From IMG/VR virus record IMGVR_UViG_3300033148_004419, positions 1 to 42,556 of that record: DNA of 42,556 nucleotides; one strand, written 5' to 3'. Both the position numbers and the translations under genes were made by a program. Shown piece after piece: positions 1 through 42,556 of this stretch (within the stretch, counting starts at the first letter, position 1; every line of letters starts with the position of its first letter). Below the pieces are notes generated by a model, which saw only the letters and a list, made by a program, of their open reading frames with translations, searched no databases and had not been told where the DNA came from. The DNA is from a virus.

Positions 1-21
1 GTGAGTTCTTGCCTTTTTCAT
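1..21 (-). CDS. Start of next gene (only seven codons in window)
   Basis: An ATG at 21-19 on the minus strand is preceded by a strong ribosome-binding site (AAAGGAGATGACC) and begins MKKARTH before the window ends. Its frame differs from that of the overlapping small gene. Nothing about function can be said. Confidence 0.45.
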
Positions 22-148
22 GGTCATCTCCTTTTGAAATTCTATTTACACATAAGTTATTTTTGTATGCAAGCATTTTTTCACGCACTATGGCGAGATA
101 AGATTTTTTCTCTCGGTAGTTGGCTAGTATTTGCTTTAATGTTTTCAT
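1..148 (-). CDS. Small basic protein, cut by window edge
   Basis: The frame opens at an ATG (148-146) that overlaps the helicase stop codon in an ATGA arrangement and stays open for 49 codons to the window edge. The product begins MKTLKQILANYREKK and is rich in lysine and tyrosine. I do not recognise it. It is coupled to the helicase gene, so it belongs to the replication operon. A second well-placed start (ATG at 21-19) lies in another frame, so this gene probably ends just outside the window. Confidence 0.55.
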   Translation of the reverse strand, partial: MKTLKQILANYREKKSYLAIVREKMLAYKNNLCVNRISKGDDHEKGKNS

Positions 149-1605
149 GAGCACATCCCCGCAAGCTGTTGATATGAGACAACTGAAGAAGTGAATCCGT
201 CATACTCTTTGTGATACTCGAGGACAACCCTACCCTCGTTCCCAAGCGCTCTATTCTTCGCAACGGAGATGGTTGAGAAGCGATGGACGTTGAACGAATT
301 TGGAAAAGCTCTGTCGAGTCGTTGTATGATGAGCACGTTGTCGGCGTATTGTTTTATGCCGGAGCTGCCCTTCAGATTTGCCATAGACATGAAGCCACGA
401 TCATCTTTGGTTTGCACTGGGTGGACGATAAGTATGATATGCATTCCGGTTTCGAGTGCTTTGGCATGCAGTTGTTTCATGATGGTCTCGTATTTTTCTC
501 TTTCCTCACCTTCACGTATTGATGGTGTGAGATAGCCAAGATCTTCTACAACAGCCAGTTGAATCTTGTTAGAGTAGTGAGCGTAATTGAGACTATCCAT
601 GATTGATTCTAGTGTCATGCGATCACCATGGGGATCGATGTAGATTTTTTTTTCCTTGAAGGTTTTGACCAGGCGTTGTTTGGAGTAGTCGTCTATCTTG
701 TCTTTTCTGATGGACTGTTTCAAGATGATACTTCCCATTTTCTCTAGGACTTTAGCGGGTCGCATTTCTTGGCTTGTTATCCAAACGCCTGTGTTTGTCC
801 TTTCTGCGACGTTAAGTGCGAGATTTGCTGCGAATGTCGTTTTACCTGAACCAGTGTCCCCGGTTACGACGGTGAGTTCGTGAGACCTAAGCCCTCCGAG
901 GATTTCATCGAGGTCAACAAACCCAGTGGTTTTACCTTCAGGTGTTGCGGAGAATATTTCGTCTATGGATATCTCGCTTGCATGGATGACTGTTTCCATT
1001 TTCTCACGGAACGCAGTCTTGTAGAAATCCGAGAGGCCATATCCAGCTCGCAGCGCGCCGTTTGCGTCTTTCACACCTTCAATGTCGAAAAAGATAGAGC
1101 GAAACTTATGTTTTGGTATCATTTGCTTAATCTTCTCGATCATCTGCTTTCCGAGTTTATCAGCATCAAAATTGACATACACTTGATCGAAGCTATTGAT
1201 ATATTGGAATTCTCTTTCGAACACCTTGGGTGCAGCGGTGATACCGTTTGGCAATGAGACCGCATTGACATAGCCAACTTCTATCCACGACAAGCAATCC
1301 CATTCACCTTCAGTGATGATGATGTATGTTTTGTCTGGGAAGTCTTGTTGATTGAAGAATGGCAGTGTGTAGTCCTCGTCGTCGCAGACAAGTGGGCTTT
1401 TAGCGGAGAAGTACTGAGCCTTGGACTCGATGTTTATTACCTTGAATCGATCCGGGACTTGTTTGTTACCTCCATATGGAAACAGTGCTTCTGTGTCGTG
1501 GATGGTGACGTTGGCATTAGTGAGAGTCTCATGAGATATGTTACGGAAATCATCTTCGTTTGTCACTGCCTTCCAGTCCTTTAGGATAGAATAATATTCA
1601 GTCAT
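145..1605 (-). CDS. Toprim/RecA-fold replicative helicase (T7 gp4/DnaB-like)
   Basis: 486 residues. A Toprim-like module is visible at about residues 95-155, with TEGEWDCLS near 98-106 and FDADKLGK near 146-153. A RecA-fold helicase follows, with Walker A GDTGSGKTT near 249-257 and a Walker-B-like AVVEDLGYL near 351-359. Proteins of this type (T7 gp4, Twinkle) unwind the replication fork as hexamers, and some also prime DNA synthesis. The N-terminal zinc-binding domain of T7 gp4 is missing and the region before the Toprim is short, so primase activity is doubtful. The start overlaps the stop of the upstream winged-helix replication gene by ATGA, which couples the two. Confidence 0.88.
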   Translation of the reverse strand: MTEYYSILKDWKAVTNEDDFRNISHETLTNANVTIHDTEALFPYGGNKQVPDRFKVINIESKAQYFSAKSPLVCDDEDYTLPFFNQQDFPDKTYIIITEGEWDCLSWIEVGYVNAVSLPNGITAAPKVFEREFQYINSFDQVYVNFDADKLGKQMIEKIKQMIPKHKFRSIFFDIEGVKDANGALRAGYGLSDFYKTAFREKMETVIHASEISIDEIFSATPEGKTTGFVDLDEILGGLRSHELTVVTGDTGSGKTTFAANLALNVAERTNTGVWITSQEMRPAKVLEKMGSIILKQSIRKDKIDDYSKQRLVKTFKEKKIYIDPHGDRMTLESIMDSLNYAHYSNKIQLAVVEDLGYLTPSIREGEEREKYETIMKQLHAKALETGMHIILIVHPVQTKDDRGFMSMANLKGSSGIKQYADNVLIIQRLDRAFPNSFNVHRFSTISVAKNRALGNEGRVVLEYHKEYDGFTSSVVSYQQLAGMCS

Positions 1606-2396
1606 GATCTTACTCCTTCCATAAACTTATCTAGGTATGGGTCACGTTTGCCTTTCTTTTCTGATTTCATATCCGCATCCAGTCGTTCGAACTTGTCACG
1701 GAACTTGTGTGCCGACAGAATGTTTTTCCTCCAGAACTCATTGGTCGGCAACCAGTCTATTACCGCCATGATCTCAGTTTCGTTGTAGCCATCGATTCTG
1801 ATTAGTTTTTCGAGATCATAGGCCCATGCTTCAATAGTGGACATTTTGTTGAGTTTCACCTTCCATGACAGAATTGACTTATGGAGGTGATTTGCTATTT
1901 TCTCAGAAACGGAACATGTATGTATTTCTTTTCTTTCTTTAATATACTCATTACTTAGTAGTGTCGGTTTTACCGGAAGCGGTAAATCCGTAAGCGGTAA
2001 AACCGGACACGGTAACTTAGCCGGTAAGGGTTTTTGCCGTTGCGGTTCCTTGGGGAGGGGCTTCTTTTTGTGCGGTTTTTGCGGATACGGTACGACAATT
2101 GTCGGTTCTTCATAGATAGTGTATTCTGTGTGGGTAAATTTGCCCTTTACCCGTATATCATTTCTTTCACATAAACCATTAGTATTCAGTTCTTTCAATA
2201 GCTTAAAAATCTTGTCTTTCTTTGCAGGAAAATTCTCGGTGAGCTGTGAAACTTTTATTGTCCAGTCGTCATGTCGACTTAGGAGATAGGCCCACAGCCC
2301 TTTCGCTTCCCATGAAAGAGAAGTAATTTCCAATGTTTTCTTGTGTAGGACAACATAAGGTTTTTCTTTGCTATGTGAAGTTCTAATAAGTGACAT
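1602..2396 (-). CDS. Winged-helix phage replication protein (initiator/helicase-loader type)
   Basis: 264 residues, started at the ATG with a good ribosome-binding site (AAAGGAGAACCAG) rather than seven codons upstream. Residues 1-90 look like the helix-turn-helix domain common in phage replication proteins. A proline/lysine-rich linker of repeated LP and KP motifs covers about 95-140. The C-terminal 100 residues are helical, with a YNETEIMAVIDWLPTNEFW segment reminiscent of DnaD or lambda-O-like C-termini. The linker DNA contains regularly spaced CGGTAA repeats, a candidate origin. It lies directly upstream of, and overlaps, the helicase gene, as expected for an initiator or loader. Exact biochemical role is inferred. 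Confidence 0.72.
   Translation of the reverse strand: MSLIRTSHSKEKPYVVLHKKTLEITSLSWEAKGLWAYLLSRHDDWTIKVSQLTENFPAKKDKIFKLLKELNTNGLCERNDIRVKGKFTHTEYTIYEEPTIVVPYPQKPHKKKPLPKEPQRQKPLPAKLPCPVLPLTDLPLPVKPTLLSNEYIKERKEIHTCSVSEKIANHLHKSILSWKVKLNKMSTIEAWAYDLEKLIRIDGYNETEIMAVIDWLPTNEFWRKNILSAHKFRDKFERLDADMKSEKKGKRDPYLDKFMEGVRS
1965..2030. repeat. Iteron-like CGGTAA repeats; candidate replication origin
   Basis: Five copies of a CGGTAAAACCG-like unit: one inverted (1965-1975) and direct copies starting at 1980, 1995, 2010 and 2022. The first three direct copies are spaced by exactly 15 bp. Degenerate copies continue to about 2095. A strongly AT-rich block (about 1918-1960) lies alongside. Iterons inside the initiator gene next to an AT-rich segment resemble the lambda ori within gene O. 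The function is inferred. Confidence 0.55.
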
Positions 2397-2481
2397 CTGG
2401 TTCTCCTTTAAAAGCATAAAGCTTTTATTTTAATGATTTTGAGCTTGGAGAATATACAGATGATATGATAGAATAGCTGAC

Positions 2482-2517
2482 ATAATCTCCGGTATAATCT
2501 CCGGTATAATCTCAGGC
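2482..2517. repeat. Three tandem 12-bp repeats upstream of the replication operon
   Basis: The 12-mer ATAATCTCCGGT occurs at 2482-2493 and 2494-2505, with a diverged third copy at 2506-2517. It sits in the 317-bp non-coding stretch 2397-2713, upstream of the replication operon on the minus strand, so it could be a regulator-binding array or part of a promoter region. I see no clear consensus promoter there. Confidence 0.6.
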
Positions 2518-2678
2518 ATATTAGCCTGTTCTTCAGGACTGTTTTTCCTGTTGAACAAAAATAAAAAGGTATCTATCATAACATTGTATTTCTTTTTCCA
2601 AATAGATGTTACGTCTATAGATATTTTTTGGGCAATAGAAAGTTTAAAAAACTTTTTTTGTTAATGATTTTGTGTTCT

Positions 2679-2706
2679 AAGCCCCTAACTCTTAGGGGCT
2701 TTTTTC
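2679..2706 (+). terminator. Strong GC hairpin with T-tract (plus-strand orientation)
   Basis: A perfect 10-bp stem (AAGCCCCTAA / TTAGGGGCTT) with a 3-base loop is followed by six Ts on the plus strand. On the minus strand it lies just after the SpoVG-like gene but lacks a clean T-tail there. It could act on minus-strand transcripts through its stem, or block antisense plus-strand transcription. Confidence 0.55.
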
Positions 2707-2713
2707 ATTTGAA

Positions 2714-3070
2714 CTAGAATGGTAACGAATCGTCTAAGACTGGAGTTGTACAGGTGGGAAAGGGTGCTGGAGGTGCTGAAACTTTGCCTCTAGCAAAATA
2801 ATCTCCGAGCGCACTACGCAGGGATAGACTGAATTCTTTGTAGGCTTCTTTTGTGAAAAACCCTATGTAATTGAAATATTTCTTCTCTCCTGTCTGGTCC
2901 GTATATTCTTTGTTGGGGAGAGCATAGAACTTGCCTCCATTTTCTGTATCTATCACTTTCACATCACGTATTGTCAATGGTACGTTGTCAATATAGATGA
3001 CAATATCAGCGGAACCTTTTACCTTTCCGCCATGCTCATTTTTTTTGTATTGGGTTACTTCTATCTTCAT
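2714..3070 (-). CDS. SpoVG-like DNA-binding protein with SSB-like C-terminal tip
   Basis: 118 residues. The pattern LTIRDVKVIDTENGGKFYALPNK (in part: IRDVKVID, then FYALPNKEY) matches the core of the SpoVG family, small proteins known to bind nucleic acids. The last residues, after a short Pro/Ala-rich linker, are LDDSLPF, very like the acidic C-terminal tip (DDDIPF-type) of single-stranded DNA-binding proteins that recruits replication partners. It is encoded beside the replication and recombination genes. No other SSB is visible, so it may serve as the phage's SSB. The fold assignment is from motif recognition; the role is inferred. Confidence 0.62.
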   Translation of the reverse strand: MKIEVTQYKKNEHGGKVKGSADIVIYIDNVPLTIRDVKVIDTENGGKFYALPNKEYTDQTGEKKYFNYIGFFTKEAYKEFSLSLRSALGDYFARGKVSAPPAPFPTCTTPVLDDSLPF

Positions 3071-3201
3071 GTTGTTGCTCCTATGTATAACATTAGCCCT
3101 AGTGCTAGGACAAAAATAAGTGTGACAATGATCCCACCTATCATTAAAGTGTTGGTTCTAACACGGTTATCTAGTTCCATCAGAATCTTTGATATCTCCA
3201 T
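3067..3201 (-). CDS. 44-residue single-span membrane protein
   Basis: The start is the ATG preceded by GAGGAAAAGCA; a second in-frame ATG lies seven codons later. One hydrophobic segment of about 22 residues (MIGGIIVTLIFVLALGLMLYIG) follows a charged N-terminus. It overlaps the end of the upstream gene by 35 bases and joins the SpoVG-like gene by an ATGA overlap. Unknown function. Confidence 0.55.
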   Translation of the reverse strand: MEISKILMELDNRVRTNTLMIGGIIVTLIFVLALGLMLYIGATT

Positions 3202-3481
3202 TGCTTTTCCTCGCTATTTCATAATAATTGTAAAACTCTGCCATGCATTCATGGATATAGCCAATTGCTCTGAACGGCTCACCACATGCGACCGTCATAC
3301 CGCATACAATGCCTAAAAGAATACGCATTTCTTCGATTGGATTAAGGTCAAACTCGGCCATGGTGCAAATAATTTTCGCTGATGCATTGGCTCTTTTTAG
3401 GTGAATTTCTTTGTCTTTATCCGACATCCTCGGATCTTTCCTTATCTTTTCTTGTAGATCTTCAATATCAATATCCATCAT
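3167..3481 (-). CDS. Conserved-looking phage protein of unknown function
   Basis: 104 residues, not recognised. It begins MMDIDIEDLQEKIRKDP with an acidic helical N-terminus and has a mildly hydrophobic, cysteine-containing middle (MRILLGIVCGMTVACGEP). It starts at an ATGATG that overlaps the stop of the upstream Cro-like gene, so the two are cotranslated from the same leftward early promoter. Confidence 0.7.
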   Translation of the reverse strand: MMDIDIEDLQEKIRKDPRMSDKDKEIHLKRANASAKIICTMAEFDLNPIEEMRILLGIVCGMTVACGEPFRAIGYIHECMAEFYNYYEIARKSNGDIKDSDGTR

Positions 3482-3681
3482 GTCTCCTGATGTTCGTGAA
3501 ATAAAGCTTCTTCTTTTGTTATGTCTCCGTTGGTAACATCCTCGATGCGAATGGCTAACTTCTTGCTGGGAGAACTTCTGCCGATCAATAACATTCGCAA
3601 GTGGGTTATCGTTATGGATAGCCTTTCAGCCATCATTTTTTGTGTCAGTTTATTTTTTCTCATGTAGGTTTTTAAATTCAT
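3478..3681 (-). CDS. Cro/CI-type helix-turn-helix regulator
   Basis: 67 residues from the ATG preceded by AAGGAGAGGCGT; an upstream in-frame ATG at 3702 lacks a ribosome-binding site. The sequence shows the Xre/Cro-type helix-turn-helix arrangement (KLTQKMMAERLSITITHLRMLLIGRSSPSKK, in part). It is the first gene of the leftward unit and faces the recombination genes across a divergent promoter region, the usual position for a phage transcriptional switch regulator. Confidence 0.7.
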   Translation of the reverse strand: MNLKTYMRKNKLTQKMMAERLSITITHLRMLLIGRSSPSKKLAIRIEDVTNGDITKEEALFHEHQET

Positions 3682-3705
3682 ACGCCTCTCCTTTTTACAC
3701 ATTGT

Positions 3706-3734
3706 ATTGTAAATTAAATTTCAATATAGGTCAA
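3706..3734 (-). promoter_or_regulatory. Sigma70-type promoter for the leftward regulator operon
   Basis: On the minus strand, -35 TTGACC (3734-3729) and -10 TACAAT (3711-3706) are separated by 17 bp, 25 bases ahead of the Cro-like gene start. Confidence 0.65.
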
Positions 3735-3757
3735 GGTCTTTTTTATATAAGTTTTTC

Positions 3758-3786
3758 TTGTACCTAATTCGACAATGTGTTATGGT
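3758..3786 (+). promoter_or_regulatory. Possible promoter for the recombination operon
   Basis: TTGTAC (3758-3763) and TATGGT (3781-3786) with a 17-bp spacer, 30 bases before the ERF gene start. The match to consensus is only moderate, but the position between divergent genes fits. Confidence 0.4.
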
Positions 3787-3815
3787 TAGGGAAAACCAGC
3801 CAACAAGGAGATGTT

Positions 3816-4487
3816 ATGGCTACAAAACCAAAAGAAAAAGAACTCACGCTGACTCAAAAGCTGCTTGAGATAAGAAAAGAGATACCCTATTTGCAAAAAG
3901 ACGCAGAAGGGTATAACTATAAATATGTTAAGGGTAGCATTCTGCTAGGACTTTTGCGTCCTAAAATGGATGAACTCGGCGTGATGTTGACCTATTCTGT
4001 TACAGAGATGGAAACAGATAATGTTGAACGGCAAGTCTTTGACAAAAAGACTAAAAAACATAGGACAATTCAAACTGGTCGAGTCAGGATGAAATTTGTT
4101 TTTACATTTTTTGACGCTGAAAACAGGGATGCTATTATAAAAGAGACAATGTGGATTCAAGGAATCGGTGATGACATTCAGGACATTGGAGGTTATAATA
4201 CATATGCCTTGAGATATTTTCTTCTCGGCTTTTTCAATATCCCTTCCGATAGCGAAGATCCTGATGCATTCGAAAATGCAATTAATGCCTCGAGACCTCC
4301 AGAGTTGTTGTCCGATGAACAGTTGGATAATTTGAAGGAATTAATCAATGGACATGAGTCTATCAGAAGCCGCATCCTGAAGGCTTTTAAAAAACTAGAG
4401 TCGATTCGAAGCGAGGATTATGAAATGGTTTTAGATACTGTAGAAAAACTTATATACGACAAGGAGAACAACCGTGAAAACACTTGA
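3816..4487 (+). CDS. erf: ERF-family single-strand annealing protein
   Basis: 223 residues from ATG 3816, preceded by AAGGAG; a longer frame begins upstream without support. The N-terminal 150 residues carry the ERF pattern: a Lys-rich start, then YKYVKGSILLGLLRPKMDELG and, later, GIGDDIQDIGGYNTYALRYFLLG (both in part), which is the conserved core near residues 105-135. ERF proteins anneal complementary single strands during phage recombination. The gene overlaps the YqaJ exonuclease by 14 bases, giving the classical annealase/exonuclease pair. Confidence 0.85.
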   Translation: MATKPKEKELTLTQKLLEIRKEIPYLQKDAEGYNYKYVKGSILLGLLRPKMDELGVMLTYSVTEMETDNVERQVFDKKTKKHRTIQTGRVRMKFVFTFFDAENRDAIIKETMWIQGIGDDIQDIGGYNTYALRYFLLGFFNIPSDSEDPDAFENAINASRPPELLSDEQLDNLKELINGHESIRSRILKAFKKLESIRSEDYEMVLDTVEKLIYDKENNRENT

Positions 4488-5364
4488 TATTGAACAACGT
4501 TCCGATCTATGGCTTACATGGAGAAAAGAAGGAATCGGAGCAAGCGAAAGCTCTGCTCTCTTGAGAATGAGTAAATACGATTCGCCAATGGATATATGGG
4601 AACAAAAGACTGCACGAGCGTTCCCAAAAATTGTTAACTTCGATATGCAACGAGGAATAAACCTTGAAGAAGAAGCACGACACAAGTTCCAGTCCCTTAT
4701 GGGAAGAATGTTCTTTCCTATATGTGGGGAAAGAGATGACTTGCCTTTTGTCAAAGCATCGTTTGATGGAATTGACTGCAATCATGAGTACTTCGTGGAA
4801 ATAAAATGTCCCAGATCTGATAAACTTGGTGATGCACTTGACTCTGGAATCATTTATCGCATCAAAGAAGAATTCCCTCACTATTGGTGTCAAGTACAGC
4901 ACCAATATGCAGTTTGCGATACAGCGAAGGTTGGTTATCTGGCGGCTTATCTTGGTGGAGAAATAAACTATCTTCATATACCAAGAGATGATACCTTCAT
5001 CAACAACACTCTTATACCTGAGATAACAAGATTCTGGAACGATCATGTGCTTGCTGACAAAGAGCCTGAACTCACAGATGCGGACTATCTTTACATAGAT
5101 GACGCTGAGGCGATTTCCATTGCTAATGAATGGAAAGGTATCAATGAGGAGCTTAAAGCCCTTCAGGAGAAAGAGAAGGGGCTTAGAAAGCGCTTGATAG
5201 AACATGGCGATGATGGTAATGTGATTATCGGCAATGTCGTAAAGTTGACAAGATATGCAACGACAAGAATAAATTTCAAAATGGCATGTATCGATAACGA
5301 GATTGATATGGAAAAATACAAGAAAACTACTATCGGATGTTACAGGTTCACTCCAATCAAGTAG
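4474..5364 (+). CDS. YqaJ/lambda-Exo-type 5'-3' exonuclease
   Basis: 296 residues, starting with GTG at 4474 after a strong ribosome-binding site inside the end of the ERF gene. Diagnostic motifs: GIGASESS near residues 20-27, NLEEEARHKF near 63-72, the nuclease triad D98...E109-x-K111 in SFDGID...VEIKCP, and QVQHQY near 140-145. Enzymes of this family resect double-stranded ends so that the partner annealase can load. A coiled-coil stretch (LKALQEKEKGLRKRL) lies near residues 225-240. Confidence 0.9.
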   Translation: MKTLDIEQRSDLWLTWRKEGIGASESSALLRMSKYDSPMDIWEQKTARAFPKIVNFDMQRGINLEEEARHKFQSLMGRMFFPICGERDDLPFVKASFDGIDCNHEYFVEIKCPRSDKLGDALDSGIIYRIKEEFPHYWCQVQHQYAVCDTAKVGYLAAYLGGEINYLHIPRDDTFINNTLIPEITRFWNDHVLADKEPELTDADYLYIDDAEAISIANEWKGINEELKALQEKEKGLRKRLIEHGDDGNVIIGNVVKLTRYATTRINFKMACIDNEIDMEKYKKTTIGCYRFTPIK

Positions 5365-5366
5365 AG

Positions 5367-5465
5367 ATGAATATGTTTTTAGCTATTGCGATATCATTGA
5401 CAATTGGATCTATGGCTTTGTTGTTGACCATAGAGAAATTACTCATATGGTATCGCATGCGCTAA
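5367..5465 (+). CDS. 32-residue membrane peptide
   Basis: An ATG two bases after the exonuclease stop opens a 32-codon frame, MNMFLAIAISLTIGSMALLL then a short basic tail. It is almost entirely a single transmembrane helix. The ribosome-binding site is weak (GTAGAG), and a second ATG lies two codons on. It fills the convergent gap before the minus-strand lipoprotein gene. Unknown function. Confidence 0.42.
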   Translation: MNMFLAIAISLTIGSMALLLTIEKLLIWYRMR

Positions 5466-5473
5466 TAAATTGC

Positions 5474-5695
5474 TTATTCGCTAGGAATAATCCAATCTCC
5501 GTCATCATTCCAAAAGGAAAAATCCAGAGATCCACGCTTCATATCCAGGTAATCCTCAGCACATTCCTCGAAGAACTCCTCTCCTGCATTGTCTTCGGGG
5601 TATTCTTCGACTATTTCCTGAGTTATTCGCGCAACCCTCCACACTGTGCACGATGCCAACAACATAAATACGATAATAATGAGCAGCTTGTTCAT
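5474..5695 (-). CDS. Small acidic lipoprotein
   Basis: 73 residues with a type II signal peptide: MNK, a hydrophobic core, then a lipobox LLASC with Cys16. The mature part is acidic (EEFFEECAEDYLD). It is the last gene of the virion operon and is coupled by ATGA to the preceding small gene. A surface lipoprotein could alter the host envelope (exclusion) or be an outer-membrane spanin; it is longer and less proline-rich than typical Rz1 proteins. Function is unproven. Confidence 0.65.
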   Translation of the reverse strand: MNKLLIIIVFMLLASCTVWRVARITQEIVEEYPEDNAGEEFFEECAEDYLDMKRGSLDFSFWNDDGDWIIPSE

Positions 5696-5925
5696 TTGAT
5701 ATTACCTACTTTTCCGAGAATTTCCATCTCTGCATCCGAAAGCCGTAGCTTTTGTTGCAGCGCAGCCTTGTCTTCTATGGCCTTCTGCGCTGCGTCCTCA
5801 CGCGCTTTCTTTTTTATTGTCCACGCTGCTATCTCGTCATCTCTTTGCTGTTCTTCGGCTTGCGTGAGATCAACTCGCGTCGCTTTCCCTGTGCTTGCAT
5901 TGATAATTACTTTATGTCTACCCAT
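5692..5925 (-). CDS. Small helical tail-region protein
   Basis: 77 residues. The N-terminus (MGRHKVIINASTGKATRVDL) reads like the short beta strand found in many small phage proteins encoded next to tail fibres, followed by a long charged helix (EEQQRDDEIAAW, then KKKAREDAAQKAIEDKAAL). It lies between the last fibre gene and the lipoprotein. Specific role unknown. Confidence 0.6.
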   Translation of the reverse strand: MGRHKVIINASTGKATRVDLTQAEEQQRDDEIAAWTIKKKAREDAAQKAIEDKAALQQKLRLSDAEMEILGKVGNIK

Positions 5926-5935
5926 AAACCCCTCC

Positions 5936-6583
5936 TTAGCTTTGCGCTAATCTGTATAATCGTACCGTACCAGAGGCAATGTCATCATCAGTATACTGTA
6001 TCTTAACCGCATCCGTTATATAATCAGCATCCTGATAAAAATATCCATCAACAATATGACCTGACCCTATGACAAGGCGGTAATTTGCGACAGTTTGATG
6101 GTTTGCAGCCGGAGCATATAAAAATATCTGGCCTGAAAGATGCTGTGTGTCTCCGATATCTTTTATCATTTCGTCATCGTCAGTGTCGGTAGTTACACCA
6201 CCAGCAGCAACTTTAAGATATCGGCCGGACGACCACGCTGCATATGACGCACCATTATCATCATCTTGATACATCGCAAAATCAGGACCGCTCTCCGACT
6301 CGCACATGAGGTCTTCGATCAAAATCAGATACGAATACGAAGATGATAGATCTGTAAATGCAACAGACGCGTCGCTGGAAACGACGGTATTTGACACCCA
6401 TTCCCAGGCTCCGGCCGCACCAGGTGAAGTGACAGCTATGTCAACAGTACCAGCACCGTTTGTTACTGTTATCGTACCACCTAATGAGGTTAGGTTTGCA
6501 GGTGTGTAAAAACCACCTGTCGTTGCGATAGGGAATTGGCCATTGGTACCGTCTGGTAAATTTATTGAATTGTTGGTCGTCAT
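5936..6583 (-). CDS. Tail fibre/receptor-binding-type protein
   Basis: 215 residues. The N-terminal 60 residues are Gly/Thr-rich with short beta repeats. From WEWVSNTVVSS onward the pattern (YLILIEDLMCESESG, then YQDDDNGASYAAW, ending GTVRLYRLAQS) is the beta-sandwich type seen at the C-terminus of many phage fibres. It lies at the promoter-distal end of the virion operon, usual for host-recognition proteins. Confidence 0.65.
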   Translation of the reverse strand: MTTNNSINLPDGTNGQFPIATTGGFYTPANLTSLGGTITVTNGAGTVDIAVTSPGAAGAWEWVSNTVVSSDASVAFTDLSSSYSYLILIEDLMCESESGPDFAMYQDDDNGASYAAWSSGRYLKVAAGGVTTDTDDDEMIKDIGDTQHLSGQIFLYAPAANHQTVANYRLVIGSGHIVDGYFYQDADYITDAVKIQYTDDDIASGTVRLYRLAQS

Positions 6584-6591
6584 ATATCCCC

Positions 6592-6861
6592 CTAGGTGAC
6601 GTTGCTAACGCCAGATATTTGTTTAATGTTCGCCAGTGTCACGGCAGACGCTTTTTTTATCGAAGCCTGTGCTACTCCCATAAACACCTTGATGCTTGTC
6701 GCAGATCCACCGCCTTCTGGGTTAACCACGAAAGGCTGCGCGCGGTTCGCCCAATCCATAGTGTTGAGGTCTGGGGTTGCGTTACCCGCACAATATACCA
6801 TCGGGCTGCCCCTGAAGGCGTAATCCATCGTCTCTAAATCTGACTTTGTTGGTAATGCCAT
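6592..6861 (-). CDS. Small virion-associated protein
   Basis: 89 residues beginning MALPTKSDLETMDYAFRGSP, with an internal repeat of the theme (TMDYAFRGSPMV and TMDWANRAQPFV). Its C-terminus (QASIKKASAVTLANIKQISG) resembles short attachment motifs of fibre-associated phage proteins. It sits between the large spike and the next fibre, with only 2-9 base gaps. Exact role unknown. Confidence 0.6.
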   Translation of the reverse strand: MALPTKSDLETMDYAFRGSPMVYCAGNATPDLNTMDWANRAQPFVVNPEGGGSATSIKVFMGVAQASIKKASAVTLANIKQISGVSNVT

Positions 6862-6863
6862 CG

Positions 6864-9425
6864 TTATGCCTGGGTTATAGTCATGTCATCACAAAACACG
6901 GATTCGCCTGTTCCTGCGGCGTAGTACGCATGTGCCTCAATCTGCAAAGATCCCGCCTCGGTGGGCGTGAAGGTCAATTCTAGTTCCTGATAGTCCGTGT
7001 TATCAGCAAGAGTATCTGTCACAACACTAGCCACGCCAGCAATCTGCTCCTTCGGACAAACAAGCATTCCGACAATATCAGTCGCATGGCTCTTCTTCAT
7101 CCAACATTTGACACTCACCTCGTTATTCGCCGTAACGGCTATCTTAGCGATCACCAAGCGGATAGGATTCCTGGAACTTCTGCCTGCGTCATCTACTGTC
7201 ATCTTCCAACAAATACCTGATGCCGTGTGTCTATCAGCTCCATCATCACTTTCAATCGTTCCCCCATCTGTCCATATATAATAATCCCCTGATACTCCCT
7301 GATAATTGTGTGAATATGTATACCAATCACTCCATTTATTTGTTGTTCCAACCCATTTTGTTGCATCAGAAAAAGTACAATTGAAAAAATAAGTATCTGA
7401 ATAATCCGTCTCAATCGAAATACCACTATCATGATTTGATATTGTCATATTATAAAATTCATTATCGCTGCATGCAACCATTTCAATTCCTTGTTGTTCG
7501 CCTTTTGTTATTACATCAATAAAAAATTTATTTTTTCTTGATGATGACATATACATACTCTCTGCGCCATTGTTTGATATTAAACTTAGAGATTCAAACT
7601 TATTGTCATCACATGTGCCTGAAAGATCCAGACCTCTACCTACATTATTACTTATACTAGAAATAGACGTAAATATATTATTGCGACAGTTTGATGACAT
7701 TTCCATACCATCGTTTCCACTGTTATTTATATTCTGTAGAGATGTAAATGTATTAGCATTTGACCCTGACATATTCAAATTAACACTTGTATTATTACAC
7801 ACATTACTTATTATAAATGTGTTATATTCTGAATTTGCAAGCCTGAGACCGTTTTCATATTTATAAAAATTAAGATAATTTATTATATTATAATCTTTAC
7901 TACTCAAATAAAGTCCTGTCCCATTTCCATTCTGACCATCGAAAAATGTCTCGCCATCTTGGGTATTGTTAGAATTGTTATAACCTCCTTGATATTCAAT
8001 ATCATTTCCTGATGTCCCACTGTCTTGGATTTCCTGTACTGCATTTGAAGTAGAAGTCATTAACGTTTGTATCGGATTGCGAAAATATGTCGTAACAGTT
8101 TCCGTTGTTCCTGAATATCCTGTTCCGAATGATACAGGATCATCCGTTGGTTCATTGTCAGTATCATTATCCATCCAAATTACTTTGCCGTCTTCACTGA
8201 TACTTTGGATGCCATAAAATCCGTCTGTGCCTCCTTGCTGTGAACTATTCTTAGAGACAAGACTTTGCATGCATAGACCTGAAGTTGTACATGCAACAAA
8301 ATTGTCCAAATAAATACCCGTTGTAGCTGCGGCTGATGATCCTGAATATAATGCTATTGATTCGATGGACGCACCTAAATTAACATTGTCTCCTACTATA
8401 GTAAGACACACCCATTCGCCAGTAGACGGAATAGCTGGAATGGCTATTGTATCAACAGGTGTCGCCCCTGCTATGTCTGAACACAAACATATCTCCCAAT
8501 CATTTGCCTCAATTGCTGTAAGATTGTGAAGCCAGAAACCAACTTTTTGATAACCTGAGAAATCAACACCTACGCCGCCACCTATCTGAAAATGACCATA
8601 AAGGGTGTCATTTGCTGGACCCGCTTTTACAATTTTTGCTGAAGCATCACCTGATTTATAGTCTGTTGTATTTTTGGTTACAGTCGCTCCATTATCCGCT
8701 GACCAAGTTTCCTCGCATCGCGTTATTGTTTTGGTCGTTGCCGATGCAAGTTTGACTGTTTTGTGATTTACGTTAACGGCTGACCCACCAGAACCAACAG
8801 CAATTCCCGTTGAACCATCAAGAGTATAGTTGTTTGCATCCGTTCGCGTAACAATCCAGGCTCCATTTGCAGTAGAATTTGTGGAATGATCTTTAATATA
8901 AACAACATTGCCTGTAATAAATCCATGTCCAGCATCACCAATGCTAATTGGAGATGCATTTGTTGAAGATGATATACCCTGAGTGCTTGGCATAGTTGTC
9001 GGACAGTCTGTCCAGGTTCCGTTACCTATTGAAACTGAATCGGTTGACTTCGCTATACGGATGATATCCCCAGGAACAATCCTTACTGCAGTAGGACCTG
9101 CCGTTATCGTTTTCCAAGCACAGTATGTGAAGTCACCTCCGATATCAAAGTCTGCACCTACCGCTGCTGAAACAGTCTCAGACTGAAACGCTGCACTCTT
9201 CCCGTAGAAATACATGTCGCCTGACGCATCATTGGTTCCCCATGCTCCCCCCGTCGTATCGACATATGTGACGTATGCAGTACTGACGCTTGTATCACCA
9301 GTAACCAACTCGTCAGCGATAGGCTCTGTCCCAGTTCCATTTGTGAATGCCACTGACCACCAACCGAGAGGGGTCGCGGTAGTAGCATCATCCCCTAGCT
9401 CATAATCCATATAATATATTGCCAT
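6864..9425 (-). CDS. Large tail spike with right-handed beta-helix
   Basis: 853 residues with a good ribosome-binding site (AAGGAGTTGGCTAG). The N-terminal part is beta-rich. About residues 480-700 consist of NosD-like repeats (N-x-F, N-x-S, GL-x-L ladders such as NKFESLSLISNNG), typical of a parallel beta-helix spike. The C-terminal 160 residues look like a carbohydrate-binding beta-sandwich (VSVKCWMKKS, then LQIEAHAYYAAGTGESVFCDD). Such spikes bind or cut surface polysaccharide; I see no catalytic residues I can name. The helix-coding block (about 7280-7990) is much richer in AT than its neighbours. Confidence 0.75.
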   Translation of the reverse strand: MAIYYMDYELGDDATTATPLGWWSVAFTNGTGTEPIADELVTGDTSVSTAYVTYVDTTGGAWGTNDASGDMYFYGKSAAFQSETVSAAVGADFDIGGDFTYCAWKTITAGPTAVRIVPGDIIRIAKSTDSVSIGNGTWTDCPTTMPSTQGISSSTNASPISIGDAGHGFITGNVVYIKDHSTNSTANGAWIVTRTDANNYTLDGSTGIAVGSGGSAVNVNHKTVKLASATTKTITRCEETWSADNGATVTKNTTDYKSGDASAKIVKAGPANDTLYGHFQIGGGVGVDFSGYQKVGFWLHNLTAIEANDWEICLCSDIAGATPVDTIAIPAIPSTGEWVCLTIVGDNVNLGASIESIALYSGSSAAATTGIYLDNFVACTTSGLCMQSLVSKNSSQQGGTDGFYGIQSISEDGKVIWMDNDTDNEPTDDPVSFGTGYSGTTETVTTYFRNPIQTLMTSTSNAVQEIQDSGTSGNDIEYQGGYNNSNNTQDGETFFDGQNGNGTGLYLSSKDYNIINYLNFYKYENGLRLANSEYNTFIISNVCNNTSVNLNMSGSNANTFTSLQNINNSGNDGMEMSSNCRNNIFTSISSISNNVGRGLDLSGTCDDNKFESLSLISNNGAESMYMSSSRKNKFFIDVITKGEQQGIEMVACSDNEFYNMTISNHDSGISIETDYSDTYFFNCTFSDATKWVGTTNKWSDWYTYSHNYQGVSGDYYIWTDGGTIESDDGADRHTASGICWKMTVDDAGRSSRNPIRLVIAKIAVTANNEVSVKCWMKKSHATDIVGMLVCPKEQIAGVASVVTDTLADNTDYQELELTFTPTEAGSLQIEAHAYYAAGTGESVFCDDMTITQA

Positions 9426-9437
9426 CTAGCCAACTCC

Positions 9438-9884
9438 TTAAACGTGTTCGACTTGGATCAAACTTGGGTTAAAGAACATTTCATCGTCAGAAAGAGACAC
9501 GCCCATCACGGCAATTACTTCGTCGGTGCTCGAAGGTGCCGTCTCTGTGAGAGTATTAGTCGTCGTGCCTGTTAGACTTAAGTAAATCAAAAGACCCGCA
9601 CTTGACCAGTTCCAGGCATCCTGACGAGCAACACCAAGCAAAAGATAGTTTCCTGTGGCTGCACCTGTAATCGTTGCATCTGCACACATACACGTTGCAG
9701 AAGAAGTCGCAATTACACTCGCATCAGCTATCTTTGCTTTTCCATCTGCAGTAGCAATCTGACAAACGTCTCCGAATGCCTGATTTTCATTTGCAACTAG
9801 CCTGACAATAATACCCGTGGCCGTAAGGTCTGCGGCTGGAACCGCTGTGCTGACTAAGCTATTGTTAATCGAATTTTGGGTCAT
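9438..9884 (-). CDS. Small structural protein of the fibre cluster
   Basis: 148 residues, Ala/Thr-rich and beta-strand-like. The sequence reads VRLVANENQAFGDVCQIA, then YLLLGVARQDAWNWS and LLIYLSLTGTTTNT. It resembles small decoration or fibre-accessory proteins found beside phage fibres, but I cannot name the family. It is encoded between the beta-helix spike and the 892-residue fibre. Confidence 0.6.
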   Translation of the reverse strand: MTQNSINNSLVSTAVPAADLTATGIIVRLVANENQAFGDVCQIATADGKAKIADASVIATSSATCMCADATITGAATGNYLLLGVARQDAWNWSSAGLLIYLSLTGTTTNTLTETAPSSTDEVIAVMGVSLSDDEMFFNPSLIQVEHV

Positions 9885-9893
9885 AATAACTCC

Positions 9894-12572
9894 TTAAGTT
9901 ACGTCTATGTTTCCAATCGAACTCAACACAATCCAGTCAGTGTCGGCCACGCTGCAAACGAGTTCCACGCAGTCTCGTGTTTCAGTCGATTCAAGTTTTC
10001 CTCCGGCACCTGGAGTGGTTGAATCGGTGCCATAGAAAATAGTCTCTCCTGCGTTCTGAGCGATTCCCCAACCAGCGGCCCCCATTCCTGCGATACGCAA
10101 TACCGAACCGACAGCAGCCGTTGTCGGAAGTGTCACTACAACTCTGGCTCCTGCATGGTTGCAGATATAACCATAATTCACAGTTCCACCAGTGGCCCCC
10201 GTAACAACCGTCCAGGTGATAACTCCACCAGATCCACCAGTGGTGGCGAGATCAATTGCTCCTGCGGTATTTGTAATCGTTACAGAACTATCAGCAGATG
10301 CTAATGTTGCCAATGAAGGATCGTTTCCAGTATTACCGATCAAGAGTTGACCATCGGTGAGCGCTGCGGTGACACCAAGATTAAATCCCGCACCGCCTCC
10401 ACCGAGAATTACTCCATGATCTGTTTGAGTACCTAGCCGAGTATCTAATCCATCAGGATGAACAGCTAATGTATCACTAGTTCCGGTTGTCGTTTGTGCG
10501 CCCGTTGCGAGTTCTAAGACACCGGTTTGCGACTCATTACCTGCCCTTGCTTGAGCGGTGAGCGTTCCTGCGCCGAGGGTCCATGTAATTGTACTATCAG
10601 AACTGCCAGGAGTAGCGAAAACGGGATCGTCCGCAGAGTCGCCGACCAATAATTGACCATCGCTCGCTACTGTTAGCGCTGTTATAGCTGCTGTCCCTGA
10701 TCCAACGAGCACAGCATGGTCTAGGAGCGATGCAGCTCCTGACCCGCCTCCAGCTACTCCAAGCACGCCTAAAGCGAGAACTGCACTACCGTTCGTTATC
10801 ATACATTCCCCAGCATTACCATCAGCCATCGGATAGTCAAGACCATCGATTGTAACGGCCTCTGTCCCTTTTGGTGTTATAGTGATCGGAATGTTTGCGT
10901 CCGTTCCATCTGCTGCAAGTGTTGTCCCCGTAAGAGTAACCCCTGCTGCTACCACATTAGTATCAAAAGTTGTTCCATAACAAGTGCCAGTAACAGTGAG
11001 ATCGCCATCAGCCTCACTGCATACACATGTTAATGTTCCTGCGCCAGTACTGCCGTTAGCCGCTATCAGGTCTTCAAAATGTCCGATCACTGTTGCTGAA
11101 GCACCAACAAATGCAGAATAATTATTGGTGGCATTTTCAACATGAATATGATTATAAAATAATCTGGTAACCGTTACGGTATCTGCTGCATAAATTCCAT
11201 AAGCATTTGTACAACCAGTACCATCAATTTCAATTCTATTACGGAAGAATTCATGAGTTATTCCCGTTCCTGTAACATATACAAGACCAGCAACAAGGGA
11301 ACCTGTATCAGTGATACTAATTATGCAGTCATGCATTTGAACAACACCGGTCGTAGCTAAATCAATTGCAATAGCCGTAGCAAGTTCAGTGCCGGAATTT
11401 GTTATTGTCGCTTCATGAAGATCGTCTAAATGAATTGCCCCTCCATTACCGACGACAAAGGCTCCTTTCTGTGCGGTTCCACCACCATTGCCCGAATGAG
11501 CATATGTAAATTGTCCTGAACTAATTCTCAATGTTCCAGCACCGGTTATCTCTCCAACACGTGGTTGCGGTGCTGCTGCAATAGCTGCTGTGGTTGTCAT
11601 CTTTATGTTACATTCTTTGAATGTACAAGCTCCGGTAGTTCCTCCAACTGTTGCAATCGCTGTTGTTGCTGCTGTCACTTCGATTTTCATATTCCGCACC
11701 TGAGATGCAGAACGCGAATTGAAATCCAAAACAGTAGCATCAGTCTGTTGTATTACTACATTCTGTGCCTTACCCATACCGATAAGTGTTTGTCCATTCG
11801 CATCGAGTGTTACCGTCTCGGCATATGTACCAGGATAAACGAGAATCGTAGAATTAGCAGGAGCTGTCGTAACTGCTGCCTGAATAGTGAGCTTTGCGCT
11901 GCTAAAATTAAGACCATCGGCGCTATCATTACCCCACTTGCCGACAAAATAAACAGCAGAACCCGGCCTAAGAGTGACATTGCCTGCTGTAATAGCAAAA
12001 TCATAAGCATCGAAAGTGGCAATTCCTTTATTTGTGTCGCTGGCATCTTCTCCAGCGATAGTTACGGTATTACCTGCTCCTGTTGTGTCCATACCTTCAC
12101 CAGCAAGGATATTTAATACTCCTGCTGCTGGAATTGCAGTTCCGCTTGATGTTGGGAAGGATGACGCTGCCGTGCCATCAACTGCAATAGTTATTGTTTG
12201 ATTCAGATGAGTAACGTTCACTCCAGCGCCACCAAAAAGATCGAAAGAATGTGCATTGGGTGTCATCTCACCGCTGTCAGTATCAACATATTTGACGACG
12301 TTATCTTTTAGATAAACAAGACCTGCGGTTATGTCGAAATCTGGATCTGAAAAATAGGCAACACCCCTCTGTGTATCAGAAGCGTTGGCTATTGTGCCTT
12401 GAACTCTATTAATACCAGGAGTTCCATCAAAAGATAGCCCTTGAAGCGCTGTGCCAATAAGATTAATATTACCTGCACCGTCGCCACCAACAGCACCGCC
12501 AGTATCACCAGTGATTGATTTTATATCACCACCTAGAGGAGTACTTTCTGAAATAATCCCACCCTGAGACAT
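9894..12572 (-). CDS. Long fibre/spike with pectin-lyase-like beta-helix
   Basis: 892 residues. The start, [19 protein letters not shown], followed by a [20 protein letters not shown]-type stretch, is typical of virion-anchored phage fibres. Around residues 210-260 the pattern [20 protein letters not shown], then [13 protein letters not shown], marks a DUF1565/pectin-lyase-like beta-helix. The C-terminal third has repeated [15 protein letters not shown]-type units and ends in a short beta domain. It is probably a trimeric host-recognition fibre; no catalytic site is evident. Confidence 0.72.
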
Positions 12573-12582
12573 GTGAAACCTC

Positions 12583-12933
12583 CTATGATCCTGATTCTAC
12601 AATTAATGCTTCAACTGTTAGCAAGCCTGCTGTAGGTGCTGCCCCAGTAACGTATCTGCATGAAATAACTTTTCCAATTCCTAAGAATTGAGGCAGGTCG
12701 GCTAATGCTTTATTCGCGGTGATATCCCACAACTCAAAGCTATTTTGTGGTAGATATAGCTTATCATTAGTGCCATCATCAGAAACATATAGCGGTACAT
12801 CTGTTGTATTTGTAATTTTGATTGCACGTACAGATTTTGTGAATGCTACTCCGACTTCAACGTACTCATCGTCCATATCATCAAAGTCTAGTTGTCTTAT
12901 ATTGTCAAAGACTGCTCTTTTTCCAATACTCAT
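12583..12933 (-). CDS. Small virion protein, first gene of the fibre sub-operon
   Basis: 116 residues with a strong ribosome-binding site (AAAGGAGGGG). The sequence is beta-rich: [20 protein letters not shown], then [19 protein letters not shown]. It resembles small accessory structural proteins of phages, but no family can be named. It is the first minus-strand gene after a 249-bp regulatory gap containing phased GTATAC sites, so the fibre genes from here on may have their own control. Confidence 0.62.
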
Positions 12934-12947
12934 AGAACCCCTCCTTT

Positions 12948-12995
12948 CGTATACATTGCGGAGATGGACGTATACAAAAACACTGTTTCGTATAC
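12948..12995. promoter_or_regulatory. Three helically phased CGTATAC sites
   Basis: CGTATAC occurs at 12948-12954, 12969-12975 and 12989-12995, spaced 21 and 20 bp (two helical turns), in the leader of the 116-residue protein gene. The GTATAC core is a perfect palindrome. Even spacing on one DNA face suggests operators for a dimeric regulator, possibly the ribbon-helix-helix protein encoded at 16177. Confidence 0.5.
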
Positions 12996-13020
12996 ATCTG
13001 TCTACGTCTGCAATGAGTTA

Positions 13021-13072
13021 GCAATAATATTGCGCAATTTGCATTGCACCTGTAATACAGGCTTGTAACAAG
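13021..13072. promoter_or_regulatory. Cluster of short perfect inverted repeats
   Basis: Consecutive palindromes: GCAATAATATTGC (13021-13033), CCTGTAATACAGG (13049-13061) and CTTGTAACAAG (13062-13072). They lie between the divergent genes at 12933 and 13183. They could be operators or small RNA hairpins; I see no T-tract that would make them terminators. Confidence 0.45.
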
Positions 13073-13122
13073 TCTAGGAGTTTGCCATAAAGGTCTCAAG
13101 AATTATTTTAACTTAAAATTTA

Positions 13123-13151
13123 TTGTGTGTAATTTTTACTTGTGGTATAAA
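13123..13151 (+). promoter_or_regulatory. Sigma70-type promoter of the 86-residue plus-strand gene
   Basis: -35 TTGTGT (13123-13128) and -10 TATAAA (13146-13151) with a 17-bp spacer, 31 bases ahead of the ATG. Confidence 0.6.
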
Positions 13152-13182
13152 AAACAATTCAACACTAACCAAGGAGTGTAAA

Positions 13183-13443
13183 ATGCAACTAATGGTAGAC
13201 CCAACCACCAGACAAAAACTTGTCGCTGTAAAAAATGCTAATAGGTCTTTTGTTCTTGAATATCCAGCAGATAGCGACACAGCAGAACTTTATGGTGTCG
13301 TAAACGATATCAAAAAACAACTATGGACTGCTCTTGAGGCTGAAATGAAAGCTGAAGTAACTGATGAAGAAAAGCCGAAACCTGATGCAAAATATCCAGA
13401 ACTGGAAGCTAAAAAAGAAGAACAAGAGCCTATAGCAGAATAA
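13183..13443 (+). CDS. Acidic 86-residue protein in a self-contained plus-strand cassette
   Basis: Starts at the ATG with a strong ribosome-binding site (CCAAGGAGTGTAAA); an upstream in-frame start lacks support. The product, beginning MQLMVDPTTRQKLVAVKN, has a short beta/alpha N-terminus and a very charged tail (EEKPKPDAKYPELEAKKEEQE). It has its own promoter and a Rho-independent terminator and is opposite to all its virion-gene neighbours, which is the layout of a phage moron. Function unknown. Confidence 0.68.
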   Translation: MQLMVDPTTRQKLVAVKNANRSFVLEYPADSDTAELYGVVNDIKKQLWTALEAEMKAEVTDEEKPKPDAKYPELEAKKEEQEPIAE

Positions 13444-13470
13444 GGCAACGAATGTCTCTTCGGAGAAATC

Positions 13471-13512
13471 CCCCAGGCCGAGGGTTAAAATCCTTAGCCT
13501 GGGGCTTTTTAT
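13471..13512 (+). terminator. Rho-independent terminator of the plus-strand cassette
   Basis: An 8-bp stem CCCCAGGC (13471-13478) / GCCTGGGG (13497-13504) with an 18-base loop is followed by CTTTTTAT. It lies 28 bases after the 86-residue gene and just before the end of the convergent fibre gene. Confidence 0.8.
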
Positions 13513-13522
13513 AAATCGCTGA

Positions 13523-16045
13523 TTATGCGATAGTTCCCCCATTATTACCAGTAACAATCCAGCCAGCAGCTCCGGCATCATAGTACATCTGGCAACCAAG
13601 TCCTAGTGGGTTGGCAGCAAATGTAATTTGAGTTCCACCAATCATACTAGCAGGTGTAATCTTAAGAGAATCAGCAGCATTACCAACAGCTACAACAGCA
13701 AATATCTTTATTTGTCCATCGACACCATTAGCAAGGGTGGCTTCATTAAGATCAGAGTCACCGTCTGTTGTAATTTCGGTAACAACAGTTAAAACAGAGA
13801 CAGCGACACCTCCACTATCCGATGTAATTGCATCAGGCGTGAAAATGCCTTTACCAACATGAACAATACCACCGCTTCCAGCGTTCAGAGTGGTTGTAGA
13901 AGTGGTATTTGTTGAACCGATGACAGTTGTCTTCGCAGCAGCCCCTATGTTAAAGCTGGCCGTCCTCGCTCCGGTGCCGTCTCCAATGATAATTGCACCA
14001 GTATTAGCACCCGTTCCGGATACGGTGTACGTGCTCGCAACATTACCTTCTAAGGTGAAGTTGCCAGTTCCGCATAATAGGTCTAAGCTAGCCGCTGCTG
14101 TGACGGTTCCTATGGTCACAATATTTCCAATTGCGCCCGTGGCTAGGTTAAGTGTCTTAGCTGCAGTTCCTCCCGTGGCAATATCAATCTGTTGTGCACC
14201 AGTACCGCCAGCAATCGTGATAGTACCTGTATTAGCACCTGTAGCCGAGATACCATAAGTAGACGCAACATTACCCTCTAAGGTGAAGTTGCCTGTTCCG
14301 CATAATAGATCTAGTGACGCGGCAGCAGTAACGGTTCCTATGGTAACGATATTACCAATTGCACCTGTAGCAAGATTGAGTGTCTTAGCAGCAGTGCCTC
14401 CGGTAGCAATATCAATCTGTTGAGCACCAGTTCCACCAGCTATTGTTATTGTACCAGTGTTCGCTCCTGTTGCAGAAATCCCGTAAGTTGTTGCAACATC
14501 CCCTTCAAGAGTGAAATTACCAGTACCACAAACAAGATCGAGAGACCCTGCTCCATCAGCAGTTCCTATGGTGATAAGGTCGGCTGTTGCGCCTGTTCCT
14601 ATGTTAACTGTCTTAACGCCAGTTCCGCCACCAGCAATCTCAACAGTCCTTGCTCCTGTTCCAGAGGCAATTGTCACTGTTCCAGTGTTCGCACCAGTCG
14701 AACTTATATCATATGTAGACGCTGTTGCACCTTCAAGAGTGAAGTTCCCTGTACCGCAAAGCAAGTCAAGACTAGCTGCTCCAGAAGCACTTCCTATAGT
14801 CACCAGGTTGGCAACCGCGCCAGTAGCAACGTTAACAACCTTAGCTGCGGTAGCTCCAGTAGCAATCGCAACTGTTGTGGCACCTTCACCAGTACCAATT
14901 TGAACAATATTGATGCCATCAGAGTCACCGAATGTCATCGTGCCCGTTCCAGAAGTTCCACCTATCGTGATAGTACCACCAGTAGTCGATGCGCCAATGT
15001 CGTATTGAGTAGCACCTACACCATCAAGAGCAAAGTTTCCAGTACCAGTTGCAAGAATCATTGCAGTCGCGCCAGTAACATTACCAATAGTAATCGTATG
15101 TGCAACACCAGCAACACCAACATCAATAGCACCAGTTCCAGAAACAAGAGCTAACGCCGAGGCACCAGAAGTGTTACCAATGGTGATTGTACGAGCCGCT
15201 GCGCCAGTACCTATGTTGATATTTTGTGCAACTGCATCAGTACCAATTCCTATAATGCCAGCAGAACTGTTTAGCTCAAGGACACCAGCACAATCAAGTA
15301 GAAGTGTGTCGCTTGAATTAATGACAATATCACCTGCACCAGTAGATGTGAGAACAACACCGCCTGTACCTGAATTCAACGCTACTTGAGTAGTGCCTGT
15401 CAAGTTACCTATTGAAATGTTCCTTTGAGCTGCTCCAGTACCTATATTGATCGCACCAGCACCCGCATCGGCACCAAGATTCAATGCTACAGCACCAGTC
15501 ACAACAGTAGCACTGGCACCTAAAGATGCAAGACCTGTCGTTGATAAGGTTGAGAATGCACCAGCAGCAGGGGTAGTGCCTCCGATGGCACCTGGAGCTG
15601 CTAGTCGAGCTGTCAATGAAGATGGAACAATGGCTACGTCTGGATCTGTTCCTGTTACGGCCTCAAGGTCTGTAGCTAGCTGTCCGATACCTGAAACAGT
15701 TGTGGACCAGTTAACAGCACCCGCAATCGCAACCGCTGCTAATCCAGCAGGTGTGTTTGCAATATCAACTGCCGTACCAGTTACACTTTCTCCAACAGTT
15801 GCGAGACGGACGATACCAGCTTCAGTAGTTGAAGCTGCATTTACAGATGCGACATCCCATGTTCCAACACCTGCGGCACTTCCAATGAATGTATAAGCAG
15901 TGTTGGCCGCTGTATCAATCCAGATTTGCCCTGGCTCAAAGCCTACATCTGCTGTAGTTGGTGCACGACCAACTCTTAATGGCATTGGCATTACGTCTTG
16001 TAATGAATTATCAATACCATAAACTCTAGTTCTTTTCTTAACCAT
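13523..16045 (-). CDS. Repetitive beta-structured fibre protein
   Basis: 840 residues. A virion-type N-terminus (IWIDTAANTAYTFIGSAAG) is followed by tandem Gly/Thr/Ala-rich units of up to 76 residues. The signature GTGNFTLEG, or GTGNFALDG once, occurs five times. Two adjacent units (14258-14485 and 14030-14257) encode identical 76-residue sequences from DNA that differs at dozens of synonymous positions. The C-terminal ~120 residues are non-repetitive. The composition suggests a trimeric beta-structured stalk. Attachment or head-fibre function is inferred from composition and position. Confidence 0.7.
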   Translation of the reverse strand: MVKKRTRVYGIDNSLQDVMPMPLRVGRAPTTADVGFEPGQIWIDTAANTAYTFIGSAAGVGTWDVASVNAASTTEAGIVRLATVGESVTGTAVDIANTPAGLAAVAIAGAVNWSTTVSGIGQLATDLEAVTGTDPDVAIVPSSLTARLAAPGAIGGTTPAAGAFSTLSTTGLASLGASATVVTGAVALNLGADAGAGAINIGTGAAQRNISIGNLTGTTQVALNSGTGGVVLTSTGAGDIVINSSDTLLLDCAGVLELNSSAGIIGIGTDAVAQNINIGTGAAARTITIGNTSGASALALVSGTGAIDVGVAGVAHTITIGNVTGATAMILATGTGNFALDGVGATQYDIGASTTGGTITIGGTSGTGTMTFGDSDGINIVQIGTGEGATTVAIATGATAAKVVNVATGAVANLVTIGSASGAASLDLLCGTGNFTLEGATASTYDISSTGANTGTVTIASGTGARTVEIAGGGTGVKTVNIGTGATADLITIGTADGAGSLDLVCGTGNFTLEGDVATTYGISATGANTGTITIAGGTGAQQIDIATGGTAAKTLNLATGAIGNIVTIGTVTAAASLDLLCGTGNFTLEGNVASTYGISATGANTGTITIAGGTGAQQIDIATGGTAAKTLNLATGAIGNIVTIGTVTAAASLDLLCGTGNFTLEGNVASTYTVSGTGANTGAIIIGDGTGARTASFNIGAAAKTTVIGSTNTTSTTTLNAGSGGIVHVGKGIFTPDAITSDSGGVAVSVLTVVTEITTDGDSDLNEATLANGVDGQIKIFAVVAVGNAADSLKITPASMIGGTQITFAANPLGLGCQMYYDAGAAGWIVTGNNGGTIA

Positions 16046-16122
16046 GATACCCTCCTCTTATTTCGGGTTTCCTGTAAGCGTATTTAAAGAAAAGATTAAT
16101 GATGTAGAAAAAAGATTATATA

Positions 16123-16151
16123 TTGACTTAATGTTGTGATAATGATAAAAT
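16123..16151 (+). promoter_or_regulatory. Sigma70-type promoter of the RHH cassette
   Basis: -35 TTGACT (16123-16128) and -10 TAAAAT (16146-16151) with a 17-bp spacer, 25 bases before the ribbon-helix-helix gene. Confidence 0.7.
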
Positions 16152-16176
16152 GTGTGTTTTAACAAAGGGGGGCTAT

Positions 16177-16317
16177 ATGCAACGACTTTCTATTGAGGTA
16201 ATAGACGAACTGATGAAGAACATCAAGATTCGTGTCGCCATGGAAAACGTTTCACTTAAACGTTGGGTAACGCGTCTTATACTTAAAGAACTTAACAAGA
16301 GCAACGGAAAAACATGA
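16177..16317 (+). CDS. Ribbon-helix-helix (Arc-like) small regulator
   Basis: 46 residues beginning MQRLSIEVIDELMKNIKIRV with a strong ribosome-binding site (AAGGGGGG). A short beta strand (QRLSIEV) followed by two helices, with SLKRWVTRLILKELNK as the second, is the Arc/MetJ/CopG-type ribbon-helix-helix pattern. Such dimers bind DNA as repressors. It lies opposite to the structural genes under its own promoter, so it may regulate a nearby site such as the phased GTATAC array; that link is a guess. Confidence 0.68.
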   Translation: MQRLSIEVIDELMKNIKIRVAMENVSLKRWVTRLILKELNKSNGKT

Positions 16318-16409
16318 TTTATATTATATGTTTCATTGGACTCGTCATATTCGGTATATGGGGGGTGCTCTACACTATATTTGCAGAGGAATTAGAAGAA
16401 ACTAATTAA
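16314..16409 (+). CDS. 31-residue membrane peptide
   Basis: Coupled by ATGA to the RHH gene. One transmembrane segment (MIYIICFIGLVIFGIWGVLY) is followed by a short acidic tail (FAEELEETN). It ends in a 4-base convergent overlap with the internal-protein gene. Function unknown; it could be a small inner-membrane effector. Confidence 0.55.
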   Translation: MIYIICFIGLVIFGIWGVLYTIFAEELEETN

Positions 16410-17773
16410 TCTTCTTCCTTTTTCATTGCTTCATCCAGAGCTGATAAATTCTTAATCAGAGCTGTTGAATCTTCTGCTAAAGCAGATTTCATAGCCTTGA
16501 GATAATATTTTCTTAATGTAGGACTCTTCATAATGCGGGCTATTTGTTCTCCTCCAGTAACAAGACCATAACCCGCAGCGGCAGTTCCTAACGCAGCTCC
16601 AGGTGCCGTAATTCCAAATCCTCCTGCCGCTACGGCTGCTAGATGGGGATACTTCTTTATACTTTTTTCTATGAAATGACGAACCTGTTTACTTTGTCCA
16701 ATGGCTGCATGCAATTCCTCTGCTTTGGTCCAAGATTCAATGAAAGGCTTATTTTCTATGCCATATTCATTGATTGCAGATTTAATATCTCCTCTCAAAG
16801 AATTGAAATTCTTTTTCAAACTGGCCTTTACATCTTTTGGGAGATCATAAAGACTCGAGGAAATTTCATTTATATTTCGTTTAAATTCAATAAGTTCCGC
16901 AAATTCAATACGATCATTGTTTATTTTTTTCTGAAGTTCATTTATTTTGGTTAATACTGGAGCTTTTGAAGGAGTAGTGCCCCCTTTAGACAATTTACCT
17001 TCAAGATCTGCTAGATTCTTACTTAATCCTCGTGCATTGGCAGAAGCATTTTCTGGAATAGCCTTGTCTGCTTTTTTGTAAAACATATCTTTTAATTTTT
17101 TGGCACTTGTGCGTCCTGTCAAATCCAAAAGAAACATGGCCCCTAATTTTGAGTATGTCTGCGCCTTTTCTCCTCCACCAGCGACCTCTACTCCTTCTTT
17201 GACTAAATTTGAACCTAAAGAAACAAGAAATGGTTTTGCTATAGCTTTGAATGTCTTTGCTATAACTCCACCCTTAATTGGAATTTTTCTGCCAACTATA
17301 AGAGATGTTAGATCTTTAGTCACCTCATCTGTAAATTCCTCTGTCTTTGTTTGTGGTTCCAGGTAATCACCAGCTATGTATTGTGTAACTTCTTTCATTT
17401 CTGTTGATGTCGGTGGCTGAGGAGCTGTGAATTCATCATCTAGCCCCATTTCAGAAAGCAATTTTCGAGCTTCTTCAACTTTTCCTTGACGTTCCGCTTC
17501 TTCCATTACTCTTTCAGGAATAATTTCTCCTTCAGGTGCAATCTTAGATAATCCATATTCGACAGGAAGCTGAAGCAAAGAAAGAATATCTCCTGGTAGA
17601 CCTGCAATTGTTTCACCAATACGTGCACCAGTACGAGAAATATGGCGTAGCGCCTCTTGACCAAAAGACGGTTCCGTTTCTTCTATTTTCTGCTCTTTTG
17701 CAAGTCTGTCAAATATATTGGACTCAGAAACGGTTTCTTCTTTTGCTAAACGATGAAATATATTAGATTGCAT
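16406..17773 (-). CDS. Internal (ejection) virion protein candidate, 455 aa
   Basis: A charged helical protein with a Gly/Ala-rich amphipathic segment near the C-terminus (AAVAAGGFGITAPGAALGTA), features shared by phage proteins ejected with the DNA. The N-terminus holds a tandem 15-residue repeat, SNIFHRLAKEETVSE then SNIFDRLAKEQKIEE. It overlaps the preceding internal-protein gene by 11 bases. The family is not recognised; the assignment rests on composition and position between the nozzle and fibre genes. Confidence 0.6.
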   Translation of the reverse strand: MQSNIFHRLAKEETVSESNIFDRLAKEQKIEETEPSFGQEALRHISRTGARIGETIAGLPGDILSLLQLPVEYGLSKIAPEGEIIPERVMEEAERQGKVEEARKLLSEMGLDDEFTAPQPPTSTEMKEVTQYIAGDYLEPQTKTEEFTDEVTKDLTSLIVGRKIPIKGGVIAKTFKAIAKPFLVSLGSNLVKEGVEVAGGGEKAQTYSKLGAMFLLDLTGRTSAKKLKDMFYKKADKAIPENASANARGLSKNLADLEGKLSKGGTTPSKAPVLTKINELQKKINNDRIEFAELIEFKRNINEISSSLYDLPKDVKASLKKNFNSLRGDIKSAINEYGIENKPFIESWTKAEELHAAIGQSKQVRHFIEKSIKKYPHLAAVAAGGFGITAPGAALGTAAAGYGLVTGGEQIARIMKSPTLRKYYLKAMKSALAEDSTALIKNLSALDEAMKKEED

Positions 17774-18875
17774 AACCTAGTCCTCTAGCTATTTCTGTTG
17801 CTTTGTCTGGATCACCTTTTGCTTTTTTCAGAATAATTTGCGCAGTGGCTTCACTTAACGGTGTACCTGCATCAACTTTCTTAAGTTTTCCACCTTTTAA
17901 ATCTGGACCTTGAGATATTTTACCACCAGTAAGCTCGTCAATTTGATCACGGAACCCAGCATAAATCTCATCTTTTGCTAGTTCTGACAATTCAGTTGCG
18001 CGTCTGTCAATTTCTATTGGGGATGCCTTGAAACCTAATTCCGAGTAAGCCTGGTTATGAGCTTCAGATTCGGCAATCTTCGCTTGTTTAATCGCTTTCA
18101 GTTCGTAGATACTGGCAAGCTTGGCATCATTGGGAGAAAGTATCTCTGGCAAACCTTGCTCGTAAATCTTAGCCTCATAAACTGTTGGTCTTGCACCAAA
18201 CGTTGCCTTGAAGTCGTTAAATAAAGCCTTGAAACCAGTCATATATGCTTTTGACCCTGGTTTTTGGAGGAACGGTTTTAAAACACCAATATCATATTTG
18301 GTAACAAGATTACTTATGATGTCGTCCGTTGCGCCTGTTGTGACAAGATGTTCCATTTCATCCAATGTTCGCATGACACCTCTTTCAGCAATGGCCTCTG
18401 TCGAAAGTTCGTCATATCTCTTTAGGTTCTTGTTGAGATAGGCTTTTTCTTCCTCTGCTCCAGTTGCTCCACTTACCTCTTGTGCTCTAAGGACAGTTCT
18501 AATTTCCTTCTCGCTTAATGATGCCATTTCATCAGCACTCGGCTTATAACCTTGTTGTGCTTTTTCAATAAGACTAGCTCCTTCTGGTGAAATCAAATCT
18601 TGCTGTTGCGCTTGCTGCTGCTTTATCTGTGTGCCAATGAAATCAAGGTACGGCTTCTGTGCTTCAGGACTTGCTCCAGATGATGATATGTCTTTGAACA
18701 TTTCCATTGGAGTCGTCTGTTCATTCCATTTCTCAGAAATAGATCCCAATTCCTTCTGTTGCCTGTGTTGTTCCAGCCTTGCAGTTAAATTGTCCATTCC
18801 CTTCGAAAGTCCTGAACCCATTCCAGCACCCAATGCTGCTCCGAATCCTGGTTTTTGTTCGATTACCTGAACCAT
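17763..18875 (-). CDS. Internal virion protein candidate, 370 aa
   Basis: 370 residues. The Gly/Ala-rich N-terminus (PGFGAALGAGMGSGLSKGM) is followed by Gln/Lys-rich helices and a long helical body, which recalls internal or pilot proteins of short-tailed phages. It lies between the 165- and 455-residue genes, with an 11-base overlap to the latter. It probably travels into the host with the DNA; this is inference from composition and gene order. Confidence 0.6.
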   Translation of the reverse strand: MVQVIEQKPGFGAALGAGMGSGLSKGMDNLTARLEQHRQQKELGSISEKWNEQTTPMEMFKDISSSGASPEAQKPYLDFIGTQIKQQQAQQQDLISPEGASLIEKAQQGYKPSADEMASLSEKEIRTVLRAQEVSGATGAEEEKAYLNKNLKRYDELSTEAIAERGVMRTLDEMEHLVTTGATDDIISNLVTKYDIGVLKPFLQKPGSKAYMTGFKALFNDFKATFGARPTVYEAKIYEQGLPEILSPNDAKLASIYELKAIKQAKIAESEAHNQAYSELGFKASPIEIDRRATELSELAKDEIYAGFRDQIDELTGGKISQGPDLKGGKLKKVDAGTPLSEATAQIILKKAKGDPDKATEIARGLGYAI

Positions 18876-18884
18876 GATATGCTC

Positions 18885-19382
18885 CTATACTTGTGACATT
18901 GCGAAGTTAGTTGCTGAATCACTCATTCCTTGAATAAACGTTTCCAAGAAACCTGATGTTTCCGGCCTCATTACGTTTTCGAACTGCTGTCCAGTCCCCA
19001 TTCCTACCATGCCTTGCATCTGTTGTATAGCTTGCATCTTAAGACCTTCACGCAATGCTGCTAAATTCTCTTGGAGACCTGCCCCTGCACTGCTCAATGA
19101 CTGACCAAAAGCACTTGAGCCTTGTGCATCTAATGAAGCAAATTGCTCCGCTATGTTCGGTATCGTGCTCTCTTGGAATTCTCTCATATATGGTGCCTCA
19201 AAAGCTTGCGTCGCCTGTGGGTCTCCAGACATAATCTGCATAAGATATTTCCAGCTATCTTGCATGCCTTGACCACCTTGCTGCAACATCATATCCATGA
19301 ATTGTTGTTGCTGAGGTGTGTAGTTCTGAAATTGTTGCATTTGTTCTGGTTTGCCAAACAAAAATTCTGACATCTTAGGCAT
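18885..19382 (-). CDS. Gln/Met-rich virion protein, 165 aa
   Basis: It begins MPKMSEFLFGKPEQMQQFQN and continues with Gln-rich runs (YTPQQQQFMDMMLQQGGQG) and helices ending in MQGMVGMGTGQQF. Small proteins that start LFG plus a PQQQ stretch are frequent ahead of internal-protein genes in short-tailed phages. Its position fits the same ejection group. Exact function unknown. Confidence 0.6.
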   Translation of the reverse strand: MPKMSEFLFGKPEQMQQFQNYTPQQQQFMDMMLQQGGQGMQDSWKYLMQIMSGDPQATQAFEAPYMREFQESTIPNIAEQFASLDAQGSSAFGQSLSSAGAGLQENLAALREGLKMQAIQQMQGMVGMGTGQQFENVMRPETSGFLETFIQGMSDSATNFAMSQV

Positions 19383-19393
19383 TGTATACCTCC

Positions 19394-19897
19394 TTAATAT
19401 TGTAAAAATTCTAGCACAACATATGTCGTAACAAAAGCAGAATAATCGGCTGCTGTTGTGATAACGACATTCGTTGCGTCTACGTATATCTCTATGCCAT
19501 TAGCCAATGCATTCGGGTCTGAATATGGAATTGGGATAGCACGGTTTGTTGTCGTCGCTGCTGGGTCTGTTGAGCATCCGTTGATATATGTAAATTGAGT
19601 ATTAACAGTGGTGTCTATGCCATGTGCCACTGATTTAGCGGCAGTGTCAGGCAACGCACCAAAATCAACCACTATACGGTTAGCATACCTGAATACCGTT
19701 GCATCACCAGGCGTAAACCACTTCTGACCGTTCACATTAGCCACAGTGTTGTAATAGGCTATTTCTTTGTCATTCAGTGCGTCTACAATTTTCTTCAATG
19801 TGTCATCGAGAATGCGACGCAATTCATCGGGATCATCAGGTAAAATGATATCTGTAGGAACGAATGATGTAAGGCCACCTGTAGGTGCAAAGGTCAT
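19394..19897 (-). CDS. Small tail-region structural protein
   Basis: 167 residues. The N-terminus is Pro/Asp-rich with a short helix (DDPDELRRILDDTLKKIVDAL), then a beta domain (NGQKWFTPGDATVFRYANRI, then TYVVLEFLQY). The start overlaps the stop of the nozzle-like gene by ATGA. The overall shape, a helical anchor plus a beta head, fits a short fibre or plug attached near the tail. The family is not recognised. Confidence 0.62.
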   Translation of the reverse strand: MTFAPTGGLTSFVPTDIILPDDPDELRRILDDTLKKIVDALNDKEIAYYNTVANVNGQKWFTPGDATVFRYANRIVVDFGALPDTAAKSVAHGIDTTVNTQFTYINGCSTDPAATTTNRAIPIPYSDPNALANGIEIYVDATNVVITTAADYSAFVTTYVVLEFLQY

Positions 19898-22203
19898 GTC
19901 AGCCTCCCACTCTGGTCAGCCCACATAGTAATGGAATATAAGTTTATCTCAGAATCATGAATCTGTGGGTCTACCTTCTGTATAGGCGATAAATTTAACT
20001 CGAACTGCAAGAACTGTAGGTGCATCCTACAAAAGAATCGGTGCAGTAGTTTGCTTTGTCCTTCAATATCAGATTCATATGGTTCTGTTTGAACGGTCGT
20101 ATTAAAGAAAGAGTCAGCACCATTATTGATAGCACTCTCATCGTTGTGGTCTGCGTATAATTCTACACTGAACTGACCATTCGTAGTCTGGTCCAATAAG
20201 AAATCAATGTAACCCATTTCAATAGACTTGCCATCTGCTAGGAAATTGTATTTCTTCATGCGCGCGCGATAGTCATGCAACAATATCATTTCACCACCAC
20301 CAAGATAAGTGGTTGCTCCTGTCAATATTACAGTCTCAAAAATACCCCTCTCAGAATTATATTCTGATAATGTTATATTGTCTTCAAAACCAACGACAGA
20401 CTCATCAACGTTAACTATATAGGAAGTGTCGTTCAAAACATTGGCCGTTCCGAGAACACCAACTATTCGGATAAACTCTCCTGTAGATAGGTTGTGATCT
20501 GGGATTGTAAGCTGAACTGGGGTGTCGGCTACATCCGTTATAACAGTGATAGCAAGACCTGGATCGTTTCTGCTTAACTTTTGTATGTCCACAATATAGC
20601 CATGCTGGTTTCCGGCTATTACATCGGGATATAAGGATTGCAACGAAGTGTCAACCCATGCAAATTGTGCCTGTTCCCATGTTGTATCTGTGAAATCTTC
20701 CCATGTTCGGTCATCAAATTCTTGAAGAACTCCAAAACATGTAAGGCTGTCTTTAAAGAATGACCACGCTTGATTTTCAAGGTTGAAAACCAACACCTTG
20801 TCTGGATATTTTCTGTTTAAATCTGCGTCAGGATAAGTCCAGTAAACCAATTGTTTGTCATAATCTCGTATTCCATGAACCCGTGTGTTACCTTCATTTT
20901 CATTATGAATTCTAAACACTTCATCAGGTATCTTAGTGTCAATACGCTCCACATTGATAGCGTCACAGGCAATAATTCCCTTTTGACCAACTGATAACTT
21001 GCCTTTGTCCATCCTTACAGGTGAAAATGTGGACTCATCACCGAACTCACTGTCAATTATTTCCCAAACGAACGGCAGTAGCTCGTTAGCGGTATACCTC
21101 AGTCTCCATGTTGACCTCTCAAATCCTACAATAAGAGAATCTCGGACGAATGCAGCAGAAACAATCGCTTCTGATGTAGGTGCATCGATATAGCCGCCAT
21201 AGCCCTGTATGTCGTGTCTCCAGACATCACCGTCTGCCATTACCAAAGTGTCAAGGAAGTCACCGTTTCGGCACCAGCGCGCTCTATTTGAGTAATTGAG
21301 AGATCCTGCTAACGTTGTTCCTTCCCATGTGTTTAATGCAACGACGCGACCTTTGAAGTTGACTAACATCAATGATTGTTCAAGAAAAGAGTTTACAGGA
21401 GTTGCAGATATCCTAGGACTGAATTGTTGCCACCTATCGGCTGTCAACGCTTCTCTGTCATAAAGATACACCTGATCGCCACCTTGATTGAAATTGGTGA
21501 CGAGAAAGACGCTGCGAGGTGTGTCCGTACCACCGTTGTCAACCCCGGTCCTTGTATTCAATGTCCAAAAGAACTGGCTATTGGTACCAGTAAATGTCTG
21601 AGTGTTAGGTACGTTAATCTCTTCAAATCGTTGGTCAGTAGTATCCCAATAATATACATAAACTGTATCAAACGCAATCGTCTGCTCTGCATTGATTCCA
21701 CGTAATTCTAATTGATGGATTCCCATACATGGAAGGGCTGGCCAATAATTGAAATCAATACGAACATTAGAGCCTCCTCCCCAACCAGACCCGGCAATAA
21801 GTGTTATTTCTCCAGTAACATAGTTTATCGTGCCTGTTCCACCTCCATCTCCGACAAGCGTTCCGTCTGCTGGCGTTGGTTCTGTATATATCTCTTGATC
21901 TGGATTACCAGGACTTACCGTAATAGTAACAGATCCCTGCTCAATCTCAGCATTGGCTTCAAGGGCTAAATGAGTGATGATGTTAGTGTCATAAGGGGAT
22001 TTTCCTGTATCTGGTAGGTGCTCATCAGTCATTACTCGCAAAAGACGACCTATCTTTCTATACCCCTTTTTTCTAGCAACCTTATCTCTCCAGACATATG
22101 CATCTTGCAGAACAGAAAATGCATCGGGAAATAGCTGGAAGTCAGCTTTGTCTTTCTCTAAACCTGTCGCAAAAGATTGAATATAATAAGGACTATACGT
22201 CAT
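19894..22203 (-). CDS. Nozzle-like tail protein (T7 gp12 type by layout)
   Basis: 769 residues of mostly beta structure. The opening GLEKDKADFQLFPDAFSVLQ and DAYVWRDKVARKKGYRKIGR segments are typical of large tail-tube or nozzle proteins in short-tailed environmental phages, which form beta-propeller rings below the adaptor. Near residues 540-620 there is an extra domain (PDHNLSTGEFIRIVGVLG, then LNDTSYIVNVDESVVGF) of the same style as domains in the virion genes at 23777 and 24541. It is coupled by ATGA to the preceding gene. The T7-type name is by analogy, not by alignment. Confidence 0.6.
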   Translation of the reverse strand: MTYSPYYIQSFATGLEKDKADFQLFPDAFSVLQDAYVWRDKVARKKGYRKIGRLLRVMTDEHLPDTGKSPYDTNIITHLALEANAEIEQGSVTITVSPGNPDQEIYTEPTPADGTLVGDGGGTGTINYVTGEITLIAGSGWGGGSNVRIDFNYWPALPCMGIHQLELRGINAEQTIAFDTVYVYYWDTTDQRFEEINVPNTQTFTGTNSQFFWTLNTRTGVDNGGTDTPRSVFLVTNFNQGGDQVYLYDREALTADRWQQFSPRISATPVNSFLEQSLMLVNFKGRVVALNTWEGTTLAGSLNYSNRARWCRNGDFLDTLVMADGDVWRHDIQGYGGYIDAPTSEAIVSAAFVRDSLIVGFERSTWRLRYTANELLPFVWEIIDSEFGDESTFSPVRMDKGKLSVGQKGIIACDAINVERIDTKIPDEVFRIHNENEGNTRVHGIRDYDKQLVYWTYPDADLNRKYPDKVLVFNLENQAWSFFKDSLTCFGVLQEFDDRTWEDFTDTTWEQAQFAWVDTSLQSLYPDVIAGNQHGYIVDIQKLSRNDPGLAITVITDVADTPVQLTIPDHNLSTGEFIRIVGVLGTANVLNDTSYIVNVDESVVGFEDNITLSEYNSERGIFETVILTGATTYLGGGEMILLHDYRARMKKYNFLADGKSIEMGYIDFLLDQTTNGQFSVELYADHNDESAINNGADSFFNTTVQTEPYESDIEGQSKLLHRFFCRMHLQFLQFELNLSPIQKVDPQIHDSEINLYSITMWADQSGRLT

Positions 22204-22814
22204 AGGTCTATCCTATATATTACAACGTTCATGGCTGCATCAACAGCAGCCGGAGTGCCAGAAGAACTTACATAACATCTTACTTGTATTGAACCTGCTA
22301 ATTTTGTTTGGACATCTACTGCTCTTTCTCTTCCACCAGCCTCCGGTGTTAATAGAGCTGTGTAGTTTGCATCCGATAATGCAGTGTCGAATGTTATGGT
22401 GTAGTCACCAACTCCATTTCTTACGACACCAGTGACAGCATCAACATTCCATCCAGTGCCCTGCACTACTCCAGCACCATTAAAATATACAAACGCCTTG
22501 ACAAACGTATTCGTATAACCTGCTTCTGTTAACTGAACAATGTCACCTGCACTCTCTTCACGGTAATATAACTCAGGCTGTGTACCGCTGTCCTTAGTGT
22601 AAACCATTCCTTCATCAGCACCAGGTGTTGGATCTGCTGCAACAGCAAACTCAGGTAGAGTAACTTGCACATGAGATCCTGTCGCTCCAGCAGGAAGCAG
22701 ACTGTCATGGTCTACGCTGAACTGCGTCTCTAATTGAGCAAAGTTCTCTAATATCTGTGCCTGACTTAGTGATAAGAGATCATCAGCTACAGGTATAGTA
22801 TTTAAATAAGCCAT
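22200..22814 (-). CDS. Fibre-like structural protein, 204 aa
   Basis: The N-terminal helix (DDLLSLSQAQILENFAQLET) is a common opening for head or tail fibre subunits. A beta region follows, with AFVYFNGAGVVQGTGWNVDA and a beta tip rich in T and V. Trimeric fibres of this size are often joined to the adaptor or neck. It lies between the adaptor-like and nozzle-like genes. Confidence 0.62.
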   Translation of the reverse strand: MAYLNTIPVADDLLSLSQAQILENFAQLETQFSVDHDSLLPAGATGSHVQVTLPEFAVAADPTPGADEGMVYTKDSGTQPELYYREESAGDIVQLTEAGYTNTFVKAFVYFNGAGVVQGTGWNVDAVTGVVRNGVGDYTITFDTALSDANYTALLTPEAGGRERAVDVQTKLAGSIQVRCYVSSSGTPAAVDAAMNVVIYRIDL

Positions 22815-22815
22815 C

Positions 22816-23775
22816 TTAACCTCTAAAATTGTTGTAGTTTACATTTCCAAAACCTTCTGCTTGAGATGAATATATCGTTGCAGCCCTTTCAGTTCTCATC
22901 TGTTCAAGGGTTCGTCTCATGCATAATCTCATCTGTTCATCAAACTGTTGGGCCAATCCGTCTACGCCCTCCAAATCTCCCCTGTCTTCAAATATCTTTT
23001 TCGCTGCGCCTATTGCTAGTAATTGCCATAGAAATTGAACCTCGGGGTTGTCAGCGTCATTCAGCAGCGCTGTGGGATAAATGAATACATCAATTTCAAC
23101 TCGATACGTCTTGTCTGGTACAGGTCGTAATGTAAACGTATTGTCAAAAAATAATGACGCTGATGGTCTGCTAGCTACGTATGGCACCGTTTGTACATTT
23201 ATGTTCTCTGTTGCCGGGATAGCTCCAGTAAACGTTAATGCAGTTATAGCCCCTGTAATGTAGTCTATCGCACCACCAGTAACATCTCCTGTAAACCCTC
23301 CTGCGCCATCATCAATAGCTATAAGGGCATTGCCTCCCACATCAACAGCCGAGATAGTCACGTTGTTCGTTAATACAGGAGTGTTAGTGATGGTATAGGC
23401 GTAAGCTCCAGCTATACCAGTTCCAGGTGTGGTCTCGTCAGCATTAACAAACGGATAGAGACGAAAAAACTCTGTCCTTGATTGAGTAAAATATGTTTCG
23501 TATCCAGAAATATATACTGGCGGCTGTACACTGTAATATGCTCTGGGTGTCGTTGCAGTGAATGATGGGTTTACTGTTAAATCGTAAACATCAACATTCG
23601 GTTCGGTGTAAAACGTAGCAGACTCTTTAAGATCATAAATCTTGAGATGTTGTGGCAAGTCGTTAAGATAAAATGTGTTTATATATTCATCAAGGTCTTC
23701 CGTTGCTAGCTGCAATTCTGATGGAGAAGCCGTTAACCTTCTTGTTTTCGTTCTTATGTCTTCTAATGTTGTCAT
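22816..23775 (-). CDS. Head-tail adaptor-like protein (T7 gp11 type by layout)
   Basis: 319 residues. It begins MTTLEDIRTKTRRLTASPSE and continues with LDEYINTFYLNDLPQHLKIY. A helical N-terminus, a beta body and a C-terminal helical region with many charged residues (LAQQFDEQMRLCMRRTLEQM) fit phage adaptor or tail-tubular A-type proteins that connect the portal to the nozzle. Its place between the capsid genes and the nozzle supports this. The name is by position and pattern. Confidence 0.55.
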   Translation of the reverse strand: MTTLEDIRTKTRRLTASPSELQLATEDLDEYINTFYLNDLPQHLKIYDLKESATFYTEPNVDVYDLTVNPSFTATTPRAYYSVQPPVYISGYETYFTQSRTEFFRLYPFVNADETTPGTGIAGAYAYTITNTPVLTNNVTISAVDVGGNALIAIDDGAGGFTGDVTGGAIDYITGAITALTFTGAIPATENINVQTVPYVASRPSASLFFDNTFTLRPVPDKTYRVEIDVFIYPTALLNDADNPEVQFLWQLLAIGAAKKIFEDRGDLEGVDGLAQQFDEQMRLCMRRTLEQMRTERAATIYSSQAEGFGNVNYNNFRG

Positions 23776-23776
23776 A

Positions 23777-24091
23777 TTATCTCGCTATGTTGTCTGTTGA
23801 TTGACCTGATATCGGCACGACCTGAGCAGGTGTATATGGCGCTGCGGGTACTACAAATGCATTCAATCGTGATGTATCAAAATCAACAACCATCGTGGTT
23901 GATGATGGTGTGCTCAATATTGTAGCTACTTCATACTGTATTTGGATGCCATATGATAACGGTACATTGATGCGTATAATATCACCCACATTGTACTCGT
24001 GATCCTCTGATGTCGTTAAGGTAGGTGTCTGGGCATTAGTGACACTTAGCAACAAACGTCTCTTAGGTATGAAATCCGCTTCTGTACTCAT
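23777..24091 (-). CDS. Stand-alone E1-FCCH-like domain protein
   Basis: 104 residues: FIPKRRLLLSV, EHEYNVGDIIRINVP-like segment (DHEYNVGDIIRINVP in this gene), TTMVVDFDTSRLNAFVVP and APYTPAQVVPISG. This matches, element by element, the second half of the 318-residue virion protein at 24541 (PRRRFITAI, HGYAVGETVRFNVP, TITVDIDSTAFTAFAFP, PFTHAQVIPVGD). It seems to be a duplicated small beta-barrel module used as a virion accessory. Its start overlaps the upstream stop by one base. Confidence 0.65.
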   Translation of the reverse strand: MSTEADFIPKRRLLLSVTNAQTPTLTTSEDHEYNVGDIIRINVPLSYGIQIQYEVATILSTPSSTTMVVDFDTSRLNAFVVPAAPYTPAQVVPISGQSTDNIAR

Positions 24092-24423
24092 TAGACTAAA
24101 TTCAACCCCTGAAATGTGAATCTTCGTTCTATTTTTCCAGTACCTACATAAGGTTTACCGTCTTGATCCAATAAATGTGAATGTACTTCCCATCCACAAT
24201 TATTGAGATGTTTAATCACACCAATAGGTAATTCATATTCTTCTCCATCATAAAGATGATAACTTTCTGTTTTGTCTTCTTTGTATTTGCGAAATGGAAA
24301 AGTCACAGAACCACCCTTGGGTTCGTGACATAAAAACTTTCCTTTCACTTTTTTGGAATCTTCTTTGTGTTGTTTTATTCGTACTTTTTCTGCTTCTTCT
24401 TTTGTTAGTATAACGCTTTCCAT
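24091..24423 (-). CDS. Conserved-type small phage protein near the capsid gene
   Basis: 110 residues. A charged helical start (TKEEAEKVRIKQHKEDSKK) is followed by a compact beta region (GGSVTFPFRKYKEDK, then LYDGEEYELPIGVIKHLNNC) and an end KIERRFTFQGLNLV. Proteins of this pattern are common next to capsid genes in phages, role unknown. The ribosome-binding site (AAAGGAG) sits downstream of the structured RNA at 24444-24534, so translation may be influenced by it. Confidence 0.65.
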   Translation of the reverse strand: MESVILTKEEAEKVRIKQHKEDSKKVKGKFLCHEPKGGSVTFPFRKYKEDKTESYHLYDGEEYELPIGVIKHLNNCGWEVHSHLLDQDGKPYVGTGKIERRFTFQGLNLV

Positions 24424-24443
24424 AAAAACTCCTTTGTAAAATT

Positions 24444-24534
24444 GAGGAGATCACCCAATATGCTAACGACCTTAACTCCTCATTGCCCGCCGGGTAAGTG
24501 CACAGTCGGAGCCATGCACTTATTGGGACCCCGG
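24444..24534 (-). ncRNA. Candidate structured, pseudoknot-capable RNA element in the virion operon
   Basis: The 117-bp gap between two virion genes holds nested complements: an 8-bp hairpin TAAGTGCA (24495-24502) / TGCACTTA (24515-24522), GAGGAG (24444-24449) / CTCCTC (24476-24481), CCGGG (24490-24494) / CCCGG (24530-24534), and CCCAATA (24454-24460) / TATTGGG (24521-24527). The last pairing crosses the others, so a pseudoknot or switch is possible. There is no T-tract. It lies in the leader of the 110-residue gene. Confidence 0.5.
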
Positions 24535-24540
24535 ATAAAC

Positions 24541-25497
24541 CTAGGTCTCGATTAAACGATACCCTGCACGGAATGCAATCCACTTCATCTCATCACCATC
24601 AGCACCGTCTACAGTTGCGCCAATCCTTAATGCTCTGTAGCCTTGGTTGTCCGTTGCTCCTGATAATACAGAACCAGCGTCACCAACAGGGATCACTTGA
24701 GCATGTGTGAATGGAACATCAGCAGATGCAGGGAATGCAAATGCAGTGAAAGCCGTTGAGTCGATGTCTACTGTGATGGTGTTGTTAGCTACCGAAATAG
24801 CTGTTATCTCACCAGTCAAGCCATCCATCTCTAACATTCCCATAGCAGCAGGAACATTGAAACGTACAGTCTCACCTACAGCATAGCCATGGATAACTGA
24901 TAGAGTTGCAACAGCACTGCCAGCTTGTGTGATTGCCGTGATGAATCTACGCCTTGGTGCAAACATTGGAGGAGTGTTAACTCTTCGTGATACACCACCA
25001 GTTGCAGCAGCAGCAAAACCAGAAGCATCAAGATAACCAATGCTATATGTGTTCGCTGTGTCGTCAACTGTTACAGTAAATTCCATACCTGCAATCTGTA
25101 ACATGCCTGTAGTAGCTGTCAAAAGCACAGTATCGCCTAAATCATTGCCGTGAGCAACTTGTGATACCACTGGAGGGCTAGCATCAGTAATAGCCGTAAC
25201 GGCATTACCAACAGCCTCAAGGTTGTTTGGCTGTGATTCCATCCATCGGAAACCACCAGTTGTCCCTAACAAAGATTCATCCGTTGCTGCACCATCAGTA
25301 TTTACAACTCCAAGATAATAGCCGTCAGGCATAGTGTTAAACCACTGTGCTCTCTTGACAATACCTGGGTTAGCCGTCGAATTCTGATCGGTATAATTCC
25401 AGATCTGGAAGTGGTGGACTTCAGCAGGAAGTTGCAAAATCTTATATAATCCGTCAGACTCATACTGACCTACCATAATTTCTGTTTCAGCAGTCAT
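24541..25497 (-). CDS. Virion protein with two FCCH-like beta domains
   Basis: 318 residues. Around residues 97-165, AHGNDLGDTVLLTATTGMLQ then FTVTVDDTANTYSI and AAAATGG has the pattern of the E1-type FCCH domain often found in phage structural proteins. A related second domain spans about 178-285. The last 30 residues (ALRIGATVDGADGDEMKWIA) form a short C-terminal piece. It is encoded directly downstream of the major capsid gene, so it may be a capsid decoration or connector protein. Confidence 0.65.
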   Translation of the reverse strand: MTAETEIMVGQYESDGLYKILQLPAEVHHFQIWNYTDQNSTANPGIVKRAQWFNTMPDGYYLGVVNTDGAATDESLLGTTGGFRWMESQPNNLEAVGNAVTAITDASPPVVSQVAHGNDLGDTVLLTATTGMLQIAGMEFTVTVDDTANTYSIGYLDASGFAAAATGGVSRRVNTPPMFAPRRRFITAITQAGSAVATLSVIHGYAVGETVRFNVPAAMGMLEMDGLTGEITAISVANNTITVDIDSTAFTAFAFPASADVPFTHAQVIPVGDAGSVLSGATDNQGYRALRIGATVDGADGDEMKWIAFRAGYRLIET

Positions 25498-25507
25498 GTC
25501 GTCCTCC

Positions 25508-27189
25508 TTACGTATTCAGGGTTGTTCTTAGATTAATAACCCATGCATCGTTAGTGATGCGCGGCACCTGAGCCATCTTGTATCCAACACTAGCATTGAG
25601 AGCCAATGGACCATCATAGATAGGTGGACGATAGATGAACTGAGAGCTATAACCGTCTTGCTCGATGCAAGCGTAAGCTTCCATACCCGCAACAAATACA
25701 TTGTAAATGTTCGCTGATAATAGAGAGGCTGTTGTGGTTACAGAACCTATTGAGGATAACACGAATCGAAGATTCGATACTGAACCCCATTCAGGTCTTA
25801 ATGTGTCACCTTGAGCTGGATAATTTGCCTTGGCAGTAAAGCCAGTAACAGATTCCAAGTCACCGATAAGCTGGGTGCTACCCATGGCGAAATAAGCATC
25901 ACGAACTGGTGCGGTTCCAAACTTGTCATCACCTTCAATATTGTCGGCAATCGTGTACGCATTAGCGTTAGCTAGCGCTCTGATTACTTCATCAATATCT
26001 TGACGAGTCATCTCAGTTGGGTTGTCACCATTGGTTCCATTAACACAGTTAATGAAAGCTGCGGTGGAACCGAGCATGTTGCGTATCAATTCATCTTCAG
26101 TCTGTCTTAATGAGACACCAAGTCGCTGAGCTGCTGAATTCAATACTGGATCTTGGTTCTGAAGCTGTACCTGTTCGTTGAGATATACATATGTCGGCTC
26201 TGTTACTTTCGGTCTCTCATAACCTACTGACCAAAGCTTTCGCTTTTGGCGGGGTTCCCTCTTCGGAGATCCCTCTCATAGTTTCCTATGAGGTCAGACT
26301 GTCGCTTATGCCGCTAGGCATCCACCTCGCTCAGTCGTTGCAGGTAGACTTAAATTACCATTCATGTTATCATACTCACCATGAAAGAGACTCTTACTGA
26401 TGTAGAATTCGCTTACATGGCTGGAATTATCGATGGTGAAGGCTGTCTTTCCATTTTTAAACTTGGAAAAGATTACAAAACAAGGCAACGAGACTATCTT
26501 GCGGCTAAACTTACAATCACAAATACTAGTCTTGTATTGCTTGATTGGATAGTTGAACGCTTTGGTGGCAAGATAGGAACGAGAACAAAAATCAAGAACA
26601 GAAAAACATGCTATTATTGGCATGCTCACGGTGATCGTCTTGATTTTATCCTTGAACATTGTACACCCTTTCTTACTGAAAAGAAAAATAGAGGAGAGGT
26701 CCTCAAGGAATTTAGAAAAACATTCGACAAGAAAAGATGGGTTTCTAAACCTACACCTTCCGAAATCCATGATCTTCGTCTTTCCTTTAAAAATAAACTT
26801 CACGAGTATAACCTTCTTGGTATTTAAGTCCTTCCTTCGGGTTGTCATAGGATTTCTCCCTTAGAGTTCCCCGTAATCAGAGGCGGTTTTACTACGGCAC
26901 ACTATGCAGCTTTTTGCTGCGCCCAACCGTAAAAATCAATGGTAGCATCTATATTAACCGCTCTTAGCTGCTGCGCTGGTGGTGTAATACCAGAATTCCC
27001 CAATGGAACAGTCGCAGTCGCAAGTGGATTGTACCTCAGCATACGCAAGGTTGTACCACCATTAGCTGGCATGTTCTTTCTCATGGCTGGGATGCCATGA
27101 ATCATATAGGGAGTTGGAACAGACAACAACTTGTAAGATAAACTTTGCTGCACTGGAGCTGGAAGCGTAGTGCTGGTTGTAATTGCCAT
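25508..27189 (-). CDS. Major capsid protein (N4-gp56 type), gene split by a group I intron
   Basis: Two exons on the minus strand: 27189-26926 (88 codons, ending IDFYG) and 26194-25508 (228 residues plus stop, starting TYVYLNEQVQLQNQ). Joined they give 316 residues in one frame. The sequence RYNPLATATVPLGNSGITP, then the exon junction VNIDATIDFYG-TYVYLN and QDPVLNSAAQRLG, fits the N4-gp56 major capsid pattern, where homologues are uninterrupted at this place. Without splicing, the first exon reads seven extra codons to a TAG. The gene follows the scaffold gene by 30 bases. Splice sites are predicted from sequence only. Confidence 0.82.
26195..26925 (-). ncRNA. Group I intron in the capsid gene (731 nt)
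   Basis: P1: exon bases TACGGT (26931-26926) pair with internal guide GCCGTA (26898-26893), leaving a U-G pair at the 5' splice site; a GCAGC/GCTGC hairpin lies inside. P3: CCGCCTC (26886-26880) with GAGGTGG (26328-26322). P4: CGGG/CCCG around the GGGGAACTCTAAGGG core. P7: GACTG (26336-26332) with CAGTC (26301-26297). P8: ATGCC/GGCAT. P9: CTCATAG-GAAA-CTATGAG (26292-26275), and another GAAA-capped helix follows. The intron ends in G. All core helices of a self-splicing intron are present. Confidence 0.88.
26381..26827 (+). CDS. LAGLIDADG homing endonuclease, antisense to its host intron
   Basis: 148 residues with one LAGLIDADG motif, YMAGIIDGEGCL (residues 12-23), as in homodimeric enzymes of this size. 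These enzymes cut intronless alleles to spread their intron. The gene is on the plus strand while the intron and capsid gene are on the minus strand, so it needs its own transcript. I see no Shine-Dalgarno before the ATG. The stop codon lies at the edge of the intron core, so the gene fills a peripheral loop without breaking core helices. Confidence 0.85.
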   Translation: MKETLTDVEFAYMAGIIDGEGCLSIFKLGKDYKTRQRDYLAAKLTITNTSLVLLDWIVERFGGKIGTRTKIKNRKTCYYWHAHGDRLDFILEHCTPFLTEKKNRGEVLKEFRKTFDKKRWVSKPTPSEIHDLRLSFKNKLHEYNLLGI

Positions 27190-27219
27190 TATTTACTCCG
27201 TTGTTACACAGAGTGACAG

Positions 27220-27972
27220 CTAACCCCTTCGAATAGCGTCCACCATCTCTTGATGGAGCTGTTTCTTCAGTTCAGGTGTTAAACCCTTGGAGAACATGTT
27301 TGCATCGCCTACTGAATTCTTCCCTGCTACTGCATTGGGAGATACAGGTTTTGATATGTTGCGAGCCGCATCTTTCTTCATTTGTTCAACACTATCGTTC
27401 TTGTCCAGTCCAAGCTTCTTTATCTGCTTGTAGGCTACCTTGCCTTGCATATACATGTCCTTGGACTGATTAATCATTGCCGCCAACTCTGGTTCGTTCT
27501 TAATTAAGTAATCAACATTTTCTTTACTTACTACTTCGTCAAAGTCGGCAAACTCTTGCTTCAATCGTGTAGGAGCATTGGCTTGCTCATGCTCAGCTAA
27601 CGTCTTCTTGACGATATCCCTGGCAATCTTCTCTGCCTCGCGATGTATCGTCTTCTTCGTCTGACCAAGCGTGGGTATCTCAGAATCATCCTCGTCTGGC
27701 TCTGGTGGTGTCTCTTGCTTCATCTTTCCCGCGGCAAGCTCCTTCACCATCGCCATATACTCGGCATTCTGCCTTTCTAGTTCCCTACTTCGACGCTCCG
27801 CCTCGTCACGACTAGATTCAAGTGCTCTCCAGTTGCGGTCTTGTTCTTCTGCACTTGGCCTCTGTGTAGAAGTTTGCTCCTGGTCACCCTGATTCTCGCC
27901 TTCCGAGACTTGAGTGTTTTCGTCTTGTGGAGCGGCGTTGTCCACGGTTTGCGCCTCTGTTGGTATCGTCAT
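27220..27972 (-). CDS. Capsid scaffolding protein
   Basis: 250 residues from the ATG with ribosome-binding site AAAGGAGTG; an upstream in-frame start lacks one. The N-terminal third is acidic and Gln-rich, followed by a coiled coil (ESSRDEAERRSRELERQNAE), a charged middle, and a basic C-terminal helix (LTPELKKQLHQEMVDAIRRG) typical of capsid-binding ends of scaffolds. Its position directly upstream of the capsid gene in transcription order supports the call. Confidence 0.75.
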   Translation of the reverse strand: MTIPTEAQTVDNAAPQDENTQVSEGENQGDQEQTSTQRPSAEEQDRNWRALESSRDEAERRSRELERQNAEYMAMVKELAAGKMKQETPPEPDEDDSEIPTLGQTKKTIHREAEKIARDIVKKTLAEHEQANAPTRLKQEFADFDEVVSKENVDYLIKNEPELAAMINQSKDMYMQGKVAYKQIKKLGLDKNDSVEQMKKDAARNISKPVSPNAVAGKNSVGDANMFSKGLTPELKKQLHQEMVDAIRRG

Positions 27973-28118
27973 AAAAACACTCCTTTGGTGAGTCGACCAC
28001 CTGTTCAACTGTTAATTACTTAACCTTGTACCCGTCCGCAGGGCAGCGCATCGCATAGCGAAACAAGATTAAATATATTCGTATTATGTAAATTGAAATA
28101 ATTATTCACAAGAAAAAA

Positions 28119-28139
28119 GGTGTACAAAAGGCGTACACC
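28119..28139. promoter_or_regulatory. Operator-like inverted repeat (GGTGTAC ... GTACACC)
   Basis: GGTGTAC (28119-28125) and GTACACC (28133-28139) are separated by seven bases, just downstream of the candidate leftward late promoter. The same half-sites meet as GGTGTACACC at 28273-28282, so a common binding protein is likely. Confidence 0.55.
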
Positions 28140-28168
28140 GAAGTTATAGCGGATTTTAGGTATAACCC

Positions 28169-28196
28169 AGTATAAGTTGATATAAATTTATGTCAT
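28169..28196 (-). promoter_or_regulatory. Candidate promoter of the scaffold-capsid operon
   Basis: On the minus strand, -35 ATGACA (28196-28191) and -10 TATACT (28174-28169), spacer 16 bp, about 190 bases before the scaffold gene. A TGACATAAA sequence is repeated upstream as part of a TTGACA (28223-28218). Confidence 0.5.
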
Positions 28197-28223
28197 ATTG
28201 AAAGTGATCCAATTTTATGTCAA

Positions 28224-28242
28224 TATCACCAGAAAAGTGATA
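28224..28242. repeat. Inverted repeat TATCAC-N7-GTGATA
   Basis: A perfect 6-bp inverted repeat in the middle of the control region between the divergent candidate promoters. Possible operator; no other support. Confidence 0.35.
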
Positions 28243-28272
28243 CCCTTTTTTGACAGACTGACCACGTCTTAA

Positions 28273-28282
28273 GGTGTACACC
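28273..28282. promoter_or_regulatory. Operator-like palindrome GGTGTACACC
   Basis: A perfect 10-bp palindrome made from the same half-sites as 28119-28139. It ends 11 bases before the TTGACA of the rightward promoter, a position where a bound regulator could act on that promoter. Confidence 0.5.
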
Positions 28283-28293
28283 TGAAATAAGTC

Positions 28294-28321
28294 TTGACAA
28301 CATGTTTATTTATGATAAAAT
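28294..28321 (+). promoter_or_regulatory. Near-consensus sigma70 promoter pointing right
   Basis: Perfect -35 TTGACA (28294-28299) and -10 TAAAAT (28316-28321), spacer 16 bp. No plus-strand gene follows; the transcript would run into a strong hairpin (28322-28371) and then antisense to the tRNA-like region. It may make a short RNA. Confidence 0.6.
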
Positions 28322-28371
28322 AGCGGGTTAAGCGTGGAGCACGATACCACCTACCACGCAAGGGACCCGCT
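28322..28371 (-). terminator. Long hairpin closing the early/tRNA-like transcript
   Basis: Nested stems AGCGGGT / ACCCGCT and GCGTGG / CCACGC make a long hairpin. On the minus strand it is followed by ATTTTATC, a weak T-tail, and lies after the small-gene operon and tRNA-like sequence, so it may end that transcript. On the plus strand it is followed by AAAACTTTTTC right after a strong promoter. Direction of action is uncertain. Confidence 0.5.
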
Positions 28372-28475
28372 AAAACTTTTTCATTGACAGTAATTCGGAA
28401 ATCAAATATATCTTGACTTTCTTCTTTTTTACAATTTTTTCTTCTTTTAATAGCAGGAGATACCCCCCAGAAAAA

Positions 28476-28577
28476 AGGAGAATGCTGCTTTAAGCCAGAC
28501 TCGGCCATCCTCACCAAATAAGGTCAGGAGTGGGATTCGAACCCACGGTGACACATAAAGTGCCACTACATTCCCCT
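28476..28577 (-). ncRNA. Circularly permuted or scrambled class II tRNA-like sequence
   Basis: On the minus strand the parts of a Leu/Ser-type tRNA occur in the wrong order. First come an anticodon-stem 3' strand (AGGGGAATGT), a long variable arm (GTGGCAC-TTTAT-GTGTCAC), a canonical T arm (GTGGG-TTCGAAT-CCCAC) and a 3' acceptor strand (TCCTGACC). After a six-base spacer (TTATTT) come the 5' acceptor strand (GGTGAGGA), a D arm (TGGCCGAGTCTGGCTTAAAGC in part) and an anticodon-stem 5' strand (GCATTCTCCT). The acceptor strands pair with one G-G mismatch, and the anticodon-stem strands pair for ten bases. No CCA is encoded. If the ends were joined near the stem, a UAG (Leu) anticodon is possible. 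A decayed tandem tRNA pair is the main alternative. Confidence 0.55.
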
Positions 28578-28657
28578 AAGTAAAAATCTAACCTACACGT
28601 CGTACCTTCGACCAGCCATTGTCCTAGGCTACTGGCCACACCTTAAGTTACCATCAA

Positions 28658-28685
28658 AATAAGGACGTTACGCTTCTACCTTATT
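28658..28685 (-). repeat. Hairpin upstream of the tRNA-like sequence
   Basis: AATAAGG / CCTTATT, a perfect 7-bp inverted repeat with a 14-base loop, in the 169-bp non-coding stretch 28578-28746. GTCG/CGAC (28596-28610 region) and a CCTTA/TAAGG pairing are also present. Together they suggest a structured leader before the tRNA-like element. No ORF is supported here. Confidence 0.4.
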
Positions 28686-28746
28686 CCTTCCCTCGGCTAA
28701 ATTAACCATTTTCGTGGCATCATGCAAATGAGTCAGTATTACATAT

Positions 28747-29028
28747 TTAAGGAAGTTCTTTCCACTGATAAACTAGATCATCTGTTTGACTGCGATCCCA
28801 ACTAGAAAGAATTTCATCTGACCACCCACTCTGGTATATAAATTTTGGCTCAACACTGAATTCAATTTCATCTTCATATCCATCGGCAGAATCAGTGAGT
28901 ATCCGAACAGCATATTTGCCATTTTCTTTAGGCGGTTCTTTGTAGGCATTATGCCACCCCGTTTGGTCACATTCACATTTCCAATCACCTGTCTTTTTTA
29001 CCCCACAACAACAATACATTCCCATCAT
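28747..29028 (-). CDS. DUF551-like protein with cysteine-rich N-terminus
   Basis: 93 residues. The C-terminal part (NAYKEPPKENGKYAVRILTD, then YQWKELP at the end) matches the DUF551 pattern of small phage proteins. The first 20 residues add a Cys cluster (MYCCCGVKKTGDWKCECDQ) that could bind metal. The ATG overlaps the stop of the upstream gene. It is the last gene of the small-gene operon. Unknown function. Confidence 0.68.
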   Translation of the reverse strand: MMGMYCCCGVKKTGDWKCECDQTGWHNAYKEPPKENGKYAVRILTDSADGYEDEIEFSVEPKFIYQSGWSDEILSSWDRSQTDDLVYQWKELP

Positions 29029-29459
29029 TCACCATACACCTTATCAAGTTTTTCTGCCTTGAAAAGCTTGCAGAACTCGATTAACTGCGACTGCTCTAAA
29101 GGCAATGTTGATGAATTCTCATTGATAAATTCTATCGAATTCTTGTCAGGCAATACCCACAAGAACTTCAGATCTCCCGTTGATGGAAAATACTTGAATA
29201 CCGTCTGGTCATAGTCTGGAGTCGGTAATGTAAACCTGGCTAGGAAATATTGCCTTATCACATTCACCAGCAATCGCTCTCTCTTGTTTATCACCACTAT
29301 GTAATATGGGTCTTTCCAGTCTTTGTGGTTCTTGATACACTCCTCAACTTGAGGTAAGAACTGCTTGTTCATCTCTTTCTGTGTGTCGATGATACCTTGC
29401 TTTTCATCGGGGTTCTTCAATAACTCCGTCGAAACTTCACCTACAGTCTTTTTGGTCAT
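29025..29459 (-). CDS. Unknown early phage protein, 144 aa
   Basis: The N-terminus is helical and charged (EVSTELLKNPDEKQGIID). The middle has PYYIVVINKRERLLVNVIRQ and FLARFTLPTPDYDQTVFKYF. It is coupled on both sides by overlaps (ATGA upstream with the 59-residue gene). I do not recognise the family. Confidence 0.7.
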   Translation of the reverse strand: MTKKTVGEVSTELLKNPDEKQGIIDTQKEMNKQFLPQVEECIKNHKDWKDPYYIVVINKRERLLVNVIRQYFLARFTLPTPDYDQTVFKYFPSTGDLKFLWVLPDKNSIEFINENSSTLPLEQSQLIEFCKLFKAEKLDKVYGE

Positions 29460-29635
29460 TTCTTTATCCTTTCTTTGTGCTCATGATCCTTTAAACGAAT
29501 ATGATAGAGAAGAACAGGATCGATCTCTGAGGGATCGGATATGTATTCTCTTTTTAGTCTTCGTCCCGTTGGCTTGACACCTGCTGTCAGTGGCTCTGTT
29601 GCAACCTGCGACCATTTAACTGTCTTTTTTGTCAT
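29456..29635 (-). CDS. Basic 59-residue protein
   Basis: It starts MTKKTVKWSQVATEPL and continues GVKPTGRRLKREYISDPSEI. It begins at an ATGA overlap with the upstream gene and ends in an ATGA overlap with the downstream gene, so coupling decides the start. Its N-terminus shares MTKKTV with the next gene, which hints at a duplicated translation-initiation region. Function unknown. Confidence 0.65.
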   Translation of the reverse strand: MTKKTVKWSQVATEPLTAGVKPTGRRLKREYISDPSEIDPVLLYHIRLKDHEHKERIKK

Positions 29636-29856
29636 TTTTTCTCCTTGTATTCCTCTAAATAATAATAAATAAATGTATATCTATCATGAAAACCTATTTC
29701 CCTTTCTGTGATTTTAGCCACAACACTACTCCCATCCTCTGCTTTCCAGGAAACAATATCTCCGACGATCATAACAGGAATTTTATAGTCGTGGTTTCGT
29801 GTAGGGTAAACCTCTTCTCCTCCCAAATAAAAGGCGACATCTGCTTCGTATTTCAT
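29632..29856 (-). CDS. Unknown small beta-rich protein, 74 aa
   Basis: Started at the ATG that overlaps the upstream stop (ATGA) rather than five codons earlier. The sequence KYEADVAFYLGGEEVYPTRN, then IVGDIVSWKAEDGSSVVAKI and YTFIYYYLEEY suggests a small beta barrel. Not recognised. Confidence 0.62.
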   Translation of the reverse strand: MKYEADVAFYLGGEEVYPTRNHDYKIPVMIVGDIVSWKAEDGSSVVAKITEREIGFHDRYTFIYYYLEEYKEKK

Positions 29857-30038
29857 TCCGTCACCGTCCATTCGTGCCCGTTAGAGCACCTATAGGTTGT
29901 TGTGGTTGTATTATGGTCTTCATCGTGGTAATTGCCGTCTTCGTCGTAATATGGTGGAAAGTACACGTCTGTTGTCATGCCTATGCTTGGATATACACAG
30001 CTTTTCTTTCCTTCATTCTCACAAAATGGACATTTCAT
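29853..30038 (-). CDS. Zinc-ribbon protein, 61 aa
   Basis: It begins MKCPFCENEGKKSCVYP and ends YRCSNGHEWTVTE. The CxxC near the start and the C-x-NGH-x-W near the end form a likely zinc ribbon. A Thr run lies between them. Coupled by ATGA on both sides. Probably a nucleic-acid or protein-binding accessory; no specific role can be named. Confidence 0.65.
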   Translation of the reverse strand: MKCPFCENEGKKSCVYPSIGMTTDVYFPPYYDEDGNYHDEDHNTTTTTYRCSNGHEWTVTE

Positions 30039-30223
30039 AATTTAAACTCCTCGTCGCTGGCGAGAAACAAAAAAATGCTTGCTGCCTCAAATAATACTGG
30101 TAAAAAGAGAAAATATAATACATTTGGTTCATTCGGCTCAATTTTACCAAGCGCTATATGAATCAACACTATGATAATTACCACAAGCCATTTTATGATG
30201 TGTGCAAGGCCGAATAGTCTCAT
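30035..30223 (-). CDS. Two-span membrane protein, 62 aa
   Basis: Two hydrophobic segments, HIIKWLVVIIIVLIHIALG and VLYFLFLPVLFEAASIFLFL, are joined by a short polar loop (KIEPNEPN), and the tail is charged. It could be a holin-like or superinfection-related membrane protein, but it is in the early-type operon and there is no lysis gene next to it. Coupled by ATGA to the zinc-ribbon gene. Confidence 0.62.
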   Translation of the reverse strand: MRLFGLAHIIKWLVVIIIVLIHIALGKIEPNEPNVLYFLFLPVLFEAASIFLFLASDEEFKL

Positions 30224-30472
30224 TTATACCTCTATCCCTGGCAATAGTGCCTTCAGTGCAAAAAAATAAACAAGACCACTTTCGTTGCCAATACATGCAA
30301 CCATTGGGAGTCTATTGCCGCCGATCATAATAGACCCATGCACTTCATCTAAAAGGGGTGGATATATGAATCCAGCAACAAGGCCAAGAGTCTCATTAAG
30401 TTCCATAGAGCGAAGTTTTATATTGATCGCTTTTATAATAGCATCTTTATGTTCTGGGAATTTAGGTTTCAT
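30224..30472 (-). CDS. Unknown small protein, 82 aa
   Basis: It begins MKPKFPEHKDAIIKAINIKL, then a neutral Gly/Pro-rich region (LVAGFIYPPLLDEVHGSIMI). Not recognised. It overlaps the upstream gene by 4 bases and abuts the downstream membrane-protein gene. Confidence 0.6.
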   Translation of the reverse strand: MKPKFPEHKDAIIKAINIKLRSMELNETLGLVAGFIYPPLLDEVHGSIMIGGNRLPMVACIGNESGLVYFFALKALLPGIEV

Positions 30473-30768
30473 TCCTTCTCGACCTTCTTCTTGGGAAAGA
30501 ACCGAGACTCTGTTCTTTGAGATTCTTGGAGGAAGGCACGAGCGATACCGCCCATTTCTTTCTTTTCTTTTTTCTCATCAATGAGTTCTTGCCTCCATTT
30601 ATCTATGACCGCAGTGGCTTTTTCGCATGTCTTTTCGATTTTTTTGGTTTTATCCATGTTTTTGAGGTCTTCAGACGAAGGCACACGGTACATGCCAGTA
30701 TCGCGAACTCTATATTCGCTCATTCCGCCTTCAGCGGCGGTGGTGTCTTTGACAGATATGTCGTTCAT
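30469..30768 (-). CDS. Charged helical protein, 99 aa
   Basis: Lys/Glu-rich with a probable coiled coil (KTKKIEKTCEKATAVIDKWR, then QELIDEKKEKKEM) and a basic C-terminus (SRFFPKKKVEKE). The start overlaps the stop of the upstream zinc-ribbon gene. Not recognised. Confidence 0.62.
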   Translation of the reverse strand: MNDISVKDTTAAEGGMSEYRVRDTGMYRVPSSEDLKNMDKTKKIEKTCEKATAVIDKWRQELIDEKKEKKEMGGIARAFLQESQRTESRFFPKKKVEKE

Positions 30769-30959
30769 TTCTTGTCCTCCTGTTTAGCAAAAAGTTTCTC
30801 GAATTCCTCTTTTTCTTCTTTTGTATCCAACGTTCTAAGCGACATGGATTCACTGCTCTTGCACTGAGGGCACTTGATGCCTCTGAGATCACCGTTTATG
30901 ACTATCTGTGCCCATTTATGTTCACATTTGTTGCATTTTGCATTATGTTTACTTTTCAT
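30765..30959 (-). CDS. Zinc-ribbon protein, 64 aa
   Basis: CNKC at residues 9-12 and CPQC at about 30-33 form a treble-clef or ribbon zinc site (AKCNKCEHKWAQIVINGDLR, then GIKCPQCKSSES). The tail is charged and helical. Such mini-proteins often bind nucleic acid or host enzymes. Coupled by ATGA. Confidence 0.65.
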   Translation of the reverse strand: MKSKHNAKCNKCEHKWAQIVINGDLRGIKCPQCKSSESMSLRTLDTKEEKEEFEKLFAKQEDKK

Positions 30960-31171
30960 TTATTGTCCTCCCTTGAATCAAGCAGTGCTTTGTATCCTTC
31001 AACAATTTCGTGATATGTCTCATAAGTTTCTTTGTATTTCTCATATAGCTCTGAATATGATTCACAAGTTTCTGCTGCGTCATTAACTGAGCGTGCTACG
31101 CCGATCAAAGCGACTAGTGCTCCTATAGTAGCGCACAATATCCCTGCAATCACGCCTATTAAAATTGCCAT
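30956..31171 (-). CDS. Membrane-anchored coiled-coil protein, 71 aa
   Basis: An N-terminal transmembrane segment (ILIGVIAGILCATIGALVAL) is followed by a Tyr/Glu-rich heptad region (YSELYEKYKETYETYHEIVE). The layout resembles inner-membrane spanins, but they are usually longer and next to lysis genes, which are absent here. Coupled by ATGA to the zinc-ribbon gene. Confidence 0.6.
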   Translation of the reverse strand: MAILIGVIAGILCATIGALVALIGVARSVNDAAETCESYSELYEKYKETYETYHEIVEGYKALLDSREDNK

Positions 31172-31189
31172 GGTGTGTCCTTCAATTCT

Positions 31190-31408
31190 TTAACTTTCAT
31201 CTTCCATCCCCTTCTTGATTAAAGATTCTATAAGCTCATCAGATGCATGAAGCTTTTTCAGTGTTGCCTCAACATACTGCTTGCTAAGCTCAGGAAGCCC
31301 CTTTGCTAAACTGTCCATGAGTGCAGGTATTACAGTCTCTATGGCATCCGTCGAACCCTGAATATAGCAATCATGACAGAGCCGAATCCATTTTTCTCTT
31401 TCAGTCAT
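31190..31408 (-). CDS. Unknown helical protein, 72 aa
   Basis: It begins MTEREKWIRLCHDCYIQGST and is helical throughout (LSKQYVEATLKKLHASDELI). Not recognised. It is separated by 12-18 bases from its neighbours, so its own ribosome-binding site (AGGAGAAGAAAG) is used. Confidence 0.62.
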   Translation of the reverse strand: MTEREKWIRLCHDCYIQGSTDAIETVIPALMDSLAKGLPELSKQYVEATLKKLHASDELIESLIKKGMEDES

Positions 31409-31420
31409 CTTTCTTCTCCT

Positions 31421-31597
31421 CTAATTAAGCGTTGTTATATCCAATATAACATCGACACATTCGTCGCAAACAGGATGTTTATTTTTGCCAAACCGACTGA
31501 CACTCTCTCCATCTGTCACCTCGCAGCAAAAGAAGCATAAAATCCACTGTTCCCCTAATTCATTTGCACATTTTGTGTTATTATCAGGAAACTTCAT
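31421..31597 (-). CDS. Small zinc-finger protein, 58 aa
   Basis: Starts MKFPDNNTKCANELGEQWIL. Cys pairs CFFCC near residues 21-25 and CDEC near 44-47 suggest one metal site. The ATG lies inside the end of the upstream gene (14-base overlap) after GGTGAAAG. Not recognised further. Confidence 0.6.
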   Translation of the reverse strand: MKFPDNNTKCANELGEQWILCFFCCEVTDGESVSRFGKNKHPVCDECVDVILDITTLN

Positions 31598-31772
31598 CTT
31601 TCACCTCTCTTTTTCTTCCGTCACCGTCCCAAAATATCGGAATTGACTCTGTTTCATCTCGCAATTTAAGCTCTAAAAGGTTACGAGTGTCTTGGCCAGT
31701 ACTTATATGATATTGATGCAAAGAATCGATATAGCCATCCTCTCCAACAACAATAACAAAGTATTCACTCAT
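31584..31772 (-). CDS. Unknown small protein, 62 aa
   Basis: It begins MSEYFVIVVGEDGYIDSLHQ, with a beta start, and ends in a charged segment (DGDGRKREVKDEVS). The ATG overlaps the upstream stop. Not recognised. Confidence 0.6.
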   Translation of the reverse strand: MSEYFVIVVGEDGYIDSLHQYHISTGQDTRNLLELKLRDETESIPIFWDGDGRKREVKDEVS

Positions 31773-31981
31773 CTTTCACCCCTGGGGAGTTCGATATCAA
31801 AATAATGTTTTCCAAGATCATTATTTGTCCTGATACGTGATTCTCTGTCGAATTCATTAATCATCTCTTGTGTTATTTTTTCTTCATTCACGAGACGATT
31901 CAATATAAATGCATTCTTTAATGATCGCCGGTATCCATCAACCGCGGCTATTTCAAGTGCTCTAAAAATGCTGTCCCCCAT
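31769..31981 (-). CDS. Unknown small helical protein, 70 aa
   Basis: Started at the ATG after GGAGGGGATGTAAG rather than the longer frame. Sequence MGDSIFRALEIAAVDGYRRS, then a charged helix (NEEKITQEMINEFDRESRI). Not recognised. It ends in an ATGA overlap with the downstream gene. Confidence 0.58.
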   Translation of the reverse strand: MGDSIFRALEIAAVDGYRRSLKNAFILNRLVNEEKITQEMINEFDRESRIRTNNDLGKHYFDIELPRGER

Positions 31982-31982
31982 C

Positions 31983-32219
31983 TTACATCCCCTCCATATG
32001 CTTTTTACGCCATGCATCAGCCTTTGCCTTCTTTTCGGCTATCTTTTCTCGTATCATCTTTCTCATCTGAAGGTCAGGATTGGTGTAGTGGCGCAAGCGT
32101 GCTTGTGCAACGCGGGTGACTCTTCTTTCTGTGGGAGCTGCGTGTATTTCAATGGGTCGGTCAAGTGTGATTGTGGTGTCTCGCCTCAGGCAATCTATGA
32201 TGGGCTGTAAGCAGTTCAT
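31983..32219 (-). CDS. Basic helical protein, 78 aa
   Basis: Arg/Lys-rich: TERRVTRVAQARLRHYTNPD, then RKMIREKIAEKKAKADAWRK. It could bind nucleic acid. The start overlaps the stop of the upstream membrane peptide by ATGA. Not recognised. Confidence 0.6.
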   Translation of the reverse strand: MNCLQPIIDCLRRDTTITLDRPIEIHAAPTERRVTRVAQARLRHYTNPDLQMRKMIREKIAEKKAKADAWRKKHMEGM

Positions 32220-32356
32220 TTTCTTTCTCTCTTTTTAAATATTCTGCTTACAAGTTTCGTTGTTAAAATAAAAAAAACAGAAGTAAGTGAGCCAACTGTG
32301 GCAGAAATGCCAACAATCTTAAACCAAAATAATATAAGGGAGTCAATTTCACTCAT
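32216..32356 (-). CDS. 46-residue single-span membrane protein
   Basis: One hydrophobic segment (FWFKIVGISATVGSLTSVFF) between an acidic start (MSEIDS) and a basic end (RIFKKRERK), giving an N-out/C-in charge pattern. ATGA overlap to the following gene supports translation. Function unknown. Confidence 0.55.
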   Translation of the reverse strand: MSEIDSLILFWFKIVGISATVGSLTSVFFILTTKLVSRIFKKRERK

Positions 32357-32357
32357 T

Positions 32358-32558
32358 TTATTCCTTAAAGTAGTTTTGGAAATGACATTCTAAAATACGT
32401 ATTACGTCCTTCGCAAAATCGTCAGCGCAAGCATCAGGGTAATCCTCATGATTAAACGAAATCTTGACCGTTCCATCCTTTCTTTCTAGCTTCATAATCC
32501 AATCATCAGGTTTTTCAGTTGTACTAAATGTTATTTTTCCATCTTCGCTGTGATTCAT
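32358..32558 (-). CDS. Unknown small protein, 66 aa
   Basis: The ATG at 32558, just after the upstream stop, is preferred; two earlier in-frame ATGs lie inside the upstream gene and lack ribosome-binding sites. Sequence: MNHSEDGKITFSTTEKPDDW, then LERKDGTVKISFNHEDYPDA. A small beta fold is likely. Not recognised. Confidence 0.55.
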   Translation of the reverse strand: MNHSEDGKITFSTTEKPDDWIMKLERKDGTVKISFNHEDYPDACADDFAKDVIRILECHFQNYFKE

Positions 32559-32559
32559 T

Positions 32560-32934
32560 TTAAGACCCTGTGCCGTGCTTTGGTTCATCTTTGACAAAAG
32601 ATACACCTGGCCCCTTGTTCGTCGAATATGAGCCATCTGACAGCGTATGGCGCGTCCTTGCAACCAGAGTATCTTCGTCAACGACGTAGAAGTTCTGGGT
32701 CTTTGCGATGTCGTAGTCCTGAATCTCTTCTCTAATGAACCGAATGAACTTCGGGTCTACGTCTTCGAACTCAAGCGCCTGGGCTTCCACAATAAACTCG
32801 TCACCATCCTCATCAAAAAGCAGAAGGTGTCCCTCTTTTTTAATAGAATTCCAGGTATCAATATCAGCATAAACATTCCTCTCAAAACGCATAGCATCAA
32901 AATCATCATCACCTGGTATATAAATAATCTTCAT
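32560..32934 (-). CDS. Acidic protein, 124 aa, next to the RNA ligase
   Basis: Strongly acidic with beta/alpha alternation (MKIIYIPGDDDFDAMRFERN, then LLLFDEDGDEFIVEAQALEF). Not recognised. Coupled by ATGA to the RNA ligase gene, so it could be a partner or regulator of that enzyme; this is only a positional guess. Confidence 0.65.
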   Translation of the reverse strand: MKIIYIPGDDDFDAMRFERNVYADIDTWNSIKKEGHLLLFDEDGDEFIVEAQALEFEDVDPKFIRFIREEIQDYDIAKTQNFYVVDEDTLVARTRHTLSDGSYSTNKGPGVSFVKDEPKHGTGS

Positions 32935-33626
32935 CTGAAATCCTTCACCTTCAATTTGAATTTAAGGGGAGTGCCGTTTCGAAAGCGTAATAGCGGTTCT
33001 GTTTTTGCGACAACACCTTCCATCACGTGTTCTTCTTCAGCAAAGAGCGACAATGGCTTGCTTTTGACAAAATCAACAATTTCGTCTGTTGTGAATGAGA
33101 ATATGGAATCACTATATCCATTAAAAACTAACGGCGCACAAGGGATTCCAAGATCATCAGCCATATCTTCAATAACTTTATGTTCCATCCACCATACCTT
33201 ATCAATATAGACATCAAAAAGACAGAAACGCTGCTCTTTTGAATAATATCCGCCACACTGAATCTTGGCACCATATCCCTCGCCAAACAACAAAACTTCC
33301 TCAGCGTCCTTAAAGACACTTTCCATCAATTCCAAGGTAAAGTGAGCCTGAAGATAAGATAATAGCTTAGGAGGGAGCATAGCGTTGTCTGTGCGACCTG
33401 CAAACGAGACCTGCGCTCCCTTTATATAATGAATGCGAATGTTCATGCCGTCGATCTTCTCTGTAATAATCCAGTTCTTGATGTTTGCGAACTCTGCACA
33501 AGCATAGTCACCTTCAATGAATTTCTGCCTGTTCTTTTGCATTGCTTGGGATGTGTTCTTTTTAAGATTTTCATCGTAATACCACCCCTCACGCTTCCAT
33601 AATGAATTCATCTTCGGATATTTCAT
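32931..33626 (-). CDS. RNA ligase (Rnl2-like nucleotidyltransferase)
   Basis: 231 residues with the ordered ligase motifs: I, EKIDG with catalytic Lys57; III, LLFGEGYG near 112-119; IIIa, FCLFDVYI near 134-141; IV, EGVVAK near 203-208; V, LKFKLKVKD near 221-229. These enzymes adenylate themselves and seal RNA nicks or join RNA ends. It lacks an obvious extra C-terminal domain and no polynucleotide kinase partner is visible. It could repair cleaved tRNA during infection; an intriguing but unproven link is the permuted tRNA-like sequence 4.4 kb away. Confidence 0.85.
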   Translation of the reverse strand: MKYPKMNSLWKREGWYYDENLKKNTSQAMQKNRQKFIEGDYACAEFANIKNWIITEKIDGMNIRIHYIKGAQVSFAGRTDNAMLPPKLLSYLQAHFTLELMESVFKDAEEVLLFGEGYGAKIQCGGYYSKEQRFCLFDVYIDKVWWMEHKVIEDMADDLGIPCAPLVFNGYSDSIFSFTTDEIVDFVKSKPLSLFAEEEHVMEGVVAKTEPLLRFRNGTPLKFKLKVKDFR

Positions 33627-33778
33627 GTTATCTCCTCATCGAAAGTTCTGCCTCTTTTGACCACTTCATCCTCAAGTTCTTCTAAAGAATAAAACCCAAC
33701 TGAGTTTTGTTCTTTTGCTAAAATATACAATTTCACAAGTAAAATATCGGGAATATCATTAATTTTTGGATGTTTCAT
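33623..33778 (-). CDS. Unknown 51-residue acidic protein
   Basis: Starts MKHPKINDIPDILLVKLYIL, then a charged helix (SLEELEDEVVKRGRTFDEEI). Both ends are ATGA overlaps, with the gene before it and with the RNA ligase, which supports real translation. Not recognised. Confidence 0.6.
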   Translation of the reverse strand: MKHPKINDIPDILLVKLYILAKEQNSVGFYSLEELEDEVVKRGRTFDEEIT

Positions 33779-33966
33779 TTTGACACCTCAACAGAATAAT
33801 TGATTTTTTCTGTCGTGCTTACGCAAAACTTTTCAAAGTCCCAATATTCTTGAAAATCTGTAATCACCTCACTCATAATACAACAAGACTCCATTTCAAC
33901 TTCGTATTTTTCTATGAGAATAGTTTCTCTGGTAACTATAAATTTCTTCTTTTCTTCACCTATCAT
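33775..33966 (-). CDS. Unknown small protein, 63 aa
   Basis: Started at the ATG preceded by AAGGAGACAAC, which overlaps the upstream stop. Sequence MIGEEKKKFIVTRETILIEK then EYWDFEKFCVSTTEKINYSV. Beta-rich. Not recognised. Confidence 0.6.
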   Translation of the reverse strand: MIGEEKKKFIVTRETILIEKYEVEMESCCIMSEVITDFQEYWDFEKFCVSTTEKINYSVEVSK

Positions 33967-34154
33967 GTTGTCTCCTTGTATAATAATCTCCAATGTAACG
34001 GACTGGCTACTGGCCTTCGACCTGAACAGATATAGGCTACCTTTCCAGTCCAAAAACCAATAGCCTCGTTAAGCTTGCCATAACGCCAAAATCTTATCTC
34101 GACAAGTCTGTGAATGTCTGGCTTCTCCCTATCAAAGGATATCCAGTCATTCAT
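33963..34154 (-). CDS. DUF551-like small protein, 63 aa
   Basis: Started at the ATG overlapping the upstream stop. The pattern NDWISFDREKPDIHRLVEIR ... SPLHWRLLYKE matches DUF551 (WI-x-F-x-E-x-P at the start, HW-x-L near the end). Second of three DUF551-like genes in this operon. Function unknown. Confidence 0.65.
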   Translation of the reverse strand: MNDWISFDREKPDIHRLVEIRFWRYGKLNEAIGFWTGKVAYICSGRRPVASPLHWRLLYKETT

Positions 34155-34426
34155 TTCACTTCCCATACATTACCTACAACAGGTTCGTCTTCGTCAAATA
34201 ACGTTATCACCTGGACCTCGCAACCCTTGAAATATACTTGATGCTCTTGTCCCGCAACAATCACAAGGAAATTAGCATGATCTCTTGGCATTTTTAATTC
34301 CATCTCATCTAATGTTATAGTAGAGATTTCACCCCGTACTATCTTAACGTGTTGACTGATAGGAGTAATGTAAAAAACATCCTCTGCTAACTGTATTTGA
34401 CCGTATCCCATGCTTTGCTCACTCAT
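34151..34426 (-). CDS. Unknown small protein, 91 aa
   Basis: Beta-rich: EDVFYITPISQHVKIVRGEI, then HANFLVIVAGQEHQVYFKGC. Not recognised. Overlaps both neighbours by 4-8 bases. Confidence 0.62.
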   Translation of the reverse strand: MSEQSMGYGQIQLAEDVFYITPISQHVKIVRGEISTITLDEMELKMPRDHANFLVIVAGQEHQVYFKGCEVQVITLFDEDEPVVGNVWEVK

Positions 34427-34706
34427 CCTCTCCCTCTACCTTTTCGTAAGTTTGTAAAAACACGTCCTCTTTGCAAGGATAGAACTCACCTTTGATTCCC
34501 TTGATGATATAGTCATTTTCTCCCGCATGCATTGTGCCTTCTAAGGTGTTAATATCGAGTCCAATGGCATTTTCTTTTCCAGCACCACCTTTTATTTTTC
34601 TGCATCCATCATGAGCGAAACCAATGAAATCACACATCTCGCTCCATGTATCCCATCTCAACTGAATTGCTTCAATAACTATTGGTTTCTTTCTATATTT
34701 ACTCAT
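34419..34706 (-). CDS. Conserved-type phage protein (KYRKKPIVIEAIQ family)
   Basis: 95 residues. The opening SKYRKKPIVIEAIQL and the C-terminal DYIIKGIKGEFYPCKEDVFL are hallmarks of a very common small phage protein of unknown function. Good ribosome-binding site (AAGGAGAAGAAG). It sits in the middle of the small-gene operon. Confidence 0.72.
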   Translation of the reverse strand: MSKYRKKPIVIEAIQLRWDTWSEMCDFIGFAHDGCRKIKGGAGKENAIGLDINTLEGTMHAGENDYIIKGIKGEFYPCKEDVFLQTYEKVEGEDE

Positions 34707-34716
34707 CTTCTTCTCC

Positions 34717-35004
34717 TTAAATGTTTTTGGGGTCGTCTTTATACTCTGGGGGCTCTGGTAATCTTGTCCAACATTTCACGAGGCCATCTGGTTTGACTTC
34801 ATCATAAGGAGTGCCATATATTTCAAAACATGGCCTAGGTAAATCTGAATTTTGCCATTTGCCGTCTTCGACTCTTGCTCCCATGAATGTATCATATACA
34901 ACCTCTTCTGTGTCGTGTTCGTCTCCCTGCCAGTCGCCTGATCTAACAAGTATCTTCTCAAACTTTGGGGGTAGTTCATCCTCTAGTCTTATCCATTCAC
35001 TCAT
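34717..35004 (-). CDS. DUF551 protein, 95 aa
   Basis: It begins MSEWIRLEDELPPKFEKILV and ends with CWTRLPEPPEYKDDPKNI; the W-I-x-x-x-x-x-LP start and the W-x-x-LPEPP end are the DUF551 signature. Third of three related genes in this operon and the most typical. Overlaps the upstream gene by 8 bases. Confidence 0.75.
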   Translation of the reverse strand: MSEWIRLEDELPPKFEKILVRSGDWQGDEHDTEEVVYDTFMGARVEDGKWQNSDLPRPCFEIYGTPYDEVKPDGLVKCWTRLPEPPEYKDDPKNI

Positions 35005-35233
35005 CCTCGATCTCCTTCAAGTAGTTATCAATCGTTTCCTCGAATTTGTCTATCTCTTTCCGCCTCTTGCCATCCGCTACTACCTCTTTCATCATCTGCC
35101 TCAACTTGAAAGCACGGATCTCTATCTCACCGTTTAAATCCTTTAAGGCTTGAAATAACATCTTCTCGCAACTCAAAAACCGCTTCATCTGTTCTGATGA
35201 CAACCCCAGCTTATCAAAACTCTTTGCTGCCAT
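34997..35233 (-). CDS. Helical protein, 78 aa, first gene of the small-gene operon
   Basis: All-helical and charged (GLSSEQMKRFLSCEKMLFQA, then KEIDKFEETIDNYLKEIEDE). Strong ribosome-binding site (AAAGGAGTG). It is the first gene after the strong terminator at 35314-35341, so a promoter for the small-gene operon should lie in 35234-35313; I see no clear consensus there. Not recognised. Confidence 0.62.
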   Translation of the reverse strand: MAAKSFDKLGLSSEQMKRFLSCEKMLFQALKDLNGEIEIRAFKLRQMMKEVVADGKRRKEIDKFEETIDNYLKEIEDE

Positions 35234-35313
35234 TATACACTCCTTTTGTGCTTCAGAGGCATTATTGCCTAATTGCTAAAAAATCATTGTATAACTTTTA
35301 CTTTTAAATGTGA

Positions 35314-35341
35314 AGAAAAAAAACCGGGGTTTGACCCCCGG
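35314..35341 (-). terminator. Rho-independent terminator of the packaging operon
   Basis: Stem CCGGGG / CCCCGG with a 6-base loop, followed on the minus strand by eight Ts. It lies 23 bases after the 62-residue gene and separates the packaging module from the small-gene operon. Confidence 0.88.
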
Positions 35342-35364
35342 GGAGACATAAAAATGAGAAATGT

Positions 35365-35553
35365 CTACTTATATCTGCTGCTGCGGACCTTGCCAATCAT
35401 TTTATTCTGGTCAGCATCTAACTCAGGCTGAGTATCAGTGTACCCGCCCTCCATGATCGCAAAGTTTCTCTTGGGATATGATTTTGTAACCACTTCTTGA
35501 GGCATGTTGGCCTTGTCATTCTTGCCAGTTCCAAAATACTTTTTCTTAGCCAT
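35365..35553 (-). CDS. Small basic protein, 62 aa, after the portal gene
   Basis: It begins MAKKKYFGTGKNDKANMPQE and ends KMIGKVRSSRYK. Small basic proteins with such ends are often found next to portal genes in phages; some are virion-associated. It has a ribosome-binding site (AAGGAG) and ends just before the operon terminator. No family name. Confidence 0.6.
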   Translation of the reverse strand: MAKKKYFGTGKNDKANMPQEVVTKSYPKRNFAIMEGGYTDTQPELDADQNKMIGKVRSSRYK

Positions 35554-35572
35554 TATAGACTCCTTGTGAAAA

Positions 35573-35606
35573 CTTCAGTTGTCCGGAATTTCCGGTTAAC
35601 TGAAAG
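35573..35606. repeat. Long hairpin between the Lar-like gene and the small basic gene
   Basis: Outer arms CTTCAGTT / AACTGAAAG and inner arms CCGGAA / TTCCGG with a one-base centre make a near-perfect inverted repeat. On the minus strand it is followed by GTTTTCAC, so it may be a weak terminator or a transcript-stabilising hairpin. Confidence 0.45.
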
Positions 35607-35663
35607 GATTATTGATACCTCTATTCACTAGATAGAGTAAACCCATTCTTGCAGATCAAAACT

Positions 35664-35852
35664 TTATTGTGAACCCGATTTCTTCACTCGATTATTCCAT
35701 ACTTCAACACAATCGACATATGTCTTATGTGGCTGTGTTTCAATTAAACAATCAGTACACTGAACAGCATGACCAGGGAATTCATCATTTTTACCATAAT
35801 ATAAATGCTCTGGTTCACCTCCACAAAAAGGACATTCTTTTAAATATGCCAT
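35664..35852 (-). CDS. Lar-type restriction alleviation protein
   Basis: 62 residues from ATG 35852. LKECPFCGGEPEHLYYG, then VQCTDCLIETQP and a final VEVWNNRVKK give the CPFCG ... C-x-x-C ... WN-R pattern of the Lar/restriction-alleviation family, small zinc-binding proteins. The start overlaps no gene and has no strong ribosome-binding site; an alternative TTG start six codons upstream overlaps the portal gene. Confidence 0.68.
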   Translation of the reverse strand: MAYLKECPFCGGEPEHLYYGKNDEFPGHAVQCTDCLIETQPHKTYVDCVEVWNNRVKKSGSQ

Positions 35853-35856
35853 AATT

Positions 35857-37923
35857 TTATTGTAACCCAATATTTTGTAACGCCGTTAACCCCTCTTGAA
35901 AACCACCTGCTGAATCGTCAACTGCCTTAACAACACTCTCTTCGCTGCCCAATTGTAACGAATTCACAATCTCAAGCAATCTCTGTATCTGATTTAAGTC
36001 CATCTCTTGAAGCTCTTTTATCGCCCTTACCTTGTCGAGACGCGCACTCGCTATGTTCTCAACTGCCTCAGCTTCACGCTGGGTCGCTAGACTGCGGTTC
36101 TCCTCAACTCGACTGATACGCTCAACACCAAGACCCTGGTTCGCTAATGCTCGTGACTTGAGATCGTCAATCTGTGCTTTCAGTACCTCCATCTGTACCG
36201 CCTCTTGCTTCTGCTGCTGCTGTGCTTGCTCTTGCTGACGCTTCTGCATGTTCTCAATAACTTCAGTCTTGTTCTGTATGTTACTCGCATTGAGCAAGTC
36301 CTCTGGTGTGATCGGTAATCCACCCTGCGCTAGCTCCCACATCTGTGCAAACTGCATCTGCTTCTGTGTCGTTGTGTTGAGACCGTCCTCAACTTCAATG
36401 TCAAACTTCTGAAACGCCTTCTGCCTGAACTGAGGCGATACCTCCTCACCTGTAATACGAGATATCTTTCCCTCTCTGAAGTTCGCCTGAATCATGTCTA
36501 TCATTATCGATCCAAGCAGCTTCTGTGAATAGTCTAACTGGTCGAATAACTTCTGTAATGTTGTTAAACCAGCCCCCTGCCTCAACATAGATAAGATCCC
36601 GGCTTTGTCATCATCAGCAGCTCCGAGAAGCTCCTCATTGATGCCCGAGATCTTCATTATCTCGTTCCCCAATGCCTCACCTACCTGAAGCATGGATGGG
36701 TCTATACGAGGCGGTTCTATCTGTTTCACGGCACCTATCATCCCTGCCTTGACCGCTACGCCCTTCCCCTGGCCTGTCATAAATGCGTCCTTGGGATTGA
36801 CTAACGCCTGTTCTTCGTAAATCAGTCCAGAGTTTATCTGTGACTCAAATATGTCTAACTCAATGATCTTGCGACGATTGTATAAATACTGAGCATCACG
36901 CAAGCCACGTACAATACCCTGCATCCTCCATGGATAATAAGGTAAGTCAGGATCGTAGTATCCTAATACTGGTATAAATGGATATCTGTCGATAGGATGC
37001 AACTCGTGACCATATGGGTTCTCACCATGATAGAATACCCTGCCGTCAACACAATATACCGTCTTTACCGTAGGTATATCGATAGTCTTTTCTATCCTAT
37101 TTGTATCTAAAGCTACAAACTCCTCAAGCGTCTCGTCATCACCAAAATACTCAACAGTATCGCCAGTGACAACATCCTCAATTATACGCTGCGTGCGTGT
37201 GTCAATATACCAGAACTCATCAAGCGCTATAAGATTGTTCTGACCCATACTATAAGACTCAGGCATGTAGTTGAACTTGCCGTCTCTATTGCCTCGAGGC
37301 TGTATCTCCTCAATCTCTTTCTCCCTTCCCGGGAACAACGCCATTAACTGCTTCTTCGACTTCCATAGTCGCCTCCATAGATAATTGCAGTCGCTAAGAT
37401 CCTTCTTGCGCCAATATGGGTCCATCAGATAGCTGTTGTACCCTGTATTGTCGACACAGATGTCACCATTGACGCTATCACGGCGGTAATCCATCCATAC
37501 ACTTAACAGGTTCATCCCAGTCGTACACGCACCCTCAAACGCATCGCTAATCGTTTCCAATATGTTGTCTCGCTTCGTCGCCCAAAATAATGTCTTGCTG
37601 ATTTGATCCGATGTGTATTGATCGCTGTTCTCTATCGGTATCGACACCATGCTCTTTCGTGTCTTTCGCTGATGACCCGTCACCATGTTGATGTTCGATC
37701 GTATTCTGTTAAAGTTGAAATGCTTCTTCGATATCCTGGGATTACCGTAGATCTCATTCCATAGCTGTTGGTCGCCAGCCTTGAAACGTGAGTCAATATC
37801 AGCTTCAACCCAATAAGATTGATTGATCGTTATTGATTCCCGGTATGCATCCTCCATCATGGACTTGATGTCTTTCTCGCCTCCATCTGCATAATATCTC
37901 TCGTTAAGATTTGGTTGTATCAT
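35857..37923 (-). CDS. Portal protein (P22-like)
   Basis: 688 residues from the ATG with ribosome-binding site GGGGGAGGAT. The N-terminal region (QSYWVEADIDSRFKAGDQQL, then HFNFNRIRSNINMVTGHQRK) and the middle (GIVRGLRDAQYLYNRRKIIE) fit the P22-like portal family. The C-terminal ~130 residues form a Gln-rich coiled coil (QKRQQEQAQQQQKQEAVQME) with two helices, likely the barrel. The dodecameric portal is the DNA entry ring of the capsid. Directly after TerL, the usual order. Confidence 0.85.
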   Translation of the reverse strand: MIQPNLNERYYADGGEKDIKSMMEDAYRESITINQSYWVEADIDSRFKAGDQQLWNEIYGNPRISKKHFNFNRIRSNINMVTGHQRKTRKSMVSIPIENSDQYTSDQISKTLFWATKRDNILETISDAFEGACTTGMNLLSVWMDYRRDSVNGDICVDNTGYNSYLMDPYWRKKDLSDCNYLWRRLWKSKKQLMALFPGREKEIEEIQPRGNRDGKFNYMPESYSMGQNNLIALDEFWYIDTRTQRIIEDVVTGDTVEYFGDDETLEEFVALDTNRIEKTIDIPTVKTVYCVDGRVFYHGENPYGHELHPIDRYPFIPVLGYYDPDLPYYPWRMQGIVRGLRDAQYLYNRRKIIELDIFESQINSGLIYEEQALVNPKDAFMTGQGKGVAVKAGMIGAVKQIEPPRIDPSMLQVGEALGNEIMKISGINEELLGAADDDKAGILSMLRQGAGLTTLQKLFDQLDYSQKLLGSIMIDMIQANFREGKISRITGEEVSPQFRQKAFQKFDIEVEDGLNTTTQKQMQFAQMWELAQGGLPITPEDLLNASNIQNKTEVIENMQKRQQEQAQQQQKQEAVQMEVLKAQIDDLKSRALANQGLGVERISRVEENRSLATQREAEAVENIASARLDKVRAIKELQEMDLNQIQRLLEIVNSLQLGSEESVVKAVDDSAGGFQEGLTALQNIGLQ

Positions 37924-37934
37924 ATCCTCCCCCT

Positions 37935-39219
37935 TCAATATGGATCTCTAAAAAACGCGGGTAAGTTCATTTGCATTTGCATTCCCATTGCTTCATGGTA
38001 ACGCATGTCTAACTCCTCCGGTGTCGTCGCATTCAAACCTTGCTCAAACCAGAACATAGCTGCATAACGGTCCGCATCCATACAGTGATCGTTTGTTTTC
38101 TTTGGCTTCTCCTCTCCGAGTAACGCTGCTTTCTCGTCCCATACATATGTCTGCATCTCTTGCAACGTAACCTTGCATTGCTTGCATATCTTCAGCGCTC
38201 CAGTCGTCAATAACTGAGCGTAAAAACGTATACCGTCAAGCACATCGTTGTTGGCTTCCATTATGTTCATGATTCCTTGCTTGCGACACTCCGCTATGAA
38301 ACTCGCTGCCGATGGATCGATCAGTACTGCCTTGACGTTGTATCCATCACAGAACTGCACTAGATCTTGTGCGTACTCCTCGTCTGTCTTTTGCCTTAAC
38401 TTCTTCTTCGATGACCAGTAGTATTCCTTCTCTTTCCACATGTTAGGATACTTGTCGGGATTGTAGCCGAACAGACCAAACGCACATGGGTTCACGGTTC
38501 CATAATCAACACCTACAACATAATACTTGCCCCTGCTCTGTGGAAACGGTATGCAATGGATGTCCTCGTCGAAGAAGTCGTAAATCGTACCTTCAGCCAA
38601 TACCCAGTCGCCATCGATAAATCTGCGATACCACAGACCTCTATACTCCATCTTCAAATTATTCTTATAATCAGCAGTCAGACTCGGGTTGTCGTCAAGA
38701 ACAAATTTGAATCGCTTGAGATCTAACTCCTCGTGTCTGTCCATGTAATCAGTTTTCAACCAGTGGAAAGGACTGTCCGGGTTGGTCGTTAGAAACATCT
38801 TTGCACCTTCAACACTGAGACGTGACAATAACATCTTAAAGAAGTTCTCGGGTATCGTCGTGCCTTCGTCAACTAATGCACCTGCAAACGTACAACCCCT
38901 TATCTTACCTTCAGCACGATCATCGTTAGCTCCGATAACATGCACAACGCGACCCCATAAATGCAGCTCTCTGTTGCCTGAGAAGTACTGCATCTCTGCA
39001 CCTAATAACCGTGCTAACTCTGATATGATGTTTCTCTTTAATGAGTCTCCTGACTTGCCGATGATGCACATGTCGCCCTGAATGGACGAGGAAGCAAACT
39101 CGATGAACCTTAATAATGCGCTAAACGATTTACCAGAGCGGACCGCACCTTCCCAAAAGTTCAAACGCGCGTCTGATTGCCAAAGATTGCTTTTGCTTGT
39201 CCGATAACTCGTGTAGCAT
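37935..39219 (-). CDS. terL: Terminase large subunit, with an apparent +1 frameshift near the start
   Basis: The ATPase/nuclease that packages DNA. The main frame carries Walker A EGAVRSGKS, Walker B GALVDEG and the nuclease aspartates in VVGVDYG and AVLIDPSA, ending at 37935. It has no ATG upstream. The expected N-terminus (MLHELSDKQKQSLA) starts at ATG 39219, two bases after the terS stop, but in the other frame. Joining the frames near 39177 by skipping one base gives a 427-residue protein ending the motif as SDARLNFWEGAVRSGKS. The region is a real frameshift, a programmed event or a one-base sequence error. A TTG at 39164 is the only simple in-frame start and has no ribosome-binding site. 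Confidence 0.85.
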
Positions 39220-39221
39220 AA

Positions 39222-39668
39222 CTATGTAACATCTTCTATTTTCTTTTGACCGTTAATGTAATCAAGTATCTCACCTTGATGTTTTAACTCTTTCTTCAAT
39301 GCTTTAATCTTGGCTTGCGCTTTTATTAGTTCTTCTGTTTCTAAACTCTCATTTACTTCCTTTTGAACCCCTAGCACTCTAGGCATAAACGTTTTAATTA
39401 CCCACTTGTCAGGACTTTTTTCCATTGATTGTTTATACATTTTACGACCCAGTATTCTTAAAGCACGTTTATGGTACTCACTCAATATGGCAGGGTAATC
39501 TTCTACTAAACCATGAAACCAACTATCTGACCTCTCATGTCTTTCTGAGAATTCAGAAAGGTGCCACACTCCTGGCTCTGATACACATGCAATCAATTCT
39601 TTTCCCAATTCATGTAACTTATCATCAGTCCATATAATTTGATGTCTGCATCCTTTTGTTTTACCCAT
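39222..39668 (-). CDS. terS: Terminase small subunit
   Basis: 148 residues from ATG 39668, inside the end of the CxxC gene. N-terminal helix-turn-helix-like DNA-binding region (VWHLSEFSERHERSDSWFHG), middle basic part (YHKRALRILGRKMYKQSMEK) and C-terminal coiled coil (QAKIKALKKELKHQGEILDY), the common TerS layout. It lies immediately before terL. It recognises packaging sites as a ring. Confidence 0.75.
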   Translation of the reverse strand: MGKTKGCRHQIIWTDDKLHELGKELIACVSEPGVWHLSEFSERHERSDSWFHGLVEDYPAILSEYHKRALRILGRKMYKQSMEKSPDKWVIKTFMPRVLGVQKEVNESLETEELIKAQAKIKALKKELKHQGEILDYINGQKKIEDVT

Positions 39669-39822
39669 GATTTGACTCACCTCTCTTATATTTAAGCCAT
39701 TTTTGGTAGTTACCTAGGGAATATTCAGCCTCGAGTTCAAGTCCTTTAGGAAGTTTCAATCGTTTGCATGCTTTACATTTCAATGCTTTCTTTGTGGCTC
39801 TTATCCGGCCAACACGGGGCAT
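39661..39822 (-). CDS. Basic CxxC protein, 53 aa
   Basis: MPRVGRIRATKKALKCKACK, then LKLPKGLELEAEYSLGNYQK. Very basic with a CKAC pair; strong ribosome-binding site (AGGAGGGGAT). It overlaps the start of terS by 8 bases, so it leads the packaging operon. Perhaps a small DNA-binding or regulatory protein. Confidence 0.62.
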   Translation of the reverse strand: MPRVGRIRATKKALKCKACKRLKLPKGLELEAEYSLGNYQKWLKYKRGESNHG

Positions 39823-39896
39823 ATCCCCTCCTAGTTATAATGTTATTTTGAGAGAGGGGTTGATAAATGACAAGATTTTATTTTGTTGTTTTTTTC

Positions 39897-39926
39897 TTGT
39901 GCAATTAATTCTTGTTGTGGTATAGT
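39897..39926 (+). promoter_or_regulatory. Candidate promoter of the rightward small-gene operon
   Basis: -35 TTGTGC (39897-39902) and -10 TATAGT (39921-39926), spacer 18 bp. A second TATAAG (39934-39939 region) lies downstream, so an alternative start is possible. The intergenic gap 39823-40033 holds this and the structured leader. Confidence 0.5.
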
Positions 39927-39937
39927 GTTTGTTATAA

Positions 39938-40033
39938 GTTAGAGGATCGGCTCCATGATCCGCTTAGCACGGGATATCCTCGGAGTGTTGAGCCTTCCTT
40001 TGACAGAGATAACAACAACAAAGGAGAAATAGC
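39938..40033 (+). promoter_or_regulatory. Structured 5' leader with competing hairpins
   Basis: The leader can form GAGGAT / ATCCTC, or GGATC / GATCC, or GGCTC / GAGCC; these share bases and exclude one another. It ends in AAGGAG before the first gene. Mutually exclusive stems suggest attenuation or a switch; no known riboswitch class fits. Confidence 0.4.
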
Positions 40034-40330
40034 ATGAAGAAAACTGTAAGCACAAACGATTTTATAGTCAGCTTTTCGGGACAATACGAAAACAATTTCT
40101 CAGATGAAGGGAAAATAGCGTTGTACGATTATTTGATAGAACTAGAGGAGAGCATCGGGGAGGAGTTCGAACTTGACCCGATAGCTTTGTGTTGTGAGTA
40201 CGCTGAATATGAGGACTTTGAGGAGTTCCGATCTGAATACGGAGAGGAGTACAAAAGCGTTGCCGATATCCGTGAAAAGACCTCTATGGTGTGTGTTGGC
40301 GAAAACGGTTTCATAATTAGCATATTTTAA
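40034..40330 (+). CDS. Common small acidic phage protein, 98 aa
   Basis: It begins MKKTVSTNDFIVSFSGQYEN and contains LDPIALCCEYAEYEDFEEFR and a final VCVGENGFIISIF; this pattern is frequent in phages but of unknown function. Strong ribosome-binding site (AAAGGAG). First gene of the rightward operon and the most acidic. Confidence 0.7.
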   Translation: MKKTVSTNDFIVSFSGQYENNFSDEGKIALYDYLIELEESIGEEFELDPIALCCEYAEYEDFEEFRSEYGEEYKSVADIREKTSMVCVGENGFIISIF

Positions 40331-40339
40331 GGAGATAGC

Positions 40340-40525
40340 ATGAACGAAGAAGAGTACAAAAAATGCCTAGCAATATTAATTAACAACCTTGAGGGTAATT
40401 GCTGTGATTTCAGACCAATATCATATGAATTCGCTTTAAAATTGGCTCAATTTGGCAAGTATGTTTTAGGCGGAATGACTTGTGAGGAAGCAGCACAGCA
40501 CCAGCAAAAACAGGAGAGAGAATGA
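40340..40525 (+). CDS. Unknown small protein, 61 aa
   Basis: MNEEEYKKCLAILINNLEGN, then FALKLAQFGKYVLGGMTCEE. Helical. Ribosome-binding site AAGGAG. It ends in an ATGA overlap with the next gene. Not recognised. Confidence 0.62.
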   Translation: MNEEEYKKCLAILINNLEGNCCDFRPISYEFALKLAQFGKYVLGGMTCEEAAQHQQKQERE

Positions 40526-40692
40526 AGGTAAAAGATCTAAAAGAGTTACTTGAAACCTTTCCGGACGATTACGAAGTTATGATAGAGGCTGACTGTTGTG
40601 ATTCGTTCCATGGAGGATGCGAAGTGCTTGAGCCTGGGATGGTATGGAAGGATGAAAAATGTAAAGAATTGGTTTTTACAATAGAAACATAG
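40522..40692 (+). CDS. Unknown small protein, 56 aa
   Basis: MKVKDLKELLETFPDDYEVM, then VLEPGMVWKDEKCKELVFTI. The pattern M-K-V-x-D-L-x-x-L-L-x-x-x-P-D-D-Y-E-V is widespread among small phage proteins whose role is unknown. Coupled by ATGA to the previous gene. Confidence 0.68.
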   Translation: MKVKDLKELLETFPDDYEVMIEADCCDSFHGGCEVLEPGMVWKDEKCKELVFTIET

Positions 40693-40704
40693 AGGAGAAA
40701 TAGA

Positions 40705-40758
40705 ATGTTTATAGCACTTTTATTTTACGTACTTTTATTTTCAATTTTAGGAGATTAG
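40705..40758 (+). CDS. Possible 17-residue membrane micropeptide
   Basis: A strong ribosome-binding site (GAGGAGAAATAG) precedes ATG 40705 and a 17-codon frame, MFIALLFYVLLFSILGD, almost entirely hydrophobic. The stop overlaps the ribosome-binding site of the next gene, so it could instead be a regulatory leader. No protein-level support. Confidence 0.38.
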   Translation: MFIALLFYVLLFSILGD

Positions 40759-40759
40759 C

Positions 40760-40954
40760 ATGAAAGTATCAGAAAAAGAACTCATGGAAGCGTGTGAAAC
40801 AGCATTTACTAATAGCTGTCAAGATACGGATGATTTAGTTTGCTATGGCGCAAGTTTGCTGAAGGCCATAATCACTGGGAAGCATGGCCTTGTTCAGGAA
40901 ATGATTGATGATGCAACAGCAATTTTAAAAAAAGACATTCACCTAGAATTCTAA
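40760..40954 (+). CDS. Unknown small protein, 64 aa
   Basis: MKVSEKELMEACETAFTNSC, then a helical C-terminus (GLVQEMIDDATAILKKDIHL). Ribosome-binding site AGGAGATTAGC. Not recognised. Confidence 0.62.
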   Translation: MKVSEKELMEACETAFTNSCQDTDDLVCYGASLLKAIITGKHGLVQEMIDDATAILKKDIHLEF

Positions 40955-40973
40955 TTAACAGGAGGAGATTAGC

Positions 40974-41216
40974 ATGATGGATAGTGACGACAAAGACACA
41001 GATGAGCTTGAGTGCAAGCTGAAAGAGATATTCGAGTTTTCTGCGGAAAAAGGTATTGATCCGGCTGATTTATCTCTTGTTATGGGTACATATTTATCAC
41101 TGGTGGCTCTGGCCACGTTTGGCAACACCCCTCAGGCTCGGAAGGCATTACAAATAAGCATGAAGGTGGGGTTCGAAACAGCGCTTAAGCATTATAAGGA
41201 GTTTTCAAGTTTATGA
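40974..41216 (+). CDS. Unknown small protein, 80 aa
   Basis: Acidic start (MMDSDDKDTDELECKLKEIF) and a hydrophobic middle (DLSLVMGTYLSLVALATFGN). A second ATG follows at once. Ribosome-binding site AGGAGGAGATTAGC. Ends in a 4-base overlap with the next gene. Not recognised. Confidence 0.62.
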   Translation: MMDSDDKDTDELECKLKEIFEFSAEKGIDPADLSLVMGTYLSLVALATFGNTPQARKALQISMKVGFETALKHYKEFSSL

Positions 41217-41347
41217 TATTATTTATTTTATCGATGATAAGTTTTGCCATTGGCATTGGTGGTGGAATGTTATTGGAAAAGACGAGAAGGATCATTAAGG
41301 AGACAAAGAGAAAAAGAAGGGAGTTAGAGAAATGGAAATCATGGTAG
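41213..41347 (+). CDS. 44-residue membrane protein with basic tail
   Basis: Hydrophobic start (MILFILSMISFAIGIGGGML) then a strongly basic helix (KTRRIIKETKRKRRELEKWK). ATGA overlap with the upstream gene supports translation. It also overlaps the start of the next gene by 16 bases. Function unknown; the basic helix could lie on the membrane surface or bind nucleic acid. Confidence 0.58.
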   Translation: MILFILSMISFAIGIGGGMLLEKTRRIIKETKRKRRELEKWKSW

Positions 41348-41511
41348 AGATAACGAGTGTGTTTGGGGTAGAGAGAGTTTACCCACGTTGTGAGAAGTCG
41401 GAGTTGTTTGCGAAGATAGCTGGCACGAAGTCTTTGACCGAGGAGACAATAAATTACATCAAGGCTTTGGGATATAAGATTGTGGTGTATCAAGAGAAGG
41501 CGGAATTATGA
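41332..41511 (+). CDS. Small phage protein, 59 aa
   Basis: MEIMVEITSVFGVERVYPRC, then FAKIAGTKSLTEETINYIKA and LGYKIVVYQEK. The VERVYP ... IAGTKSLT ... IKALGY pattern is common in early phage proteins of unknown function. Coupled by ATGA to the next gene. Confidence 0.66.
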   Translation: MEIMVEITSVFGVERVYPRCEKSELFAKIAGTKSLTEETINYIKALGYKIVVYQEKAEL

Positions 41512-41645
41512 CCAATTTTGACATAGACCTAGCATACGAGGCTTACACGGATAAGTTGTACGAACTTTACATCAGTGGGGAGCCTGAGATGAGCGAAGAA
41601 GATGAAGAACGTAACAATATATGGGGAGAAGAAGATGCACGTTGA
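41508..41645 (+). CDS. Acidic 45-residue protein
   Basis: MTNFDIDLAYEAYTDKLYEL, then a very acidic tail (SEEDEERNNIWGEEDAR). ATGA overlap with the upstream gene. The next gene starts inside its end. Not recognised. Confidence 0.58.
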   Translation: MTNFDIDLAYEAYTDKLYELYISGEPEMSEEDEERNNIWGEEDAR

Positions 41646-41850
41646 TTTTCATATAAATGATGAAATGGACATACAATTAACAGATTTGCCTGATGTTGGC
41701 AATACTGTACTAACGATATCACAAGATGGTAAGGATGTTTCGCTGTATTTTGATGGTGAAACCTACAAGGAGTTTAAGAAGATTATTATGTCTTTGGATT
41801 CCAAGTTAGAACAACTTCAGTCCGAGGAAACTCAGAGTAGATTTTTTTAG
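41635..41850 (+). CDS. Unknown small protein, 71 aa
   Basis: Started at ATG 41635 with GGGGAGAAGA upstream; an earlier in-frame ATG lacks support. MHVDFHINDEMDIQLTDLPD, then SQDGKDVSLYFDGETYKEFK. Its last 65 bases overlap the convergent RusA gene. Not recognised. Confidence 0.6.
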   Translation: MHVDFHINDEMDIQLTDLPDVGNTVLTISQDGKDVSLYFDGETYKEFKKIIMSLDSKLEQLQSEETQSRFF

Positions 41851-42217
41851 CTTCGAGGTACCAGATTTGGCTATCATCGTGGAAAATGATATCATTCATT
41901 GCATCGAGGGTGAATTTAATCAGATTGTCGATGTCGGGTTTTTTTATATGTGGTGTGCGGTTATGAATCATTTCGAGTCTTTTCTTTTTGGATGTGCTTT
42001 TTGGTATTGGCATATGGTAAGTAATACTTACATCTAAAGAGCAGTCGATTGGGTGAGGTAATATTTCCTTGAATTGTTGAGACATTTGCAATCGCGCCCA
42101 GTTTTTTTTATCTTTATGAGGGTCCCATGCGAAGGCGTGAGATCCTCGTACTGAGAAGCGTGGACGGCCTTGTGCTTGAGGGGGTTGGGGTATTGTTAGG
42201 ACTATTGTATTAGTCAT
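41786..42217 (-). CDS. rusA: RusA-family Holliday junction resolvase
   Basis: 143 residues. The diagnostic KPDIDNLIKFTLDAMNDI (residues 93-110) with a following DDSQI (114-118), KKIYSE and PRTEV are the RusA active-site region; the conserved Asp residues bind Mg. It cuts four-way junctions left by recombination and replication before packaging. It converges with, and overlaps, the end of the 71-residue plus-strand gene by 65 bases. Confidence 0.88.
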   Translation of the reverse strand: MTNTIVLTIPQPPQAQGRPRFSVRGSHAFAWDPHKDKKNWARLQMSQQFKEILPHPIDCSLDVSITYHMPIPKSTSKKKRLEMIHNRTPHIKKPDIDNLIKFTLDAMNDIIFHDDSQIWYLEAKKIYSEFPRTEVVLTWNPKT

Positions 42218-42464
42218 CTATCAGCTCGTTTGTTAGTATGCTGTGTTGTGAAGTATAGACATCAAACGGATTACTAATCTTTTTTTCAAGTTTTGATATT
42301 TTGTTGACATTATCCGTACACATTTGAGTCAGTGCACTTGTAATATCAATTTGAGTCATAATGGTCTCATTTTTTGCATCAATAGTGTTTTTAAGTTCAA
42401 AGATTATCAATGCGAGCTGTGCTCGCGTGAAGCATCTTAAGAATTTACTTCCTTTATTTTGCAT
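42210..42464 (-). CDS. Helical protein, 84 aa, coupled to RusA
   Basis: Start chosen at the ATG after GGGGAAAT. MQNKGSKFLRCFTRAQLALI, then a coiled coil (TDNVNKISKLEKKISNPFDV). Its end overlaps the RusA start by 8 bases. Not recognised. Confidence 0.62.
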   Translation of the reverse strand: MQNKGSKFLRCFTRAQLALIIFELKNTIDAKNETIMTQIDITSALTQMCTDNVNKISKLEKKISNPFDVYTSQHSILTNELIDD

Positions 42465-42556
42465 ATTTCCCCGCATTTGTTACAGATGTATTGAATGGAC
42501 ATGACTAGGGAGTCGGTGTCCAAGATATTCAGTTTACCGAAGTCGTCGGTAGTGGT
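42437..42556 (-). CDS. C-terminal end of a protein, zinc-binding tail
   Basis: The last 39 codons of a gene that enters from the right window edge, ending TAA at 42439-42437. The visible end contains YICNKCGEICKIKEV, so CxxC followed by another Cys forms a possible zinc ribbon. It overlaps the start of the 84-residue gene. The body of the protein is outside the window. Confidence 0.55.
   Translation of the reverse strand, partial: TTTDDFGKLNILDTDSLVMSIQYICNKCGEICKIKEVNS

Follow-up and report, generated by a model that had tools for sequence, protein, structure and literature searches.

The N4-gp56-type major capsid gene in the window, the stretch of 42,556 nucleotides that makes up IMG/VR virus record IMGVR_UViG_3300033148_004419, is interrupted after codon 88, and the sequence evidence gives a probability of roughly 90% that the interrupting element is a mobile self-splicing group I intron. 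The gene (27189..25508, minus strand) is found in two pieces, separated by a 731-nt intron (26925..26195, minus strand) located between codons 88 and 89. Exon 1 (27189..26926, minus strand; 264 nt) holds codons 1–88, ends in FYG and covers positions 1–84 of the TIGR04387 profile. Exon 2 (26194..25508, minus strand; 687 nt) holds 228 codons and runs from TYVYLN to the stop. Joining the exons (88 + 228 codons) gives a protein of 316 amino acids followed by a stop codon. Residues 4–312 of this product score 138.6 bits against TIGR04387, the model for N4-gp56 family major capsid proteins (cut-off 60), and PHROG 1357 (major head protein) is matched as well. Exon 1 by itself scores 41.9 bits against TIGR04387.

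The junction was mapped by dynamic-programming spliced alignment against a profile built from 70 uninterrupted capsids. With this capsid profile alone as input, the alignment placed a single 731-nt intron at codon 88/89, and imposing the group I rule (U as the last nucleotide of the exon, G as the last of the intron) caused zero loss of score. The exact junction and the protein frame are established by this alignment. An earlier sequence-only reading of the window had given the same coordinates, had stated that removal of 731 nt restores a 316-residue protein in frame, and had assigned the product to the N4-gp56 family; the spliced alignment and the TIGR04387 score bear this out. Its description of a group I intron holds with respect to core, junction and protein, but was incomplete, as it missed both the LAGLIDADG gene on the opposite strand of the intron and the status of the capsid gene as an intron hotspot. 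Intron-split genes of this kind explain why the capsids of such phages may be overlooked or annotated as fragments.

Two further genes in the window were noted. A predicted RNA ligase (phrog_548, 1e-23) is encoded at 32931–33626 on the minus strand. The terminase large subunit, also on the minus strand (39165–39221), is apparently frameshifted by one base near position 39165 (MLHELSDKQKQSLAIRRA, then LNFWEGAVRSGKS in the other frame). An intron was suspected here from the 57-nt gap between the open reading frames and was rejected, as the sequence rather resembles a frame change by one base, which appears to be either an assembly error or a programmed frameshift.

The elements P1 with its U-G pair, P3, P4, P7, P8 and a GAAA-capped P9, all named in the sequence-only reading, are present in the intron, and P10 (UGU/ACA) was located in addition. 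All of the following elements are on the minus strand. P1 (ACGGU/GCCGU) is formed by the 5' exon strand ACGGU (26926..26930), where U26926 makes the U.G pair, and the internal guide (26894..26901), consisting of the P10 strand UGU (26901–26899) and then the P1 strand GCCGU (26898–26894). The P10 partner is the 3' exon strand ACA (26192..26194). In relatives, the corresponding guide covaries with the exon. P3 pairs CCGCCUC (26880..26886) with GAGGUGG (26322..26328). P4 (CGGG/CCCG; 26870–26873 paired with 26838–26841) and the P5 region occupy 26838..26873, within a weak covariance model match (26812..26873), and were read by eye from A1. P7 (GACU/AGUC) has its 5' strand ACGACU at 26333..26338, aligned to the family core, and its 3' strand AGUCUGA at 26294..26300, giving the guanosine-binding helix. 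The P8 hairpin (AUGC/GCAU) is found at 26308..26322, the P9 hairpin with its GAAA cap at 26275..26292, and a P9.1-type hairpin that is conserved in the family at 26252..26273 (columns 227–248 of A1). The intron ends with the terminal guanosine (omega G) at 26195. An in-frame UAG (26902..26904), located seven codons downstream of the 5' splice site, probably prevents ribosomes from entering the core; a stop in the exon frame within 30 codons is found in 150 of 160 family introns.

An Rfam search of the window at gathering threshold gave no match, and RF00028 reached 18.8 bits on the window (cut-off 50). RF00028 also fails on the small gene-free relatives of the intron and is therefore insensitive to this intron lineage. 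As it misses most of the small introns of relatives, we built a family covariance model from 38 small gene-free introns of relatives, approximately 195–230 nt long, leaving out the window. RNAalifold predicted 31 pairs on these 38 introns, 27 of them with compensatory changes, which were read as P3, P4, P5, P6, P8 and a P9-type hairpin; the pseudoknotted P7 lies beyond what the model describes and was identified by visual inspection. A covariance model search had been proposed in the sequence-only reading as a way to check the intron, and the family model does match the window core (P3–P9, 3' half) with 51.5 bits and an E value of 2e-15. The P4–P6 half gave a weak match at the expected position (8.3 bits, E 0.13), partly because a nuclease gene occupies the P6 loop. 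The model also gave 32 matches in 17 other loci, two of which had supplied model sequences. The phage intron lineage of about 200 nt that RF00028 misses or under-scores (L112, L265, L140, L093, L118, L230 and others) is easily detected by the 38-sequence model.

The weak score of the 5' core half (P4–P6) is what would be expected if the intron were a decayed remnant that no longer splices, leaving a capsid gene that is either non-functional or active in the form of two separate polypeptides. We consider this extremely unlikely, since P1, P3, P7, P8, P9 and P10 are intact, the exons are in frame and conserved, the nuclease frame described below is under purifying selection, and a second capsid gene was not seen elsewhere in the window.

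The nuclease gene (26381..26827, plus strand) is antisense to the intron, lies in its P6 loop and encodes a LAGLIDADG homing endonuclease of 148 amino acids. The product has a single LAGLIDADG motif and matches PF00961 (LAGLIDADG_1; 28.9 bits, cut-off 23.1, 2e-6), phrog_5046 (1e-25) and I-MsoI (3e-7). Its closest relative, with 68% identity, is encoded in locus L081. The differences between the two genes are distributed 35/32/76 over the three codon positions, with dN 0.26 and dS 2.58 (dN/dS approximately 0.1), which shows that it is the protein encoded in the antisense frame on which purifying selection acts. A sense open reading frame of 180 amino acids (26848..26306, minus strand) was a candidate for the intron protein but was dismissed, as it has no family match and dN exceeds dS in that frame.

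The strand opposite the nuclease (26306–26848, minus strand) is open in the codon-aligned frame, and none of 17 leucine codons is TTA or CTA, compared to 35% in the other genes of the window. Such an open codon-aligned opposite frame was observed for 16 of 55 antisense nuclease genes versus none of 17 sense genes. Directly 5' of the endonuclease ATG is a promoter-like sequence, TAGACT-17-TATCAT with TG (26345..26373, plus strand), which is a weak match to the consensus; three promoter-like sites were found in the intron, where 1.5 are expected by chance. The location of the gene on the opposite strand makes expression possible independently of the late capsid transcript.

By analogy with known families of introns and nucleases, the LAGLIDADG protein would cut intron-less capsid genes at or near codon 88/89, and repair would then copy the intron into the cut gene. 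The window transcript would fold, exogenous guanosine would attack after U26926, and exon 1 would then attack after G26195, so that the capsid protein of 316 residues could be translated.

A DNA-level search of phage records with the window gave no match, and only three phage records, all distant, have a related capsid. The comparison with relatives was therefore drawn entirely from IMG/VR and two metagenome-assembled genomes (MAGs). The relatives are nearly all metagenome contigs, from which redundancy was removed solely by identity of the relevant stretch, and their splice sites were assigned by protein alignment together with the U/G rule. Of the 80 loci whose capsids are most similar to that of the window, six carry introns and 70 are intact. 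Intron-rich relatives were gathered by searching for the shared P3/P7 motif, giving a census of 160 distinct introns at approximately 35 sites in the capsid gene. Antisense LAGLIDADG genes are found in 55 of these and sense ones in 17; 64 have no gene, and 24 contain another or an unrecognisable open reading frame. Full introns at the same site as in the window were found in L047, L053 and L119, all with sense genes, whereas the window intron has an antisense gene. The core and nuclease of the window are nearest to those of the L081/L203 intron, which is inserted nine codons further downstream.

The two MAGs (L273 and L274), labelled Simkaniaceae and Parachlamydiaceae, contain capsid relatives with 78% and 69% identity, respectively; this may point to Chlamydiota as hosts or to misbinning of the contigs. 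At codon 144, the capsid gene of L274 is interrupted by an intron of 1130 nt. In Stenotrophomonas phage StenR_269 (L082; 3280–4741), a distantly related capsid gene is preceded at a distance of five bases, on the same strand, by a LAGLIDADG gene with the annotation 'intron homing endonuclease'.

Inspection of codon 88 in the relatives revealed a second type of insert. At this site, L081 carries 62 nt that resemble the 5' end of the site-88 intron without its core, followed by 26 nt of exon and a full intron at codon 97. A similar arrangement was seen in ten more relatives, and a pattern scan gave 69 stretches. L265 is a compact example, with a mini-intron of 28 nt, 26 nt of exon and a core intron of 199 nt. 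One candidate, in L270, was a chance pattern match with no capsid homolog, and L288, also considered as a carrier, holds no such insert. The inserts are 28–68 nt long, which is too short for a catalytic core of their own, so the core that defines a group I intron is absent. The other marks of group I introns are present, namely a P1/P10 guide and the U and G ends. P1 is ACGGU/GCCGU, always with the U.G pair (60 distinct cases), which is kept in the compensatory form UCGGU/GCCGA seen in the mini-introns of L110 and L181. P10 is AxGU, located directly 5' of the guide; its complementarity to ACyU of the 3' exon holds in 59 of the 60 cases, with all four Watson-Crick types represented. The U and G ends were imposed on the boundaries, at a cost of at most one score unit in nearly all loci and of five units in L217.

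Furthermore, the 3' part of each mini-intron forms a second helix of 8–13 bp with the exon. At fixed register 92.7% of its positions are paired, compared to 67.5% (maximum 74.4%) with shuffled partners and 30–59% when the register is slid. The lengths of the mini-introns are random modulo 3 and most cannot be read in frame, which requires that they are either taken out or bypassed. Skipping of the mini-exon was rejected, since a junction between codon 88 and the codon-97 acceptor would be out of frame. No description of such core-less mini-introns was found in the part of the literature that our search covered.

In the codon-97 loci, the second helix ends directly against the P1 of the following intron, 8 nt upstream of the 5' splice site. 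In L248, where the mini-intron is present and the codon-97 intron is missing, the helix partner is found 67 nt downstream, 8 nt before the next intron, at codon 116, and the predicted minimum-energy fold has both helices contiguous. The decisive test set consisted of mini-introns lacking the codon-97 intron, scanned without requiring any other intron. Every such mini-intron with enough sequence has a core-bearing intron next, at 104/0, 104/2 or 116/2, and the best helix is flush with the P1 of that intron in 24 out of 24 distinct cases (7–9 nt away in 23, 11 nt in one). Shuffled mini-intron segments were flush with the next P1 in 3 of 720 trials. Over all 79 distinct mini-intron loci with a core intron next, the single best helix lies 7–9 nt away in 71; in the remaining loci it mostly has an internal mismatch, and a shorter piece was chosen. 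The mean pairing probability in the predicted ensemble is 0.80 for the second helix and 0.87 for P1. As the helix tracks the next P1, the mini-intron appears to be built for docking beside whichever core follows.

This coupling bears on how the inserts might otherwise be handled. Their size (28–68 nt) and the hairpins flanking the gap are similar to those of translational bypassing elements in the style of T4 gene 60, which ribosomes skip without any splicing. Bypassing is nevertheless very unlikely, since the take-off codon GGU never equals the codon before landing (AAG, AUG, UUG and others), the invariant U.G pair, P10 guide and final G are marks of group I introns, and the second helix tracks the P1 of the next intron, which is present in unspliced RNA only. 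Removal by a protein system, such as an endonuclease and an RNA ligase, would agree with the predicted ligase gene in the window. We regard it as improbable, because a guide that aligns the exons and a coupling to the P1 of the next ribozyme would then be purposeless, and because the window has the ligase and no mini-intron.

We therefore suggest that the mini-introns are probably satellite group I introns, which have a guide and no core, are held by a covarying helix at the P1 of the full intron that follows, and are excised by the core of that intron in a set order. The coupling itself is seen in the covariation; that the next core performs the splicing, and in this order, is what we infer from it. 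The next intron's core would take the P1 of the mini-intron first, while the second helix and the next P1, stacked on one another, would serve as a P2-like spacer. Once the mini-intron is out, the second helix would fall apart, the next P1 would dock, and the core would splice its own intron. One ribozyme would in this way remove two introns in a set order. To our knowledge, no group I intron is known to splice a core-less neighbour.

Group I cores are able to accept a P1 helix in trans, and the downstream core could in principle splice the mini-intron after its own excision. The observed coupling to a downstream core fits this order of events too, yet we consider it rather unlikely. In all cases of the decisive test the flush helix abuts the P1 of a next intron that is still present, a contact that would be unneeded in trans, and this points to action in cis.

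Nine out of nine codon-97 introns in a sample not chosen for mini-introns have a codon-88 mini-intron, and the mini-intron, mini-exon and codon-97 intron may move as a single unit. Even smaller inserts were observed after codon 118, a known intron site, where L111 (9543–9568, plus strand) has a frame-breaking 5-nt insert, TAATG, and L212 (minus strand) a frame-breaking 4-nt insert, TATG. Both are preceded by U and end in G, and a complementary guide (CUGGCGGAGU / UUGGCGGAGU) is found in the exon, flush with the P1 of the next intron, at codon 144. It is possible that these 4–5-nt inserts are micro-introns with the guide in the exon. Beyond L111 and L212, a search for tiny inserts in the capsid gene gave just length variants that keep the frame and, in L016, one indel that resembles an assembly error.

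The nuclease of the window resembles the homodimeric enzymes I-CreI and I-MsoI in having a single LAGLIDADG motif and a length of about 150–170 amino acids. These two are encoded in introns of organelle rRNA genes, usually in sense orientation. T4 gene 60 is similar to the mini-intron loci in having a short non-coding gap within a phage gene, but its take-off and landing codons are matched and it has no link to a neighbouring ribozyme, whereas the codons flanking the mini-introns are unmatched.

The closest known system is the Cluster J mycobacteriophage LittleE, in which the major capsid gene contains a probable group I intron of approximately 820 nt that bears, on the bottom strand, a LAGLIDADG gene of the I-CreI type; splicing of the capsid gene was demonstrated by RT-PCR and by N-terminal sequencing that spanned the junction (PMC3706429). 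With this tested precedent, the architecture of the window intron, a major capsid gene intron with a LAGLIDADG gene on the opposite strand, is of an already known type. LittleE differs in having an HK97-type capsid, in belonging to another phage family and in its insertion site; furthermore, it has one intron and no mini-introns are described, in contrast to the hotspot and mini-introns among the window relatives (PMC3706429). The window intron represents a second phage lineage with a capsid intron of the LittleE type carrying a reversed LAGLIDADG gene. Capsid genes split by several group I introns, in one case into five pieces, have been reported for the Delta and Zeta crAss-like phages (PMC7886860). 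Antisense nucleases and core-less mini-introns, as found in the window relatives, are not mentioned for these crAss-like, large gut phages in the parts of that report available to us (PMC7886860). A nuclease gene on the strand opposite the ribozyme is also known from group I introns in the nuclear rDNA of Didymium (PMC9548176), but these are His-Cys nucleases located in P9, in ribosomal RNA genes of eukaryotes (PMC9548176). What the relatives of the window add to these systems is the suggestion that group I introns can shed their core entirely and subsist on that of a neighbour, retaining only a guide and a helix for docking. If true, this would be a natural system of one ribozyme and two introns, and a model for the dependence of an intron on a separate catalytic core.

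What the first reader, a model, noticed from the sequence alone, without database searches (positions are those of the whole stretch)
28476..28577. A tRNA whose 3' half precedes its 5' half (circularly permuted tRNA-like gene)
On the minus strand, the variable arm, canonical T arm (TTCGAAT loop) and 3' acceptor strand come first. After only six bases the 5' acceptor strand, D arm and 5' anticodon-stem strand follow. Acceptor strands pair in 7 of 8 positions, and the anticodon-stem strands pair for ten bases. The RNA would fold as a tRNA with its acceptor end closed by a TTATTT loop and its anticodon end open. Permuted tRNA genes are known in red algae and some archaea; I know of no established phage case. 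The G-G acceptor mismatch, missing CCA and uncertain anticodon (UAG possible) leave decay of a tandem tRNA pair as the main alternative.
Basis: partly seen in the sequence, partly recalled or inferred. Interest (0 to 1): 0.88.

Follow-up and report, generated by a model that had tools for sequence, protein, structure and literature searches.

The report
Phage permuted tRNA-like RNA (Y-RNA-like)
The phage carries a small folded RNA that copies a tRNA with its two halves in swapped order; the swap is real and not a decayed tRNA pair, but the same shape is already known from bacterial and phage "Y RNAs", so this is most likely an unusual tRNA mimic and not a new way of making working tRNAs.

Summary
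On the minus strand, 28577-28476, a variable arm, T arm and 3' acceptor strand precede a 5' acceptor strand and D arm, and a 10-bp helix closes the unit. The minimum-energy fold is that permuted cloverleaf (z about -5). The same inner segments of 300 real tandem phage tRNA pairs give z near 0, none at or below -3.5, so decay of a tandem pair is unlikely. In 11 of 18 contigs they lie near a Ro60/TROVE gene, and five of seven bacterial Ro loci carry one too. This is the topology of YrlA-type Y RNAs, known tRNA mimics. The window unit fails two Y-RNA tests: no Ro gene in 42.6 kb, and no significant flanking stem with the GTTAY motif. It also fits a working permuted tRNA poorly: no bulge-helix-bulge, a G3-G70 mismatch, C73, a weak D stem, no CCA. 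The phage does encode an RNA ligase, which keeps a ligated tRNA possible. Best reading: a Ro-independent variant of the YrlA-like permuted tRNA mimic. Function is inferred, not shown.

The parts
28568..28577 (-). 5' strand of the closing helix, AGGGGAATGT (anticodon-stem 3' strand extended outwards)
   Evidence: pairs with 28476-28485, 10 pairs, in the minimum-energy fold
28548..28566 (-). long (class II, Leu/Ser-like) variable arm, 7-bp stem GTGGCAC/GTGTCAC
28530..28546 (-). T arm with canonical TTCGAAT loop, 5-bp stem
28523..28529 (-). 3' acceptor strand TCCTGAC, directly after the T stem
28515..28522 (-). linker CTTATTTG that closes the acceptor end; no CCA; position 73 would be C
28508..28514 (-). 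5' acceptor strand GTGAGGA, 6 of 7 pairs with 28523-28529 (G3-G70 mismatch)
28486..28507 (-). T8, G9 and Leu/Ser-type D arm (GCCGAGTCTGGCTTAAAGC); D stem imperfect
28476..28485 (-). 3' strand of the closing helix, GCATTCTCCT (anticodon-stem 5' strand extended outwards)
32931..33626 (-). RNA ligase gene (231 aa) on the same strand; possible partner if the RNA is ever ligated
   Evidence: PF09414 E 1.8e-20, phrog_548 E 9.9e-24; motifs KIDG, EGVVAK and KFKLKVKDF read from the translation

Best explanation
The locus encodes a small, stably folded non-coding RNA of about 100 nt that mimics a class II (Leu/Ser-type) tRNA by circular permutation. The acceptor end is closed by an 8-nt loop, and the transcript enters and leaves through an extended anticodon-stem helix. 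[quoted passage not shown] Shown here: the anatomy, its non-random folding, and that the topology is shared with Ro-linked phage and bacterial RNAs. Inferred: that it is transcribed with the minus-strand genes and acts as a tRNA mimic (bait or substrate for tRNA-binding or tRNA-modifying enzymes, nucleases or PNPase) and not as a decoding tRNA. It lacks the Ro gene and the flanking Ro-type stem of typical members, so it is a variant, not a proven Y RNA.
For: The permuted cloverleaf is the minimum-energy fold, z -3.5 for the core and about -5.2 for the whole unit, unlike tandem tRNA pairs; joint acceptor plus closing-helix pairing occurs in 0 of 936 tandem pairs. The same topology recurs in many phage contigs, with strong covariation in T arm and acceptor hairpin: 98.9% of cells paired against 61.5% in shuffles, 93 double changes against 28. 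Of 18 contigs with such units, 11 hold a TROVE/Ro gene, as do mycobacteriophages prophiGD43A-5 and Sparky; that Ro protein matches Deinococcus Rsr 2NVO at E 8.8e-104. Five of seven bacterial Ro loci show such a unit just upstream of the Ro gene. PMC8394870 describes YrlA as a 90-150 nt RNA with a tRNA-like domain of D, T and acceptor arms. A Ro-linked unit with a Leu/Ser-type D arm exists (L018:6322-6480). Against decoding: G3-G70, C73, imperfect D stem, no CCA.
Against: No Ro/TROVE gene in the 42.6-kb contig. Flanks do not form the two-helix stem of Ro-linked units (58 of 200 shuffles as good) and the GTTAY motif is absent. No homologue of this RNA was found in the phage collection, so covariation at this very locus cannot be tested. 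Expression is unknown. The core covariance model does not separate it from tandem tRNAs.
Confidence: 0.6

Rival explanations
1. A functional circularly permuted tRNA-Leu(UAG) gene. The transcript folds, its ends at the anticodon are trimmed and sealed by the phage RNA ligase to a circle, and RNase P plus 3' processing and CCA addition open the acceptor end to give a decoding tRNA.
For: Re-joined halves give a 7-nt loop CTTAGGG with anticodon UAG and a perfect CATTC/GAATG stem; ARAGORN accepts it. The phage encodes an RNA ligase that its fetched relatives lack, one sub-threshold match apart. Other Ro-less contigs carry cleaner permuted tRNAs (L116 and L248 Asn, L043 Arg, L228 UUA, L048 Ser) and four of those contigs hold an RNA ligase (L043, L116, L228, L248); L148, L048 and L043 encode CCA in the linker.
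Against: G3-G70 mismatch, C73 where leucyl-tRNA synthetase needs A73 (general knowledge), imperfect D stem, no CCA, and a continuous 10-bp helix with no bulge-helix-bulge. ARAGORN also accepts 16% of cross-joined tandem pairs. RNA ligases are common in large phages for RNA repair (PMC7824862).
Confidence: 0.12
2. A true YrlA Y RNA that works with a Ro protein supplied by the host or by an unassembled part of the phage genome.
For: Shared topology with Ro-linked RNAs; GGCTGGTCGAAGGTA shortly upstream (about 28617-28603) recalls the vertebrate Y RNA lower-stem sequence, from memory only.
Against: No TROVE gene in the window or in relatives L121, L125, L126, L148; no complementary partner for the upstream sequence and no significant flanking stem; no GTTAY next to the 3' half.
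Confidence: 0.14
3. Remnant of a tandem pair of class II tRNAs: the first lost its 5' half, the second its 3' half.
For: Relative L125 carries a 14-tRNA array just upstream of the corresponding place, and tandem Ser-Ser pairs with similar local sequence are common in phages. L148 keeps a CCA between the halves.
Against: Adjacent halves of real tandem pairs show no such fold: 0 of 300 with z at or below -3.5; both pairings together in 0 of 936. Neither missing half is detectable in the flanks.
Confidence: 0.12

Closest known systems
YrlA-type Y RNAs of bacteria and phages (tRNA-like domain, Rsr/Ro60 partner; PMC8394870 and references there)
   Same: Order T arm, 3' acceptor, closed loop, 5' acceptor, D arm; RNA enters through the anticodon-stem side; encoded in phages, often beside a Ro gene.
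   Different: No Ro gene in the contig, no two-helix basal stem with GTTAY, long Leu/Ser-type variable arm, closing helix continuous with the anticodon stem.
Circularly permuted tRNA genes of unicellular algae and Thermofilum (PMC3978253, PMC3218864)
   Same: 3' half precedes 5' half; re-joining gives a tRNA cloverleaf with an anticodon.
   Different: Bulge-helix-bulge absent; acceptor mismatch and C73; encoded by a bacteriophage; no sign of a circular intermediate.
Tandem phage tRNA-Ser/Leu arrays (e.g. L080, L097)
   Same: Local sequence across the junction is about 71-73% identical.
   Different: Outer halves missing; inner segment strongly folded into one closed unit.

Membership tests
YrlA-type Y RNA | Permuted tRNA-like domain with T, acceptor (closed) and D arms | tested here: met
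YrlA-type Y RNA | Ro60/Rsr (TROVE) gene nearby | tested here: not met
   none in the 42.6-kb contig; 11 of 18 other contigs have one
YrlA-type Y RNA | Basal stem formed by 5' and 3' flanks, with conserved GTTAY next to the 3' half | tested here: not met
   flank duplex no better than shuffles (58 of 200); only the 10-bp closing helix is present
YrlA-type Y RNA | Binds Rsr and PNPase; modified by TruB/DusA | not testable with these tools
   needs biochemistry
Circularly permuted tRNA gene (algal/archaeal) | 3' half before 5' half, cloverleaf restored on joining | tested here: met
   (Leu UAG), with G3-G70 and a weak D stem
Circularly permuted tRNA gene (algal/archaeal) | Bulge-helix-bulge at the junction | tested here: not met
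   closing helix is 10 bp without bulges; requirement from PMC3978253
Circularly permuted tRNA gene (algal/archaeal) | Circular intermediate and mature charged tRNA | not testable with these tools
   no RNA data
Permuted group I intron-exon (PIE) in a tRNA | Group I intron core in the flanks | tested here: not met
   no group I match, even at E up to 10 on the short stretch
Decayed tandem tRNA pair | Inner segment folds no better than in other tandem pairs | tested here: not met

The most novel reading that the evidence does not exclude
Ro-less phages (this one, and contigs L116, L248, L043, L228, L048, L148) carry genuine circularly permuted tRNA genes that are matured into working tRNAs by a phage RNA ligase without the bulge-helix-bulge splicing machinery; the window would be a worn or variant Leu(UAG) case.
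Probability: 0.13. Interest if true: 0.85.

Novelty: new variant of a known kind. Interest (0 to 1): 0.5.

Why it matters
It links an odd phage sequence to a known class of tRNA mimics and shows that permuted tRNA-like genes are widespread in phage contigs but missed by ARAGORN and Rfam 15. If the Ro-less subset is functional, these would be the first permuted tRNA genes of bacteriophages and would make a ligase-based maturation route without bulge-helix-bulge testable. If it is a mimic, it is a candidate decoy against host anticodon nucleases, an idea raised for YrlA in PMC7790460.

Tried and rejected
Group I PIE intron: no Rfam match and flanks too short. Permuted tmRNA: none found; the D arm is a Leu/Ser tRNA arm. 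Normal-order tRNA starting at about 28613 (GGTCGAAGG): ARAGORN accepts it only at a lowered threshold with a four-letter anticodon, and cmscan gives 21 bits to tRNA-Sec, below the cut-off. GOLLD/ROOL-type large RNA: no Rfam match. Core covariance model R1: does not separate permuted units from tandem tRNAs. ARAGORN on re-joined halves: too lenient. Ligase homologue search: one distant relative, L308, without a clear permuted unit. The RNA itself in the phage collection: no match. Host assignment: no prophage relative in genome contigs.

Full report
OBSERVATION. The window is a whole IMG/VR contig of 42,556 bases from a podovirus-like phage with a P22-type portal and a large terminase. ARAGORN finds no tRNA and Rfam no family at its cut-off. 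Its pieces read AGGGGAATGT, variable arm GTGGCAC-TTTAT-GTGTCAC, T arm GTGGG-TTCGAAT-CCCAC, 3' acceptor TCCTGAC, linker CTTATTTG, 5' acceptor GTGAGGA, T8, a Leu/Ser-type D arm, and GCATTCTCCT. The geometry is that of a tRNA: the 3' acceptor abuts the T stem and position 8 is T.

NOT CHANCE, NOT A TANDEM PAIR. I collected 936 true tandem tRNA pairs from phage contigs and asked how well the 3' half of the first pairs with the 5' half of the second. Acceptor pairing as good as in the window occurs in 7, an anticodon-region helix of 9 or more in 17, both in none. The inner segments of 300 tandem pairs fold with mean z -0.18 (sd 0.87), none at or below -3.5; the 98-nt window core has z -3.5 with 0 of 200 shuffles as good, and the 102-nt unit with its 10-bp closing helix z about -5.2. 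In the minimum-energy structure the unit is a permuted cloverleaf. Some tests do not help: the re-joined RNA passes ARAGORN as Leu(UAG), but so do 16% of cross-joined tandem pairs, and a covariance model of the core alone also scores tandem pairs.

THE CLASS. Pattern scans of IMG/VR and a search for T arms without a normal 5' half but with a 5' acceptor shortly downstream gave many units of the same order, often with 7 of 7 pairs and a 3-8 nt loop such as TTCG, GAAA or TCCG. Several lie in tandem (L018, L043, L187, L208, L219, L273). Across 22 units the T arm and acceptor hairpin form 98.9% of pairs, with 93 double-sided changes against 28 in shuffles. In many, joining the halves restores a perfect anticodon stem, often split near position 28/29, with T33 and a purine at 37 (T33 and the purine were required by that search). 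Upstream of the 3' half lies GTTAY in most, and the flanks pair.

IDENTITY OF THE CLASS. The L187 array matches mycobacteriophages prophiGD43A-5 and Sparky immediately upstream of a gene annotated as Ro-like RNA-binding protein; that protein matches Deinococcus Rsr and RO60. TROVE is present in 11 of 18 contigs with permuted units; by coordinates it lies within about 2 kb of them in each. L023 adds another. In bacterial genomes found with the phage Ro protein, five of seven loci, all Poribacteria MAGs (L311-L315), have such a unit 200-350 nt upstream of Ro. PMC8394870 describes YrlA as an RNA with a stem of its 5' and 3' ends that binds Rsr and a tRNA-like domain of D, T and acceptor arms that is a substrate for TruB and DusA and binds PNPase. 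PMC7824862 notes TROVE proteins, with a tRNA-like partner in cells, in some jumbo phages. I conclude that the class is the YrlA-type Y RNAs. The original YrlA papers are not in the library, so I could not compare with their sequences directly.

DOES THE WINDOW BELONG? Topology yes. But there is no TROVE gene in the window or in relatives L121, L125, L126, L148, the flanks pair no better than shuffles, and GTTAY is missing. It also differs in having a class II variable arm and a closing helix continuous with the anticodon stem. A Ro-linked unit with a similar D arm is L018:6322-6480. So in shape it works like the Y RNA tRNA-like domain, but I do not file it as a Y RNA.

COULD IT BE A WORKING TRNA? 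Permuted tRNA genes are known from unicellular algae and one archaeon and depend on a bulge-helix-bulge (PMC3978253); my literature searches found no phage case. The window has no such motif. The acceptor has a G-G mismatch, position 73 is C, the D stem is imperfect and there is no CCA. On the other side, the phage encodes an RNA ligase which the fetched relatives lack, apart from one sub-threshold match, and other Ro-less contigs with clean permuted tRNAs also carry ligases (L043, L116, L228, L248). L148, in the same phage group, has a permuted Lys-like unit with an encoded CCA in the linker. I give this reading about 0.12.

LOCAL CONTEXT. The corresponding place in relatives varies: L125 has a tRNA array and then a set of odd tRNA-like elements in normal order, L126 one tRNA-Thr, L121 an ORF that looks like an HNH endonuclease (by eye only). 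This keeps the tandem-decay reading alive at about 0.12, but the folding data argue against it.

VERDICT. Best reading: a Ro-independent variant of a permuted tRNA mimic. Shown: anatomy, non-random fold, shared class. Inferred: transcription, and function as a mimic.

Noticed in passing
L125:5536-6060 (+): Next to a canonical tRNA array, several tRNA-like elements in normal order with paired acceptor stems but odd T and D loops, arranged as two diverged repeats, each ending in a possible pseudoknot whose second stem differs in a compensatory way (GCAGC/GCTGC against GCTAC/GTAGC). Only copy found in IMG/VR.
   Followed up: partly
window:28718-28635 (-): GCCACGA...GTGTGGC closes a further tRNA-like segment upstream of the permuted unit; its fold is not better than shuffles (z -0.55).
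   Followed up: partly
L228, minus strand, about position 7693 of the reverse complement: Permuted tRNA-like unit whose re-joined anticodon would be UUA (reads the stop codon UAA), with a 22-bp flanking stem, no TROVE gene and an RNA ligase in the contig.
   Followed up: partly
L116:5755 (+); L248 minus strand, position 1425 of the reverse complement: Permuted units that re-join to clean tRNA-Asn(GUU); no TROVE in the contigs, RNA ligase present.
   Followed up: partly
L043:10987 (+), L048 (-), L148:5118 (+): Permuted units with CCA encoded in the linker right after the 3' acceptor strand, as expected of real tRNA 3' ends.
   Followed up: partly
L290:4040-4118 (MW584167.1 26001-26079): Annotated as tRNA-Thr(tgt) in mycobacteriophage prophiGD43A-5, but overlaps a permuted Y-RNA-like unit beside the Ro gene; probably misannotated.
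   Followed up: no
L333:1627 (+): T arm TGGGGTTCGACTCCCCA followed by GGTTTCGACGGGG suggests a permuted tmRNA in a phage contig.
   Followed up: no
window:28517-28269 (-): 82-aa TTG-start ORF overlapping the unit; no homologues found among the loci held or in Pfam, probably not a gene.
   Followed up: partly
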